64,000 nucleotides of DNA, from NCBI GenBank assembly GCA_024280215.1, contig JAJRQO010000029.1, positions 1 to 64,000 on the forward strand, given 5' to 3'. Shown one piece after another: positions 1 to 64,000 of this stretch. Position 1 is the first letter of the stretch; every line of letters starts with the position of its first letter. The position numbers were made by a program, and so were the translations under genes. The DNA is from Candidatus Zixiibacteriota bacterium (GTDB taxonomy: Bacteria; Zixibacteria; MSB-5A5; GN15; FEB-12). The notes beneath the pieces were generated by a model. It did not search any database. It was not told the origin of the DNA and was given only the letters and a program-made list of their open reading frames with translations.

Positions 1-190
1 ACTCGTATATCGTCGAGCTTCACATAGTAAGAACATACCAGGTGTGTCGTCTGGTAATTTCTCATGAAGCAACGTTAGCTTTTAAAGTTGTCTGTCAGCA
101 GTAGTTTTAATCGAACCGCAATCGATGGACCAAAAACTTTTCCTGAAAGTCAACTTGCTTCCTCTGATCTCGCAATCAGATTAAGCAATT

Positions 191-218
191 ATTGCTGCGA
201 TAATTACATCGCAGCAAT
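191..218 (-). terminator. Perfect inverted repeat downstream of the secreted protein gene
   Basis: A 10-bp perfect inverted repeat (attgctgcga / tcgcagcaat) with an 8-nt loop lies about 50 bases beyond the stop codon of the minus-strand gene that ends at 269. A second, smaller hairpin (ctgtct/agacag, 233-248) lies between them. The tail after the stem on the minus strand is only weakly T-rich, so this may be a terminator or an mRNA 3'-end stabiliser. I see no gene in bases 1-190. Confidence 0.5.
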
Positions 219-268
219 ATGAATCTATATCACTGTCTGTGAAGACAGGGAATAATCAAACAAAGTGT

Positions 269-2836
269 TTATTTCAACAATACCATTTTCTTAACAGCAG
301 TGAAATCACCAGCTGATAAGCGGTAGAAGTAAACACCAGATGCGGCATTAGATGCATCCCATTCGAAAGAATGAATACCAGCTTCAAATGTTCCAGAGAA
401 GCTTGTTACTTTTTGACCATTTACATTGTAGATAGTCATAGCAACATCAGCGTTCACAGGAATAGAGAAGTCGATAGTTGTAGTAGGGTTGAATGGGTTA
501 GGATAGTTCTGAGCAACATCAAAGTTACTTGGAATCCATTTAGCAACAACAGTGTCACCACTATTATCAGCCATATCTAAAGAAATGATTTCGTTGTTAC
601 CAACGTCAATCATGTCACCAGTAAAGTTGTTATTCTCAAGAGAATAAACTAAAATACGAGTGTTTGTACCATCAAAGTTGGACATCATGGTCATGTTATC
701 AGCAAGTAAAGTCGGAGTGACGTCACCAGCAACGATAATATGAGCAGCTGCGATTTTAACTTCTTTGTTTACAATAGAGATAACACCAGCATCATGTTGA
801 TACTTTGCGTTAATGTAAGAAGCTTCGTTAACAACTTCTTTTGGATACGGGTTGGCATCACCAACGAGAACACGGATAATGTATACTAAATCAGCAACTG
901 ATAAAGTAAGACCATCAGCGTTAACATCAGAAGCAGCAATTTGACCGTCAACATTGACAGTAAATACTGAGATACCATAAATGAAATAGTTAGAATATAA
1001 AACAGCATCAGCAATTTCATAATCGATTTCATTTAAGTTAAGATCACCACGGCCATCAATAGAATCCGCACATACGATATCAACACCACCATTAACGAAG
1101 TCGATGAAACGGAGTGGATCCGGTTTACCGTCGTCTAAAGCGATATCACAAGTGCTGTTAGCACCAAAGTATGATGGGAAAGCAACATCAGCAGCTAAGT
1201 CGACACTATAGTTGCCTAAAGTATCTTCAAAGTTGTAGATATGGTTGCTGATAAATAATTGATCACCAGAAACATCAGAAATAGTGTTATCACCACAGTC
1301 ATACCAATAGAACTGTACAGGAGCATACATACACTCGAAAGTACGGTCATTAGTGACTAAGAAGTTCAATACTGTTAACTGATTAGAGATTGCACCAGTA
1401 TTAGTGAAACAATCAGGGTGGTTACCTTGACCGTTATTAGTTTCAGCAATAGCAGTAACGCGGACTTCGCCTGAAGGACAGCCGGTTCCACAGTTACCAT
1501 TAGCTGTATAACGGTAAGTGAAGTATTCCCATCCACAATCAACCAAGAATTGACCTGGGTCAGCAGATTGGAATGTTAAAGCAGAAGCGTCATATGCGAA
1601 TACGAAGTCAAAACCACCCATTGGATAGTTTTCAAATCCTGAATTTTGCATAGTAACTTCAACAGCTTGTCCTTGACCTTGAATAGTACCGTGAGTCTTC
1701 TCAATAGTAATTAAGAAGTTAACTACAGTCACATCAAAAGAACAAGTGTCAGCATTAGCTGGAGCACATGGAGCGTCGATATTACCACCATCAGTAGCAA
1801 TAACAGTAAATGTATGAGTACCTTTGTAGGAATCATCAAATATAGTTGCCCATGTAATTTCACCAGTGGCAGCATCAATAGTTGGTGAGCCAGGACCAGT
1901 GAAAGTCATAGAATATAATAAAGCAGATGGGCCACCATCAGCGTCAATTGCTGTAGCAAAACCGGAATAGGTAGCACCTAAAGCGATTAAGGAATCAGCA
2001 GGACATGTGATGACTGGAGCTTCATTAGTAACACATATAGAGTAAGTTGTGGAAGCAGTCGCACCACAAGCATCTTCAACTTGGATTTCAACAGAATGAG
2101 AACCGATATCGGCTCCAGTTGTTGCCCAGTTGATAGTACCTGAAGAGGCGTTTACTGTTAAAGCGGCAGGGCCAGCTACAACAGAATATGTTAACACTTC
2201 ACAACCATTTGGTAAGTCAAAATCCGCGCCAACAGCATTGCTGACGTGAGTAGTTCCCCAACCAATTGAATCATCAGCGATGACAGCAATTGTTGGAGCT
2301 TGATTTGTAACTGTTACTGTACCTGCATTTACAACGGCAGCAATAACTGCTGTACCGCCGCAATCAGAGAATTGGGTAGAGATGTCAAATGATGGACATG
2401 AAACAGTTCCGCCAGCAAGTTCAATTGTACCTTCACAATTGTCATTGGTAGTAAATTCAACTTGAGCGATTACAGTCTGCCCACTTGACAGGCATACATC
2501 ACCAGCATCAATTAACATTGCCGCGATACGAATAGTATCAGGGGAAACATTATCAACACCAGACATGTCAACGATATGATTCGTTAATACACCAAAACCA
2601 GCATCCCAATTAACATTAACTGCATCAAAAAATGAACCGCCAGTTCCAGTGATTTCAAATACAACTTCAACAGCTCCAACATCAGTTGGGTTATCTACAG
2701 TTACATTTAAAACCTGGGTTTCGCAGCGAGCCACCGTCTTACTCTCAAAAGTTACTTGTTGAGCAGAAACAGTTAAAGCAAATACCAGTATAAAGGAGAT
2801 CAGCAACAAAGAAAGTGTGCTTCTTTTTTGCATCAT
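269..2836 (-). CDS. Secreted cohesin/Ig-like/dockerin protein with type IX sorting tail
   Basis: 855 aa, probably an exported surface or extracellular scaffold protein. Residues 1-26 form a signal peptide ending in SAQ. Residues about 27-170 and about 376-540 look like cohesin domains. Between them are two Ig/cadherin-like repeats, each ending in a TIDAATGEITW-like strand. About residues 585-680 hold two dockerin-like EF-hand motifs (GDLNLNEID and DVNADGLTLSVADLV). The last 80 residues are a type A C-terminal sorting domain (NYPNPFNPTTTIDFSIP ... GVYFYRL ... KKMVLLK), which implies passage through a type IX-like secretion system. The start is chosen from an AAAGGAG ribosome site just upstream; two adjacent ATGs are possible (2836 or 2833). 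Domain families are recognised by eye. Substrate and partner are unknown, and no secretion machinery is encoded nearby. Confidence 0.85.
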   Translation of the reverse strand: MMQKRSTLSLLLISFILVFALTVSAQQVTFESKTVARCETQVLNVTVDNPTDVGAVEVVFEITGTGGSFFDAVNVNWDAGFGVLTNHIVDMSGVDNVSPDTIRIAAMLIDAGDVCLSSGQTVIAQVEFTTNDNCEGTIELAGGTVSCPSFDISTQFSDCGGTAVIAAVVNAGTVTVTNQAPTIAVIADDSIGWGTTHVSNAVGADFDLPNGCEVLTYSVVAGPAALTVNASSGTINWATTGADIGSHSVEIQVEDACGATASTTYSICVTNEAPVITCPADSLIALGATYSGFATAIDADGGPSALLYSMTFTGPGSPTIDAATGEITWATIFDDSYKGTHTFTVIATDGGNIDAPCAPANADTCSFDVTVVNFLITIEKTHGTIQGQGQAVEVTMQNSGFENYPMGGFDFVFAYDASALTFQSADPGQFLVDCGWEYFTYRYTANGNCGTGCPSGEVRVTAIAETNNGQGNHPDCFTNTGAISNQLTVLNFLVTNDRTFECMYAPVQFYWYDCGDNTISDVSGDQLFISNHIYNFEDTLGNYSVDLAADVAFPSYFGANSTCDIALDDGKPDPLRFIDFVNGGVDIVCADSIDGRGDLNLNEIDYEIADAVLYSNYFIYGISVFTVNVDGQIAASDVNADGLTLSVADLVYIIRVLVGDANPYPKEVVNEASYINAKYQHDAGVISIVNKEVKIAAAHIIVAGDVTPTLLADNMTMMSNFDGTNTRILVYSLENNNFTGDMIDVGNNEIISLDMADNSGDTVVAKWIPSNFDVAQNYPNPFNPTTTIDFSIPVNADVAMTIYNVNGQKVTSFSGTFEAGIHSFEWDASNAASGVYFYRLSAGDFTAVKKMVLLK

Positions 2837-3860
2837 TAGAATGCTCCTTTAAAAAATAAAGGTCATTTAAGTTGAAGTAATTATCGAGTGAAAATTAAAG
2901 ATGATAATTACCATTCGAATCCAAACTATATCTCATAAAAATGAGCGGGAGTTCGGTCCCCGACAAATTAAGTATATACAAGTATATATCTAATTTGAAT
3001 TATGTACGAAATTACAAAGTATTGAAGAAAGATGTAACTCTGACTTAAATTAAAGTAATTTCTTTAAAACTGTTTATAAGAGGCTTAATGGTTGTAACAG
3101 TAAGTTGACACTTATGTTACGAAGGTTCGACGGACTCAAAACAGAAGCGAACTAATCTTGCAACTAATTCCCTAGACGCACTCAACATAACATTTATCTC
3201 GCTTTTGTCAAGTTTTATTTTATAATACTGTCATACGGTAATACGTAGTAACAAAATTAGACTCTTTCAAATGCCATTACAATACTATCTTATCCATATA
3301 GTTAATAATTAATATGTAGAATTTATTGATGAAAATGTGAATATTCATATCTCATATTATCTCTAAGTATGTCGAGAGAGTTGAATTGCTTAGGGTAAAG
3401 TAGTAGGTCTTTTGGGGGCTTGTGAGCCTTGAATTACTACAAATTTATGTGATAGTTCTTAAATAGCCTGTTGGATATATTAAGTAAATAAAAGAGGTCA
3501 TACAGCTTTTAGGGGATTTCAATATGAGAGAATGGTTTGTTTGAGATGGTTAGACTTACTGAAAATAGGCGATATTAAAGGAAGATGTTGGTTTGAGGTG
3601 TTAGGTATTTATTCGTATTTTAAGGTATAATGGTGACTTTTTAATTTACTCTAAAATGTATGGAAAGAGACCATTTGGTATAAAAGTTAAAGGGGCTAAT
3701 TGTGGAAATGTGGATAAGTATAGTATCGTGGTTGGTCAAATAGCGGGTAGAAGTTAAGGTTGTATTCGTGCCTCTAAGTCTTATGGTTGTCATGCAATCT
3801 GTAAGTGTAAAGTAGGGTTATTATAGTCTCGAAAGGGCTGTCAAAATGGCAGAGCGGTCG
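2837..3860. other. One-kilobase gap without a recognisable gene
   Basis: About 1 kb between two minus-strand genes. The part nearest the secreted protein gene probably holds its promoter and a long leader. The part from about 3300 to 3860 is strikingly G/T- and purine-rich on the plus strand, with many stop codons in the frames I read. I recognise no protein, tRNA or known RNA family in it. It could be a decayed gene or an unannotated RNA; the sequence alone does not decide. Confidence 0.5.
3184..3211 (-). promoter_or_regulatory. Candidate sigma-70 promoter for the secreted protein
   Basis: Read on the minus strand, TTGACA (3211-3206) is followed after 16 bases by TATGTT (3189-3184). If used, it gives the downstream secreted-protein gene a leader of roughly 340 bases. 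That leader contains a GC-rich inverted segment near 2948-2968 (GGGGACCGAACTCCC on the minus strand). The -35 match is perfect and the -10 is moderate. Confidence 0.4.
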
Positions 3861-5066
3861 TTAAATGTCAAGTGGAATTAGCTTCCAAAGTTCGGTTTTT
3901 GAGAGCTGAGTATTTCCTGAAATGAGGCTGATTATCTCTTTAGTTCGAGTCGATGCTATCTGTTTTGTAATAGATTTGAGTAGTCGAATTGTGACTTTTT
4001 TACCATTTATTGTAGCTGGTGGAGTGATAATATTTACATGATTTTCAGCTAAAAAGCGAGCAGATTTTGGGAGAAAAACTGCTTTGATTTTTGGATTTGT
4101 GGAGGTTCCAGTAATCCGATTGACTACAATTGCGGGTCCCGATTCATTTTTTTCAGATTCTATATATTGCGGTTTTTGGCTGTTATGTAGGGTTAGTTTT
4201 CCGTCTCCGATATTGTGAGACCAGATGAGTAATTTTGAATTTTCATCAGAATTTGTCAGTTTTTCTTTGTTTTTATTCCAGACAATTGAACCTGTTTTGA
4301 CTTTAAAACCAGCTTCAAAAAGTGTCGATTTTTGATGAAATAGCTGTTTTAATTTCTCAGTATTTGGAGAAAAAATCGAAATATTATTTCTTGTGAAAAC
4401 ATATTTTCCTCGATTTTTCTGTTTTTTTAGGATGAGTAGCATCACTTGTTGCTGAGCATTTGAAAAAATTGATGATGATGAGATGATTTTTAGGTGCTTT
4501 ATTTCAGCTCGGTTAGTAATGAATTCTCGTAAATTTTTGAAATAGGCACCGTTGTTCATTGATGGTGGAACGACAAATCCGAGAGTACCATTCTCTTTTA
4601 AAAGGTCAAGGCTGAGCTTAATAAAGAGAGAGAAGATATTCATTCTCCCACCTAAAATTTCATGAAATTGTTTCTTTTGTTCGTCTGAAAGCTGTGTTTC
4701 AAAGTAGGGAGGATTACCAATTATAAAGTCAAATTTATCTTTTTCCATTGAAGTAAGCGAATTTATGTTTGAAAATTCAGCCTGAGGAATGATTGATTGA
4801 GCTATTTTTACAAGTTTTGAATCGATTTCCCATCCATATAATGATGCATTTGACCAATAAGTTGCCGCCGAGAGTAAAAATTCGCCTGTACCACAGGCGG
4901 GGTCCAGCACTTTTGGTGATTTTATTTTAGGCAATAATGAGATTAATTGCTCACGGATTGATTTAGGAGTGAAATATTGACCATGTTTTTTTCGGTGTAA
5001 GATATTTGTCTGAGTCAGATATTCAATTGAAAGTGGATGGAATTCAGTTTTGTCAATTTTTCTCAT
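3861..5066 (-). CDS. N6-adenine DNA methyltransferase (TaqI/Eco57I-like)
   Basis: 401 aa class I S-adenosylmethionine-dependent DNA methyltransferase. Motif I (VLDPACGTGEFLL) binds the cofactor, and motif IV NPPY (in FIIGNPPYFE) is the catalytic signature of N6-adenine methylation. The N-terminal HGQYFTP segment is also typical of gamma-type enzymes such as M.TaqI. The C-terminal 200 residues, including the NRITGTSTNPK stretch, would be the target-recognition region. No restriction endonuclease gene lies beside it: the neighbours are an empty 1-kb gap and a divergent lipid-synthesis gene. It may therefore be an orphan methyltransferase, with the caveat that a nuclease could be elsewhere. The recognition sequence cannot be deduced. 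Confidence 0.85.
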   Translation of the reverse strand: MRKIDKTEFHPLSIEYLTQTNILHRKKHGQYFTPKSIREQLISLLPKIKSPKVLDPACGTGEFLLSAATYWSNASLYGWEIDSKLVKIAQSIIPQAEFSNINSLTSMEKDKFDFIIGNPPYFETQLSDEQKKQFHEILGGRMNIFSLFIKLSLDLLKENGTLGFVVPPSMNNGAYFKNLREFITNRAEIKHLKIISSSSIFSNAQQQVMLLILKKQKNRGKYVFTRNNISIFSPNTEKLKQLFHQKSTLFEAGFKVKTGSIVWNKNKEKLTNSDENSKLLIWSHNIGDGKLTLHNSQKPQYIESEKNESGPAIVVNRITGTSTNPKIKAVFLPKSARFLAENHVNIITPPATINGKKVTIRLLKSITKQIASTRTKEIISLISGNTQLSKTELWKLIPLDI

Positions 5067-5159
5067 AGTTGAGCATACTATAAAAATGATGATTGCAAAA
5101 TATAAAAAACAGTTGTAGAGCGATTAATTTTAACTTATTATTTGTTCTATGGTAACAAT

Positions 5160-5804
5160 ATGTTAAAAGAAATATTTTTACTTCCAAATCTGATTTCTCT
5201 TTTTAGAGTTTTAATAACTCCTGTCATAGGCTATTGTCTCTATATAGACAGTGAACTGGCTACTTATACGGCTCTGGTTTTGATGTTTTTTGCTGGGATA
5301 TCAGATGCATTAGATGGGTATATCGCTCGAAAGATGAATCTTGTTTCTGATTTCGGGGTTGCATTTGACCCTATTTGCGATAAAATATTTGCTATTATTA
5401 TGTTGGTTTTCCTGATCCTGTTTCGGGAGTTTCCATTATGGTTGGCAGGCATTATATTAGGGAGAGACCTACTGATTGTGTTTGCGGGCTGGTTACTTCT
5501 TAAAGGTCGTAAGATTGTTGTACCATCTAATCTGACAGGGAAATATACTTTTGCATCAATTGCACTTCTTTTAGGTTCATCAACTATACGATTTCCGTTT
5601 GGGATTGAGACAACAACTTATTTTACTCTCTTTTTTACAGTAGTTTCATTGCTTGTTTACTATCGGGTATTTCAGAAAGTAAAAAAAGGTGAACCAGCTC
5701 CGTCTTTTAAAGATAACAAGAATTATGCTATTATGCGAACTGCCTTTGTTGTATTGTACTTATCATATTTTATTTACAAACTTTGGCTCTATTTATTATG
5801 TTAA
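5160..5804 (+). CDS. CDP-alcohol phosphatidyltransferase (PgsA-like)
   Basis: About 214 aa integral membrane enzyme that joins a CDP-activated lipid to an alcohol, most likely CDP-diacylglycerol to glycerol-3-phosphate. The family signature D-x2-DG-x2-AR-x8-G-x3-D-x3-D is complete (DALDGYIAR ... GVAFDPICD). Five or six hydrophobic segments surround it. The opening LPNLISLFRVLITP is typical of phosphatidylglycerophosphate synthases. I place the start at the second ATG (MLKEIF); an upstream in-frame ATG at 5142 would add six residues. The end overlaps by four bases the end of the convergent fusion gene. PgsA and cardiolipin-type synthases are not separable by eye. Confidence 0.85.
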   Translation: MLKEIFLLPNLISLFRVLITPVIGYCLYIDSELATYTALVLMFFAGISDALDGYIARKMNLVSDFGVAFDPICDKIFAIIMLVFLILFREFPLWLAGIILGRDLLIVFAGWLLLKGRKIVVPSNLTGKYTFASIALLLGSSTIRFPFGIETTTYFTLFFTVVSLLVYYRVFQKVKKGEPAPSFKDNKNYAIMRTAFVVLYLSYFIYKLWLYLLC

Positions 5805-8140
5805 TACTCTAATTCTTCATGAAATTTTACTACAAAATCAGAATATGAATCACTTACAATAATACCTAAATCATGAACAATTTTAGCCATTGCAGTATAG
5901 TAGTTGTATCTAATTTGTATGAATTGTAAATCAGTTTCGAGAGTTGTTTCTATTATTGCCAGGAAGTCAGTAGTTGAAAGTTCATCTTTATAATATTGTC
6001 TGTTCGCAATATCAAGAGAGCTATAGGCTCGTTGTTTTGCTTGGTATGAAGGAGTCATCTGTTCGGTGAAACGAGTAAAGTTCTGAAATGAAGTTAAGCC
6101 TTCTTTCATTGTCGTCAATGAGATAATATCTTTTTGATATTCAGATTCGCTTAAGAGAGCAGCGGTTTGCTTCTTTTGGTTGTGTCTTTTACCACCTAAG
6201 AAAAGTGGTAAGCTGATTTTTCCACCGACATACCATGAGAAATCTTTTTCCTGAAAATAGATAGTTTCTTCTTGAAAATCAGAATAGAGCAAGGAACCAT
6301 GCAAAGAGAATTCAGGGAAAAAGGATGAAGCACTTTTTTCAAGCAAAGCTTTATTGTAATTGATAAGGGCATCGGCTTTTGCTTGTGAGGCATTTTGAGT
6401 GAGCATTTTTTCAAGAAGTCTGTTTTCAATTTCATCTTGTGAAGAATGGGTTTGTAGTTTTGATATAATTGGAGATTCAAATTCAATAAATGAATTTTCT
6501 GAAAAATAGATTTTATCAAAAAATAGTGGTTCAGAATAAGGAAGATTTAACAAACTGTTTAAGCCGATCTTGGCTGTTTTTTGTGCCCGATTGTTTTTGA
6601 TATAAGCGAGAGTAAGATGGTAACGGTACATATCCAAACGTAGCAGACTGAGTGAGTCAGTTTTATCAGCTATTTGCTTGGCTCGTAGTAACTCAATATT
6701 GTATGAAACCATATTGCGAAGATTTTGGATAACTTTACTTTCTTCTTGAATACGGAGGTTCGCTAAATATGCCAATGAAAGTGCACGTTCTAAATTAAGT
6801 TTCTCAATTTCATGAGCTCGTTGTTCGACTATTTTAAGTTCTTTTACTGCTTGGATGTTTTTTAACTTTTCTTTAGAGTAAATTGTCTGAGACATGTTGA
6901 GAGATGATTTGAAAATTTCATTTTTAACATAGTTATGGAAATTTGACTGCAAATTATTATCAATATAGTCAAACTCGGCATTAGCAGATAATTGTGGTTT
7001 GTATGCTGATTTAGAAATGCCAATTGAAGCATCGAGAGCATCAATTTTGTCTGACTGTGCTAAAATCAAAGGATTCTGACTTATTCCACGATGAACTATT
7101 TCACTTAAGCTTTCAACTTGAGTTCCAACTGTTTTTCTATCCTCAATGATTTCATAATTATTAAATAATTGCGAACGCATCGTAATATTACATCTTTCAA
7201 CTGAATTTTTATTTAAAGCAATATGAGTTCCAGAGCGGAAAATAACAGGTAGCTCTGAGGGAGTAACTCCATTTAGAATTTCAATAGTTTTGTACGCATT
7301 AAAATATGCTTCTGATACAAGCCCAAAATAATTGTTGGTTGCAGTTGCACCATTTTGTATGAGCAAAGAGCCTTCGTCTGTAAATGACATCAGTTTTTCT
7401 CTATTGAGCATTTCAAAAAATTGTGGAATTTTTTCAGATGCTAACCCCCATAGTGGAGAGAGGTAAATAGCATCAACTTGAGCATCACGGATTTTGGCAT
7501 ATGACTTGTAGAAGGCAAAGGTTCCCTTGTTGTCAAATTCAGTTGCGGTGACAACCTCAAAACCGTATTGTTTTCCAATTGACGTGATATGTTTATCCAA
7601 AGAAAGAGAACTGTCATCTGATGGAAAAGAAAGCACACCAAGTTTTTTAAGAGGTTTAATTTTCATGAGTGTAAGAATGTCATCAACAGTTTTGCCCGGT
7701 CTAAAATGCACAGTCAGATTTTTAGCAATGGGGCGGTCATGGTCATCAAGCAATCCTTCTGCTTTTGGATTAAACTGATGCATTCCGATTATCGGCTTCT
7801 CAAACCCAGCTTCAAGTAAATCTTGTACAACCCAAGGGCCAAAAGCTAACATAATATCGATATTGTTTTGTGCTGCCAATTGTGCAGCCATCTGTTTCGA
7901 TTTTTTCCTGTCCCATTCGGCAGAGCGAAACCCCTCGGGTATAGAAACGAGTTGCACCGAATCTGGAAGCATTAGTTCCAGTTGCTTAAAATATTCATCC
8001 TGTAAAATAGAATGGACATCATACTGCCCAGCTTCAAAATAACCAATGTTATATTTTTTTATACTGTCAGCATGTACAGCACTTTGTAGTGCTAAGCTTA
8101 TCAATAGAATTGAGAGAATAGATTTTATTGTATAAAACAT
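5801..8140 (-). CDS. ABC-type substrate-binding domain fused to a TolC-like outer-membrane channel
   Basis: 779 aa. After a signal peptide (about residues 1-24), residues about 25-320 resemble the ABC_sub_bind family of periplasmic binding proteins (alternating Rossmann segments such as NIDIMLAFGPWVVQDLL and KKLGVLSFPSD). From about residue 345 onward the protein is an outer-membrane efflux protein: ISQNPLILAQSDKIDALDASI, long amphipathic helices and a repeated second half (ENRLLEKMLTQNASQAKAD). The two parts are normally separate polypeptides. It follows a response-regulator gene by 74 bases on the same strand, which suggests co-transcription. The function could be ligand-responsive export, but this is inference. 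No inner-membrane pump or adaptor gene is adjacent. Confidence 0.8.
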   Translation of the reverse strand: MFYTIKSILSILLISLALQSAVHADSIKKYNIGYFEAGQYDVHSILQDEYFKQLELMLPDSVQLVSIPEGFRSAEWDRKKSKQMAAQLAAQNNIDIMLAFGPWVVQDLLEAGFEKPIIGMHQFNPKAEGLLDDHDRPIAKNLTVHFRPGKTVDDILTLMKIKPLKKLGVLSFPSDDSSLSLDKHITSIGKQYGFEVVTATEFDNKGTFAFYKSYAKIRDAQVDAIYLSPLWGLASEKIPQFFEMLNREKLMSFTDEGSLLIQNGATATNNYFGLVSEAYFNAYKTIEILNGVTPSELPVIFRSGTHIALNKNSVERCNITMRSQLFNNYEIIEDRKTVGTQVESLSEIVHRGISQNPLILAQSDKIDALDASIGISKSAYKPQLSANAEFDYIDNNLQSNFHNYVKNEIFKSSLNMSQTIYSKEKLKNIQAVKELKIVEQRAHEIEKLNLERALSLAYLANLRIQEESKVIQNLRNMVSYNIELLRAKQIADKTDSLSLLRLDMYRYHLTLAYIKNNRAQKTAKIGLNSLLNLPYSEPLFFDKIYFSENSFIEFESPIISKLQTHSSQDEIENRLLEKMLTQNASQAKADALINYNKALLEKSASSFFPEFSLHGSLLYSDFQEETIYFQEKDFSWYVGGKISLPLFLGGKRHNQKKQTAALLSESEYQKDIISLTTMKEGLTSFQNFTRFTEQMTPSYQAKQRAYSSLDIANRQYYKDELSTTDFLAIIETTLETDLQFIQIRYNYYTAMAKIVHDLGIIVSDSYSDFVVKFHEELEY

Positions 8141-8214
8141 ATTTTTACTTTCCTTTTTAAGTGACGAAGGGAAGTGAAAATATATATAAAAATATTATGA
8201 AGGTAAACGAATAA

Positions 8215-8583
8215 TTATGCAGTTGTTAAAATAGAATTAACTAATTCAGTTAAACCTTTAGCTCTGTATGGCTTTTGGAGGAAATAGAGGTGACAGTTTA
8301 ACTCCGCAGGGATGTCATCATTATTGTATGAATTCCCACTTGAAAATATTCCTGGGATATTTGGAGATATTTTCCGAAGTTCAGTCAGAATTTCGATTCC
8401 GTTCATATCATCTAAAAGCATATCGACTAAGACGACATCTATTGATTTATGGTTTTTATGAAAAAGTGAGATGGCAGAGGTGCCATCTTCGGCTGTGAGG
8501 ACGGTATGTGAATCTCTTGTTAGAATTCTTTCTGCGAGAGAGCAAATCATTTCTTCATCATCTATTACAAGTATTGTTGCCAT
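8215..8583 (-). CDS. Single-domain response regulator (CheY-like)
   Basis: 122 aa receiver domain with no output domain. The acidic pocket is IDDEE (residues 8-12), the predicted phospho-acceptor is Asp54 in VLVDMLLDDMNG, and the conserved lysine is Lys104 in LQKPY. The switch position before it carries a serine (FSSGN). It is the upstream gene of a two-gene unit with the binding-protein/TolC fusion, so it may act on a partner protein rather than on DNA. No histidine kinase is adjacent. Confidence 0.9.
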   Translation of the reverse strand: MATILVIDDEEMICSLAERILTRDSHTVLTAEDGTSAISLFHKNHKSIDVVLVDMLLDDMNGIEILTELRKISPNIPGIFSSGNSYNNDDIPAELNCHLYFLQKPYRAKGLTELVNSILTTA

Positions 8584-8856
8584 CTGTTACACCTTTTTTA
8601 AATCTTCAATTATGTGGTACAATTACTAATGTTTAATATCGGTCTTATCTTTAGAATATTAACTGTTCTAAAGGAGAGATGCTTCTTTGGTGTTAGATAA
8701 AGAGAACAATAGGTGTCTTTTTTTACCTGCTTTATTGACTTTTCTCATTATCGTTGTATATATGTAGACAGATGTTTTTTACCGCATATAAGAGATAGAT
8801 CTTTTCAACAAAAAGACGATTGTAATATTTTTCTAACTCAAACAACAGCAATAAAA

Positions 8857-9525
8857 ATGAAATTAAGTATCGTACAAAAAGATATACAAAATAACGATTA
8901 TTATGACTTTTTAGAGCATCTTTCTGACTCTGATACAGATGTTGTTTTGTTTGGGGAATTGGCGACTACGGGATGTCTATATAATGGAATGGAAAATAGA
9001 AAAATTGAACCTGTTGAGACACTATCTGAGAAATTTCAAAAATACTCATTTTCAATATTATTAGGTACTCCTCGTATCGCAAATAACAAGTTGTACAATT
9101 CATATATCTCATTTGGGAAGTCTGATGTCCAAATCTATGACAAAGTTAATTTGTTTGAGCCAATGAATGAGGTCGAACATTTTACTGCTGGTGAGAAACC
9201 TGTACTTTTTGATATTGATGGAAAAAAGATTGGTGTCTCTATATGCTATGATGTCCGTTTTCCAAATCATTATGATATCTTGAAAGAGATGGGGGCTGAT
9301 ATAATAATAATTCCCGCAGCCTTTCCACGAATACGAATTGATGCTTGGAAAGAACTTCTGATAGAAAGAGCAGTCCAAACTAAACTTACAGTTGTTGGAA
9401 TTAACGCTGTTGGTGATGATGGCACCAATGAGTTCGGAGGTTCGTCGATGGTTGTAGCACCTGATGGCTCTCTTATCGCTCAAGCTGATGAAATTAATGA
9501 AACAATTATAGAGGTAGAATTATGA
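8857..9525 (+). CDS. Carbon-nitrogen hydrolase (nitrilase superfamily, omega-amidase-like)
   Basis: About 222 aa cytoplasmic hydrolase of the nitrilase superfamily. The catalytic triad is visible: Glu34 (FGELATTG), Lys96 (YDKVNLF) and Cys130 (GVSICYDVRFPN). The size and the CYDVRFP signature fit YafV/NIT2-type omega-amidases, which hydrolyse 2-oxoglutaramate-type products of glutamine transamination. The reading frame is open 48 codons further upstream, but the family alignment begins at MKLSIVQ, so that ATG is chosen. Its stop overlaps the next start (ATGA), so it is translationally coupled to an aminotransferase. That pairing supports a transaminase plus omega-amidase pathway, for example 2-oxo-acid salvage. 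Confidence 0.85.
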   Translation: MKLSIVQKDIQNNDYYDFLEHLSDSDTDVVLFGELATTGCLYNGMENRKIEPVETLSEKFQKYSFSILLGTPRIANNKLYNSYISFGKSDVQIYDKVNLFEPMNEVEHFTAGEKPVLFDIDGKKIGVSICYDVRFPNHYDILKEMGADIIIIPAAFPRIRIDAWKELLIERAVQTKLTVVGINAVGDDGTNEFGGSSMVVAPDGSLIAQADEINETIIEVEL

Positions 9526-10685
9526 ACAACCAATTGAGGGAAATTATTTTTTCGGGTATTGTCTCAGTCAGAGACAGGCTCTTGCAACTTGATAGCCCTT
9601 TACGTTTAGAGTCAGGGGAACCATCATTTGATACTCCTGTCCATATTAAAGAAGCAATGGCAAAAGCATTAGTTGATAACCATACCCACTACGCTGCATC
9701 TACGGGGATTAAACCGCTCAAAGAAGCAATTTTGAAAAAGATCATAGAAAAGAATAATATTAAAAATATTGATGGTCTCGATAAAATTGTCGTAACCAAT
9801 GGCGGTATGCACGCTTTGTACGCTACCTTTCGGACAATTTTAAACCAAGGCGACGAAGTTATTATCCCACAACCGAACTGGACTGCAACTGGCTCAATGA
9901 TTGAGCTCTCGGGTGGGACGCTTGTCAAAGTGAAGCTCAAGCCAGAACTTGCCTATCGTTGGGATATGGCTGAGTTGGAATCTAAAATAACTGACAAGAC
10001 AACCGCGATTTTAATCAATACGCCTCATAATCCAACTGGTGGAGTGATGACCAAAGATGATTTAAAAGCTCTATTACAGATTGCGGAAAAATATGACCTC
10101 TATGTTGTTTCCGATGAAGCGTATGAAGATATTATTTATGACCAAAAGCACTACTCGTTAGGTGAAGTTGCCTCTGATTTTCCTAAAAAAGTACAGGATA
10201 AAGTTATCACCGCTTTTACTTTTTCAAAATCATTCGCAATGACTGGCTGGCGGTTGGGTTATACTGTGTGTTCATCGGATGAATTTGCTAATAATATGAA
10301 AAAAATGATTCTGTATACAATCAATGGTGTTTCGACACCTACTCAATATGGTGGGATTGCAGCTCTTGAAGGACCAAGGGATTGTGTCGTTGAAATGGTC
10401 AAGACATACAAAACACGTCGGGATCTTTTGTTTGAAGGTGTTAATCAGACGCAATTTCTCAAATGCGAGACTCCTCCAGGTGGAGCATTTTATTTATATG
10501 CAAAAATCACCGATGATTGGGATAAATCATCATGGGATTTAGTAAATTATCTGATTGATAATTACTCAATGGGCTGTGTTCCTGGCGATATTTTCTACGA
10601 TGATGAGCCGTCGATTAGATTTTCTTACGCATGTGAGACTTCGATGATTGAAAAAGCGATTGAGAATCTCAAACAACCCGCATAA
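9522..10685 (+). CDS. Class I/II pyridoxal-phosphate aminotransferase
   Basis: 387 aa fold-type I aminotransferase. The Schiff-base lysine is Lys236 in FSKSFAMTGWRLGY. The cofactor Asp198 and Tyr201 lie in VVSDEAYED, and the NTPHNPTGG loop and a C-terminal substrate-carboxylate arginine (SIRFSYA) are present. It resembles the aspartate/methionine aminotransferase subgroup. The start codon overlaps the stop of the omega-amidase-like gene by four bases, so a glutamine-dependent transamination of an oxo acid with removal of the amide product is a reasonable inference. Substrate specificity cannot be read from the sequence. Confidence 0.88.
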   Translation: MNNQLREIIFSGIVSVRDRLLQLDSPLRLESGEPSFDTPVHIKEAMAKALVDNHTHYAASTGIKPLKEAILKKIIEKNNIKNIDGLDKIVVTNGGMHALYATFRTILNQGDEVIIPQPNWTATGSMIELSGGTLVKVKLKPELAYRWDMAELESKITDKTTAILINTPHNPTGGVMTKDDLKALLQIAEKYDLYVVSDEAYEDIIYDQKHYSLGEVASDFPKKVQDKVITAFTFSKSFAMTGWRLGYTVCSSDEFANNMKKMILYTINGVSTPTQYGGIAALEGPRDCVVEMVKTYKTRRDLLFEGVNQTQFLKCETPPGGAFYLYAKITDDWDKSSWDLVNYLIDNYSMGCVPGDIFYDDEPSIRFSYACETSMIEKAIENLKQPA

Positions 10686-10804
10686 TGGTGTTTATTGTTG
10701 CTGTCTAAGTTCTTATCTTGTATGCTATTAGTGTGTTGACAATGTTTGTCTGCTTTGTCCTGTTTTAGAACCACAAATTATTTTTCAGTTTTTGAGAATT
10801 AGGC

Positions 10805-10833
10805 TTGACGATGTCCTGTAAATGCTTTATTAT
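10805..10833 (+). promoter_or_regulatory. Sigma-70 promoter of the tRNA gene
   Basis: TTGACG (10805-10810), a 17-base spacer and TATTAT (10828-10833) are positioned so that transcription would begin about 15-18 bases before the tRNA. The match to a standard sigma-70 promoter is strong and is evidence that this organism uses conventional -35/-10 elements. Confidence 0.75.
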
Positions 10834-10856
10834 TTCAGACTTGGCTTTATTATTTC

Positions 10857-10930
10857 GGGCCCTTAGCTCAGTTGGTTAGAGCAGCTGACTCATAATCAGC
10901 GGGTCGCAGGTTCGAGTCCTGCAGGGCCCA
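10857..10930 (+). tRNA. tRNA with anticodon CAT, probably tRNA-Ile2 (lysidine-modified)
   Basis: 74-nt cloverleaf: acceptor stem GGGCCCT/AGGGCCC, D-loop AGCTCAGTTGGTTAGAGC, anticodon stem gctga/tcagc with loop CTCATAA (anticodon 10891-10893), T-arm GCAGGTTCGAGTCCTGC and discriminator A. CCA is not encoded. A CAT anticodon can be elongator Met, initiator Met or Ile2. C4-G69 and C5-G68 in the acceptor stem, and the overall likeness to E. coli ileX, favour the AUA-reading tRNA-Ile2 that TilS modifies. Met is the alternative. Confidence 0.9.
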
Positions 10931-11117
10931 TAATTGTTCCCTCGCTGGATTTGTTGGGAATAAAGCCGATAGAGAGAGTATGAAACATTTTGAAAGGTTG
11001 TTAATGTAGCTCACAAGAGCTCGGATTGAATATGATTGTAACATTGAAGAAAATAATATTGCGAGACAATAAAGTTCAGCTCATTGGAATGGCACACCAT
11101 ATGAGGATAAAAGATTA
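10931..11117 (+). other. Unassigned stretch between tRNA and terminator
   Basis: About 190 bases with no open frame of useful length. They contain a short palindrome (gagct near 11012-11022, tagctcacaagagctc) and end directly in a strong terminator at 11118-11158. It may simply be the 3' trailer of the tRNA transcript, or a small RNA with its own terminator. I do not recognise an RNA family in it. Confidence 0.35.
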
Positions 11118-11158
11118 AAACGCATTCATCTGGTTAAACAGATTGGATGCGTTTTTTT
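11118..11158 (+). terminator. Rho-independent terminator
   Basis: Stem AACGCAT/ATGCGTT, extended by ATCTG/CAGAT around a gttaaa loop, followed by seven T residues. An ATG inside this hairpin (11147) opens the frame of the next gene, but the real start lies downstream at 11204. Confidence 0.85.
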
Positions 11159-11203
11159 GTATATGAAAAAAACAGTTTATACATATCTGCATGGAGGCAT
11201 ACA

Positions 11204-11920
11204 ATGCAGCAAGATCTAAATAATTTATTAAAACTACAAGAAATTGATTACTTCCTCGGTGAATTAGAACGTTCCAAAGAGTATCTTCCTGATATGATGG
11301 AGAATCTCAAAAGAGAACTTGCTGAATCACAATTGAAGTATGAAACAGCAATGTCTGATTTGGAAGATGCGAATCTTAAGCAAAAAACCCTTGAGCTTGA
11401 AGTGAAAACCAAAGAAGTTGATTTGCAAAAATATCAACAACAGATGATGTCGATTAAAACCAATAAAGAATATGACGCATTAGTTGCTGAAATTGATATG
11501 ATTAAAAAAGGTATTTCCTCTATGGAAACTGATCTTTTGGAAACAATTGAATTGATTTCGACACTTGAAGCCAATATCAATGAATACAAAGAAAAATTAT
11601 CTCATATCAAAGATAACAATAGCAAACAATTGGCTATATTGCAGGAAAAGATTGACACGATTGGTGACAAAGTATCTGCTAAAAATGGTGAACGTGCGAC
11701 TGTCACAACTGAAATTTCCCGTCAAGTATTTTCTATCTATGATAGAGTGCGAAAAGGTAAAGGTGGCTCCGCTATTGTTCCTGTGAAAAGCCGTGCTTGT
11801 GGTGCTTGTTTTAAAACTTTGACACCCAAAAAAGTTCAGGAAATTAAAAAAGCTTTGAAAATATTAACGTGCGACAACTGTGGTAGGTTATTATATTGGG
11901 ATGCTGATATTTCAGCATAA
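11204..11920 (+). CDS. Coiled-coil protein with C-terminal C4 zinc ribbon (DUF164/zf-RING_7 family)
   Basis: 238 aa. Residues about 5-175 form a long antiparallel coiled coil rich in Lys/Glu. The C-terminus has four cysteines in two CxxC pairs (ACGAC and CDNC) that form a zinc ribbon of the zf-RING_7 family. The role in bacteria is not established; family members are proposed nucleic-acid or chaperone-associated proteins. The start is set by a GGAGG site at 11193-11197, six bases before ATG; the frame is open further upstream only because it runs into the terminator. It lies 31 bases upstream of guaB. Confidence 0.8.
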   Translation: MQQDLNNLLKLQEIDYFLGELERSKEYLPDMMENLKRELAESQLKYETAMSDLEDANLKQKTLELEVKTKEVDLQKYQQQMMSIKTNKEYDALVAEIDMIKKGISSMETDLLETIELISTLEANINEYKEKLSHIKDNNSKQLAILQEKIDTIGDKVSAKNGERATVTTEISRQVFSIYDRVRKGKGGSAIVPVKSRACGACFKTLTPKKVQEIKKALKILTCDNCGRLLYWDADISA

Positions 11921-11951
11921 TTATTAATTAAGAATCAGGTAAGTTACTGTT

Positions 11952-13421
11952 ATGACAAAAAAGATTTTAGATGATTTAGCCTTGACGTTTGACGATGTCC
12001 TTATGGTACCAGCATATTCAAATGTATTACCAAAAGATATTGACATTGCAACAACAATTGCAAAAGATATCAAACTTAATATTCCTATTGTGTCATCTGC
12101 GATGGATACCGTTACCGAGGCTCGCTTGGCAATTGCCTTAGCTCGTCAAGGTGGGATTGGGATTGTACATAAAAACCTTTCTCCAGAAATACAGGCTTCT
12201 GAAATTGATAAAGTTAAACGGTCAGAGTCAGGGATGATTGTTGATCCAATAACGATGACTCCTCATAAAACAATTGGCGATGCTCTGGAAGTGATGAAAC
12301 GTTTTTCTATCTCTGGTATTCCAATTACTGAAGATGGGAAACTTGTCGGGATTCTTACAAACCGTGATCTTCGTTTTCACAAAGAAAGTAATCGCTTAAT
12401 TTCTGAAATTATGACTACAGAAAATTTAGTAACAGTCAAAGAAGGTACAAACTTAGAAACTGCAAAAGAAATTTTACATAAGCACCGTATCGAAAAACTT
12501 TTGATTGTTGATGATAATCGTATTCTCAAAGGTATGATTACGGTCAAAGATATTATGAAAAAGATCCAGTATCCATTTGCTTGTAAGGACAGCCGAGGGC
12601 GACTTCGTGTTGGAGCTGCTGTTGGAGTTGGTGCTGATTTAGAAAATAGAGCTGAGCAACTTATAGAAGCAGGTGTTGATATCTTAGTCGTTGACTCATC
12701 GCATGGACATTCCGAGGGTGTTATAAGAGCAGTATCTTTTTTGAAAAATAAGTTCTCTCATGTTCCAGTTATGGCTGGTAATGTGGCGACAGGAGAAGGA
12801 ACCAAAGCACTCATTGGTGCTGGTGCGGATGCTGTTAAAATTGGAATCGGTCCTGGTTCTATATGTACGACACGAATTGTCACAGGTGGTGGAGTTCCTC
12901 AAGTTACTGCTATTATGAACGCTGTTAAAGAAGCTGACAAACAAAATATTCCTGTGATTGCCGACGGTGGTATTCGTTATTCTGGTGATGTTGTGAAAGC
13001 TTTATCATGCGGATCCTCGGCGGTAATGCTTGGTTCACTCTTTGCTGGAGTTGAAGAATCGCCTGGCGAGACAGTTCTTTTCGAAGGACGTACTTTTAAG
13101 GTTTATCGTGGTATGGGGTCTGTTGGAGCGATGAAAGCGGGTAGTAAAGATAGATACTTCCAAGACCATCAGGAAGAAAGTGCTAAATTTGTTCCTGAAG
13201 GTATTGAAGGAAAAGTCCCTTTCAAAGGTTTACTTGCTGATACAGTCTATCAAATGGTTGGTGGAATACGTTCCGGTATGGGTTTATGCGGTTCAGCAAA
13301 TTTAAAAGAATTAAAAGAGAAATCACAGATGGTTCGTATTTCTCCGGCGGGTATGTCAGAGTCACATCCCCATTCTGTTTCTATTACAAAAGAAGCTCCG
13401 AATTACCGCCGTATGTATTAA
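11952..13421 (+). CDS. guaB: Inosine-5'-monophosphate dehydrogenase
   Basis: 489 aa, the usual bacterial length. It oxidises IMP to XMP with NAD+, the committed step of GMP synthesis. It is a TIM barrel with an inserted pair of CBS domains (about residues 95-205). The catalytic loop [11 protein letters not shown] places the nucleophile at Cys305. The flap motif ([10 protein letters not shown]), the IMP-phosphate loop ([11 protein letters not shown]) and the C-terminal segment are complete. RNase P RNA follows after a short gap. Confidence 0.97.
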
Positions 13422-13459
13422 GAAAAAGTAGTTGATATTAAATAAATTAGAAGTCTTGA

Positions 13460-13828
13460 GAAAGCAGGAGAAACAGTCGCGCATGTGATGTAAATCTCAT
13501 GTGAGGAAAGTCCGAGCTCCACAGAATTACGATGCCCGATAACATCGGGGCGGAGAAATCCGACAGAGTAGTGCCACAGAAAATAGACCGCCCGCTTTAG
13601 TGGGTAAGGGTGAAAACGTGGTGTAAGAGACCACGAGCAATGGTAGTAATATTGTTGTTGGTAAACCTCATCGGGAGCAAGGCCAAATAGGGGAAGAAGG
13701 AGTTAATTCGCTCCGTTAGATTCCCGGGTAGGCTGCATGATGTGGTCAGGTAACTGGCTGCCTTAGATAAATGGCTGTTGTTCGTTTCGGCGAAATACAG
13801 AACTCGGCTTATACTCCTGCATTTTTTT
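13460..13828 (+). ncRNA. rnpB: RNase P RNA (bacterial type A)
   Basis: Catalytic RNA that matures tRNA 5' ends. The hallmark blocks are present in order: GAGGAAAGTCCGAGCTCC (near 13501), GTAAGGGTGAAAACGTG, GGTAAACC, GGAGCAAGGCCAAATAGGGG, CCCGGGTAGGCTGC and the 3' ACAGAACTCGGCTTAT. The ends pair as P1: gcaggag (13465-13471) with ctcctgc (13814-13820), followed by a T-run that would terminate it. Boundaries are approximate to within a few bases. A spurious ATG at 13771 opens the recJ frame inside this RNA. Confidence 0.95.
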
Positions 13829-13851
13829 CAATTCTTCGGTATGGAGGTTTT

Positions 13852-15594
13852 ATGAGCTGGATGCAAAAATCGTCCCAGCTAAAATGGGTTTTAGCGGAAA
13901 CGGTTGACACGGAAAAGATAGTTGCCCTTTCCAAAGAAACAAATTTACCAATGAGTATTGTTCGGATTCTTTGTAACAGGCATCTGGATACTTCCGAATC
14001 AATTCTAAAATTTTTAAATCCTGATATGAATGACCTCATTGACCCGTTTGAAATGACGGGGATGAAAAAAGGTATTGAACGTCTGACTCAGGCTCTTTTT
14101 AATAATGAAAAAATTATGGTCTATGGGGATTACGATGTTGACGGTATTACTTCGACAACTTTACTCTATATGATCTTCAATAAGCTTGGTGCCAATGTTG
14201 ATTTCTATCTGCCAAACAGATTAACAGAAGGCTATGGCTTGGCAGAAAAATCTATTGATATTTGTAAAGAAAAAGGTGTCTCTCTTATCGTAACCGTTGA
14301 TACAGGTATTACTGCAATCGATGAAATTGCCTATGCAAAATCTATTGGTATCGATGTAATAATTACCGATCATCACGAACCTGGAGAAGGACTCCCTGAT
14401 GCTATTGCGATTATAAATCCAAAACAACCTGATTGTGATTATATCTCTGAGTTATCAGGTGTTGGGGTGGCATTCAAATTTGCCCAAGGGATTTTCCGTA
14501 CCCTCAACCAAGAAGAAAAAGAACTTGATGAACATCTCGATTTAGTCGCTTTAGGTACAACTGCCGATATAGTTCCATTGGTAGGTGAGAATCGGATTTT
14601 TACAAAATTTGGAATTAAACAAATTGCTCGTACAACAAAACCTGGCTTGAAATCTTTGGCTTTTGTCTCAGGACTTATGGGCGAAGATATTTCAACTGGT
14701 CAAGTTGTCTTTATTTTAGCTCCTCGCATCAATGCTTTGGGTCGTTTAGGTAAAGCAGATGAAGCTGTCCGTTTACTGGCAACAAAAGATGAAAAACTTG
14801 CTTCTGAAATTGCTCGTAAACTTGACGAAGAAAATAAACGTCGGAAACAGATTGACGAAAAAACGCTCAAAGAAGCTCTTGCTCAAATGGAAGAAATTGT
14901 TGATATGGCGAATGACCATGCCATAGTTCTTGCTGGTGAAGGATGGCATCAAGGTGTCATCGGAATTGTAGCCAGTCGTTTGGTAGAAAGATACCATCTC
15001 CCGACTGTTATGATTTCTTTGCACGACGGAGAAGGCAAAGGCTCGGCTCGTTCGATTCCTGGCTTCCACCTCTGTGAAGCTCTTAAAAAATGTGAAGATT
15101 TACTCATCCGTTATGGCGGTCATAAATATGCTGCTGGTCTTTCTATTAAAACTGAAAATGTAGAAGAGTTCCGTAAACGGTTTGTAGAAGTATCAAATAC
15201 TACTCTTACTACCGAGGATGTAGTCCCAAAACTTAATATTGATTTAGAAATTGAACTTAACGATATCGATGATAGCTTTATGGATTCGATTGAAGATTTC
15301 GCTCCATTTGGACCTCACAATATGCGTCCTATTTTTATGACTCGTAACTGTGAAGTTGTTGGACAACCGTATGTTGTTGGTAAAAACCATTTGAAGATGA
15401 AAGTTCGCAAAGGTGATTCGATGTTTGATGTTATCGGATTTGGTTTTGGAGATATGGCTCGATTGATTTCTTCGAAGGGTTGTCTGGTTGATATTGTCTA
15501 TGTCATTGAATACAATACATACAATGATATTAAACGGAAACAGATCAGACTTAAAGATATTAAACTAACTGTTGGATCTATGCCAGCTGTATAA
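13852..15594 (+). CDS. recJ: Single-stranded-DNA-specific exonuclease RecJ
   Basis: 580 aa 5'-3' exonuclease of the DHH phosphoesterase family, acting in recombination and mismatch repair. Motif I is YGDYDVDGITST, motif III contains TDHHEPGEGLP, and the DHHA1 module has RYGGHKYAAGLSI. The C-terminal OB-like domain follows (NMRPIFMTRNCEVVG). The start is fixed by a GGAGG at 13843-13847 and excludes the earlier in-frame ATG, which lies in rnpB. It is probably transcribed from around the RNase P gene and is followed by meaB after a gap of about 18 bases. Confidence 0.95.
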   Translation: MSWMQKSSQLKWVLAETVDTEKIVALSKETNLPMSIVRILCNRHLDTSESILKFLNPDMNDLIDPFEMTGMKKGIERLTQALFNNEKIMVYGDYDVDGITSTTLLYMIFNKLGANVDFYLPNRLTEGYGLAEKSIDICKEKGVSLIVTVDTGITAIDEIAYAKSIGIDVIITDHHEPGEGLPDAIAIINPKQPDCDYISELSGVGVAFKFAQGIFRTLNQEEKELDEHLDLVALGTTADIVPLVGENRIFTKFGIKQIARTTKPGLKSLAFVSGLMGEDISTGQVVFILAPRINALGRLGKADEAVRLLATKDEKLASEIARKLDEENKRRKQIDEKTLKEALAQMEEIVDMANDHAIVLAGEGWHQGVIGIVASRLVERYHLPTVMISLHDGEGKGSARSIPGFHLCEALKKCEDLLIRYGGHKYAAGLSIKTENVEEFRKRFVEVSNTTLTTEDVVPKLNIDLEIELNDIDDSFMDSIEDFAPFGPHNMRPIFMTRNCEVVGQPYVVGKNHLKMKVRKGDSMFDVIGFGFGDMARLISSKGCLVDIVYVIEYNTYNDIKRKQIRLKDIKLTVGSMPAV

Positions 15595-15612
15595 ACAAGT
15601 TGTTGGTTGAAA

Positions 15613-16557
15613 ATGACAGTATTAGAAAATTTCTTAAATGGTGATAAACGAGCTTTATCTAAAATTATCAGTTATATCGAGAACCGTGAAGATGGTTACC
15701 GTGAACTTTTAGGTAAGCTCTATGCCAAATCAGGCAATGCTATTCGGATTGGCGTGACTGGTCCGCCTGGGGCGGGCAAGTCAACTCTTGTCAATGCACT
15801 CCTGCATAAATTTTTAAAAGAAAATAAAAAAGTCGGAGTCATCGCAGTCGACCCATCATCTCCTTTTACAGGAGGAGCCTTACTTGGTGACAGAGTGCGT
15901 ATGCATGAGTTCCCACTTGATGGAAATATCTTTTTTCGGTCAATGGCAACTCGGGGTGCATCGGGTGGACTCACTGCTGCGACGAACAATATCTTAGTGG
16001 CGATGGATGCATTTGGGTTTGATGTAACAATTGTCGAAACTGTTGGTGTCGGACAAGTCGAGCTTGATATTATCGATGCCTGCGATACTGTTGTCGTGAC
16101 ATTGGTGCCAGAATCTGGCGATGCAGTACAGGCAATGAAAGCGGGGTTGATGGAAATCGCCGATGTTTTTGCAGTCAATAAAGCTGACCGACCCAATTCT
16201 GATCGGATTGTGACTGACTTAAGGATGGCACTTGAGTTTAAAGCACACGATGAACATACTTGGATGATTCCTGTTGTTCCGACTGTGGCAATTGAACAGA
16301 AAAATATCGATGAATTATATGATAAAATATTTGAACATATTGCTTTTATAAAAGCAAATGGTAACTTTGAAATTCACAGACGTCTGCAAATTGAAAAAAA
16401 AATCATCGCTATTTTAAAAAGCAGATTTGAAAAAGAATATCTTGAGAAATTAGCTGAAAAAGTTGATTTTCATGATATTTCAGAAAAAGTCTTTCTTGGG
16501 AAAACTAATCCTTATATCGTCGCGTCTGAATTATTTGCCGACTTTAAAAAACAATAG
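15613..16557 (+). CDS. meaB: Methylmalonyl-CoA mutase-associated GTPase MeaB (ArgK family)
   Basis: 314 aa G3E-type P-loop GTPase that guards loading and repair of adenosylcobalamin in B12-dependent acyl-CoA mutases. It has the Walker A sequence GPPGAGKST, the ArgK/MeaB signature AVDPSSPFTGGALLGDRVRM, the switch region ETVGVGQVE and the guanine-specificity NKAD. It precedes the mutase gene by about 230 bases, as expected for its partner. A TTG two codons earlier (15607) is an alternative start; neither has a strong ribosome site. Confidence 0.95.
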   Translation: MTVLENFLNGDKRALSKIISYIENREDGYRELLGKLYAKSGNAIRIGVTGPPGAGKSTLVNALLHKFLKENKKVGVIAVDPSSPFTGGALLGDRVRMHEFPLDGNIFFRSMATRGASGGLTAATNNILVAMDAFGFDVTIVETVGVGQVELDIIDACDTVVVTLVPESGDAVQAMKAGLMEIADVFAVNKADRPNSDRIVTDLRMALEFKAHDEHTWMIPVVPTVAIEQKNIDELYDKIFEHIAFIKANGNFEIHRRLQIEKKIIAILKSRFEKEYLEKLAEKVDFHDISEKVFLGKTNPYIVASELFADFKKQ

Positions 16558-16733
16558 TATTTTGGTTTGTAAGTAGGCTAAAACTAATTTTTACATAGTT
16601 ACTTTTGAACAAAAAGAGAGTAAAAACTACTCAGAATTTCAAATTCTCACACTACAATTATATACACATAAATAACATCCTATCACGCAACAGGTTAATA
16701 CGAGCAAAATCGTGAAAATTTAGACTGGCATCC

Positions 16734-16762
16734 TTGATTTTTTACGCGTATTGATGTATTAT
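16734..16762 (+). promoter_or_regulatory. Sigma-70 promoter for the mutase operon
   Basis: TTGATT (16734-16739), a 17-base spacer and TATTAT (16757-16762) end 28 bases before the mutase start codon. The 230-base gap before it carries no gene that I can support. Confidence 0.65.
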
Positions 16763-16790
16763 GAGACTTAATATCTAATTGGAGAATTAT

Positions 16791-18488
16791 ATGTTTACAA
16801 AGAGTTTTATAGCACGACTTAAAAAGAAAATTGTTGAATGGGATAAATCAGCCGAACGCTTCCGAGCAAAAAAATCTATGCCTCGTTTTTTCACAGTTTC
16901 AGGTGAAGATGTCGACGAACTGTACACCCCTGATTCAATAAAAGGTGGCACCGATGAAAATTATTATGATGAAAATATTGGACTTCCAGGACAATATCCT
17001 TATACTCGTGGCGTACACCAAACACTCTACCGTTCAAAACTTTGGACAATGCGACAATTTGCGGGCATGGGAACTCCCGAACATACCAACGAACGATTCA
17101 AATATATTTTAGCACAAGGTGGAACAGGACTTTCGACAGCTTTTGATTTACCGACCCTTATGGGGTATGATTCTGACCATGAACGTTCGCTTGGTGAAGT
17201 TGGCAAATGTGGCGTAGCGGTCGACACTCTTGCTGATATGGAAATTATTTACAAAGATATCGACCTCGCAAAAGTATCTACTTCGATGACCATTAACTCT
17301 CCAGCATCTATGGTACTTGCCATGTATTTAGTTGTTGCTGAAAAACAAGGCGTTGACCTCAAAGATGTTCGCGGGACTCTTCAAAATGACATTCTCAAAG
17401 AATATATCGCTCAAAAAGAATTTATCTTCCCTCCGAAACCATCAATCAGGCTTATAACCGACATGATGTCCTACTGTACAAAGCATGTACCACAATGGAA
17501 TACTATTTCGATTTCTGGTTATCACATTCGTGAAGCGGGTGCAACTGCTGCTCAAGAGTTAGCCTTCACATTGGCTGATGGTTTCTGCTATATAGAATCA
17601 GCAATTGCCGATGGACAGGATGTTGATGATTTTGCTCCACGACTTTCATTCTTCTTTAACGCTCATTCTGATTTCTTTGAAGAGATTGGTAAATATCGTG
17701 CAGCACGTCGGATTTTTGCCAAGCGTATGAAAAATAAATATGGTGCGAAAAACCCTAAGAGTTGGTTACTTCGGTTCCACACGCAAACAGCAGGTTGTTC
17801 GCTTACTGCTCAGCAACCTGAAAACAATATCGTTCGTACCGCAATCCAAGCTCTCTCTGGTGTATTAGGTGGCACACAATCGCTTCATACAAACTCAATG
17901 GATGAAACGCTGGCATTACCATCTGAGAAAGCTGCCCTTATAGCTTTACGCACACAACAAGTGATTGCATTTGAAACAGGTGTCGCAAACACCGTTGACC
18001 CACTTGGTGGTTCATATTTTGTTGAAGCAATGACTGACAAAATGGAAGCGGAAGCGGAAGCATATTTTGAGGAAATCGACAAACGTGGTGGTGTGCTTGA
18101 ATGTATTGAACAAGGTTTCTTCCAGCAAGAGCTTGCTCGTTCGGCATATCAACACCAAATGGAACTTGAGAAAAAAGAACGGGTTATTGTTGGCGTGAAC
18201 GATTTTGTCTTAGAAGATGAAGTGATTGATATCCCAGTTTTAAAAATAGATAAAAATGTTGAAAGAGATCAATCAGCATTTTGTAAAAAAATAAAAGCAG
18301 AACGTGACAATACCAAAGTGCAGGAAACGCTGGCACGTCTTCGTGAAGCTGCTAAAACTGATGGAAATACGTTTGAGGTTATGATGGATTGTGCCAGAGC
18401 GTATGTGTCAGTCGGGGAAATGTGTGATGTGCTTCGTGAGGAGTGGGGCGAGTATTCAGAAACTCAAGCTGCAATGAGTGCCTCATGA
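16791..18488 (+). CDS. B12-dependent acyl-CoA mutase, catalytic subunit (paralog 1, Phe at the specificity position)
   Basis: 565 aa TIM-barrel half of a two-component methylmalonyl-CoA mutase-type enzyme. [46 protein letters not shown] and [13 protein letters not shown] are diagnostic. The C-terminal B12 domain is absent and is supplied by the gene at 20404. At the position of Tyr89 of the Propionibacterium enzyme this protein has Phe90 (TMRQFAGMG), whereas the Arg207 equivalent is kept (Arg220 in PSIRL). Phe at this site occurs in isobutyryl-CoA mutase, so the substrate may differ from methylmalonyl-CoA. A GGAG at 16781 supports the ATG used; a TTG at 16779 is disfavoured. Confidence 0.9.
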   Translation: MFTKSFIARLKKKIVEWDKSAERFRAKKSMPRFFTVSGEDVDELYTPDSIKGGTDENYYDENIGLPGQYPYTRGVHQTLYRSKLWTMRQFAGMGTPEHTNERFKYILAQGGTGLSTAFDLPTLMGYDSDHERSLGEVGKCGVAVDTLADMEIIYKDIDLAKVSTSMTINSPASMVLAMYLVVAEKQGVDLKDVRGTLQNDILKEYIAQKEFIFPPKPSIRLITDMMSYCTKHVPQWNTISISGYHIREAGATAAQELAFTLADGFCYIESAIADGQDVDDFAPRLSFFFNAHSDFFEEIGKYRAARRIFAKRMKNKYGAKNPKSWLLRFHTQTAGCSLTAQQPENNIVRTAIQALSGVLGGTQSLHTNSMDETLALPSEKAALIALRTQQVIAFETGVANTVDPLGGSYFVEAMTDKMEAEAEAYFEEIDKRGGVLECIEQGFFQQELARSAYQHQMELEKKERVIVGVNDFVLEDEVIDIPVLKIDKNVERDQSAFCKKIKAERDNTKVQETLARLREAAKTDGNTFEVMMDCARAYVSVGEMCDVLREEWGEYSETQAAMSAS

Positions 18489-18520
18489 TTATGAGTGTAT
18501 TATAAAAAGAGAGAATTGTT

Positions 18521-19141
18521 ATGACTGTAACTAAACAAATCAACGTAATCGATTCGGTGAAATCACCGGGTACCTCCGCATGCGGACTTGCTTGGGATGG
18601 ACAGAATTTTTGGTACTATGATTTGGCAGCACACACACTCTTTCAGGTTTCATTAGCTGGCGAAATTTTACAAGAAATCCATATTGAAACAGCATGTTGT
18701 GATACAACTTATTCGGGTGGACATATATGGCAAGCCTCTCCATCAACTAAGCAGATTTTCATTATTAATCCTGAAGACGGGTCTGTTGTGCGAACAATTG
18801 ATACTCCTGACAAATGTTCGGGGCTTTGTTTTACAGGCAAAGATTATGTCCGTGGCTCATGGACACGCAAAGAAATAATTTATTTTGACGAAGAAAATGG
18901 CGAGGAAATTCGCTCAATAAAAACTGGTGCGTCAACAACGGGGATTGCATTTGATGGTTCCTGTTTTTGGCATGGTGGTGAGATTGACGGAGTGAGTTAT
19001 CTTTTCAAAGTAAATCCAAATACTGAAAAATTTGAAAAATTCCCGTTAGACTTTACTATCTCAGGGTTGACCTTTGATGGAAGTTCTCTTTGGGCGGCAG
19101 ATGGCACTAAAAACAAATTTGTAAAATTAGAAATTGTTTAG
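18521..19141 (+). CDS. Small cytoplasmic beta-propeller-like repeat protein
   Basis: 206 aa with about five repeats of a short beta-sheet motif in the style of AFDGxxxW (GLAWDGQNFWYYD, AFDGSCFWHGG, TFDGSSLWAAD). This resembles YncE, NHL or glutaminyl-cyclotransferase-like propeller blades, but is shorter than a complete six- or seven-bladed protein. No signal peptide is seen. It contains a CxCC-like cluster in the second repeat (TACCDTT). It follows the mutase subunit by 32 bases and precedes the AlbA_2 gene by three bases. I know of no role for such a protein in propionate metabolism. Confidence 0.65.
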   Translation: MTVTKQINVIDSVKSPGTSACGLAWDGQNFWYYDLAAHTLFQVSLAGEILQEIHIETACCDTTYSGGHIWQASPSTKQIFIINPEDGSVVRTIDTPDKCSGLCFTGKDYVRGSWTRKEIIYFDEENGEEIRSIKTGASTTGIAFDGSCFWHGGEIDGVSYLFKVNPNTEKFEKFPLDFTISGLTFDGSSLWAADGTKNKFVKLEIV

Positions 19142-19143
19142 AT

Positions 19144-20367
19144 ATGAGTATTTTTACTAAAAATTTTGAAGAGATTAGTTTTTCTGACATTGAATCTCTC
19201 GTTGAGAATAAAACAAGAGAGAGTCAAGTATTAGAATACAAAGAAAAGTATAATAATAATCAGACTGATAAACTAATTTCGGCATTTGCAAATACTCATG
19301 GTGGATTTATTATATATGGGGTTAAGTCTAATTCTGATAATAATGAGCCGACTGAAATAGTAAAACTTGAAAATAATAATTTGGAAGATACTATTGATAA
19401 TGTTTGTTATGATTCAATTGAACCATATATTTCTTGTCAATCAAAATATTTAGAAAATGACGACAAGACCAAAAGAGTCTTTATTGTAAACGTACCTGAA
19501 AGTGATTTAACTCCTCATGCTATAGATAATAACTCAACTGTTTATATTAAAGTTAATGCACAAAAGAGACCAATTGAAAAAGCAACTTTAGAACAACAAG
19601 AATGGTTAAAGGGTAGAAGAATCAAAAGTGAGATGTTTAGAGATAAGCTGATAAAAAATGTTGAATTTCACTCATCTAAGATTTGTGATACTTTTCAACA
19701 TAAAGAGTTTTTATTGGAAACTTCTATTGTTCCACAATATCCTAAAAAACCATTATTAAACTATGTTGATCTTTACAGCTTTGCTTATAAACAAATTAGT
19801 TCTTTTAATGAGAAGTTTAATACAATTATTTCTACATATAGACCTTTTCAGTATAATAATGGTTTATGTAGTGTTGTTGAGAATGACAATGGTAAAGTTA
19901 GAATATATTTTGAATTAAACTGTTATGGTTTATGTGTAATTAAATTAATATTTCCTTGGGTTGGAGAACCAGAACCGAACCAGAAATATTTAAGAACTGA
20001 TGAAGTAATAAGTAATCTAGTTTATTTTCTTAACTTGCTTCTTGAGATAAATAATTCTTTTAATAGTCATGGGTCATCTATCGTTGGTTGTAAAATTGAA
20101 AATATAAAAGATACTACTTTATTAGGAATTCCAACTTACGATGATTTAGGCAGTAAAATTGATAATCAATTAGAAATTATACGTAGATTTAAAAAATATG
20201 ATAGCCATTCATGTCAATTTCTAATAGAAGAGTTTTATTCTAAATTGTTGTTTGTTTACAATGTACATAATAATATAGCTAATATGGTGTCTGAGAAGGT
20301 AAGTGGAATATTTTCTCAGTATGAACTTGAATATAAAGAAAATAATGAATGCTCAGTTTTAATTTAG
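19144..20367 (+). CDS. Schlafen/AlbA_2-domain protein, probably acquired
   Basis: 407 aa. The N-terminal 150 residues match the AlbA_2 (Schlafen-type) fold: E(S/T)xxLEYKEK (SQVLEYKEKYNNN), AFANTHGGFIIYGV, and a later VPESDLTPHAI / YIKVNAQKRPI. Such domains occur in transcriptional regulators and in defence proteins. The C-terminal 250 residues are unassigned. Base composition is visibly more AT-rich than the mutase genes on either side, with runs of AAT codons, and it splits the mutase gene pair, which suggests insertion by transfer. It starts three bases after the preceding stop, so it is likely transcribed with the operon. Confidence 0.75.
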   Translation: MSIFTKNFEEISFSDIESLVENKTRESQVLEYKEKYNNNQTDKLISAFANTHGGFIIYGVKSNSDNNEPTEIVKLENNNLEDTIDNVCYDSIEPYISCQSKYLENDDKTKRVFIVNVPESDLTPHAIDNNSTVYIKVNAQKRPIEKATLEQQEWLKGRRIKSEMFRDKLIKNVEFHSSKICDTFQHKEFLLETSIVPQYPKKPLLNYVDLYSFAYKQISSFNEKFNTIISTYRPFQYNNGLCSVVENDNGKVRIYFELNCYGLCVIKLIFPWVGEPEPNQKYLRTDEVISNLVYFLNLLLEINNSFNSHGSSIVGCKIENIKDTTLLGIPTYDDLGSKIDNQLEIIRRFKKYDSHSCQFLIEEFYSKLLFVYNVHNNIANMVSEKVSGIFSQYELEYKENNECSVLI

Positions 20368-20403
20368 AAATAATAAATTTAGATAGATTCACACAAGGAA
20401 ACT

Positions 20404-20823
20404 ATGGATAAAAAAATTAGAGTACTACTCGCAAAACCAGGGCTTGATGGCCACGACCGTGGAATCAAAGTCATCGCTGCTGCCCTTCGTGATGCTGGCA
20501 TGGAAGTTATCTACACTGGTCTCAGACAGACTCCAGCGATGATTGTTGATGCGGCTATTCAGGAAGATGTCGACGCTATTGGCGTCTCGATTCTTTCTGG
20601 GGCACACATGACACTTTTCCCAGCCATACTTGATGTTATGAAAGAAAAAAATGCTTCCGATATTATTTTATTCGGTGGTGGAATTATTCCTGATGATGAT
20701 AAAGAAGAACTTGAAAAATTAGGTGTCTCAAAAGTATTCACACCAGGAGCTCCAACGACTGAAGCTATTGAGTTTTTGAGAAATGCAATGTTGTCAAAAG
20801 GTAACGATGAGCAAATAATGTAA
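20404..20823 (+). CDS. Methylmalonyl-CoA mutase B12-binding subunit
   Basis: 139 aa cobalamin-binding Rossmann-like subunit. The lower axial histidine lies in the DGHDRG motif (D-x-H-x-x-G) at residues 17-22. The partner motifs GVSILSG and [10 protein letters not shown] complete the B12 dimethylbenzimidazole pocket. It has to pair with a separate catalytic subunit. Two candidates exist in this cluster (16791-18488 and 26588-28165) and no second B12 subunit is visible, so it may serve both. An AAGGA site precedes the ATG. Confidence 0.95.
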
Positions 20824-20860
20824 TTTTGAATAATAATATTTTATATCTCAGGGAGATAAT

Positions 20861-22003
20861 ATGAATAAAAATGTAGATCCAAAACAACAGGAAGTTCGTG
20901 ATCTGGTAAAGGAATTTGCTGATAAAGAAATTTATCCGATCACACGCGAGTTAGATCAAATGCCAGAACCACGGAAGTTTCCAAGAGAACTCTATGGTAA
21001 ACTTGGTTCAGCAGGTTTTATCGGATTTGGTATGCCAAAAGAATTAGGTGGTTCAGGAAAATCTCATCTTGAATATATCACTTTGCTTGAAGAACTTTGT
21101 TACCATGACCCAGCAGTTGGCTTGTTAACCGCAGTTGGTGAACTGGCAACATATCCAATTATTAATTTTGCTAATGATGAACAAAAGAAAAAGTATGTAC
21201 CAGACTGTGCTGCTGGTAAGATTGTCCCAGCATTTGTATTAACAGAACGAAACGCTGGTTCCGATGCTGCTAATTTGGGTACTGTTGCTGTTGAAGATGG
21301 TGACGACTATGTAATCAATGGAGAAAAGATTTTCATCATGCATGGTGATACTGCCGACGTGGCTGTTCTCTTTTGTAAAATCGAAGGTAAAGCAAAACTT
21401 TCTGCGATATTAGTTGATACAGATGATCCAGGCTGGCAAGGTCGCACTCTTGTAAATAAAATGGGAATGCGTGCTGCTACTACTGGTGAAATCATTATCA
21501 AAGATGTTCGCGTTCCAAAAACTAATTTACTCGGTGATGTTGGTCGTGGGTTCCGTTACGCGATGATTACTCTTGACTCCGCTCGTGTTGGTGTTGCCGC
21601 CCAGGGATTAGGACTTGCTCAGAGAATGCTTGATGAATCAATTGCTTATGCAAAAAAACGTATCGCATTTGGTGCTCCAATTGCAAAACTGCAAGCAATT
21701 CAATGGATGATTGCTGATATGGCAACTCGTGTTGAAGCTACCAGAGCATTAACATACAAAGCTGCCCAAATGCAAGACAGAGAAGAAAAATATTCTACTG
21801 AAGCTGCTATGGCAAAACTATACTCATCTGAAACTGCTAATTTCTGCTGTCAAAAAGCAATGCAGATTCATGCTGGCTATGGCTACATAGGTGAATTTTC
21901 GACTATCGAAAAATTCTATCGTGACCAAAGAGTCCTTGAAATTTATGAAGGTACCTCAGAAGTCCAACGTTTAGTTATCGCAGGCTCAGTCATAGGTCGC
22001 TAA
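20861..22003 (+). CDS. Acyl-CoA dehydrogenase
   Basis: 380 aa FAD flavoprotein that introduces an alpha-beta double bond into acyl-CoA. It shows the family order: an N-terminal helical domain, the FAD-binding segment FVLTERNAGSDAAN, the middle beta domain, and the C-terminal helices with the catalytic-base motif YEGTSEVQRL. The substrate could be short- or branched-chain acyl-CoA that feeds propionyl-CoA. Its stop overlaps the start of the next gene by one base. Confidence 0.92.
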   Translation: MNKNVDPKQQEVRDLVKEFADKEIYPITRELDQMPEPRKFPRELYGKLGSAGFIGFGMPKELGGSGKSHLEYITLLEELCYHDPAVGLLTAVGELATYPIINFANDEQKKKYVPDCAAGKIVPAFVLTERNAGSDAANLGTVAVEDGDDYVINGEKIFIMHGDTADVAVLFCKIEGKAKLSAILVDTDDPGWQGRTLVNKMGMRAATTGEIIIKDVRVPKTNLLGDVGRGFRYAMITLDSARVGVAAQGLGLAQRMLDESIAYAKKRIAFGAPIAKLQAIQWMIADMATRVEATRALTYKAAQMQDREEKYSTEAAMAKLYSSETANFCCQKAMQIHAGYGYIGEFSTIEKFYRDQRVLEIYEGTSEVQRLVIAGSVIGR

Positions 22004-22839
22004 TGAAATTTGGTGATTTTGAAATACTAACCTTCGTCGAGCATCGATTTAAACTCGACGGAGGTTCTATGTTTGGAGTGGTTCCCCGTTCGATTTGGCA
22101 AAAACTTGCCAAACCTGATGAGAATAACCTTATCGAAATGGTATGCAATCTCTTTGTCTTAAAAGCTCACAATAAAAATATAATTTTTGATATTGGATTA
22201 GGTGATACCCTTACTGATCGTGAGAAGAAAATTTATGGTACGACTGGTGAATCTACAATGTCTGAAGGACTGCGTTCAGTCGGTTTAACAGAAGATGATA
22301 TAGACTTTGTTGTTATGACTCATTTACATACAGACCACGCTGGTGGAGCAGTAAAAATTGAAGATGATACATTTGTGCCACGTTTTAAAAATGCAACATA
22401 CGTTACGTCACAGATAGAATATGATGTCGCCATACATCCGAATGAACGGACATCGGCTGTTTATATCCCAGAAAGATATTATGCTTTAAAAGATGCGGGG
22501 CAATTGAAACTTATTGATGGTAACTATGAATTTATGGAAGGCATTCGGTTTGTGCATACTGGTGGACATACTGCAGGACATTTTGCTGTCGAAATGGAAT
22601 CTGGTGGACAAAAAGTATTTTATTATGCCGATATTTTTATGGCTGCAACACATTTACCGATTGCTTTTAATTCTGCTTCTGATTTATACCCTCTTGATAC
22701 GATGGAGATGAAACGAAAAAAATTACCTGAAATTCTGAACGATAAAGTAATCATGTGCTTTGACCATGATATGCATACACCTTTTGCACGTGTAAGTGCT
22801 GATGGGAAAAGATTTAAAATTGAAAAAGTCGATGGATAA
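22003..22839 (+). CDS. Metallo-beta-lactamase-fold hydrolase
   Basis: 278 aa metal-dependent hydrolase. The metal site is HLHTDHAGG (H-x-H-x-D-H), with a second histidine in VHTGGHTAGHF and a later Asp/His pair (FYYADIF, MCFDHDMHTPF). The family includes lactonases, thioesterase-like and glyoxalase-like enzymes. The substrate is unknown, but translational coupling to the acyl-CoA dehydrogenase suggests a role on an acyl or thioester intermediate. It has no signal peptide. Confidence 0.85.
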   Translation: MKFGDFEILTFVEHRFKLDGGSMFGVVPRSIWQKLAKPDENNLIEMVCNLFVLKAHNKNIIFDIGLGDTLTDREKKIYGTTGESTMSEGLRSVGLTEDDIDFVVMTHLHTDHAGGAVKIEDDTFVPRFKNATYVTSQIEYDVAIHPNERTSAVYIPERYYALKDAGQLKLIDGNYEFMEGIRFVHTGGHTAGHFAVEMESGGQKVFYYADIFMAATHLPIAFNSASDLYPLDTMEMKRKKLPEILNDKVIMCFDHDMHTPFARVSADGKRFKIEKVDG

Positions 22840-22843
22840 ACAT

Positions 22844-22955
22844 CGTAGGACGAAACCAACCACTTTAAGAGTGCATGCGGTTCCGACAAAATATTTGTAG
22901 GGAACAGGCTTGCCTGTTCCATTGATTTACTGCAGCGACAGAGTATTATCCTGTC
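22844..22955. repeat. Three consecutive short palindromic repeat units
   Basis: Unit 1, 22844-22887: GTAGGACGAAACC ... GGTTCCGAC. Unit 2, 22896-22920: TGTAG followed by the perfect palindrome GGAACAGGCTTGCCTGTTCC. Unit 3, 22932-22955: GCAGCGACAG ... CTGTC. Each has relatives elsewhere in the window (34679, 47174, 47230). They lie in the 120-base gap between the hydrolase and the carboxyltransferase, where they could form mRNA hairpins. Confidence 0.75.
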
Positions 22956-22987
22956 AATAGATGATCTTTTTAAATAAAGAGAACAAA

Positions 22988-24538
22988 ATGTCACTTGAAG
23001 AAAAATTAAATAAACTCGAAGAGATGCGAACCAAAGCCAAACTTGGTGGCGGTGCAAAAAGAATTGAGTCGCAGCACAAAAAGGGAAAACTAACCGCACG
23101 AGAACGTATTGAACTTTTGGTGGATGAAAATTCATTTGAAGAGTTTGATATGTTTGTCACCCACCGTTCTCATCAGTTCGGGCTTGAGAAACAAAAGTTC
23201 TTGGGAGATGGTGTTATAACTGGTTGCGGTAAAATCAACGGACGATTAACATATATATTCTCTCAGGATTTTACTGTCTTTGGTGGTTCTCTCTCAGAAG
23301 CACACGCTGAGAAAATTTGTAAAATTATGGAGATGGCTATGAAAGTAGGCGCTCCTCTTATCGGACTCAATGATTCAGGTGGTGCCAGAATTCAAGAGGG
23401 GGTTGTTTCACTTGGTGGCTATGCTGATATTTTTCTTCTCAACACAATGGCGTCGGGTGTCATTCCGCAAATTTCTCTTATATTAGGTCCTTGTGCTGGT
23501 GGTGCGGTCTATTCTCCAGCGATTACCGATTTTACTTTTATGACAAAAAACAGTTCATACATGTTTGTCACAGGACCTAACGTCGTGAAGACTGTCACGC
23601 ACGAAGAGGTCACTTCCGAAGAACTCGGTGGAGCGATAGTGCACGCATCAAAATCTGGTGTTGCTCACTTCGCATGTGAAAATGAAGCTGATACAATTTC
23701 AAAACTAAAACAGATGATGCGATATGTTCCACAAAATAATATGGAAGACCCACCATTTGTTGAATGCAGTGACCCACTTACTCGTGAAGATGCTTCGTTA
23801 AATAAGATTGTACCAGAAAATCCAAACCAACCATACGACATGAAAGATGTCATCGACTCTATCGTTGACAAAGGTTCTTTCTTTGAAGTACACGGCGAGT
23901 ATGCTCAGAACATTCTTGTCGGGTTCGCTCATCTTGGTGGACGTTCAATCGGAATCATCGGCAACCAACCTGCTGTTATGGCGGGAGTGCTTGACTCCGA
24001 CTCTTCTATCAAAGGTGCTCGCTTTATTCGCTTCTGTGATGCTTTTAACATTCCGCTTCTTACTCTTGAAGATGTCCCTGGTTTCTTGCCAGGTGTTGAT
24101 CAAGAACATGGTGGTATTATTAAAAATGGTGCGAAACTTTTGTATGCCTATTGTGAAGCGACTGTTCCGAAAATTACCGTCATTACCCGCAAAGCGTATG
24201 GTGGTGCCTACGATGTAATGAATTCAAAACATGTTCGTGGTGACATGAACTACGCATGGCCAACTGCCGAAATTGCGGTGATGGGTTCCAAGGGTGCGGT
24301 TGAAATTATTTTCAAAAAAGTAATCGCAGATTCAGATAATCCAGAAGCAAAACTGCAAGAACTTACTGATGATTATCAAGAGCAGTTTGCCAATCCGTTC
24401 AATGCGGCATCACGTGGATATATTGATGATGTTATCGAACCAAAAACAACTCGCCCTCGTTTGATTCGAGCATTTGAAATGCTTGAGACCAAACAGGATT
24501 CCAACCCTCCAAAAAAACATGGCAACATCCCGTTATAG
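22988..24538 (+). CDS. pccB: Propionyl/acetyl-CoA carboxylase carboxyltransferase subunit
   Basis: 516 aa biotin-dependent carboxyltransferase of the PccB/MmdA family. Two crotonase-like halves are visible: [18 protein letters not shown] and [20 protein letters not shown] in the N half, and [27 protein letters not shown] and [15 protein letters not shown] in the C half. With the adjacent biotin carboxylase and carrier it should form propionyl-CoA carboxylase, giving (S)-methylmalonyl-CoA. Sequence alone does not exclude decarboxylase use. The start is the ATG at 22988; an upstream in-frame ATG at 22961 would add nine unlikely residues. Confidence 0.92.
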
Positions 24539-24550
24539 GAGGAAGAGACT

Positions 24551-26077
24551 ATGAAAAAGATAAAAAAAATACTTATAGCAAATCGTGGCGAAATCGCCGT
24601 TCGCATTATCCGTGCCTGTCGTGACATCGGTATTACATCGGTTGCAGTTTTCTCCGATGCCGACGCATCAGCATACCATGTACGTATGGCAGACGAAGCC
24701 TATCATATTGGGGCATCACCATCTTCTGAATCGTACTTAGTTCATGACAACATTATCAAAGCTACCAAAGATTCAGGTTCCGATGCAATCCATCCTGGCT
24801 ATGGCTTCCTTGCTGAAAATGCAACTTTTGCTCAGCGTTGTATTGATGAAAACATAATTTTCATTGGTCCAAAGCCAGAAACAATTGCACTGCTTGGTGA
24901 TAAACTTGAAGCTCGTAAAGTTGCAATTGCATCTGACATGCCATTGGTACCTGGTTGTGAATTCGATAATGAAAACATGGAAGACGCTTTAAGCAAAGCA
25001 TCCGAAATCGGTTATCCAATTCTTATCAAAGCTGCCGCTGGTGGTGGTGGGAAAGGGATGAGAGTAGTTGACAAACCTGAAGATTTCAAAGAGTCTCTCA
25101 AACGTGCCTCATCGGAAGCAATCTCTGCCTTTGGAGATGGTCGGGTGTATATTGAAAAATATTTATTACGTCCTCGACATATTGAAATACAAATTCTCAC
25201 CGACCAACATGGCAATGGTATTCATCTCAATGAACGTGAATGTTCTATTCAACGTCGACACCAAAAACTAATTGAAGAATCCCCATCACCTGTCATGACA
25301 CCCGAGCTTCGCAAAAAGATGGGCGACGCTGCTCTTCGTATTTGCAAAGAAACAAATTATGTTGGTGCGGGTACGGTTGAGTTTATGGTCGATGAAGATA
25401 TGTCGTTTTTCTTTTTAGAAGTCAATACTCGTCTGCAAGTAGAGCATCCTGTTACCGAACTTGTCACTGGTGTCGATTTAGTTAAAGAACAAATCGCCGT
25501 CGCAGAAGGTGCTAAGCTAACTCTTGCTCAAGATGACATTGGTATCAATGGACATGCAATTGAATGTCGTATTTGTGCCGAAGACCCTCAACAAAATTTT
25601 ATGCCATGTACTGGAACGCTCAACAACTATCGCCTACCAGCAGGACCTGGCGTACGGGTAGACTCTGGAGTAGTGATATATTCGGAAGTGCCGATTTATT
25701 ACGATCCGATGATTGCCAAGATGGTCGTATGGGGTAAAGATAGAACTGAAGCAATCGAACGATGTAAACGTGCTTTAGAAGAGTATCGAGTCTCAGGTCT
25801 GAAAACGACAATCGGGTTCTGTCGAGTCGTGATGGACAACAAAAAATTTGTCAGTGGTGATATTTCAACCGCTTTTATCAATGAAGAATACCCTAACCAT
25901 AACTTTGTATTGCTCAGTGATGAACTCAAAGAACAAGCCGCCCTTGCAGTCGCTGTTGATACATTTATCAATGAACGAAAAATTCGTTTAGATGAAGAGT
26001 CAAACCAAAATAAAAAATCTGAATGGAAAAATCATTATCGCAAACAAGCAGTCAAAAGATTAGGAGGGAACTCTTAA
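24551..26077 (+). CDS. pccA: Biotin carboxylase subunit of acyl-CoA carboxylase
   Basis: 508 aa ATP-grasp biotin carboxylase that carboxylates carrier-bound biotin. The signature KILIANRGEIAVRIIRA opens the protein. The glycine-rich ATP loop KAAAGGGGKGMR, the active-site LNERECSIQRRHQKLIEE, and the metal-binding FLEVNTRLQVEHPVTE follow. It ends before any biotin attachment site; the carrier is the next gene, overlapping by one base (TAATG). A GGAGGAAGAG stretch upstream of the start is a strong ribosome site. Confidence 0.95.
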   Translation: MKKIKKILIANRGEIAVRIIRACRDIGITSVAVFSDADASAYHVRMADEAYHIGASPSSESYLVHDNIIKATKDSGSDAIHPGYGFLAENATFAQRCIDENIIFIGPKPETIALLGDKLEARKVAIASDMPLVPGCEFDNENMEDALSKASEIGYPILIKAAAGGGGKGMRVVDKPEDFKESLKRASSEAISAFGDGRVYIEKYLLRPRHIEIQILTDQHGNGIHLNERECSIQRRHQKLIEESPSPVMTPELRKKMGDAALRICKETNYVGAGTVEFMVDEDMSFFFLEVNTRLQVEHPVTELVTGVDLVKEQIAVAEGAKLTLAQDDIGINGHAIECRICAEDPQQNFMPCTGTLNNYRLPAGPGVRVDSGVVIYSEVPIYYDPMIAKMVVWGKDRTEAIERCKRALEEYRVSGLKTTIGFCRVVMDNKKFVSGDISTAFINEEYPNHNFVLLSDELKEQAALAVAVDTFINERKIRLDEESNQNKKSEWKNHYRKQAVKRLGGNS

Positions 26078-26595
26078 TGCGTTACTCTGTAAAAATTGAA
26101 GACAAAGAATTTGATATTCACATTGAATACAAATCCGAAAAGTATATTGCAACAATAGATGGCAAAGAAGTTCTCGTCGACTCCCACAAGCTCGGCGAGA
26201 GTCGTTCTATAATGCTTTTGAATAATAAATCGTTTGAAGTAGATGTTCGTTCCAACGGCTATGACAATTCAAAAACTGTTTTTGTCTTAGGTCAGGAAAT
26301 TCCAGTCGAGATTGAAAACTACAATCTTGCTCAACTGAAGAAAAAAGCTGGAATGTCATCATCTACTAAAATGGATCTGACTCTCAAAGCACCAATGCCA
26401 GGTTTGATTTTAGAGTTCAAAGTTTCTGTTGGTGATTCAGTTAAAAAAGGTGACCCGCTGGTTATCATTGAGGCGATGAAAATGGAAAATGTTATCAAAG
26501 CAGCAGGTGATGCAGTGGTCAAATCTATATCTGCTGAAAGCGGTCAATCGGTTGAAAAAGGTGATTTGATTTTGGAGTTTGAATCTGATGAGTGA
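26077..26595 (+). CDS. Biotin carboxyl carrier protein
   Basis: 172 aa. The C-terminal 70 residues are a biotinyl/lipoyl domain with the biotinylation site in EAMKMEN (the lysine between two methionines). The N-terminal 90 residues resemble the extension in propionyl-CoA-type carriers. The frame is open 18 codons upstream, but a TAGGAGGG site and the TAATG junction with the carboxylase mark this ATG. Its end overlaps the next start by eight bases. Confidence 0.92.
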
Positions 26596-28165
26596 TGTAA
26601 AGAAAACAACCTCTGACATAGAAATCCCTGTTTCTATTACTCCCGATGATATTGCATCTACGAATGATAATCCCACTCACCCTGGTGAATTTCCATATAC
26701 TCGTGGTGTCTATCCCAATATGTATCGGGGGCGGTTCTGGACGATGCGTCAGTATGCTGGCTTTGGCACTGCTGCTGAATCAAACAAACGATACAAATAT
26801 CTTCTTGAGCAAGGGCAGACAGGTTTGTCGGTGGCATTTGATTTAGCGACACAAATCGGTTATGATTCTGATAATCCAATGGCAAAAGGTGAAGTTGGTC
26901 GCACAGGTGTTGCAATTGATTCGCTTGAAGATATGGAAACGCTTTTTGATGGTATCCCTCTTGATAAAGTATCTACCTCGATGACTATTAACTCAACCTC
27001 AGTTATATTATTAGCTTTGTATATAGCGGCAGGAAAACGTCAGGGAGTCTCTCAAGAGGAACTGATGGGGACTATCCAAAATGATATTTTAAAAGAGTTC
27101 ATCGCACGGGGGACGTATATTTATCCGCCAGCACCATCAATGCGAATCATCACCGATATATTTGCTTACGCAAAAGAAAATCTTCCGAAGTTTAACACGA
27201 TTTCAATTTCAGGTTATCATATTCGGGAGGCAGGTTCTACTGCCGCACAGGAAGTTGCCTTTACACTTTCAAATGGTATCGCCTATGTTGAAGCAGCTAT
27301 CAAAGCGGGTCTTGATGTCAACGAATTTGCACCTCGGCTTTCGTTTTTCTTTGCGTCGCATTCAAATCTTTTTGAAGAGGTTGCCAAGTTCCGCCTTGCT
27401 CGAAAATTTTGGGCAGACATTATGAAAAATAGATTCAAGGCGACCAATCCAAAAGCGATGCTTCTGCGTTTTCACACACAAACTGGTGGCTCGACTCTCA
27501 CCGCTCAACAACCTGAGAACAATATAATCAGAACAACCATGCAAGCACTGGCAGCAATTTTAGGTGGCACCCAATCGCTACATACAAATTCATTTGATGA
27601 AGCACTTGGACTTCCTACTGAAAAATCAGCAGAAATTGCACTTCGCACTCAGCAGGTTCTTGCTTATGAAAATGGGGTCGCAGACACCGCAGATCCACTT
27701 GCTGGTTCTTACTATATGGAATATCTGTCTAAAGAGCTCGAAGTTAAAATTCAAAAACTCCTTGATGAAGTAGAAGAAAAAGATGGCTCGGTCGCATGTA
27801 TCGAATCTGGTTATTTCAGAGATGAAATCGCCCGTTCGGCCTATACCTACCAAAAAAATATCGAATCCGAAGATGCTATTGTTGTGGGCGTTAATAAATT
27901 TAAGACTTCATCTCCTCATATTCCAGATATTTTAAAAGTTGACCCACAGCTTGAAATTGACCAAGTTACAAAGTTGACGGCACTAAAAGCACGACGAGAT
28001 AATAGCAAAGTAGAAGAGCTATTAAATAAACTCAAAGAAACAGCACAGGACGATAGCAATATTGTACCAATTGTTATTGAAGCTGTTGAAAATTATACAA
28101 CTGTTGGAGAAATTGCCAATGCATTACGAGAAGTATGGGGTGAATATTATGAAAAACATCTATAA
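26588..28165 (+). CDS. B12-dependent methylmalonyl-CoA mutase, catalytic subunit (paralog 2, Tyr at the specificity position)
   Basis: 525 aa, a second two-component mutase catalytic subunit in the same cluster, without a B12 domain. The core motifs match paralog 1 ([46 protein letters not shown]). It differs by having Tyr56 in TMRQYAGFG and Arg185 in PSMRIITD, the Tyr/Arg pair that reads the carboxylate of methylmalonyl-CoA. It is therefore the better candidate for true methylmalonyl-CoA mutase. The start is the ATG at 26588, overlapping the carrier stop; a TTG at 26579 is an alternative. Confidence 0.93.
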
Positions 28166-28718
28166 CAGATGTAATCTGTTTTGTGGACTTATGATAGCAA
28201 TACTAATTATTAATTTTGTTGGATGCTCATCTGATACATCTAAAGAAAATTCTGAGACAACTGAGACTGAGCAAGTAGTTGTGCAAACTCCAATTGTTCA
28301 AAAAGAATTGGTAACAGTACAAGATACAATCGAAGCGGCTTTGTCCGATGCGATGGAACGTCTTCGTTATTATGATAACTCTGGTCTGTATGAGAATGAA
28401 TTTGCCTATCTTACTGATGAATCATCATTTGATGACTATCTCAAGTTTGGACAAATCACACAGCGTCCTTTAGCAGATGTAACCGAACTCAAAGTTGATT
28501 CTCTGTGGATGTTTGCCCATGACTCGGCGTCTGTCTGGGTCTCAATTACTTTAGAAGATGCTGAAGGAAAGGTTGACAATTTGACTGAGCAAAAATTAAA
28601 AGTTTACTACCACAAAGAAAAATGGATAAAACCAACAGTATCAGTTATAAAGTATCAATTAGAATATGACGATTTGATAAGACAAGCCGACGAAGCCTCA
28701 CAATGGGAAGATGAATAA
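28149..28718 (+). CDS. Small lipoprotein of unknown function
   Basis: 189 aa. Hydrophobic residues 10-25 end in a lipobox FVGC (Cys26), so this is probably an inner- or outer-membrane lipoprotein. The mature protein starts with a Glu/Thr-rich linker and then a compact alpha/beta region ([21 protein letters not shown]) resembling an NTF2-like or SnoaL-like fold only by general pattern. The start overlaps the mutase end by 17 bases, and its stop overlaps the epimerase start by one base, so it is embedded in the operon. I do not recognise the family. Confidence 0.75.
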
Positions 28719-29146
28719 TGGATATTCCTCTAATTTCGCATATAGGTATTGCAGTAAAAGATTTTGAAAAAGCAGTTCAAAAATATGCGATTTTAAATAG
28801 CGACCAGAACCCAACTATTCATGATGTCGCTGACCAAAAAGTAAAAGCTGCAATTTTCAAAGGCGGATGTTGTGGTGGTGGAGCAAGAATTGAGTTAGTA
28901 GCACCAACATCCGATGATTCACCTATTGCTAAGTTTTTAGAAAATAAAGGTGAGGGGTTGCATCATATTTGTATCTATGTTGAAGATATTGAAGCAAAAC
29001 TTGTTGAGCTTAAAGAAGAGGGGGTCAGGCTAATTGATGAAACTCCACGAATTGGTGCCGAGGGAAACAAGATTGCGTTTGTGCATCCTAAAGATATGAA
29101 TGGTGTCCTAATAGAGCTTGAAGAATTTCCTAAACCGACTCTTTGA
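28718..29146 (+). CDS. mce: Methylmalonyl-CoA epimerase (VOC superfamily)
   Basis: 142 aa vicinal-oxygen-chelate protein that interconverts (S)- and (R)-methylmalonyl-CoA, linking the carboxylase to the mutase. Motifs: SHIGIAVKDFEKAV, RIELVAPTSDDSPIAKFLE, GLHHICIYVEDIE and HPKDMNGVLIELEE, which carry the metal-binding His and Glu residues. Where many relatives have a short GNT-like turn, this copy has a glycine/cysteine loop (GGCCGGG). Its 3' end overlaps the convergent gene by 17 bases. Confidence 0.93.
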   Translation: MDIPLISHIGIAVKDFEKAVQKYAILNSDQNPTIHDVADQKVKAAIFKGGCCGGGARIELVAPTSDDSPIAKFLENKGEGLHHICIYVEDIEAKLVELKEEGVRLIDETPRIGAEGNKIAFVHPKDMNGVLIELEEFPKPTL

Positions 29147-29891
29147 TAATTTTGTTTTGACCGCAACGTTTACATCTTAAATTATTATTATGGTTTTGTC
29201 GCCCACAACTACATCTCCAAAAATTTGAATTTTTAGAAAATTGAATTGTACCACTGTTCTTGAATTTCTTAAAAAGAAATAGTGTTGCAACAATTATAAA
29301 AAGAACTAAAAATAATAACTTAATATCGAACTCTTTTTCAGTAGTGTAGACTCTTGCAAGTGACTCTCCGTAGTAAGCAAAATTACTTTGCATAAACAAA
29401 ATTTCATGCTGTAAAATATCTTTCCCCTCAAAATTTGTTTTACCCCAAAGAGTAAACAGAATTTGCTCACCATTTGGATGACCATACAGAAAACCATTTA
29501 ACCGATGAAATATCTTTCCTAATGTTATGGTGTCAGTTGATATAAATTCAAATGAAAAGATGATTCGGTTAAAATCAATCTTTCCAGTATTTGACAATAA
29601 TTTTGCTTCTGGAAGAGTAAGAACGATTTCCTTTATTATAATATCTACTGATTCTTTAAGCTCTTTATTGTTAAGAACTTTTTCATCTTCTGAGATTATC
29701 GATTTATAAATTAGAAGCTCTGCTGATTGTTGTTGATTGATTATTTGAAATGGAAACTGACCGCTATCACCTGTAACTTGCCAATTTACAGGAAGAGGAA
29801 TCCGTATTTCCCCAGCCAAATCAACTATTTCAGAAGCTTGTAAATGCATACTAAAAAAGAATATAATTAACGTGTATACTGTTTGTTTCAT
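29130..29891 (-). CDS. Exported membrane-anchored protein with cytoplasmic zinc finger
   Basis: 253 aa. A signal peptide (about residues 1-19), a roughly 170-residue exported region, one transmembrane helix (LLFLVLFIIVATLFLFKK) and a C-terminal four-cysteine finger of the RanBP2/zinc-ribbon kind (FWRCSCGRQN ... CKRCGQ). The layout puts the finger in the cytoplasm. The exported region is not a family I recognise. It is convergent with the epimerase gene and follows the BlaI-type regulator on the same strand after about 30 bases. Confidence 0.7.
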   Translation of the reverse strand: MKQTVYTLIIFFFSMHLQASEIVDLAGEIRIPLPVNWQVTGDSGQFPFQIINQQQSAELLIYKSIISEDEKVLNNKELKESVDIIIKEIVLTLPEAKLLSNTGKIDFNRIIFSFEFISTDTITLGKIFHRLNGFLYGHPNGEQILFTLWGKTNFEGKDILQHEILFMQSNFAYYGESLARVYTTEKEFDIKLLFLVLFIIVATLFLFKKFKNSGTIQFSKNSNFWRCSCGRQNHNNNLRCKRCGQNKIIKESV

Positions 29892-29924
29892 ATTTATTTT
29901 ATCGGTTATTTCTGAATTTATCGA

Positions 29925-30239
29925 TCAAAATTGTTTCAGACAAGATTTTATCAGTGAAATTCTATTTTTCAGAAATTCATCTTTGGTTTCTGTTGTTGTA
30001 TATTTAAATGAGCGCCCAACTTTTTTCCGTTGTAAAATGTTTTTGTCAGCAAGACGACTAAGCACTGTCATAACTGTTGTATAGGCTGGTTTGGTTTTAT
30101 CAGGGTAATAAAACAGAGCAGTCTTTACAGAAATTTCTTCATGTTCCCACGCAATTTCCATCAACTTAGCCTCTGATGAACCTAAAAAAACTAATAACCC
30201 CTTTTCGGACGGATTAAAATAGAATTTTTTCTGAGGCAT
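29925..30239 (-). CDS. BlaI/MecI/CopY-family transcriptional repressor
   Basis: 104 aa winged-helix repressor. The segment YTTVMTVLSRLADKNILQRKKVGRSFKYTTT is the recognition helix and wing of the penicillinase-repressor family. It is shorter than MecI, with a brief C-terminal dimerisation part. No BlaR1-type sensor protease gene is nearby. Its start codon directly abuts the stop of the small membrane protein upstream, so the two are translated from one mRNA. Confidence 0.85.
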   Translation of the reverse strand: MPQKKFYFNPSEKGLLVFLGSSEAKLMEIAWEHEEISVKTALFYYPDKTKPAYTTVMTVLSRLADKNILQRKKVGRSFKYTTTETKDEFLKNRISLIKSCLKQF

Positions 30240-30392
30240 CTAACATTTTTTCTTTTTATCAAATATCATTGATGCTCCCAAGGCAACCAATGCAATCGGT
30301 ACAATAAAATCGCCAAAATCACCACGAATAATACCTAACTGTTCCATCAACATGACCACACCCATGAGCAATACCATTACGCCTAAAAACAT
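30240..30392 (-). CDS. 50-residue membrane protein upstream of the BlaI-type repressor
   Basis: A short gene of 50 codons that begins MFLGVMVLLMGVVMLMEQLG and ends DKKKKC, with two hydrophobic segments separated by a polar turn (RGDFGDF). A perfect GGAGG lies four bases before the ATG. The stop codon (30242-30240) touches the ATG of the repressor gene, so the pair is an operon. The shape resembles the LiaF/DUF5668-type transmembrane module. The role is unknown; membrane association next to a repressor makes a sensing link conceivable. Confidence 0.7.
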   Translation of the reverse strand: MFLGVMVLLMGVVMLMEQLGIIRGDFGDFIVPIALVALGASMIFDKKKKC

Positions 30393-30455
30393 AAAACCTC
30401 CATTGTGTAAAGTTGTCTATAATTTGATTGAAATTTGAATGGAAATCAAATAAAA

Positions 30456-30944
30456 TTATCTCCAGGAATATGTATAAAATGGAGACTGAGTAATGCTCAT
30501 GCCGACAGTGTCTTTGTATTCTGTTATGACTTCGACCTGATAGACAATAAAGTTCGTGTTATCTTTTGACCAACCACCATCGATTGCACTTTTGGGATTA
30601 TAGACCAGCCAATTTCGTTCATTATCAAATGACCATGTAGAAACAGGTGTGTTCTCTGGTGAAATTGGGATTTGTACACCGTTATAATTGATTGGGTTCG
30701 TGGCTAAATCATCAAAGGGATTGTGTACTTTTGGAGAAAGCCCTCTTACAAATTTATTGGCAGAATATATATATAGGGCAGATTGTAGATTAGAGATTGT
30801 TGCCTGTACATTTGATTTTTCTGCTTCATTTCGTAAGGAAATAAATCGCGGAATAGCAATTGCAGCTAAAATACCTATAATAAGCAGTACTGCTATAATC
30901 TCAATCAGAGTGAAACCTGAATTTGTCTTGGTTTTTGAAAACAT
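30456..30944 (-). CDS. Type II secretion / type IV pseudopilin (GspG-like)
   Basis: 162 aa. The prepilin peptidase site is G10|F11 in SGFTLIEIIAVLLIIGILAA, with the conserved Glu at +5. The C-terminal part is a globular domain (WSFDNERNWLVYNP) like minor pseudopilins. It is on the opposite strand from the two major pilin genes and lacks the sigma-54 promoter pattern they have. Confidence 0.85.
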   Translation of the reverse strand: MFSKTKTNSGFTLIEIIAVLLIIGILAAIAIPRFISLRNEAEKSNVQATISNLQSALYIYSANKFVRGLSPKVHNPFDDLATNPINYNGVQIPISPENTPVSTWSFDNERNWLVYNPKSAIDGGWSKDNTNFIVYQVEVITEYKDTVGMSITQSPFYTYSWR

Positions 30945-31010
30945 TGAATCCTTTCTATCTCTATATTAAATATCGGAGTAGAAAGAAGATGCTTTAGAAT
31001 TTTGACAATA

Positions 31011-31478
31011 TTAGCCTCTTACTGATTTTATCTTCTCAACGACTATACAAGCAATCTCTTCAAGCATCATTTTATCGTCATTGGTGAAAAATGCTGGTTT
31101 GTTGGAATCAATATCAATCTCACCCAAACAGTTTTCACCATCCATAAGAGGTACGACAATCTCAGATTTGGTAGTGATAGAACATGCCAAAAAACGAGGA
31201 TCAGCATTGACATCGTCGACAAGAATCGACTGATGTTGCGATGCTGCCGCCCCACATATCCCTGAGTTTAGCTCAATTTTCTTATGAGGGGTCTCCTCAC
31301 CAACATATGGTCCAACTTCAAGATGCTCACCGACAATCATATAATAACCAGTCCAATTGTAGTCAACAGAAAAACTGTCAATCATTTCAATCGAAACTTG
31401 CAATACTTCAAGTTCCGTTTTCAAATCTGCGAGAGCATCTTTTATCTCATGAACCAATTCTTTTCTATTTTCGTTCAT
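31011..31478 (-). CDS. GAF-domain protein, free methionine-(R)-sulfoxide reductase-like
   Basis: 155 aa GAF domain of the fRMsr type. The family signature is clear: NWTGYYMI, LNSGICGAAASQHQSILVDDV, FLACSITTKSEIVVPL and GEIDIDSNKPAFF. Two of the three redox cysteines are present (Cys75 and Cys99, matching E. coli Cys94 and Cys118). The third is replaced by His65 in PHKKIEL. Such two-cysteine forms could still be reductases or could be ligand sensors. It overlaps the preceding methyltransferase-like gene by four bases. Confidence 0.8.
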   Translation of the reverse strand: MNENRKELVHEIKDALADLKTELEVLQVSIEMIDSFSVDYNWTGYYMIVGEHLEVGPYVGEETPHKKIELNSGICGAAASQHQSILVDDVNADPRFLACSITTKSEIVVPLMDGENCLGEIDIDSNKPAFFTNDDKMMLEEIACIVVEKIKSVRG

Positions 31479-32473
31479 AAGTTATTCCGTATCGCTCGAT
31501 AGTTATCAAATGAAACTTGTGGCTCGACAGCACATCCTGGTCCTATAATACATCTTGATGAATCCGATTTCTCTTTGAACTCATCTATTTTATAACCAAC
31601 TTCATCAGGTGGAGAATGTAGCAACCAGCCATTGTGGTCAACACCACCTAAGATAACTTTGTTTGGATAAGTCTCAAGCCCAATATCAAATGGCATATTA
31701 GTTGGGTCATCAGTTTCCCAGTTAATAATTTGTGCATTAAAATCATGTTCCATTATTTTTTGTAAATAGTTATTAGACGAGCAGATATGGAAAACATTGA
31801 TAGCATCAGACCCCGCTGCTTCAAGCATACGTAGATCAAATGGAAGTCCAAATTTTTGATATTCTTCCCATGTAATCAAATTGGTCGTCGCCCATTGAGT
31901 CGTAGCATAGAAAATACCATCGGCACCAGCGTTGCGAAGTTCGGCAGTGTATTTTTCATAGGTACGAGCAATTTTTTCTACCGCCTCAAAGACAACATCA
32001 GGATCTGTCTTAATATGTTCAGCCATTATAGAGCGATCAGATACCATTCGCCCCGCAATTGCAACAGGTGAAAAAATTGTCATCAAAATCGGAAGTTCTT
32101 TGTCGGAGCCTTTGCGGATAAGGGAGACCATCTGCAGATGTTCATCAAGTGCTTTTGAGCGGATGTCGATTTCTTCAATTTTTTTCCAATCGTCAATTGT
32201 AAAAATAGGAAAATTTGTTTTCGTGTGTTTAGTGAATTCATCTTTTGAAAAAATATGAGTGAACCCGTAATCTTCAATATGAAAATCAGCACGAGGATTT
32301 ATTTTCATGAAATCCCATTTGAATTCTTTTTGAAAATAAAGCATTGCATCGGCAGTTCCTTGTGCGGAATTTTCAAGATGAAAAAAGTGTCGCCAAAAAG
32401 ATGCTGCGTATCTATCTGGCTTTTCGCCAGCAATTATCATTTCTATTCGTTCCCGTGGGGAATATTTTTCCAT
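31475..32473 (-). CDS. UroD/MtaA-family protein, possible corrinoid methyltransferase
   Basis: 332 aa (alpha/beta)8 protein of the uroporphyrinogen decarboxylase superfamily. It lacks an obvious HemE N-terminal signature. It has the H-x-C ... C zinc set of MtaA/MtbA-type methyltransferases: His229 and Cys231 in VFHICSS, and Cys314 in GPGCAVEP. That favours transfer of a methyl group from a corrinoid to a thiol over haem synthesis. The thiol acceptor is unknown. Translational coupling to the fRMsr-like GAF protein is notable. Confidence 0.75.
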   Translation of the reverse strand: MEKYSPRERIEMIIAGEKPDRYAASFWRHFFHLENSAQGTADAMLYFQKEFKWDFMKINPRADFHIEDYGFTHIFSKDEFTKHTKTNFPIFTIDDWKKIEEIDIRSKALDEHLQMVSLIRKGSDKELPILMTIFSPVAIAGRMVSDRSIMAEHIKTDPDVVFEAVEKIARTYEKYTAELRNAGADGIFYATTQWATTNLITWEEYQKFGLPFDLRMLEAAGSDAINVFHICSSNNYLQKIMEHDFNAQIINWETDDPTNMPFDIGLETYPNKVILGGVDHNGWLLHSPPDEVGYKIDEFKEKSDSSRCIIGPGCAVEPQVSFDNYRAIRNNL

Positions 32474-32707
32474 AATAGTTCCTTCTGAATAATTTTAGAT
32501 TACAATATAAGAAAATCTTGAACTATAACAAGTTTGTAAGTTCAATTTGAGCTAAATTACGATTCAAAAATGAATCTGCCTTCAGGCAGCTATCAAGCTG
32601 TGATCAAAATTTGAGCAGTTTTATTCGTTCATATCAAGGGTTATTGCCACTTGCCGAAACTATTATTGATATATCTTCTTTGATAAAAACTGTTTAAAGG
32701 AACAAAT

Positions 32708-34081
32708 ATGCCATCAAATATATTAGTCATCGATGATGAAGATTCTATGTGCAACTTTCTTGAAATTATGCTTAAAAAAGAAGGGTACAATGTAGAGACT
32801 GCATCCGATGGATTTATAGCAGTTGATATGTTGAAACAACAAAATTATGATTTAGTCATTTCGGATATGAATATGCCTGGTATGACTGGGCTTGAAGTAC
32901 TTCAGGAAGTAAAATCTTTTAAGGCAGAGCAAGACTTTATTGTCATGACTGCTTTTGCTACAGTTGACTCGGCGATAGAAGCTATGAAACTTGGGGCATC
33001 CGATTATATAACTAAACCTTTTAAAGTTGACGAAATAAAACTGACAATTGAAAAATCAATTAACAGAAAACAGCTTGTTACTGAAAATAAAGTTTTGAAA
33101 AAACAACTTCAAGATGATAACTCATTTAAAAATTTCATTGGTAATTCAGAGCCGATTGTAAAACTTAAAAAACTTGCTTCAAGAGTTGCCTCATCTGATT
33201 CAACCGTTTTAGTCTTGGGTGAATCTGGTACAGGGAAAGATTTGATTTCAAAAGCAATACATCATATCTCACCACGATGCAACTCACCATTTGTTACAAT
33301 CAACTGTGGGGCGATTCCTGAAAATCTACTTGAATCAGAACTTTTTGGACATGTAAAAGGTGCTTTTACGGGAGCTATTAAAGATAAAAATGGGTTATTT
33401 AAAGTCGCCGATGGTGGAACGCTCTTTTTAGATGAAATTGGTAATACGTCTCTTGCCATACAAATCAAGTTACTCCGAGTTCTTGAAGATAAAATTATTA
33501 CTCCAGTCGGTGATACCAAACCGATAGAAGTTGATGTCCGTCTTATTGCTGCTACGAACGCTGATTTAGAAAATGATGTCAAACAAGGGCGGTTTCGTGA
33601 GGATTTATTCTATCGTCTGAATGTTATTCCAATAGAGATTCCTGCTCTCAGAGAGAGAAAAGAAGATATACCATTATTGGTTGATTATTTTATTCAAAAA
33701 TTTTCTCAAAAAACTTCAACAGAGCTAAAAACTATCTCGCAAGATGCTCTATCTATGTTAACTGCCTATCAGTGGGCTGGAAATGTCAGAGAGCTTGAAA
33801 ATACGTTAGAGCGAGCTGTTCTCCTAAATAGAACAAACAGGCTTGATATATCAGATTTTCCTGAAAAGCTCACGAAGTCAGAAATTAAAACAGTTGTTAC
33901 GGACGAAGAACCATTAAATCCAACTTTGGCATCTATGGAAAAAGCGTATATCCATTTTGTTATGAGTCAAACAGGTGGTAAGAAAAAAGAAGCAGCTAAA
34001 ATACTTGGGATTGATACGTCTACATTGTATAGAAAAATTGAACGATACGATTTAAAAGACTTACAAAAAAAAGAAAATTAA
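32708..34081 (+). CDS. NtrC-type sigma-54 activator (PilR-like)
   Basis: 457 aa response regulator. Receiver domain: acidic pair at residues 9-10, phospho-acceptor Asp53 (VISDMNMPGM), switch Thr and Lys (SDYITKPF). AAA+ domain: Walker A GESGTGKD, the sigma-54 contact loop GAFTGA, Walker B GTLFLDEIG, and ALRERKEDIPLL. The C-terminus is a Fis-type helix-turn-helix (AAKILGIDTSTLYRKIERY). Two pilin genes follow on the same strand, each preceded by a sigma-54 promoter, so it very likely controls them. Its own upstream gap (32474-32707) shows no gene and no clear promoter. Confidence 0.95.
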   Translation: MPSNILVIDDEDSMCNFLEIMLKKEGYNVETASDGFIAVDMLKQQNYDLVISDMNMPGMTGLEVLQEVKSFKAEQDFIVMTAFATVDSAIEAMKLGASDYITKPFKVDEIKLTIEKSINRKQLVTENKVLKKQLQDDNSFKNFIGNSEPIVKLKKLASRVASSDSTVLVLGESGTGKDLISKAIHHISPRCNSPFVTINCGAIPENLLESELFGHVKGAFTGAIKDKNGLFKVADGGTLFLDEIGNTSLAIQIKLLRVLEDKIITPVGDTKPIEVDVRLIAATNADLENDVKQGRFREDLFYRLNVIPIEIPALRERKEDIPLLVDYFIQKFSQKTSTELKTISQDALSMLTAYQWAGNVRELENTLERAVLLNRTNRLDISDFPEKLTKSEIKTVVTDEEPLNPTLASMEKAYIHFVMSQTGGKKKEAAKILGIDTSTLYRKIERYDLKDLQKKEN

Positions 34082-34117
34082 TGATAATAAATTTTGTTTC
34101 AAATTTGAACAGCTGAA

Positions 34118-34132
34118 TGGTACACAACTTGC
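34118..34132 (+). promoter_or_regulatory. Sigma-54 promoter of the first pilin gene
   Basis: TGGTACACAACTTGC has the invariant GG (34119-34120) and GC (34131-34132) exactly ten bases apart, the -24/-12 geometry. Transcription from about 34143 gives a leader of about 34 bases to the ATG at 34177. It also makes the earlier ATGs (34147/34150) unlikely starts. Confidence 0.85.
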
Positions 34133-34176
34133 AAAAGTAATAAAACATGATGAGAAAACTGACCGAAAGGCATACA

Positions 34177-34596
34177 ATGTATAAAGTAAAAAAAGAAAGC
34201 GGATTTACTTTGATAGAACTTATGATAGTTGTTGTTATCATAGGGATTTTAGCGGCTATGGCGATACCACGGTTTATGGAAGCTTCTACAAAAGCCAAAC
34301 AATCAGAAGTAAAATTGATAATGAAGCAAATCTATGTCAACCAACGTACGTATAGACAACAATTAAATACTTATTATCAACCAGGGGGAGATGCTTCGGC
34401 AACCTCACCACAAGCTTTTTCAGAGATATGGGTTGAAATTATGGCTACATGTAAGTACTCATTTAATATTGTTGCTGCTGGCGATCAGTTTACTTGTACC
34501 GCAACGGGTAATATCGATGATGACGCTACTATTGATACATGGACTATAGATGAGGAAGGCACCCTTTTGAATACTCTTAATGATGTTGGTGCTTGA
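34177..34596 (+). CDS. Type IV pilin, first of a tandem pair
   Basis: 139 aa. Cleavage is predicted at G9|F10 of SGFTLIELMIVVVIIGILAA, leaving a methylated Phe and Glu at +5. The 25-residue N-terminal helix is followed by a small globular head ending in the acidic turn DDDATIDTWTI. A GAAAGG ribosome site precedes this ATG. The paralog at 35139 shares the helix, the LIMKQIY/LLKQIY linker, and the DDDATIDTW end. It differs in having two cysteines in the head (ATCKYSF, FTCTA). Confidence 0.93.
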   Translation: MYKVKKESGFTLIELMIVVVIIGILAAMAIPRFMEASTKAKQSEVKLIMKQIYVNQRTYRQQLNTYYQPGGDASATSPQAFSEIWVEIMATCKYSFNIVAAGDQFTCTATGNIDDDATIDTWTIDEEGTLLNTLNDVGA

Positions 34597-34630
34597 TATA
34601 TAAATAACATACCTTTTTTCATACCTCAAG

Positions 34631-34659
34631 AAGCCCGTCTCATACGACGGGCTTTTTTT
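34631..34659 (+). terminator. Terminator after the first pilin
   Basis: Perfect 9-bp stem AAGCCCGTC/GACGGGCTT with a tcatac loop and a run of T residues. It ends the first pilin transcript before the second pilin's own promoter. Confidence 0.92.
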
Positions 34660-35061
34660 AATGCATACATGATTGTAGGGAACAAGCTTGCCTGTTCCGC
34701 TAAGACAATGCAATGACTTGTTAGAGCTATGTAGAGAACTCGTAGGGAAAGTCTCTCTTGTGAGACCTGCTCTTTTTATATCTATATAGTCATGTAGAGT
34801 GCTATTCTTTGTTAGGTAGACCTTGATGCATTAAAAATGAATTGTGACTCTATCTATTTTCAATTTTGTCAGGAACCATATCTTCTTTATCCTAAAATAT
34901 TTTCGCAATCTGCTACACTTTTGGCAGAACGCAAAAGAACAGTTCTCCAAAAAAAATGAAAAATATATAGGGTTCTTCCCACACCACTCATAGCAGACGA
35001 AAAACCGCTTATACCAAATAAATTCGCCTATACAAACTGTTCAAAAATTGGGCGGAAGAAA
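34660..35061. other. Gap between pilin transcripts
   Basis: About 400 bases without a gene. It holds two dispersed palindromic repeats: 34674-34698 (TGTAG then GGAACAAGCTTGCCTGTTCC) and 34742-34770 (GTAGGG then a tctc/gaga hairpin). It also has an AT-rich stretch with no coding signal. The sigma-54 promoter of the second pilin follows. Confidence 0.6.
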
Positions 35062-35075
35062 GGCACGGAACTTGC
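35062..35075 (+). promoter_or_regulatory. Sigma-54 promoter of the second pilin gene
   Basis: GGCACGGAACTTGC matches the sigma-54 consensus with GG (35062-35063) and GC (35074-35075) ten bases apart. The expected start near 35086 leaves a leader of roughly 50 bases to the ATG at 35139. Confidence 0.9.
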
Positions 35076-35138
35076 CGATAGTAATATCAAATAACGAAAT
35101 GAAAACCATTAACGAACAAGACCTGTAGGAGGCTCTTA

Positions 35139-35564
35139 ATGTTCTCAAAATTTCATAACCGCGAAAAAGGCTTTACACTTATCGAATTGATGATCGTTGT
35201 CGTGATCATCGGTATCTTAGCTGCATTAGCGATCCCTCGTTTTATGCAAGCTACAACAAAATCAAAACAATCAGAAGCTAAACAGCTTTTGAAACAAATT
35301 TACACTATGGAACGTACATACCGTCAAGCCAACAATACATATGGTGATAATGGATCTACATCTGTTCCAGGTGCTGCATTTACATTTGCTGAAATCGGTG
35401 TTGAAGTAATGGCTGGTGCAAACTATGCTTATGCTATTGTTGCTGCTGCTAACAGTTTTACAGCTACGGCTACTGCCAACTTAGATGATGATGCTACTAT
35501 TGATACATGGACCATTAATGAAACTGGTGCCTTAGCTGTTACAACAGATGATGTAACTGGTTAA
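35139..35564 (+). CDS. Type IV major pilin (PilA-like)
   Basis: 141 aa. Predicted cleavage G11|F12 in EKGFTLIELMIVVVIIGILAA, with Glu at +5. The head is short and Ala/Thr-rich and ends in LDDDATIDTWTINETG. It has no cysteine. A GGAGG ribosome site precedes the ATG, which with the strong sigma-54 promoter points to high expression. It is likely the principal fibre subunit, and the first copy (34177) may be a minor variant, but their roles could be the reverse. Confidence 0.93.
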   Translation: MFSKFHNREKGFTLIELMIVVVIIGILAALAIPRFMQATTKSKQSEAKQLLKQIYTMERTYRQANNTYGDNGSTSVPGAAFTFAEIGVEVMAGANYAYAIVAAANSFTATATANLDDDATIDTWTINETGALAVTTDDVTG

Positions 35565-35590
35565 TAACTAATAAGTAGTAAGATTTACTT

Positions 35591-35617
35591 AAAAGCCCGC
35601 TTCGGCGGGCTTTTTTT
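35591..35617 (+). terminator. Terminator after the second pilin
   Basis: AAAAGCCCGC/GCGGGC stem with a TTCG tetraloop, followed by seven T residues. Confidence 0.93.
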
Positions 35618-35651
35618 ATGTAATTTATCTCAGTTAGATTTCCGATAATAT

Positions 35652-35719
35652 ATGTAGGGCGGAAATCTTTAGCATTTCCGACAGCAATGGCAGAACCACT
35701 AAAGGGTTCTGCCCTACTT
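35652..35719. repeat. Nested palindromic repeat
   Basis: An outer inverted pair (gtagggc 35654-35660 and gccctac 35711-35717) encloses two inner hairpins: GGAAATctttagcATTTCC, and GGCAGAACC...GGGTTCTGCC. The inner units match the style of the other TGTAG elements in this window. It lies between the pilin terminator and the next gene. Confidence 0.7.
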
Positions 35720-35786
35720 TTTAAGATTTACTATATATAAAGAAATTTTGTTGATTATAATCTAAAAAAAACCATATACTATATCT

Positions 35787-37724
35787 ATGAAAAAAATATA
35801 CTTAACCATAATTTTGATAATATCGGTCTCTCTTTCTGCTCAAGATAAAGAAAAGCCAGAACAGTTCGGGCTCAACCATCTGACCGAATATCTCTCGTTA
35901 AAACCATCCGATATTTCATTCCGATCAGATTACACTGAACCCGATTCATTCAGACTGCAAATTGTAGCTGACTTAATGTACCAACCGTTGGGAATGATTA
36001 GTTATATTGAAAGCCTAAAAAATTCATTTGTAAAAAAACAACCTGGACTATTATCATCATATCTTTTTCAAGATTTGAAAAAAGCAAATCAAACGAGCAG
36101 AGAAAAAGCATACTACGCTGATATTTCAGAAATACAAAAAAACTATAATCTTTATTATACTGATATGACGTTTAACCAACTTCTTACCAGAGCTGCTGTC
36201 TATCTCGATGTTGTTTTTCCTCGTTCAATTGATAAATCACTTGCCTTGCTTTCTAAAGAAGAAAAGAAATTTCTTACCAATGAATTTAAAGAACTCTTAG
36301 TAAGTCGGGTAGAAGATGAACTCTTGTCTGTTGAAGAAATGGATGCTCTTGAAAAAAGGGAAGAGAAGTATACCGAACAGTTTATCGAGTTTGGTCATAA
36401 AATCGACAAAGATCCAATTATTGACGCTGGTATCTCATCGGTTAAAGAGTTGATGCTTGAAATCAATATGCTTAGACAACTTCTCAAATCAAAAGCGGTC
36501 TCATCTTCAAAAATATTAGAAAATGCTTTTGAGCTTCCCCAAAATACAAACCTTGAAGCATATCTTGGCAAACAATCAGGTTGGAAAATTGGTGGTACGG
36601 GTAATGATTATTATTCTGGTGATTATAAATTTATTTTGGATTTTGGTGGTGATGATGTCTATGACCTTTCCTATGACCCAAACAATCCTCATGGAACGAT
36701 TATTATAGATTTGAGTGGCAATGACAGTTACCGTTCAAAAACAGATTTTACTTTAGGCTCGGGTTGTCTTTCTGTTGGACTTCTCTTTGATTTTGAAGGG
36801 AATGATAGATATGATACAAAATCATTTTCACTTGGATCAGGCTTCTTTGGATTTGGTTTGCTCTATGATGCCTCGGGCGATGACCGTTATGATGGCGATA
36901 CCCACGTACAGGGAGCAGGTTCATTTGGTTTAGGAATTCTTATTGATGAATCTGGTCGAGACATATATAACTCCGCTTTATACTCCCAAGGCTTTGGCTT
37001 TATCGAAGGACTCGGAGCAATCTTTGAATATGATGGTGCTGACTCATATTATGCTGGTGGGAAATATAAAGATATTCTGCGTTACGACGACCATTATTTA
37101 TCTCTCTCCCAAGGCTTTGGTTATGGATTACGTCCGTACGCCTCTGGTGGTATAGGAGCGATAGTTGATATAAAAGGGAACGACACCTATTACGCCGATA
37201 TTTTTGCCCAAGCAGCAAGTTACTGGTGGTCGCTTGGAGTTATCTATGACTCAACAGGTAATGATAATTACAACTGTTTTCAATATGGTCAGGGTTGTGG
37301 CACCCACATGACTTTAGCTGGATTAATCGATGAACATGGCAACGATGTCTATTTTGGTAAAGGTCTCATGCAAGGTGTCGGGCATGATTATTCTTGTGGT
37401 TTGATTCTTGACCGTCACGGCGATGATACGTACACGGCTACCGATTTATCACAAGGTGCAGGTTCTGCCAATGGGGCTGGTATCTTAATCGACAATCAAG
37501 GTAACGACAGGTACTATGTCAAAAATAAATTGAACACCCAAGGGTACGGCAATCCTCGTCGTGACTATGGCTCTATTGGTCTCTTTATAGATTTAAGTGG
37601 GAAAGATATATACGGTGGAAACGGCAACGATAATTACTATTGGAAAACAAATTCCAAATGGGGTGGAGGAATGGATATCGAAACGATTATCAAAGATTCG
37701 ACAGAGGTGAAAGATGAAAAATAA
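35787..37724 (+). CDS. Exported Gly/Asp-rich repeat protein
   Basis: 645 aa. A signal peptide (residues 1-19, ending SLSAQ), a helical region to about residue 260, and then roughly eleven repeats of about 25-30 residues with the pattern LxDxxGNDxYxxxxxxQGxGxxGxG (for example IDLSGNDSYRSKTDFTLGSG and LLYDASGDDRYDGDTHVQG). The repeats recall calcium-binding RTX-like blades, but the spacing is longer and a Tyr/aromatic follows each Asp. A beta-helix or calcium-bound solenoid is likely. Its stop overlaps the next gene by 11 bases. I do not know a named family. Confidence 0.75.
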   Translation: MKKIYLTIILIISVSLSAQDKEKPEQFGLNHLTEYLSLKPSDISFRSDYTEPDSFRLQIVADLMYQPLGMISYIESLKNSFVKKQPGLLSSYLFQDLKKANQTSREKAYYADISEIQKNYNLYYTDMTFNQLLTRAAVYLDVVFPRSIDKSLALLSKEEKKFLTNEFKELLVSRVEDELLSVEEMDALEKREEKYTEQFIEFGHKIDKDPIIDAGISSVKELMLEINMLRQLLKSKAVSSSKILENAFELPQNTNLEAYLGKQSGWKIGGTGNDYYSGDYKFILDFGGDDVYDLSYDPNNPHGTIIIDLSGNDSYRSKTDFTLGSGCLSVGLLFDFEGNDRYDTKSFSLGSGFFGFGLLYDASGDDRYDGDTHVQGAGSFGLGILIDESGRDIYNSALYSQGFGFIEGLGAIFEYDGADSYYAGGKYKDILRYDDHYLSLSQGFGYGLRPYASGGIGAIVDIKGNDTYYADIFAQAASYWWSLGVIYDSTGNDNYNCFQYGQGCGTHMTLAGLIDEHGNDVYFGKGLMQGVGHDYSCGLILDRHGDDTYTATDLSQGAGSANGAGILIDNQGNDRYYVKNKLNTQGYGNPRRDYGSIGLFIDLSGKDIYGGNGNDNYYWKTNSKWGGGMDIETIIKDSTEVKDEK

Positions 37725-38646
37725 CTTAGTTCTTATGATACTTGTTTTCAGCTTGTTGATTTCTACGGAGCTATCGGCACAATCATCTCTCAAAAAACAG
37801 GTCGATTCTCTTTTTGTTATAGCATCATCGGGTGAACTCAAATATCGTGATTTGATAAAACCTACCATAGAGGAAATGGCAGAATTAGGCAAAGTAATTG
37901 TACCGATTTTAGTCGATAAACTCGAGACTAAATCGGCTCGAGAACGATTGACTATCATAAATATTTTCAAAAAAATTGGTTCTGATGCGGTACCATATTT
38001 GATATCATCATTAAAAAACCCTAACGGTTTGATTGTTCAAAGAGTTTGCTGGGCTTTAGGCGATTTAAAGGACTCATCAGCGGTAGATGCACTTATGGCA
38101 GTGAGCAACCATTCCCGTTGGCAAGTACGTGACCAAGCAATTGGTGCTTGTGGAGATATTGCTGACAACAAAGCCGATGATGTTGTTCTATCTGCTCTTA
38201 AAGATGAAATCGGTCAGGTGCGTAAAGCTGCCGCAGTATCAACAGGCAAGATGCACATCATTGAAGCTGTTCCACAACTGATACATCTTTTAGGTGATGA
38301 TTTTTATGGAGCAAGAATGTCAGCGGCAGAAGCACTTCTCAAATTAGACTCTACCTATGTCACAGAATTGCTCTCAGATTCGCTGCAGTCTGATAACAAA
38401 TTTGTTCGCTCGTTAGGGTGTTCAATTTTAGGTGAAATAAAAACTGACAAAGCAGTAGAAGTTTTATATCATACTTTTATATCTGCTTCAGATGATTTAA
38501 AACTTTTTGCTTCTTTAGCACTTATAGAAGCTGACCCAGCAAATCTCTGTGGATATCATGATGAGATGCTCAATTCTCATTTTGATACATTGTCGCTTGT
38601 CAAAATCAATTCAGCGATTAAAGCTGTTCATAAAGAAATTGAATAA
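37714..38646 (+). CDS. Exported HEAT-repeat protein
   Basis: 310 aa. Signal peptide (ends STELSAQ). It contains PBS-lyase/HEAT-type helical repeats (VPILVDKLETKSARERLTII, AVPYLISSLKNP, VPQLIHLLGDDFYGARMSAAE), which usually form protein-binding solenoids. It begins inside the preceding Gly/Asp-repeat gene, so the two are translationally coupled and may form one surface or periplasmic unit. Confidence 0.82.
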   Translation: MKNNLVLMILVFSLLISTELSAQSSLKKQVDSLFVIASSGELKYRDLIKPTIEEMAELGKVIVPILVDKLETKSARERLTIINIFKKIGSDAVPYLISSLKNPNGLIVQRVCWALGDLKDSSAVDALMAVSNHSRWQVRDQAIGACGDIADNKADDVVLSALKDEIGQVRKAAAVSTGKMHIIEAVPQLIHLLGDDFYGARMSAAEALLKLDSTYVTELLSDSLQSDNKFVRSLGCSILGEIKTDKAVEVLYHTFISASDDLKLFASLALIEADPANLCGYHDEMLNSHFDTLSLVKINSAIKAVHKEIE

Positions 38647-38746
38647 CAGATACCCTCAAATATTACAGAAAATCAACTAAATCACCCTATTATAGTAAAC
38701 TATATCAACAAGAGACCGATATTCTAAAGTAAGAAAAGGATTTCTA

Positions 38747-40060
38747 ATGAATACTGATATCTATAATAAAATTATCGAAGACCACAAAGAGTTGACTTCT
38801 TTACCTCAGACATTAACTGAAGTATTGCGAATACTCAAAGATGAAAATTCAAATTCCTCAGAACTTGCAAATGTCATCTCGCGTGACCCAGCCTTAACTG
38901 CTAAAATGTTGCGAATTGTGAATTCTCCATATTATGGTGCAGGTCGTGAAATATCAACTTTATCACAAGCAGTCATGACCCTTGGAACTCGTGCGGTTTC
39001 TGCCTTGACTTTATCGACCTCAATTTATGATATGACTGATACATGGGAATTATCAATTGACCGAATTCGGTTTTGGAGACATTCACTCGAAGTTGCTGTC
39101 GCCGCAAGAAGAATTGCTGAGATGGTACGTTATCCACGAATCGAAGAAGCTTTTATCTCAGGAATTTTACATGATATTGGTCATTTAGTCTTAGAGAAAT
39201 CATTTCCTGACAAGTTTAAATCTATTTGGACGCAAGCAGAGTCAGGTGAGCATTTGGTTGAGCTTGAAGAGAATAGCTGGAGTACAAACCATGCTCGGGT
39301 TGGACAATTTTTGCTTGAGCAATGGAACATTCCTGCTGTAATCACAGAAGCTATCGGACAACATCACAATAATTTCCCACCCGATACTAATGATAAAGAT
39401 TTTATTCTGCCACAAATTATTGCCTTAGCAAATAAAACCGCAAAGTTTTCCACCCTATTAGTAAATCAAGATTCGGCAAGTAATATAGAACAAAAAGGTA
39501 TACTGCAAAAAAATCTTGGTTTATCATCTGCCCAGACAAAAGACTTAGAAGAAAACCTACTCAAAAATGTAGTTGATGAAGCACAGTTCTTAGAAATAGA
39601 AATTGGTTCTTCAGGCGAAATTTTACTTGAAGCAAACAAAATGCTTTATCGTCAATATATGACTGTTGAAAATTTACTTTCTGAAAATGCCAAAATGCAA
39701 AAAGAAGTTACTCAAGCTAAAATTGAGAAAGCATCTCTTGAGGCAGTAACAACTATTACAGCGACCTTTAATCATTATATCAATAATGCTGTCGCAACTA
39801 TTCTTGGAAGAACTCAACTACTTGAATTGTCATTGGTAAAAGGTGACATTGTTGATACAGCTGGTAAGATGGCTTCGTCGTTAGAAGTTATGATTTCGGG
39901 TGTAAATACTATTCAATTAGTCTTACAGGAACTTCGTAATCTTTCTGAATTTAAAACAATCGTCTACCATGATGATACATATATTTTAGATATTGAGAAG
40001 AAAATAAAAGCTGCACTCGAAAAACTACAGCAAGAAGATACTAATCTGATAGCATCTTAA
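38747..40060 (+). CDS. HDOD protein with histidine-kinase-like dimerisation domain
   Basis: 437 aa. Residues about 15-220 form an HDOD domain (SLPQTLTEVLRILKDENS, ISRDPALTAKMLRIVNSPYYG, and an intact GILHDIGHL). Residues about 300-400 form a long coiled coil leading into a helical hairpin with an H-box-like TATFNHYINNAVATILGRT around His343. This looks like the DHp domain of histidine kinases, but no ATP-binding domain follows. It may bind or be phosphorylated by a partner kinase, or the histidine may be vestigial. No signal peptide is present. Confidence 0.8.
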   Translation: MNTDIYNKIIEDHKELTSLPQTLTEVLRILKDENSNSSELANVISRDPALTAKMLRIVNSPYYGAGREISTLSQAVMTLGTRAVSALTLSTSIYDMTDTWELSIDRIRFWRHSLEVAVAARRIAEMVRYPRIEEAFISGILHDIGHLVLEKSFPDKFKSIWTQAESGEHLVELEENSWSTNHARVGQFLLEQWNIPAVITEAIGQHHNNFPPDTNDKDFILPQIIALANKTAKFSTLLVNQDSASNIEQKGILQKNLGLSSAQTKDLEENLLKNVVDEAQFLEIEIGSSGEILLEANKMLYRQYMTVENLLSENAKMQKEVTQAKIEKASLEAVTTITATFNHYINNAVATILGRTQLLELSLVKGDIVDTAGKMASSLEVMISGVNTIQLVLQELRNLSEFKTIVYHDDTYILDIEKKIKAALEKLQQEDTNLIAS

Positions 40061-40084
40061 AAAGCTAAAAGCATTCATAAAATT

Positions 40085-40113
40085 AAAGCCGATTAAATGT
40101 CGGCTTTTTTTAT
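40085..40113 (+). terminator. Terminator between convergent genes
   Basis: AAAGCCGA/TCGGCTTT stem with a 7-base loop and a T-run on the plus strand. It lies between the HDOD gene and the convergent minus-strand gene and could serve both, although the minus-strand tail is weaker. Confidence 0.85.
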
Positions 40114-42236
40114 TTACTATCTTTGATTATAATTGTTGCGTTGGTGCCTGAGACATGGAGCTTATTTGATTTGTTACCTAAAGCAATTGTCGTGGATGAT
40201 AAAAAATTATCATTTTTGACCTTAGTTTGGTAACTATTAGTTATTGAGCCACCTTCAGTAGAGGCATTCAATATAATATCGGATTGTTGAGGCAGAACAA
40301 TATTTATCAATCCATAATCAGAACGAATAGTAGAATTACCGTCAAGCAATTTATCAGCTACAAAATAAATTTCCCCACCTTGATTAGAAAAATCAATAGG
40401 GCCTTGAACTCCATATGCTTTAATCTGACCACTCTGATTTATTACGATTGATTCACCTGTAATATCTGATAAACTAATAGTTGCATTTTTATTTTCGATT
40501 TCAACCGAACCATCAACAGAGGTGATGAGAAATGGTTGATAGGAGCCTATGAGTGTTAGATTACCATAAAGAGAACTAACTGTCGTTAGTCCGTTATTGT
40601 TTTGAATATCAAGATTTCCCGTATGGTCAGTCACAACGACTTTACCTGAATTGATTAGGGTTGTATTCCCTTGACAATCAGCTATAATTATCGAAGCATT
40701 TGAATTCTTAACAAAGATTTTTGAATTTGCATCATTAATTATTACATCTCCTCTGCTACTGGTAACGTCAATCTCACCAATGATGTCTTGTAATATAGTC
40801 TTACTGTTTTTACTGCGAGTATTTACATTCCCGAATATTTCTTGAGCTATGATTTTTGAATTTTTTGCTTTAATAGAAATATCATTATAGAAATTAGAGA
40901 CATTTGTTTTACCAAATGAATTTTCAATATAGAGCTTATTCTTTTTAGGAATTTTTAGTATCATTGAACTTTTTATGACTTGTCGCTTAGGGTTGTTTAA
41001 GCTTGGGAATTCAGTAGTAATATAGAGACCTGATTTGTCAGAAGCGATTTCCAAAGCAACCGATTTTGAAAAACTTTTAGCGTCTTCAATATCATCCGAG
41101 GTAACTTCATAGCTATATATTGCTACAACTTTAGTTCTATCCCAGCCAATTATTTCTAAATCACCAAGCTGATTATCTATGTAAATTGGGACTTTTGATG
41201 ATTTGATATATACAGAATCCTTATACTGATTAAAAATTGTAGACTTCCCATCATATTTGTGCTCGTAGCTATAACTAAGTGACGAAGGAGAGTTATGCTC
41301 AGGGAAAGTTGGAGGAGCAGGAGGAGCTGGTGGAGTAGGAGGTGCTGTTGGAAGAGGTTGGATAACAAACTCATTTCCATTTGAGTCCGATGGGGTTTTA
41401 ATCATTAATTGTACTTTTGGCAATTCAATAGCAAATACCATATCAAGAACCTCAGCTAGTTCTTTTTGTAACTTTTCTGCTTCAAATAATTCACGCATCT
41501 GTGTTTTATTTAATTGGATATTCAAACTCTCTTGAGATCCCAAAAAGGTTTCAATGCCTTCATTGAGTAACTCCTGAAGTTCATACATTTTAATTTGATA
41601 TTCATCCTGGAGTTTTAACTCTTTTTGTTTCTGTTGAAGAAAAACTTTTATCTCTTTTAGTGATCTCTTATGGGCATTTAGTTGCTCAGCAATTTCTTCG
41701 GTTAAGATATCTTCGATGATTTCAATATCAGACCTGAGAGACTTTAGGTTTTTAACTAATCTTAATTTAGTTCTATCTCTTTTGAGTTTTTTCTCATCAG
41801 TATAAAGAGAAGAGGATAATTTCGATAAATCAGATGATAGTTTTTCAACATTGGCACAATAGACACCTTTTTCCATCTTAATGAGTGTCCGCAAAAGAAG
41901 GTTTTGATATTTACGACCTTCATAATTGTCGAAATTTGAAAAATACTCTAAATGATTTTGGAATAGGAATTCTAACTTTAACATTATTTCCTGATAATCT
42001 TTAGCAGCTTGTATTTCTTGGCGGGTTAGCTTTGTGTCTAATTCAACCATCTCATTATCGGACAGGTCTGACATAGGCATTGGAAATGCTCTTTGAGCAG
42101 AAGTAGTCTGAAATGAAAAAATAATCATTACTGCCAAGAGGAGAGAGAACAAAACCATGCGGATTTCGGTGTCTTCGACATCAAAATCCCATGGATCAGT
42201 TTTCGTTTTGGCATTTTTGTGATTAATCATTTTCAT
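40110..42236 (-). CDS. Membrane-anchored coiled-coil protein with C-terminal DUF4097-like beta-helix
   Basis: 708 aa. About 26 polar residues precede one hydrophobic segment (MVLFSLLLAVMIIFSF) that serves as an anchor or signal. Residues about 60-270 are charged coiled coils. A proline-rich hinge follows (PTAPPTPPAPPAPPTFPE). Residues about 345-705 consist of many short beta strands (NVTLINSGKVVVTDHTGNLD-like repeats) of the adhesin/DUF4097 type, predicted to form a beta solenoid. It could be a surface filament-like protein. No sorting domain of the type IX kind is present at the C-terminus. Confidence 0.75.
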   Translation of the reverse strand: MKMINHKNAKTKTDPWDFDVEDTEIRMVLFSLLLAVMIIFSFQTTSAQRAFPMPMSDLSDNEMVELDTKLTRQEIQAAKDYQEIMLKLEFLFQNHLEYFSNFDNYEGRKYQNLLLRTLIKMEKGVYCANVEKLSSDLSKLSSSLYTDEKKLKRDRTKLRLVKNLKSLRSDIEIIEDILTEEIAEQLNAHKRSLKEIKVFLQQKQKELKLQDEYQIKMYELQELLNEGIETFLGSQESLNIQLNKTQMRELFEAEKLQKELAEVLDMVFAIELPKVQLMIKTPSDSNGNEFVIQPLPTAPPTPPAPPAPPTFPEHNSPSSLSYSYEHKYDGKSTIFNQYKDSVYIKSSKVPIYIDNQLGDLEIIGWDRTKVVAIYSYEVTSDDIEDAKSFSKSVALEIASDKSGLYITTEFPSLNNPKRQVIKSSMILKIPKKNKLYIENSFGKTNVSNFYNDISIKAKNSKIIAQEIFGNVNTRSKNSKTILQDIIGEIDVTSSRGDVIINDANSKIFVKNSNASIIIADCQGNTTLINSGKVVVTDHTGNLDIQNNNGLTTVSSLYGNLTLIGSYQPFLITSVDGSVEIENKNATISLSDITGESIVINQSGQIKAYGVQGPIDFSNQGGEIYFVADKLLDGNSTIRSDYGLINIVLPQQSDIILNASTEGGSITNSYQTKVKNDNFLSSTTIALGNKSNKLHVSGTNATIIIKDSK

Positions 42237-42586
42237 ACTGCTTCTTTCTTAAAATTAAGCATAATTGCCTATCTATTCTTACGCTTCTTTGAAGGATAAG
42301 TTGCCTAAGTTGTTCAAACTACGCAAAATATACTTAATTACCAAGAAAAATGGTAAAATTGAGACATCTATTAGTCGAGCAACTTGAAATTCATTTCACA
42401 TATCAAAATAAGTGATAATAATACTCAACAAGTTTTGTTTGTTTTAGCTCATTCTAACTGTAAGTATCCCAGCTCTTTGAAATTATTATTCTGAATTCTG
42501 CTTTTATTGCGTTTTTATTAATAGTTCTTTTAAAAAGGGCATTTATTTTGCATTTATACATTGTAAATAGATAATATGGGGTAAGT
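42237..42586. other. Divergent intergenic region
   Basis: About 350 bases between divergently transcribed surface-protein genes. It is AT-rich, with no recognisable gene. A possible weak promoter for the plus-strand gene is TTGCAT followed after 18 bases by TAATAT just upstream of 42587. Confidence 0.4.
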
Positions 42587-45316
42587 ATGCAAAAATATAT
42601 CGTATTTATATGTTCTCTAATTATAGCGGTTACAGCTCACTCGTTTGACAGAAATGAAGAGCATCTCAAAAGATTGGAAGCGCTTGATGTACAAAATCGA
42701 AATATATTGTACAATTCAGACCAATCAATAAAATCATTGTCAGCAGGTTTTTCCGATTTAGCTGTCTCACTTTCTGTTGCTCCTGCTACTTTTACACAAG
42801 ATAATTCGACTGTTGTTAGTTTGATTGATGGAAACTGGCTGGTTATTTTTGACGATGACCGCAACGGAAGTCGGAAAATATTTTGGCAAAAATATGATTC
42901 TCTTGGTCAGGCAATTGGAGATAATCAATTGGTAGCTTCATCTCCAATAGGCTCAGACTTGATAGAGCCAGATGCTAAAACAGACTCTTTGGGTAGAGTA
43001 TATCTCTTCTTTCGCAATAGTTCTGAAGGGCTGCTCTATGGTAGTCGATACAATGCAAATTTGACAATTGATATACCATCATATCTCATCAATGATACCA
43101 GCGGTGCTTCATTTGCCGGTCCCTTTGATGCCTCGGTCTATCCAAATGGAAAGTCTGTGATTGTCTGGGAGAACTATTCAATCGCTGGTTCAACAATTGA
43201 GTACCGTATGTATAATGAACTTGGTATTACTACTTTAGGTCCTGCTACTGTCAACTCTGATGGAGGTTCGGTTTCTCATTGGGTGCCATCGGTGGAGATT
43301 GATCCCGTTGGTGATTTTGTCGTTGCTTGGGAAGACTACCGCAATAGTATTGCCGATATCTACGCTCAACTATTTAATGGCGGTGGAGCAAAAATTGGAT
43401 CAGAGTTTGCAATAGTCCCACCTCCGTCAAACTTATTTAATCAGTTTGCTCCAGAAGTTATCTATCTTTCAAATAATAAATTTGTGATTGGTTGGATTGA
43501 CCAACGAAACGGACAGGAAGCATATTATCAAATTTACTCGGCTTTGGCTGGCATTGACGGAAACAACCAACTTCTTGGTACCGCAGATTCTCTTTTTATT
43601 AACTGGAACTTATCGTTCGCTAAAGATACATCAAACCAACTTGCCGCAACATGGGCATCCTTTGGACCTCAAAATTATATTAACATGATTTCGTTTTCTA
43701 ATACCATCGTACCACTCGGAACTCAATCAGTTAAAAATAGCTCTACTTCTGGACGTCGTTGGAAACCATCGGTCGACTTTAATAAACTTAATCAATACAT
43801 TTTGTCATGGTCTGAATTTGCAATAGATAATGCTGATATATATTGTAATATATTTGATGAATCTCATAATTCTATCTTAGCAAATGAACTCAAATCAAAT
43901 GACGATTCTATCGGAGCGATTTCTATAAATCCTCAGATGGCTGTTTCAACTGGTTGGTATAATCTGATAGTTTTTGAAGATAGACGAAATGATGCTGGTG
44001 ATATTTTTATCCAAACAATTTCAAACAACGGAATTCGACTTTATTCTAATCTAAGAGTAAATCAGGATATCGGAGATGTACTCCAAACTAACCCAGACAT
44101 TGCCGCATCGGTTACTCATAACAAATCTCTTGTGACATGGATTGATAATAGAGATGTCAACTCTATTTCTGGACAACGAATTTATGCTCGATTTAGCAAT
44201 GAATTTGGTCTCTTTTCAGAAGATGAGTTCTTAGTATCGGATAGCTCGCAGACATCGTTAAAAAAATCACCCCAAGCAGCTATCAATACCTCAGGGAAAT
44301 CATTGATTGTCTGGCTTGATAAGCGAACTGGTGTCGATCATGTTTATGGACAATTGTTTGCTATTGATGGTTCCTTTGATGGTACTGATTTTCTGATTTC
44401 GGATGTTATCGCAGATTCAACCATAACCGATTTACAATTGTCAGTAGACAACGCTTCCAATTTTTATGTAAGCTATCTCAATAAAGGAAACTCACCAAGA
44501 ATACTAAAATCTATACAACTGTTAGGTACTGGTTCTGTAGGAGCGACATTCATAAAAGAATTTCCAACCGCAGGTTCTACCATTGAGCAGGTTGCAGTTT
44601 CGGTCAAAACAAATGGCAATGTTGTCGTTCTCTATAATGTCAAAGAGACGTATCGAAGACTTTATCTCTCGGAATATTCTTCTTCTGGAGTAGAACTTTC
44701 AGCACCATTTGAAGTGTTAGATATTTTAAATATTGATGCTGTTGATGCAGCTATTGCTGTCAGTAATAATAACTATGTTTCTGTAACTTGGGTTGATACT
44801 CGCAATGGGAAAAAAGAAATATTTTCCCAAATTTATTCAGACCTTTTAATTCCTGTTGGCCAGAACAGTAAAATTTCAATTGATTCGCCAGAGTTCATGT
44901 CGACTCCACAAACGACCGCCTATAATGGAAGAGTTTGGTATTGCTGGACAGACCCTCGGGCTAATGGTCTGAATGTTTATGCCAATAACTCAATCTACCT
45001 TGCAACTGATATAGATGACAAGCAAGAGAATCTGCCATCTGGATTTGAACTAATTCAAAACTATCCGAATCCGTTCAATCCATCGACTGAAATATCTTTT
45101 CGACTTCCAACAAAATCTTTTGTAACAATCTCAGTATACAATATGCTTGGACAACATGTCAAAACCTTGGTAGAAGCAAATCTTCCATCTGGAGTTCATT
45201 TTGTTTCGTGGGATGCTACCAATCAGTATGCAATGAAAGTTGCTTCAGGATTATATTTTTATAAAATGGAAGCGGATGGTTTTATTGAAATGAAAAAAAT
45301 GGTCTTAATGAAATAA
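42587..45316 (+). CDS. Secreted repeat protein with type IX sorting domain
   Basis: 909 aa. Signal peptide (about 1-20). The body has at least eight repeats with a W-x-D-x-R core (VWENYSI, WEDYRNSIADIY, WIDQRNGQEAYY, FEDRRNDAGDIF, WIDNRDVN, WLDKRTGVDHVY, WVDTRNGKKEIF, WTDPRANGLNVY) spaced about 50-100 residues apart, probably beta-propeller blades. The last 80 residues are a sorting domain (QNYPNPFNPSTEISFRLP ... GLYFYKM ... KKMVLMK). It would be exported and possibly anchored to the cell surface. The substrate or ligand is unknown. Confidence 0.82.
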   Translation: MQKYIVFICSLIIAVTAHSFDRNEEHLKRLEALDVQNRNILYNSDQSIKSLSAGFSDLAVSLSVAPATFTQDNSTVVSLIDGNWLVIFDDDRNGSRKIFWQKYDSLGQAIGDNQLVASSPIGSDLIEPDAKTDSLGRVYLFFRNSSEGLLYGSRYNANLTIDIPSYLINDTSGASFAGPFDASVYPNGKSVIVWENYSIAGSTIEYRMYNELGITTLGPATVNSDGGSVSHWVPSVEIDPVGDFVVAWEDYRNSIADIYAQLFNGGGAKIGSEFAIVPPPSNLFNQFAPEVIYLSNNKFVIGWIDQRNGQEAYYQIYSALAGIDGNNQLLGTADSLFINWNLSFAKDTSNQLAATWASFGPQNYINMISFSNTIVPLGTQSVKNSSTSGRRWKPSVDFNKLNQYILSWSEFAIDNADIYCNIFDESHNSILANELKSNDDSIGAISINPQMAVSTGWYNLIVFEDRRNDAGDIFIQTISNNGIRLYSNLRVNQDIGDVLQTNPDIAASVTHNKSLVTWIDNRDVNSISGQRIYARFSNEFGLFSEDEFLVSDSSQTSLKKSPQAAINTSGKSLIVWLDKRTGVDHVYGQLFAIDGSFDGTDFLISDVIADSTITDLQLSVDNASNFYVSYLNKGNSPRILKSIQLLGTGSVGATFIKEFPTAGSTIEQVAVSVKTNGNVVVLYNVKETYRRLYLSEYSSSGVELSAPFEVLDILNIDAVDAAIAVSNNNYVSVTWVDTRNGKKEIFSQIYSDLLIPVGQNSKISIDSPEFMSTPQTTAYNGRVWYCWTDPRANGLNVYANNSIYLATDIDDKQENLPSGFELIQNYPNPFNPSTEISFRLPTKSFVTISVYNMLGQHVKTLVEANLPSGVHFVSWDATNQYAMKVASGLYFYKMEADGFIEMKKMVLMK

Positions 45317-45321
45317 AATTG

Positions 45322-46098
45322 TTATCTCAACATCTGTTCAACAGAAGATTCAACTTGTGGAATTATTAGATTCAATGAATCCAAAAAGAAATGGGCTATT
45401 ATCGCTGGCCAAATCGTTTTGTATCGTATATATGAAATAGCAAATATTGCTCCCAAAACGGTAATCACAACCACTCCCGCAAAACCTTGATAGAGATGTG
45501 GAACACCAAAAATTAATGATGATAGTATTACTGGAATAGTCCAGCTTGGAAAATTACCAATCATTCGTATACGAGTCATCAGATAACCACGAAAAACAGC
45601 CTCCTCACAAAATCCAGCCGTAAACGACATAATTATCCACATAAATTTACCAAACATTTCTTGAGGTAAAAACATCTCAACCTCACCAGGAATAGTGAAG
45701 CCGAGCGACGCCATAAGCACTGTCAAAGCAGCAGCAATAACATAGAGTGAAAGTAAAATTGCAATGCCACGAGCAAAATCCAAAACTTGCAAATTTACTA
45801 ACCCAATACTTTTGACAGATGTGTTTTCCCTAACAATTGCCAAATATATCACCCCATACAAAAGCCATAAGAAAACTATAGTTGAGATATAAGTAATAAG
45901 ACGAATAGTCTCATTCATATTAGCAAAAAACTCTGAAGGGTCACCCAAAAATGATTGTCCGACAAAAAGAATTATAATCGTAAAACTGACATAGGTCATT
46001 TTGGAAACTGAAAAGTCTACATTTCCAAATTGCTCCAAGAAATTGTCTTTATGTTTATACGGATTTTTTTTGACTGTGGCTACTTCGTTTTCTTCCAA
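45322..46098 (-). CDS. CPBP-family intramembrane metalloprotease
   Basis: 258 aa polytopic membrane protein. The catalytic motifs of the CAAX/bacteriocin-processing family are in order: the EExxxR motif in CEEAVFRGYL, then FGVPHLYQG with a conserved His, and a final histidine in AIIAHFFLDS. About six to eight hydrophobic helices are seen. Its substrate is unknown. It converges with the secreted repeat protein gene with only a few bases between them. Confidence 0.88.
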   Translation of the reverse strand: MEENEVATVKKNPYKHKDNFLEQFGNVDFSVSKMTYVSFTIIILFVGQSFLGDPSEFFANMNETIRLITYISTIVFLWLLYGVIYLAIVRENTSVKSIGLVNLQVLDFARGIAILLSLYVIAAALTVLMASLGFTIPGEVEMFLPQEMFGKFMWIIMSFTAGFCEEAVFRGYLMTRIRMIGNFPSWTIPVILSSLIFGVPHLYQGFAGVVVITVLGAIFAISYIRYKTIWPAIIAHFFLDSLNLIIPQVESSVEQMLR

Positions 46099-46324
46099 AA
46101 CAACTCTCTATATGTATCACTTCGGTTCACATGAAAAGGCATAATACTATATCTATCGGTGAAATCAATTAAATTCTTTATCGGCTAACTTGTTGCCAAA
46201 CAAGTAGGTGATTCATGTGACTCTGCTTGTGTCCTGATGCAGTTTTTGTAGTGATATGTACGTAATAGCCAAAAATCTCTCCTTTTATATGTTAATCTCA
46301 AATTAAAAACAGAAGGAGAATCTT

Positions 46325-46891
46325 TTGGCAAAAAACAGACTTATTTTTCAAAACTGGCTTGTAGAAATCGGATATGACCCCAAACTCGGTGGACCGCATA
46401 AAAATAAAATCGAACAAATTTCTATTGATGAACTCTTTGACTCTGGTTTTGACATTACTCACGAAATCCCTGATAGTCAGCAAACCAATCGTTCTGAAAT
46501 TATTCAACAAGCAGTCAAAGATGTCTTGGAAAGATTAACTGATGACGAGCGGGAGTTTATTATTCGGTTTCATTTTATGGGGGAGAAGTATATCGAAATC
46601 GCCGAAAAATCTGATCGTGAACTTTATAGCTTAGTCTCGATGCACAATATCGCAATCAAGAAACTGAAACGGTATCTGAAACAGTTTGTCAAAGAACAGT
46701 TTGACGTTGCTGAATCAAAACAGATTCGTTGTTTGATTTGCGATTCTGAACATAAAGATGCAATCGATAAACTTATAGCATGTAAACCTTTCAATGCAAC
46801 ATGGAAAAAAATTATCGGTCATGTAGCCAAGAGATACAATATCAAAATAAAGTCACCACAAATTTTAATCGGACATGAAAAATATCATTAA
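46325..46891 (+). CDS. Helix-turn-helix protein resembling sigma region 4
   Basis: 188 aa. The central LTDDEREFIIRFHFMGEKYIEIAEK, followed by a recognition-type helix (LYSLVSMHNIAIKKLKRYL), resembles region 4 of sigma factors. The N-terminus (RLIFQNWLVEIGYDP) and a C-terminal cysteine trio (CLIC ... ACK) are unassigned. The start is TTG at 46325 with a strong AAGGAG nine bases upstream; no early ATG exists. It lies 19 bases before a ribbon-helix-helix-like gene and may form an autoregulated pair. Confidence 0.6.
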   Translation: MAKNRLIFQNWLVEIGYDPKLGGPHKNKIEQISIDELFDSGFDITHEIPDSQQTNRSEIIQQAVKDVLERLTDDEREFIIRFHFMGEKYIEIAEKSDRELYSLVSMHNIAIKKLKRYLKQFVKEQFDVAESKQIRCLICDSEHKDAIDKLIACKPFNATWKKIIGHVAKRYNIKIKSPQILIGHEKYH

Positions 46892-46910
46892 TCTAAAAGG
46901 AGCAACACAA

Positions 46911-47168
46911 ATGACAGAACAAAAAAAAGAAATAAAAAAACTACGAGGCGAACATTGTTTAAATATCTTTGTCTCGTATGAACTCAAAGAACAAATCAAA
47001 GCACTTGCCAAAAAATATGACCGTACAACATCTGACATGGTGCGAGCGGTTTTAAAAATAGGAATACCAATGATGGAAGGACTCTCAGAAGCGGAAGAAC
47101 TTATGGTCAAAGAATACATATCGTTGTTCCGCAAACTCCGCCAAGTAAAATCCCTCAAAGATTTGTAG
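46911..47168 (+). CDS. Small ribbon-helix-helix-like protein
   Basis: 85 aa. The segment LNIFVSYELKEQIKALAKKYDRTTSDMVRAVLKIG fits the beta-strand/helix/helix of CopG/Arc-type DNA-binding proteins. The ATG at 46911 has AAAGGAG eight bases upstream. An in-frame ATG at 46875 lies inside the previous gene and lacks a site. It follows the HTH gene at once and is followed by two dispersed palindromic repeats. An antitoxin role without a toxin partner cannot be supported. Confidence 0.7.
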   Translation: MTEQKKEIKKLRGEHCLNIFVSYELKEQIKALAKKYDRTTSDMVRAVLKIGIPMMEGLSEAEELMVKEYISLFRKLRQVKSLKDL

Positions 47169-47173
47169 CAAAA

Positions 47174-47275
47174 TGTAGCGACAGGGTATTGCCCTGTCTA
47201 TGGTAGTCGTCGTAGATCAGGAGTATTCAGTAGGGTGGAACCCAACCAGCTTTAAAGTTGTTTAGTGGTTCCGCC
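47174..47275. repeat. Pair of dispersed palindromic elements
   Basis: 47174-47198: TGTAG then CGACAGGGTATTGCCCTGTC. 47230-47275: GTAGGGTGGAACC ... GGTTCCGCC. Relatives stand at 22844-22887 and 22932-22955, in a different order. They fill most of the gap between the ribbon-helix-helix gene and the DinB gene. Confidence 0.75.
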
Positions 47276-47364
47276 TTGTGTTATTTACAATTTGTGATTG
47301 TTGTTTTTGCCTGCCTATAGTATCTTTACATCATCTTGATAAGTAAAATTGTAAAGGATACACT

Positions 47365-47856
47365 ATGGAGCAGAAGACAAAAGAAATTCTCTGGCAACAG
47401 TTTGGTGCCGCAATTGATTCTTTAGGAAAAGCAATCGACCATTGTCCCGATGACTATTGGACAGATGATACCAAACAGAATCAAATTTGGTATATTTCAT
47501 TCCATACAATTTTTTGGTTGGACTATCTGCTCTCGGCACCTACTGATGAGTTCTATCCACCAAAACCATTTACGATGAGCGAGATGGACCCATCGGGTGT
47601 TATCCCAGGCCCAGCCTACACTAAAGAGCAACTCAAAAAATATCTTGAGCATTGTCGTACAAAAAGCCAAAACACAATTATGAATTTATCTGAGAAACGA
47701 GCGAGCGAGATGTGCAAAGTCGGACGGATTGAAATTTCATTTGATGAACTACTTTTATACATCATGCGACATGTGCAGCATCATGCCGCCCAGTTGAATC
47801 TGCTTCTTCGTCAAAAAACTAACTCCGCCCCAGGCTGGACATTTAGGGCAGAGTAG
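47365..47856 (+). CDS. DinB-like four-helix metal protein
   Basis: 163 aa four-helix bundle of the DinB/YfiT superfamily. The three metal-binding histidines are in SFHTIFW and in RHVQHHAAQ. The family includes thiol S-transferases of bacillithiol or mycothiol type and proteins of unknown role. It is preceded by a GGA-rich site and a short gap with repeats. Confidence 0.8.
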   Translation: MEQKTKEILWQQFGAAIDSLGKAIDHCPDDYWTDDTKQNQIWYISFHTIFWLDYLLSAPTDEFYPPKPFTMSEMDPSGVIPGPAYTKEQLKKYLEHCRTKSQNTIMNLSEKRASEMCKVGRIEISFDELLLYIMRHVQHHAAQLNLLLRQKTNSAPGWTFRAE

Positions 47857-47993
47857 ATGGTTGTCAATTATGGGAAACTTCCCCTATTTGACAAATCCCA
47901 ATTATCTATTATACTTCTTTTGTACTTACAAACGAAACAAAATTAGGTTCAGGCATGCCAGAACCCCACAAAAGAATTAAACAAACTATTATT

Positions 47994-48371
47994 ATGAAAC
48001 TAAATAAATTTATAACTCTCATACTCTGTCTGATATTCTCAGCATCAATAGCACAGGCAACACCTCCGTATGCAAGAGCATCTATTTCAGCCACAGCAAC
48101 CGTGGTTCCGTCACTCGGAGTCATGCACAAAATAGATTATGCACAATCTCTATCAATTTCTAAATCAACCGATTCACAACTTCTTATTCAGGCTCCCAAA
48201 AACTCTACCTTACTTGTTCATTTATCAGAGGCAGACGAGGACGTCTGCCATGCACAATCGTATCTTAAATCATCAATAACTCACAAGAATTCAATCTCAG
48301 ATATCTATGTCGTTGAATTGTCTCCCAAACAAACTCCCCAAATCGTCACTATTATCACCATAGATAATTAA
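47994..48371 (+). CDS. Small secreted protein
   Basis: 125 aa. Residues 1-20 form a signal peptide (MKLNKFITLILCLIFSASIA). The mature part is Ser/Thr-rich with predicted beta strands and one cysteine (DEDVCHAQS). The frame is open 13 codons upstream, but the hydrophobic leader marks this ATG. The ribosome site is weak. I recognise no family. Confidence 0.6.
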   Translation: MKLNKFITLILCLIFSASIAQATPPYARASISATATVVPSLGVMHKIDYAQSLSISKSTDSQLLIQAPKNSTLLVHLSEADEDVCHAQSYLKSSITHKNSISDIYVVELSPKQTPQIVTIITIDN

Positions 48372-48410
48372 AACCTATTATTATTAGATGTTTTAAAGAA
48401 TTTTTATAGG

Positions 48411-48512
48411 TACATACTTCGACTCCGCTCAGTATGACAAATTACAATTCTTAAATTTCAAGTCACCCTGAACAGCTTGCAAGCTGTGAGCGGAGTCGAA
48501 GGGACTTGAAAT
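48411..48512. repeat. TTCGACTCCGCTCAG-type inverted-repeat element, copy 1
   Basis: Outer arms TTCGACTCCGCTCA (48418-48431) and TGAGCGGAGTCGAAG (48487-48501) pair, flanked by GTC/GAC-like steps. A 16-bp perfect palindrome (ACAGCTTGCAAGCTGT, 48472-48487) sits inside, next to TCAAGTCACCCTGA. A second copy, lacking the inner palindrome, is at 58491-58580. This motif is familiar as a dispersed repeat in several bacterial groups. Confidence 0.85.
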
Positions 48513-48522
48513 AAATTAATAA

Positions 48523-50664
<2,142 letters not shown>

Positions 50665-50668
<4 letters not shown>

Positions 50669-50934
50669 TTAAAAAGACAACCAAGATTATTAATAAATTA
50701 GGACTTCACGCAAGACCATCTGCGTTGCTTGTCTCTACAGCGGCAAAATTTGAATCAGAAATTTATTTTACCAAAAATGGGCTACGAGTGAATGGCAAAT
50801 CTATAATGGGCGTTATGATGCTTGCCGCCGAACAAGGTGCTGAAATCATTGTCGAAGCAGATGGTGTCGATGAAAATACTGCTGTTGATGCACTCATAGA
50901 AGTTATCTCGGCTGGTTTTTCTGAGATAGACTGA
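50665..50934 (+). CDS. ptsH: Phosphocarrier protein HPr
   Basis: 89 aa. The phosphorylated His lies in LGLHARPSALL, and the regulatory serine in NGKSIMGVM. Its ATG overlaps the dprA stop. It is paired with ptsI downstream, but no sugar permease (EII) gene is present in the window, so a regulatory role is as likely as sugar transport. Confidence 0.95.
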
Positions 50935-50991
50935 TTATTAAACTTGCATTTTTAAGGAATCTCAGCTTAATTCTCCCCGTATAACTTTATT

Positions 50992-52764
50992 ATGGATAGG
51001 AAAATGAGTCCGAGTAAAAAAATAATTAAAAGCTCTGTTATTTCAGGTGGAATAGTCCTTGGAAACGCACGTGTCATTCTACCAGGCGATACAAAAGTTC
51101 CCGAAATAGCTATCACCGTATCAGAAGTTGCAACCGAAATCTCGGCTTTAGATTCTGCGATTGCAGAGACTATCGTTGAGCTTACGGAATTAAGAGATAC
51201 AGCTGCCCAAAAAATGGGTTCGCCTGTTGCGAAAATATTTGATGCACAATTAATGATTGCATCTGATGCTGAATTTTTAAAAAACATCAGAAGTAAAATA
51301 AAATCAGAAAAACGGAATGCTGGTTTTATTTATAATAGATTAATAAACGAAACTGTTGTTCCCCTTAAACGCTCTAAAGATGCTTACATGCAGCAGACTG
51401 CTGTTGATATCGAAGCAGTCGGTAGTCGGGTTATTTCACATCTGAGTGGCTTTGATAAATGTGACTTGAAATTTCCACCAAACACTATTCTTATTGGCAA
51501 ACGGTTTACTCCAGGTGAAATTTTAGGCTTTCGACAAAGAAAGGCTATCGGTTATGTTGTAAGTGAAGGTGGAAAAAACTCTCACATGGCACTCATTAGC
51601 AGAGGTTTGATGTTGCCTGTCTTACTTACAAAAGATATTCATCTGCACATTAAAGATAATTCTCGCTTAATTCTTGATGGACTCAAAGGCGAAATTATTA
51701 TCGACCCAACTGATACTGACTGGTCAGAGTATCAAAAGCTTAAGAAAAAACAAGGCTCGGCTTCAGTTGCTCGTATTAAAAAACTGACACAAATTCCTCC
51801 TGTTACATCCGATGGAATCGCAATTAATGTTGGGGCCAATCTTACTTTACCAGGTCCTGTTGATGAGATTTTATCATCGAAAAATATTCCAATTGGGCTG
51901 TATCGCACCGAGTTTTTGTATATTTCTACTGGGCGTTTCCCTACTGAAGAAGAACAATTTGAACATTATTCGGAGATTGCTTCGCTTTACAAAGATAGCT
52001 GTATTACAATGCGAACTTTTGATTTAGGGTATGACAAAATTGGTAACTCTGATTCATGGGGGCATGAAGATAACCCAGCGTTGGGCTGGCGTGGGATTCG
52101 TCCGATGCTTGAGATGACAGATATCTTTAAAATTCAAATCAGAGCGATGCTTCGAGCATCTTCAAATAATAATATAAAAATTATGCTTCCGATGATTTCC
52201 GATGTTTCAGAAATTGATAAAGCACAAAAAATAATTCGTCAGGTGATGTTCAAGCTGAAAAAAGAAAATATCCCATTTGATGAAAAAATAAAAATAGGTA
52301 TTATGATTGAGGTTCCATCTGCGGCTCTTTGTGCTGAATTGTTAGCATCCAAAGTTGACTTTATGTCAATCGGTACAAATGATTTAACCCAGTATACTTT
52401 GGCTGCAGACAGAATGAACAACAAAGTATCTAACCTCTACTCAGCCTTTCATCCGTCGGTACTTAACTTGATTGCTATGACCGTACAGGCATGCAAAAAA
52501 CAGAAAATCCCGATTTCAATTTGTGGTGAAGTTGCGGGGGATCTTTCCGCACTTCCGTTGTTTATCGGAATGGGCGTTGATATGCTTTCGATGAACCCTG
52601 GAAAGATTTTTGATCTCTGTCGGTTAGTAAAGAAAATAGATTCTACTATGGCTCACCATTTAACGGAATCAGTTTTAAGTAGTAAAAAATTACAAGATGT
52701 TATGACAAAGCTTCAAAATTATAAATTAGAACTTGAAAAGAAAACTATAGCAAAAAGGAAATAA
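50992..52764 (+). CDS. ptsI: Phosphotransferase system enzyme I
   Basis: 590 aa PEP-dependent kinase that phosphorylates HPr. The active histidine is His198 in SEGGKNSHMALISRG, where most homologs have TSH. The PEP-binding barrel has YRTEFLY, GIRPML, EVPSAAL, IGTNDLTQYTLAADR and SICGEVAGD. The start is either 50992 or the fifth codon (51004, preceded by AGGA). It is in one run with ptsH and the isomerase. Confidence 0.94.
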   Translation: MDRKMSPSKKIIKSSVISGGIVLGNARVILPGDTKVPEIAITVSEVATEISALDSAIAETIVELTELRDTAAQKMGSPVAKIFDAQLMIASDAEFLKNIRSKIKSEKRNAGFIYNRLINETVVPLKRSKDAYMQQTAVDIEAVGSRVISHLSGFDKCDLKFPPNTILIGKRFTPGEILGFRQRKAIGYVVSEGGKNSHMALISRGLMLPVLLTKDIHLHIKDNSRLILDGLKGEIIIDPTDTDWSEYQKLKKKQGSASVARIKKLTQIPPVTSDGIAINVGANLTLPGPVDEILSSKNIPIGLYRTEFLYISTGRFPTEEEQFEHYSEIASLYKDSCITMRTFDLGYDKIGNSDSWGHEDNPALGWRGIRPMLEMTDIFKIQIRAMLRASSNNNIKIMLPMISDVSEIDKAQKIIRQVMFKLKKENIPFDEKIKIGIMIEVPSAALCAELLASKVDFMSIGTNDLTQYTLAADRMNNKVSNLYSAFHPSVLNLIAMTVQACKKQKIPISICGEVAGDLSALPLFIGMGVDMLSMNPGKIFDLCRLVKKIDSTMAHHLTESVLSSKKLQDVMTKLQNYKLELEKKTIAKRK

Positions 52765-52768
52765 TAGA

Positions 52769-53845
52769 TTGTCTATCCTAAATGATGTTGAAAAGATAAG
52801 AGCGTGTGACCCCGAAAATATGTACAATTGTATTTTTGACCTGCCTGAGCAGATGGAAAAAGCTCTTAAAATTAGTAAAAGTTGGAAAATAAACCAAGAT
52901 GATTTTCCCGAAATTAAAAACATTGTCGTAATCGGTATGGGTGGTTCTGCTATTGGTGGTGACTTAGTTCGTTCGTATCTCGCATCTTCATTGTTAGTGC
53001 CTTTCCAAGTGATACGTAACTATTCCTTGCCCGAATATGTAGATGATGAAACTCTTGTAATTGTATCTTCCTATAGTGGTAACACCGAAGAGACACTTTC
53101 TGCTCTTGATGATGCTATCGGTCGCAAAGCAATGATTGCTGCAATTTCAACCGGTGGTATGCTTGAAGATATTTGTAAGTTGAATGAAATTCCTATGGCA
53201 CAATTACCTGAAGGTTTGCAACCTCGTGCGGCGATTGGTTATTCATTTGTTCCGACACTTCTTTTCTTTGAAAAAATAGGTCTTGTAAAAAATCTTACAA
53301 AAGAAGTTGAATCAACAATCAAACTTCTCAAAACAACTCGTGAAGAATTTATAGAAGACAATGAGCTCAATAGCAATCCTGCCAAAAAACTTGCCAAATC
53401 GATGTATGGTAAAATTCCGATTATTTATTCTGGCCCTGTTAATACCGATGTTGTTGGTCTTCGTTGGAAAGGGCAGATTTGTGAAAATGCCAAAACTTTG
53501 GCTTTCGCAAATCAGTATGCCGAGTTTAATCATAATGAACTGGTTGGATGGGCTGACAATGCCAAGGCTATGAAAAAACAATTGATTGTGATTCAGTTGC
53601 ATGATGCTGCTGACCATAATCAGATTGTACAACGGATGGATATTGTTCATAAGCTGATTGCTGAGATTGGAATAGATGTTGAAGAGATAAATGCAATTGG
53701 TGCGACTCCACTTGAAAGGATGTTCTTTCTCATCCAACTTGGTGATTTTGCTTCATACTATTTAGCAATTTTAAATGACGTAGACCCAACTCCTGTGAAA
53801 GTGATTACTCGCTTAAAAGGAATGCTCGCTTCAAATAAAAAATAG
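52769..53845 (+). CDS. Bifunctional phosphoglucose/phosphomannose isomerase
   Basis: 358 aa SIS-domain isomerase of the short, archaea-like bifunctional type. It has IGMGGSAIGGDLV, SSYSGNTEETLSA, and a C-terminal WADNAKAMKKQ ... GATPLERMFFLIQLGDFASYYLA. It would interconvert glucose-6-P with fructose-6-P, and mannose-6-P with fructose-6-P. The start is TTG at 52769, after an AAAGGAAA site; no nearby in-frame ATG is present. The gene ends in a strong terminator. Confidence 0.9.
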   Translation: MSILNDVEKIRACDPENMYNCIFDLPEQMEKALKISKSWKINQDDFPEIKNIVVIGMGGSAIGGDLVRSYLASSLLVPFQVIRNYSLPEYVDDETLVIVSSYSGNTEETLSALDDAIGRKAMIAAISTGGMLEDICKLNEIPMAQLPEGLQPRAAIGYSFVPTLLFFEKIGLVKNLTKEVESTIKLLKTTREEFIEDNELNSNPAKKLAKSMYGKIPIIYSGPVNTDVVGLRWKGQICENAKTLAFANQYAEFNHNELVGWADNAKAMKKQLIVIQLHDAADHNQIVQRMDIVHKLIAEIGIDVEEINAIGATPLERMFFLIQLGDFASYYLAILNDVDPTPVKVITRLKGMLASNKK

Positions 53846-53863
53846 TAACAATAAATTGCTTTG

Positions 53864-53902
53864 TAAGTCAGGTCTCGCTTATGAGACCTGACTTATTTTT
53901 TT
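53864..53902 (+). terminator. Terminator after the isomerase gene
   Basis: Perfect 13-bp stem TAAGTCAGGTCTC/GAGACCTGACTTA with a gcttat loop and a T-run. The stem words GGTCTC/GAGACC are shared with the dispersed element at 34742-34770, so a repeat may have been adopted as a terminator. Confidence 0.93.
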
Positions 53903-53916
53903 ACCAACCATGCACA

Positions 53917-53946
53917 AAAAAGACCGCTCATGTGAGCGGTCTTTTT
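53917..53946 (-). terminator. Bidirectional terminator before the lipoprotein gene's 3' end
   Basis: Perfect 14-bp inverted repeat AAAAAGACCGCTCA/TGAGCGGTCTTTTT separated by two bases, with A/T tails on both sides, so it works on either strand. It lies beyond the stop of the minus-strand PKD lipoprotein. Confidence 0.88.
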
Positions 53947-53984
53947 CTGTTAAATCAATATGTTATTGTCAAATAATTCTACTT

Positions 53985-56900
53985 CTATTGTGTTATCGTG
54001 AAATAGAACTTTTCTGACCACCCGTTTTGGGCATCGGGGTGATCCACGCATCTTACTAAGATATAAACATAATAATCTCCTGCCAATGAGAAGACCTTTG
54101 TATCTGTTAACGAAGTTGTATAATCAGTATATTGGTTTTCAGGACCTCGGTAACTCCACTGGTACTCCAGCTGATGTCCTTCAGAACTGGTCGCCCCAGT
54201 CGTAGTGAAAGTCATATTCTCACCTATTATACCTGTTATAGGACCAGTTGGTGTGGCTGGCATCGATACAGCTTCAAGAATCTCAGCTGTTGACCACAAA
54301 GTTGGTGCTGACCAGCCCGATATAACAGTAGGATGCTCAACACATCGAGCTTGACCCCGGACTTCATAAGAACCAACAGCGGTGTAGGTGTGGTGTACAT
54401 ATTCCGGTACCATTTCCCATCGATCGTAATAAGAGTTATATTCAGTTGGGAACCATTCAGAGAAAGTCCCATCGCCATAGTCAATCTGATATTCCAAAGA
54501 ATCTCCGTAATTACTACTTGACTTTGTAAGCTCTATGTAGGTTGAATCGCCAATGGTAGTCTGCAAACCAACAGTTACCTGTGGTATACTTACTGTTTCC
54601 GGATCGTCAGTAATATCGATCCAATGGAAGTACGTTGTTGGCCATTCAGTCATGGCATCGGTGTGAGTTGCGCAGCGTGCTTGGGCTTTTACAGAATATG
54701 TTCCAGCAATGGTATAAGTATGTGAAGCAGTTAACTCAACTGCCCAGAGAGAAGTATCAGAGTCACCGAAGGCAAAACGATACTCTATGCCATGCCCCTC
54801 AGAACTAGTAGCTGGAGAACTCAGTTCAAAAGTAAGACTTCTATTGATTGGTCCGTCAACAGGACCATTTACATTTGAATTCATAGTAATTGATTCCAAA
54901 ATACTAATCCCCGATGGGAGTGACCATTCTGAGATAGGGTTAGTATGACCAGGCCAAACACATTTTGCCTGTGCTGTTACTTCGTATTCACCTACAGTCG
55001 AGTAGTTGTGACCTACGAGTGTGTCAAGTCTATCTCTCCATACCGTTGTGTCACCATCACCCCAGGCAAAACGATATGATAGCCATGAGTTAGAGTGCCA
55101 ACTGCTTGCGGCACCTGTACCAAGGAAATAGACTGCAGAACCCATAGTTGCGGTAGCTGGTCCTGGAGGAGCATCAGGGGTACTAACTGTTTCTGGGCCA
55201 GTAATAATATAGGATATCTCGGACCATTCGGAAGTAATATCAGGATGAGCAATACAACGAGACTGTCTTGTCATAGAAAAGGTTCCCAGTTCAGTCCAGG
55301 TTTTGAGGATCTGAGCATTAGCAGCAAACCAACCAGTTGTATCGCCGTCACCCCAGGATATCCTGTCTTCTGTGTCGTGTCCTAATGAACTTAGCCCACC
55401 ATAAGCATAATATATTGTCTCGGTATCTAACATAGGATGATCTTGAGCATCTTGCCAATTTATATAGGGTGGGATAGCGACTGTTTCGGTAGCTTGAGTT
55501 ACCATCGTCACCCACAGCGTATCGGTAGTAAAAGTAAATTCATTATGAACCGTACAGCGACCAGTATAGGTAATGCCATAAGTCCCTTCGGCTGTCCAGG
55601 CATGGGACTGAATTCGATCTGCTACTTGTACCCAGGCCGAAGTAGTACCATCACCCCAGTTATATTGACCTTCCATCGCGTCGCCCAGATTAGTAGCTGA
55701 ACTATGGGCTACGGAGTATTCGTATAACTCACCAATACTTCCATCTACAACATCACCATAGACAAGCTTCGTGTTGTAAGAGAGTGCTTCGGGTGGATTG
55801 ACAATCACAACCGAGACCCCTTCGGACCAATCGGAGATGATGTCGTTATGAGTATTGCATCGTGCCATCGCTTTGACAACATAAGTACCGATTGAATCAT
55901 ACACATGGAAGATAGTGGTATTATAGGCGAACCAAGTTAGCGTACCATCTCCAAAGTCCATTTGATATTGAACTGGGTGCCCGTCAGAACTAATCGAGCC
56001 AGTTACAGTGAACACGGTTGCGAAACCAATCTCCGTCGAGTCGGGGAAGGTTGGAGCATTAGGAGGTGAGACAGTCTCAGCTCCTGCCACACTAATTGTA
56101 ACAGTTTTATCTGCCGACCAGTCAGATTCTATGGTTGTATGACTGATACATCGGGCTTGAGTTTTTATTATGTAAGTGCCTGTTGTCGACCATGAATGAG
56201 AAGGTGACACACCATAGTTATACCAAGAAGAGATAATGCCATCTCCCCAATCAAATCGGTATTGAATATCATCACCGTAGCTACTTACAGCACCAGAAGA
56301 AGTAAAAGTGAGGCTTTGATTTTCCTCACCAGATATTGGTCCACCTGGTACGTCAGGAGTGCTTACTGTTTCTAATACAAATTCTGTAATTGTAACGGTT
56401 GTTGCTAGAGACCATTCAGATACAATTGTCAGATGATCGACACAACGTGCCTGAGTTTTTACTTGATACGTTCCCGCAACCAGCCAGGACTTTTGAATTG
56501 CTGTTGTTGACCAATCAGAGAAACTGCTGTCACCCCAATCAAATCGATATTCCACACCATCACCAGTACTACTGATAGAACCGTGAGCACTATACGATAA
56601 ATCTTGGTTTTCATACCCAGTTGCAGGACCGCTTGGTACAGCAGGTGTATTTATCGTCTCTACAGATGAGTTAAGGGTTGTAAAATTCCATACAACTGAA
56701 CTACTTGTAGCCCCTGATGGGTCTTTTGCTGTTATAGACCAATAGTATTTAGTACTGTTAGCCAATGATGATGGGGAGTAAGTACTTAATGACTGATCGG
56801 TTGAAACAACTGGAGGTGGTGTAGATGTACCAAATGAAACGGTAAAAGTTAAAACATCTCCATCAGGATCAGTGCAAAGCCAACTTAGAGTTGGAGTCAG

Positions 56901-57065
56901 AAATACTCCAGTAGCACCATTGATGGGTGTACCTGCTTGGCTGTTAAGAGTAAGTTCACCTGGAACCTTATTTGTAGAAGTAGTAGGGTTGTCATCTCCA
57001 CCACAGTTAGTAAATACAAAAGAAATAAGTATTAAGGTCAAAACGAACAGTATAAATCTTCTCAT
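53985..57065 (-). CDS. Lipoprotein with a fibronectin-like domain and nine PKD-like repeats
   Basis: 1026 aa. Signal peptide with lipobox FTNC (Cys21), so outer-membrane or surface lipid-anchored. Residues about 30-130 form a fibronectin-like domain (LTPTLSWLCTDPDGD ... YYWSITAKDPSG). Nine PKD-like repeats of about 95 residues follow. Each opens with an ETV or similar hinge and has a (F/Y)xWGDG core and a strand ending in a lone cysteine (QARC, MARC, GRC, SRC). The cysteine per repeat is unusual for PKD domains. It could be an adhesin or scaffold. Confidence 0.85.
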   Translation of the reverse strand: MRRFILFVLTLILISFVFTNCGGDDNPTTSTNKVPGELTLNSQAGTPINGATGVFLTPTLSWLCTDPDGDVLTFTVSFGTSTPPPVVSTDQSLSTYSPSSLANSTKYYWSITAKDPSGATSSSVVWNFTTLNSSVETINTPAVPSGPATGYENQDLSYSAHGSISSTGDGVEYRFDWGDSSFSDWSTTAIQKSWLVAGTYQVKTQARCVDHLTIVSEWSLATTVTITEFVLETVSTPDVPGGPISGEENQSLTFTSSGAVSSYGDDIQYRFDWGDGIISSWYNYGVSPSHSWSTTGTYIIKTQARCISHTTIESDWSADKTVTISVAGAETVSPPNAPTFPDSTEIGFATVFTVTGSISSDGHPVQYQMDFGDGTLTWFAYNTTIFHVYDSIGTYVVKAMARCNTHNDIISDWSEGVSVVIVNPPEALSYNTKLVYGDVVDGSIGELYEYSVAHSSATNLGDAMEGQYNWGDGTTSAWVQVADRIQSHAWTAEGTYGITYTGRCTVHNEFTFTTDTLWVTMVTQATETVAIPPYINWQDAQDHPMLDTETIYYAYGGLSSLGHDTEDRISWGDGDTTGWFAANAQILKTWTELGTFSMTRQSRCIAHPDITSEWSEISYIITGPETVSTPDAPPGPATATMGSAVYFLGTGAASSWHSNSWLSYRFAWGDGDTTVWRDRLDTLVGHNYSTVGEYEVTAQAKCVWPGHTNPISEWSLPSGISILESITMNSNVNGPVDGPINRSLTFELSSPATSSEGHGIEYRFAFGDSDTSLWAVELTASHTYTIAGTYSVKAQARCATHTDAMTEWPTTYFHWIDITDDPETVSIPQVTVGLQTTIGDSTYIELTKSSSNYGDSLEYQIDYGDGTFSEWFPTEYNSYYDRWEMVPEYVHHTYTAVGSYEVRGQARCVEHPTVISGWSAPTLWSTAEILEAVSMPATPTGPITGIIGENMTFTTTGATSSEGHQLEYQWSYRGPENQYTDYTTSLTDTKVFSLAGDYYVYILVRCVDHPDAQNGWSEKFYFTITQ

Positions 57066-57118
57066 AATTAATATCTCCCAAGAGTTTTATTAGTATTTTG
57101 ACGTATCTATATATGATA

Positions 57119-57146
57119 TATATACCTATTTATCCAAAATTGTCAA
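57119..57146 (-). promoter_or_regulatory. Sigma-70 promoter of the PKD lipoprotein
   Basis: On the minus strand TTGACA (57146-57141) is followed after 16 bases by TATATA (57124-57119), about 55 bases before the ATG at 57065. A good match to a housekeeping promoter. The rest of the gap to 57406 shows no gene. Confidence 0.6.
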
Positions 57147-57406
57147 GATTATAAGAGATAAATTGGTGGTTTATTCGCGGGATGTCAATTTCATTTATGG
57201 CATGATAGATGCTATTGTCTGCTTATTTGTCTAAAGAAAATATCCAACCCAATAAAAGTGTTTTCTTTATATTTATGTCAATTTAAGAGAGAACATCTCC
57301 CAATTAATAATTACATTCCGACGTTGACCCTCCATTGATAATACCATATATTTGAGTTTGCCCTAAAATAGGGAAACGCAGTTTACGAGCAGATAAAGGA
57401 TTATGA

Positions 57407-58030
57407 GTGGCAACTATAAATGAGAAAAAACGAGCATACTATGAAGAATATTCACTCTTTTTAGGTAAAATTTGTCTCAAGCTTGGGTTACGACCAAACT
57501 TTATTACTATCGTTTCATTCTTTACTGCTATTGTTTCTGGCATCTGTTTTTGGCAAGGACTAATGATTTGGGGTGTTGTATGGATGCTAATCACTTCTGT
57601 CTTAGATATGCTTGATGGTTCAACTGCTCGGGCAGGAAATTTAGGGACTGTTTTTGGCGGCATTTTTGACCATGTAGTCGATCGTTATGGTGAGTTTTTC
57701 ATCTTGGCGGGGATTACTCTTTCGGGGGCAGTTCATCCTGGGTGGGGACTTTTTGCCCTATTCGGAATGCTTATCGCAAGCTACACTCGTGCGGCGGCGG
57801 AATCAATTGGCAAAATCGAAAATTGTGCCGTTGGTATTATGGGACGAACCGAAAAATTTCTTCTTATTATAGGCGGGGCAATAGTCGAACATTGGCTACC
57901 TGTTGGTACGTGGCCAAAAGCAGGATGGCTCGAATTTGCACTTATTATCGTTGGTACAACATCGGTGATAACCGCATTCCAGCGATTACGTTACGCACAA
58001 AAAGTCTTAGGCGACAAAAAAGAAGTATAG
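57407..58030 (+). CDS. CDP-alcohol phosphotransferase (second copy)
   Basis: 207 aa membrane enzyme with the complete signature D-x2-DG-x2-AR-x8-G-x3-D-x3-D (DMLDGSTARAGNLGTVF, GGIFDHVVD). Hydrophobic helices flank it. The RNFITI-like opening (GLRPNFITIVSFF) resembles inositol-phosphate or archaetidyl-type transferases more than PgsA. It is not closely similar to the copy at 5160. The alcohol substrate is unknown. Confidence 0.85.
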   Translation: MATINEKKRAYYEEYSLFLGKICLKLGLRPNFITIVSFFTAIVSGICFWQGLMIWGVVWMLITSVLDMLDGSTARAGNLGTVFGGIFDHVVDRYGEFFILAGITLSGAVHPGWGLFALFGMLIASYTRAAAESIGKIENCAVGIMGRTEKFLLIIGGAIVEHWLPVGTWPKAGWLEFALIIVGTTSVITAFQRLRYAQKVLGDKKEV

Positions 58031-58221
58031 ACGACAAATTATTGAGAGGGAAATAGGGGCTTTATGGATAGATTTAATTGACGGTGAAACTTTAGCCGAA
58101 ATGTTGTTAGAATAACCTCTCTCTTTAATTTATAGATAATACGAATCAGGAATTAATATACTTACAGCAACACTCCTCTCTGGCAGAGCCGGAGTCCAGA
58201 ACAGAAAAAAATTAGCAGTCT

Positions 58222-58356
58222 TTAAAGCATAAAACAGAAATCTTCCCAATTAGCGTTATGGTCTTCGATGAGTTGTAATTTCTTCTTCCTCTTCCAATTT
58301 TTTATGAATCTTTCTCTGTGTATTGCTAAAATGTAAATGTAATATGCTTGATTCAT
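58222..58356 (-). pseudogene. Internally deleted GIY-YIG endonuclease remnant
   Basis: A 44-codon open frame whose first eleven residues (MNQAYYIYILA) match the start of UPF0213-type GIY-YIG nucleases. Its last residues (REXFIKNWKRKKKLQLIE-like, then NANWEDF) match their C-terminal helix. The 40-50 catalytic residues between, including the second YIG and the Arg/Glu, are missing. The frame runs across the junction without a stop. It is presumably a deletion derivative of a once full nuclease. It lies next to an inverted-repeat element. Confidence 0.75.
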
Positions 58357-58450
58357 AATTTGTTATAAGTAGACTGACTGAAAAAGGATGTCAGTCTGGT
58401 TTGATAACTAAATACAGTAACGATAAAGTGGATCTAACTACTACTGTACT

Positions 58451-58617
58451 GGATTCCGGCTGAAGGGACTGTTGAAAAACCTCTTATATTGGAACATACT
58501 TCGACTCCGCTCAGTATGACAAATTATAAGCTGTTGTCTTTCAAGTCACCCTGAGCGTAGTCGAAGGGTCTTGAAAGACTGTTTGGACTTTTTCAACAAG
58601 CCCTGAAGCCGGAAAGG
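58451..58617. repeat. MITE-like nested inverted-repeat element
   Basis: Outer arms at 58451-58480 (ggattccggctgaaggga, then ctgttgaaaaa) and at 58586-58615 (actttttcaacaag, then ccctgaagccgga) are imperfect inverted repeats of about 28 bases. Inside is a second copy of the TTCGACTCCGCTCAG repeat (58498-58568), which is itself an inverted repeat with CCTGAGCGTAGTCGAAGG. No open frame is present. The structure looks like a non-autonomous element inserted into another or built around it. Confidence 0.75.
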
Positions 58618-58741
58618 AGTTGAGAGATATTAAAAATTTAGTTACCTTTTGTTCAATTCTTCCACAAATTCATTCCTTGACATTCAAGTCAAAATTCACG
58701 TTTATACCCGAAATTTGAATATACCCGAAAGGTAGAATACA

Positions 58742-59686
58742 TTGATTACAGCATTTGGAAACCCTGTTTACGACTATATAAAAACACAAAAAGTTGATAC
58801 CAAAGAACGCATTCTTTCTGGTTGTTCGACCAACGCATTATTAGCTCTATCCAAAATGGGTGAGCAGACCAATTTGATTGGGGCTGTTGGTGATGATTAC
58901 AAAGAACGCTTTGTAAAAGATTTAGAAAAATTTGGAATCAAATATATTATCACTCCATCAAAAGAAACTGGTGGATTCTCTCTTATCTATTATGATGATT
59001 TTGGAAATCGTACACTTGATCTGCTTGGGCGTGCCAACAATATCGAAAACATTAAAACAGAATGGTACACAGATTCTGACGCTGTGTTGATTGGACCAAT
59101 TTTGGGTGAAGTGTCTTTTGAACAAATCAAAGAAATCAGAGCAAACTTTGACGGACTATTTGTTTGTGACCCGCAAGGACTACTTCGTTCTGCCGATGAA
59201 AATGATAGAATCTCACATTCTGCACCAGATGGAATCAAAGAAGCACTCGGTCAGTTTGATGTTGTCAAGCCGAACGAACTTGAAGGGAAAGTGCTTACAG
59301 GGATTGATTGTCGGGAGAACCCCTATGAAGCAGCAAAAATCATTCATAGTTGGGGACCAAAAATTGTTATCGTGACTCTCGCTGAATTGGGTGCGGTCAT
59401 TTATGATGGCAACCAGTTTATCGATATTCCTCCGTATGAAATTGACTTAGTAGATGCCACAGGAGCGGGTGATACTTTTATGGCTGGCTTTACATTTGAA
59501 TATCTCAAGACCAAAGATTTACGTACGGCTGGCTGTTACGCATCTTGTACATCATCAATCATGATTGAAAATGTTGGCCCTGATTTTGAAATGACAGAAG
59601 AGATGATTCACAAACGCCAACAAACACTTCTTGCAAAAACTGATTTTAAAGTAGATGTAACTGTAAATAAAAAACAAATTTCATGA
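58742..59686 (+). CDS. PfkB-family carbohydrate/nucleoside kinase
   Basis: 314 aa ribokinase-fold enzyme. The C-terminal signature VDATGAGDTFMAGF holds the catalytic Asp. The N-terminal GGN-like motif is replaced by SGCSTNALLALSKMG. The TPS-like substrate lid is not clearly identifiable, so the sugar is unknown. The start is TTG, preceded by a CGAAAGG site; no nearby ATG fits. A terminator follows. Confidence 0.88.
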   Translation: MITAFGNPVYDYIKTQKVDTKERILSGCSTNALLALSKMGEQTNLIGAVGDDYKERFVKDLEKFGIKYIITPSKETGGFSLIYYDDFGNRTLDLLGRANNIENIKTEWYTDSDAVLIGPILGEVSFEQIKEIRANFDGLFVCDPQGLLRSADENDRISHSAPDGIKEALGQFDVVKPNELEGKVLTGIDCRENPYEAAKIIHSWGPKIVIVTLAELGAVIYDGNQFIDIPPYEIDLVDATGAGDTFMAGFTFEYLKTKDLRTAGCYASCTSSIMIENVGPDFEMTEEMIHKRQQTLLAKTDFKVDVTVNKKQIS

Positions 59687-59708
59687 ATTTAGATAGAACT
59701 ATTTTCTT

Positions 59709-59744
59709 TAAAAGACGGAATCAATGATGATTTCGTCTTTTTTT
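59709..59744 (+). terminator. Terminator after the PfkB kinase gene
   Basis: AAAGACGGAATCA pairs with TGATTTCGTCTTT, with one mismatch and a short loop, followed by a T-run. Confidence 0.85.
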
Positions 59745-59858
59745 AATGCAGAAATTTCACTTTTTTTTCTGTTAATGTGTATATTAGATTTATAGTTAAA
59801 TAATTACAGGAGAATAAATAATATTTGATACTATACATGTAGTGTCATGGGAGAGATT

Positions 59859-61412
59859 ATGAGTAAAAAAATGAGATTTCAAATTATTCTTGCAGTCATG
59901 TTATGTTTCGTGACGGCTACACATGCTACAGAAAAATTTACAATTGAAGATTACGTCCCGTTAAAATTTTCTGACCTTATCTGGAAATTAGATGGAAGTA
60001 CTGGAGGGTCAAGACAAAATTATAGTTATAACAACGATGAATCCGATAAAAGTTTAAGTAAATATTTCAATGTATCCCTTCAATCAAATGTAGATTATTT
60101 CTATGAAACCTTGTCAAAAAGTTTTACCTCGTCGATATATCTTCGTTCCCGTTATAGAAACTCTTCGCGAGAAAGCACAGATAAGACAGAATTGATTTTT
60201 TCTCCATATCTTGACTCAATAGAAAATCAGAACTCCAATAACAAGTCAGGTAATATTAACTTAACTACACAGACAGAATTTACTAATTATGATATAAGAA
60301 ATAATTTTTACTCACTTACTTTTAATAGTAGTGCCGAATATATGAATAGATTTCAAAATGATTATGAGTATGAAAATTTTGGTTTTTATAATTATCTTGA
60401 TTCAGTTAAAATTACTCAAGACCGTTATTTCACTGACAATAGTGAACATTCAATACAATTCAAAGTTGGGGCAGAATTTACAATTGGTAATGGACGACAA
60501 TATGTCGGACAGTATGCATTTATCACGTATAATATCTTAGAGGAGTTAAAGAAAAATGGATTGCTTCAAAACTATCCAGATAAGCAAACTATGATTGCTC
60601 TGACTGATATTATTTATCAAATTGAAAACAGACATACTATTGACCGACGTCTAAAAGAAATTGAAAAATATGATTCGGTTTTTCAATTCTTGATGAAGAA
60701 TAAAATTGTTACCGAAAACAATCACCATCTTGGATTACTTTTTGTGCAAGATGCCTTTGCGATATTTCCACGAGAATATAGACGGTTTGGGTTTTCAAAA
60801 TCTGTTGGCCTTGGAATTAGTTATGGGTATAGTAATTCTCATTTTTCACAATTTAGCTCCCAAACGAACAATACATACACATATATTACAAGCACACCTG
60901 AAATTATTGATACTGTGTTGACCGAACAGACAATCACAGATACTTATAAAAGATATTCTGGAGATGAATTGTTGAAATATGTTGTTGCTAATTTAGCTTA
61001 TGGGAAACCAGTAAGCATGAAATGGCAACTTGACGCTACCGCCTCGGCAAAATACTATTTTGATACCGATGAGTTCTATTATAGCTATAATAGGCATCCT
61101 TATAATAGTATTGCCGTAGATAAAAAATATAATGTCTATTTAACTGCTAAAAGTACTTATTATTACAACTCCCGAACTCTTTGGAAAATATATGGTAGGT
61201 ATAGTTTAGATCGTTTTAATAATACTGGAGCACTCTCTACTAAAGGACGAGACTATAATGACAGAATGATGAATCTTGGGTCAAGTGTCGAATATCGACT
61301 TAATATACCGACGATAATAAGTGCCATAATAGAATATACTCGTTATGCGTACAATTCTTCAGATAATGATGGAATTAACTTTTCACTTTCTCTGTCGCAT
61401 TATATATATTAA
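59859..61412 (+). CDS. Predicted outer-membrane beta-barrel protein
   Basis: 517 aa. Residues 1-23 form a signal peptide (MSKKMRFQIILAVMLCFVT and following). The rest is a series of alternating polar/aromatic strands rich in Tyr and Asn (YSYNNDESDKSLSKYFNVSL, FTIGNGRQYVGQYAFITY), ending in LSLSHYIY, consistent with a beta barrel. The start uses a GGGAGAG site; an earlier in-frame ATG (59847) is disfavoured. The protein has no recognisable family motif. Confidence 0.7.
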   Translation: MSKKMRFQIILAVMLCFVTATHATEKFTIEDYVPLKFSDLIWKLDGSTGGSRQNYSYNNDESDKSLSKYFNVSLQSNVDYFYETLSKSFTSSIYLRSRYRNSSRESTDKTELIFSPYLDSIENQNSNNKSGNINLTTQTEFTNYDIRNNFYSLTFNSSAEYMNRFQNDYEYENFGFYNYLDSVKITQDRYFTDNSEHSIQFKVGAEFTIGNGRQYVGQYAFITYNILEELKKNGLLQNYPDKQTMIALTDIIYQIENRHTIDRRLKEIEKYDSVFQFLMKNKIVTENNHHLGLLFVQDAFAIFPREYRRFGFSKSVGLGISYGYSNSHFSQFSSQTNNTYTYITSTPEIIDTVLTEQTITDTYKRYSGDELLKYVVANLAYGKPVSMKWQLDATASAKYYFDTDEFYYSYNRHPYNSIAVDKKYNVYLTAKSTYYYNSRTLWKIYGRYSLDRFNNTGALSTKGRDYNDRMMNLGSSVEYRLNIPTIISAIIEYTRYAYNSSDNDGINFSLSLSHYIY

Positions 61413-61416
61413 AAGT

Positions 61417-61758
61417 ATGAAAAATAAAATAACATTTGAAGAGTTTGAAAAAGTAGACATCAGAGTTGGTGAAATTATAGAAGTTGTCGATTTTGTCAAA
61501 GCTAAATTTCCGACATATCAACTCAAAGTCGATTTTGGTGATGAACTTGGTGTCAAGCAATCATCGGCACGCTTTAAATCGAACTATACCGAAGAACAAT
61601 TGCTGGGCAAGCAGTGCTTAGCAGTTGTCAACTTTGAACCACGAAATATCGCTGGTTTTATGTCAGAGGTCTTGGTGTTGGGGATTGATGCTGTCGATGG
61701 TGGAATCTCAATTATTCGTCCTGTTGATGAAGCAATTCTCGGGTCAAAGTTATATTAA
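61417..61758 (+). CDS. csaA: CsaA-type tRNA-binding-domain protein
   Basis: 113 aa OB-fold protein of the CsaA/EMAP-II family, proposed as an export chaperone or tRNA binder. Motifs: FEKVDIRVGEIIEVVDF, YQLKVDFGDELGVKQSSARF, KQCLAVVNFEPRNIAGFMSEVLVLG. Length is typical. It starts five bases after the beta-barrel gene ends. Confidence 0.93.
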   Translation: MKNKITFEEFEKVDIRVGEIIEVVDFVKAKFPTYQLKVDFGDELGVKQSSARFKSNYTEEQLLGKQCLAVVNFEPRNIAGFMSEVLVLGIDAVDGGISIIRPVDEAILGSKLY

Positions 61759-61820
61759 TCTGTTAATAATTCAAACAGCCAATATTATAAAACAAATAAT
61801 TATTTACACTTCTGAGAAAC

Positions 61821-61940
61821 ATGGCAATGATAATAATGTTTGAAAAGTCATATTTTTGTAAATCTGTCAATATCGACCTTTTTGATAAAGATGCTACCGA
61901 AATTGTTTATTCGAAACAAGTTACGGTTGACCTTGCTTAA
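61821..61940 (+). CDS. Possible 39-residue protein
   Basis: Short frame of 39 codons starting MAMIIMFEKSYFCKSVNIDL and ending KQVTVDLA. It has a balanced amino acid composition and no early stop, but lacks a strong ribosome site and any family signature. It could equally be noise in the 280-base gap between csaA and the DUF4846-like gene. Confidence 0.25.
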   Translation: MAMIIMFEKSYFCKSVNIDLFDKDATEIVYSKQVTVDLA

Positions 61941-62041
61941 TTTTATTTGCAACTTCTTCTTTGAAACAGTATATTTTTCTAATTATTGGAGAATTATCTC
62001 GTAGAAATTGTACAAGTATTTAAAGAGGATTATTAAATTCC

Positions 62042-62935
62042 ATGAAATTAAAAATAACGTTATTTCTTATTCTTATTTTTACTGTCTTTTCACCTCTCAA
62101 AGCTGAACAAACTGATGAGTTCAAAAAGTTGTTTGAATCCTATACAACACGATATAATTTTTACTCAATACCTGATACACTTTATAGAATTCAAACGGAA
62201 TTTACATTGCCCAAAAATTTTTCGCATGTTGACCCACCAGATACTACATCATATTCTTTCTGGATTTCTAATTTTCCGATCTGGCATCAATACAAACCAG
62301 TCGGTAATTGGAAAGGTAAAAAATATCTTACTTATGAAGAAGTTTCTCGTGTGGTGCATCTTCCTTGGACAGGTCCGAGTTTTAAAGATGTCGCTATTCC
62401 CATTCGGCTTTATGGAGAATTCTTCTTTCAAATCCACAATCGGTTTGCATTAAAGATATATCCTAAAAAAGGAGAAATTCTTTCTTACGAAAAATGGTTA
62501 AATGGTAGCCCTGTATATAATCATAGGGGAGAACTTTTTTTCAATGATGATTTGCAAAAAGAAGATACTGAGAAGGAGTATTATAAATTTCTTATATTTA
62601 GCATGCAAAATGTGAACTATCAAAGTATCGCAAAGAGTTGTGACTCTGTCGCCTCCACAGATGTTCAAGCGGGGGATATGTATATCGCTACTGATTCTAC
62701 AGGAAAAAAAGGACAGCTTTTTATAATCCTGCATCTGATTGCTAATCAAGATGGTGCAACTATGTATCTCGTTGCCAATGGATGTCCTGATGCATGTGAT
62801 TTTCATATTCAAAAGTTTAATGAAGATAGAGATAATCCTTGGATTACAATAGAACAACTTCTGGAGCGTACAAAAGAGTTTGATGTAGCTAATTTTTATA
62901 GATATAAATCAATAGAAAATAACAACAATGAATAA
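62042..62935 (+). CDS. Exported DUF4846-like protein
   Basis: 297 aa. Signal peptide (residues 1-21). The pattern FSHVDPPDTTSYSFWISNFPI at the start and VQAGDMYIATDSTGKKGQLF, MYLVANGCPDACDFHIQKF near the end resembles the DUF4846 family of exported proteins, of unknown function. The match is judged by eye and is moderate. It is followed by the endonuclease V gene 30 bases later. Confidence 0.65.
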   Translation: MKLKITLFLILIFTVFSPLKAEQTDEFKKLFESYTTRYNFYSIPDTLYRIQTEFTLPKNFSHVDPPDTTSYSFWISNFPIWHQYKPVGNWKGKKYLTYEEVSRVVHLPWTGPSFKDVAIPIRLYGEFFFQIHNRFALKIYPKKGEILSYEKWLNGSPVYNHRGELFFNDDLQKEDTEKEYYKFLIFSMQNVNYQSIAKSCDSVASTDVQAGDMYIATDSTGKKGQLFIILHLIANQDGATMYLVANGCPDACDFHIQKFNEDRDNPWITIEQLLERTKEFDVANFYRYKSIENNNNE

Positions 62936-62965
62936 AAACAGTTAAATAAAACTACGAGGTGCCGT

Positions 62966-63691
62966 TTGGAGTTAGTGCAATCCCATCCCTGGCCAAAAAA
63001 GAAACATGAAGCGATAGAAATTCAATGTGAACTCGCAAAATTAATTGAAATACTTCCAAACTATGATGATATAAATTTAATCGCATCGGTGGATACTGCC
63101 TATGGTAAAGATGCTAATATCGTTTTTGCTGCTGCTGTGATTTGTACTTTTCCGGAAATTGAAGTGATTGAAAAGCGTACTTTTTATGAAAAATTAACAT
63201 TTCCGTTTATCCCCGGTATGTTTTATTTTCGTGAAGGAGCCACTATGATAAAAGCTCTTGAAAAATTGACACTACAACCTGATTTAATCATTGTTCATGG
63301 GCATGGTTTAGCTCATTTGAAAAATTGTGGGGTCGCTTCTATGATTGGCGTTGGTTTTGACATCCCAACTATTGGGTGCTCTCGAAAATTATTGTCGGGT
63401 ACCGTTAAAGAATTACCTCCTATCAAAGGGTCAACTCAACCAATTATCTATCAAAATAAAGAGGTTGGTGTTGCCTATCGTACAAAAGACAATGTCAAGC
63501 CACTCTTTATTTCTCCCGGTCATAAATGTGACTTACCATTTGCCAAAGAAATTGTCGGAAGAAACTTACGAGGCTTTCGGATGCCAGAACCATTGAGGTA
63601 TGCCCATCTTGGAGCTAATAAATATAAACGGTTTATCGAGAAGAAATTTAAAGGAAAACCTATTCACATTAAAGATGAAAATAATTCATGA
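62966..63691 (+). CDS. nfi: Endonuclease V-like protein with substituted catalytic Asp
   Basis: 241 aa of the deoxyinosine 3'-endonuclease family. Segment landmarks are clear: ASVDTAYG (Asp43), FIPGMFYFREGA (Glu90), HGHGLAHLKNCGVASMIGV, GCSRKLLSG, GVAYRT and SPGHKCDLPFA (the later His). At the position of E. coli Asp110, a metal ligand in the VDGHG motif, this protein has His111 (codon CAT at 63296-63298). It may be inactive, use a different metal geometry, or be a sequencing difference. The start is TTG with GAGGT upstream. Its stop overlaps the next gene. Confidence 0.88.
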   Translation: MELVQSHPWPKKKHEAIEIQCELAKLIEILPNYDDINLIASVDTAYGKDANIVFAAAVICTFPEIEVIEKRTFYEKLTFPFIPGMFYFREGATMIKALEKLTLQPDLIIVHGHGLAHLKNCGVASMIGVGFDIPTIGCSRKLLSGTVKELPPIKGSTQPIIYQNKEVGVAYRTKDNVKPLFISPGHKCDLPFAKEIVGRNLRGFRMPEPLRYAHLGANKYKRFIEKKFKGKPIHIKDENNS

Positions 63692-64000
63692 TGGCACAAA
63701 CAGAACTTGAAAAAAAAATATTAAAATATTCCTCCGAAATTTTATCACAACAGATTAAATGGCGAAGATATTTACATCAATATCCTGAGATTTCAAATGA
63801 AGAGTTTGAAACAACAAAGTATCTCATATCTGAAATAAAAAAACTTTCTTTGAAAGTTAAAACAAACAATCAACCGACTGGCTTTACAACAGAAATTATC
63901 GGAGATGTAAAAGGTCCTCTTGTTGCCGTGCGAACAGATATTGATGCTCTGCCAATTTTAGAGCAGACAAATCTTGCTTTCCAATCAAAAAATAAAGGAT
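63691..64000 (+). CDS. M20-family amidohydrolase, N-terminal part
   Basis: The first 103 residues of a larger gene cut by the window end. WRRYLHQYPEISNEEFETTKYL and VAVRTDIDALPI are the opening of hippurate hydrolase/aminoacylase-type M20 peptidases. The metal-binding GHD motif would lie beyond the window. The ATG overlaps the endonuclease V stop; an ATG three bases earlier is equally possible. Confidence 0.85.
   Translation, partial: MAQTELEKKILKYSSEILSQQIKWRRYLHQYPEISNEEFETTKYLISEIKKLSLKVKTNNQPTGFTTEIIGDVKGPLVAVRTDIDALPILEQTNLAFQSKNKG

Follow-up and report, generated by a model that had tools for sequence, protein, structure and literature searches.

Work on TolC treats the protein as a duct for export, passive with regard to its substrate; at rest it is closed at its periplasmic tip. 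The protein described here is encoded in a 64,000-nucleotide stretch of DNA from Zixibacteria, an uncultured phylum (the window), part of contig C35 of a 3.03-Mb genome (G000), and has in common with the TolC/outer-membrane factor superfamily its fold, four barrel strands per monomer and two helical hairpins; it differs in carrying about 310 extra N-terminal residues that make up a binding protein, in having no linked adaptor or pump, and in the low conservation of its helical tips. Among known proteins, those closest to that N-terminal part are the substrate-binding proteins (SBPs) TrpX, CD0873 and VC_1101 (3lft, 6hni and 3lkv), each of which holds an aromatic amino acid, the residue that governs side-chain selectivity being Ala268 in SP1069 and Glu263 in CD0873 (PMC6816091). 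These share a two-lobed class I fold with the fusion, but they are only 19–20% identical to it, and its score against the NCBIfam TrpX equivalog model is 40.9 bits, far under the cut-off of 390. A further point of comparison is YbjP of Escherichia coli, which is found on TolC in the periplasm, between the equatorial domain and the membrane (PMC13082787; 9v52, 9tg4). That zone is roughly where the fused domain would be expected, but YbjP is a separate lipoprotein from outside this binding-protein family, whereas the window protein carries its domain as a fusion. Finally, some two-component systems are fed by SBPs, as in an SBP–histidine kinase operon on contig C27 of the same genome and in one from Desulfobacula. 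In these, as here, the SBP lies beside signalling genes, but their SBP stands unfused and has a linked kinase, whereas at the window locus the SBP is fused and no kinase is linked. We found no description of the fusion architecture in the literature searched, and the sole named relative that we found, WP_041667226.1 of Sulfuricurvum kujiense, carries no annotation beyond "ABC transporter substrate binding protein".

Results

The fusion gene lies at positions 5801–8140 on the minus strand and encodes 779 amino acids in an uninterrupted reading frame, just where the original prediction had placed a polypeptide with an ABC_sub_bind-like domain and an outer-membrane efflux protein (OEP) domain. 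Both halves pass their Pfam cut-offs, ABC_sub_bind at residues 71–325 with 30.2 bits (E = 3.5e-7; cut-off 25.9) and OEP, split over two stretches, with 66.4 bits (E = 3.8e-18; cut-off 22). The proposed signal peptide, residues 1–24 (8069–8140, minus strand), is plausible by eye, with a hydrophobic stretch and a plausible Sec cleavage site after AVHA; a lipobox cysteine is absent, and residues 2–22 are helical in the model. An AlphaFold2 monomer model built from 15 aligned sequences (pLDDT 82, pTM 0.74) yields both folds with good confidence. The substrate-binding domain, residues 28–332 (7145–8059, minus strand), has a two-lobed class I binding-protein fold of the TrpX type in Foldseek searches with the model (target-normalised TM-scores of 0.84 to 3lft, 0.83 to 6hni and 0.83 to 3lkv), and the value for 3lft settles the doubt, raised with the prediction, that the N terminus might have no binding fold. 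The OEP half, residues 340–765 (5846–7123, minus strand), matches TolC 7ng8 (E = 1.6e-17, target-normalised TM-score 0.74), and the modelled monomer has the long helical hairpins and four barrel strands of the TolC fold, strands 1 and 2 at residues 383–393 and 407–422 (6875–6994, minus strand) and strands 3 and 4 at residues 610–622 and 633–643 (6212–6313, minus strand).

The original prediction placed the binding domain at the channel entrance, and here the model disagrees with it. The domain ends at residue 332, after which a short helix (357–378) leads directly into the first barrel strand at 383, and the periplasmic tips (about 493–496 and 717–723) are on the opposite side, where helices some 70 residues long come to their end. 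Judged from this secondary structure, the binding domain would sit at the equatorial waist of the channel rather than at its entrance, and a trimer would probably carry three such domains there.

Matches to the fusion are present in 74 of 98 related genomes, most of them full-length and at 25–58% identity. Across a sample of the phylum, the match extends into the binding half in 67 of 126 genomes, a count that leaves out five genomes with OEP-only matches. The search for other ABC_sub_bind plus OEP fusions that had been proposed with the prediction thus yielded full-length kin in Zixibacteria, and also in the phylum of Desulfobacula and in Sulfuricurvum. All fusions without a linked pump form one clade in a maximum-likelihood tree (SH-aLRT 100), inside which the window's own family (f1) and families f3 and f4 are separate groups. 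Since the clade follows the families, the pump-less fusion is, on the evidence of its phylogeny, real, old and vertically inherited across three families of Zixibacteria, where full-length homologues show 25–59% identity. On the question of a single or double origin, the trees tend to place the pump-less and pump-linked fusions together, with weak support in the SBP tree (87/80) and in the OEP tree (71/83); a tree that unites the pump-less SBPs with Desulfobacterota SBPs is not rejected (p-AU 0.27).

Some homologous fusions are linked to a pump. In G018, G022, G046 and G091, genes for an HlyD-type adaptor and an RND pump (by Pfam for the G018 set) come after a distant full-length fusion, and further pump-linked fusions were found within Zixibacteria. 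In the phylum of Desulfobacula 14 of 297 genomes carry the fusion, and on contigs of sufficient length HlyD and RND genes mostly adjoin it; on plasmid pSULKU01 of Sulfuricurvum kujiense the gene order is TetR, fusion, HlyD, RbbA-type ABC ATPase, ABC permease. Such proteins (e.g. WP_041667226.1) have the same domain order as the window fusion and a similar length (about 780–830 amino acids), and one alignment model spans both halves of the two groups. Because homologous fusions adjoin HlyD and RND or ABC-2 pumps, the architecture belongs to tripartite exporters, and gene context thus marks the fusion as an established type of exporter outer-membrane factor, a variant of the TolC superfamily whose kind is partly known. 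The pump-linked fusions have their adaptor and pump genes adjacent and their tips conserved, whereas in the window's clade a linked pump is lacking, the cleft segment (GPWVV) is conserved and a receiver gene is often present. The window fusion is likewise not encoded with an adaptor and pump, and no HlyD_3 or ACR_tran match occurs on contig C35, which bears out the earlier remark that no pump is nearby.

We compared mean pairwise identities among 55 pump-less and 15 pump-linked fusions. In the pump-less clade the binding half is 40.3% and the OEP half 28.1% identical; the most conserved segment, residues 95–125 (GPWVV-DLL-AG--KPI; 7766–7858, minus strand), a cleft segment of lobe I, reaches 61.7% (2.19 times the OEP half), and the helical tips fall to 22.6–23.9%. 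The corresponding pump-linked values are 30.8% for the binding half, 37.3% for the OEP half and 50.6–53.2% for the tips. The SBP/OEP identity ratio is therefore 1.43 (95% bootstrap interval 1.39–1.48) in the pump-less clade against 0.82 (0.78–0.87) in the pump-linked one, and the tips/OEP ratio is 0.87 (0.83–0.91) against 1.46 (1.34–1.59); the intervals of both ratios are non-overlapping, and the contrast persists in pairs matched for OEP divergence. Conservation is lowest at the adaptor-docking tips in the pump-less clade and highest there in the pump-linked clade. By this measure it is the binding half, rather than the channel, that evolution has guarded most closely in the window's clade. 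The simplest reading is that ligand binding would be the selected function there and adaptor docking relaxed, although the relaxed tips could instead reflect adjustment to a variety of adaptors. Two species of one genus (G031 and G042, loci L062 and L063) have lost the segments with all four barrel strands and kept the binding domain and the receiver; in a third species of that genus, G046, the whole protein is present. Between G031 and G042 dN/dS is about 0.23 for the binding domain and about 0.48 for the remainder, with dS near saturation. The barrel is retained in nearly all members of the clade, and thus pore function is probably still under selection.

The gene about 75 bp upstream of the fusion (8215–8583, minus strand) was said to encode a CheY-like protein, and its 122-residue product is indeed a single-domain response regulator: Response_reg covers residues 4–115 (E = 1.8e-18), the phospho-site set D8/D9, D54, S81/S82 and K104 is kept, and there is no output domain. 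The label "CheY-like" reflects size and domain only. Recurrence of the fusion next to receivers, another proposed check, was found at 27 of 62 assessable loci, with the orthologue directly upstream on the same strand; this is 27 of 47 in family f1 and zero of the assessable loci in f3 or f4. A profile search of the 54 f1 genomes, in which a narrow gap in E-value separates the orthologues (E ≤ 1.3e-28) and the remaining receivers (E ≥ 3.8e-27), gave 31 copies in 30 genomes. Twenty-seven of these are at the fusion (G028 has two fusions and one receiver for each), one is at a contig edge (G045), two are apart from the fusion (G008, G053), and the last, in G001, lies directly against the phosphatidyltransferase gene, no fusion being detected in between. 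The receiver is missing from f3, f4 and about 24 f1 genomes and so is not essential; judged by its distribution, it is tied to the fusion yet dispensable for it. Since the receiver is cytoplasmic and the fusion exported, direct contact between the two is ruled out unless our reading of the signal peptide is wrong, and any link between them would have to run through an unlinked kinase or shared expression.

Gene neighbourhoods offer circumstantial evidence that favours sensing, perhaps of an amino-acid-like ligand. The nearest unfused relatives of the SBP that we found are in operons of the order LuxR-type regulator, SBP, dCache histidine kinase (Desulfobacula maris) and dCache-HAMP-SpoIIE protein, racemase-like enzyme, SBP (Desulfovibrio and Desulfobacula). 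The window's genome has just one other ABC_sub_bind gene, whose operon also encodes a HAMP histidine kinase, two single-domain receivers and a receiver-kinase; in several f1 genomes the gene after the fusion encodes a fold-III PLP enzyme (aldolase/dehydratase type). The selectivity position of SP1069 and CD0873 aligns by hand to a conserved G257 of the fusion, and the residues that set side-chain preference align otherwise than in TrpX and CD0873.

Discussion

The reading that we prefer, with a probability of about 0.48, is that the window fusion is a periplasmic ligand-binding protein, exported and anchored in the outer membrane, that uses the outer-membrane factor of an exporter as its frame, binding-led and with its tie to a pump lost. 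A TrpX-type class I binding domain would be carried by a TolC-type outer-membrane factor, and in the window's Zixibacteria clade, where the tie to the pump would have been lost, the protein would now be led by its binding half. We infer that the fusion would capture or sense a small molecule in the periplasm, its TolC half serving mainly as a trimeric anchor or pore, and that the co-inherited receiver probably takes part in the same cytoplasmic response after phosphorylation by an unlinked histidine kinase. The sensory operons of the unfused SBP kin and the kinase/receiver operon of the genome's other ABC_sub_bind gene were counted in favour of this binding or sensing reading, as were the two predicted folds, the monophyly of the pump-less clade, its conservation pattern, the barrel-less species and the receiver's linkage to the fusion.

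We rank it above the possibility, tentative but deserving of attention, that the fusion is a shared TolC-like exit duct for unlinked pumps, its SBP loading or gating a periplasmic substrate. Of the six OEP proteins in the genome five are beside pumps and the fusion alone has no neighbouring pump, while two adaptor-pump sets have no adjacent OEP gene, one HlyD-RND (C34, 128–132 kb) and one HlyD-MacB-ABC (C23, 64–68 kb). A fusion without a pump and two pumps without an OEP protein fit a shared duct and count against the binding-led reading, and the pump linkage of homologous fusions and the near-universal retention of the barrel point the same way. Against a shared duct are the adaptor-docking tips, the very part that is least conserved in the window's clade, and the two species that dispense with the barrel; moreover, the OEP proteins beside other pumps could serve those two pumps too. 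A shared duct is close to what was first proposed for this locus, a ligand-gated export or signalling device, with the pump now unlinked. Of that proposal, the binding domain on an exporter duct stands as a real architecture in the pump-linked kin, but the conservation of the tips (0.87 versus 1.46) and the barrel-less species argue against gated export in the window's clade.

A bolder extension of the binding-led reading seems to us rather doubtful. Here a TolC-type channel would have become a scaffold in the outer membrane for a periplasmic chemoreceptor, whose trimeric domains would read a small molecule and whose dedicated receiver would carry the cytoplasmic response, the loss of the barrel in one genus being the end point of this course.

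We consider it quite unlikely that the protein serves nutrient capture, in which a ligand would enter through the TolC-like pore, be caught by the tethered SBP and be passed to an inner-membrane importer. The family of the SBP is indeed one of ABC importers, with Tyr, Phe or Trp as ligands of the solved members; the cleft segment of the SBP is strongly conserved, and genes for amino-acid-type racemases or aldolases adjoin several relatives. No importer permease or ATPase gene is linked at the locus, however, where the neighbours of the fusion are the receiver and a CDP-alcohol phosphatidyltransferase; the resting TolC tip is shut on its periplasmic side, and barrel-less variants keep the SBP.

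That assembly or a frameshift has joined two unrelated genes here, a concern attached to the original prediction, can be rejected with near certainty, since apart from a same-genus copy split by a stop (G002) nothing was found in its favour, and dozens of independent genomes carry full-length homologues, four of these genomes being single-contig (G030, G043, G047 and G050), as does the complete Sulfuricurvum kujiense plasmid.

With respect to the binding-led reading, the reversed conservation and the barrel-less species make the choice between sensor and duct testable with one purified domain. Whether outer-membrane factors ever read or select ligands can also be asked naturally with a fusion that is old and widespread, adjoining RND and ABC-2 pumps in certain bacteria and lacking a pump in others.

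Some smaller observations were made at the locus. Kinship of the fusion to a DNA sliding clamp, suggested by a PDB sequence search (E about 3e-4), was set aside as a chance match by helix composition, the clamp fold being absent from the model. No riboswitch or other known RNA was found within positions 5000–9000, and promoter-like sites around the locus are in no excess over shuffles. Terminator-like sites number five against 1.1 expected, with zero in the gap between receiver and fusion. The CDP-alcohol phosphatidyltransferase gene identified by Pfam at 5142–5804 on the plus strand is convergent with the fusion gene, as it is in most loci, and is probably a conserved neighbour rather than a functional part.

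Variation in and around the fusion loci

The gene for the binding protein-TolC fusion is always preceded, in the loci of the Zixibacteria family f4, by a gene (10886-12001 in locus L051, and the same place in the other f4 loci) whose product, a multi-pass membrane protein, is about 370 amino acids long and has no Pfam matches. In many genomes of f1, the window's own family, two paired genes for ABC half-exporters are transcribed divergently from the receiver-fusion unit (12334-15943 in L049, for example, and similar loci). Both barrel segments, approximately residues 354-446 and 590-675, are gone from the fusions of genomes G031 (L062, 7583-9442) and G042 (L063, 8277-10127), which retain the binding domain, the receiver gene upstream and a PLP-enzyme gene downstream.

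Within the window's genus, G001 has only about 26 bp between the phosphatidyltransferase gene and the receiver (L191, 58-574) and no fusion gene there, reflecting either loss of the fusion or misassembly. A stop codon splits the G002 fusion gene (L032, 9811-12149), which shows up as two overlapping matches and is either a pseudogene or the product of a sequence error. On contig C13 of the window's genome, two overlapping ORFs in different frames make up one RND pump gene (L110, 6902-10092), through a frameshift or a sequence error.

Sensory operons with unfused binding proteins

Contig C27 of the same genome carries a binding-protein-fed two-component system, an operon of an ABC_sub_bind protein, a HAMP histidine kinase, two single-domain receivers and a receiver-kinase (L111, 7978-13065). 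Desulfovibrio sp. W18 (L102, 2634-7065) and Desulfobacula maris (L152, 5697-10434) share a conserved gene set, possibly a racemase-linked sensory system, that encodes a dCache-HAMP-SpoIIE phosphatase, an ornithine/alanine-racemase-like enzyme and a binding protein.
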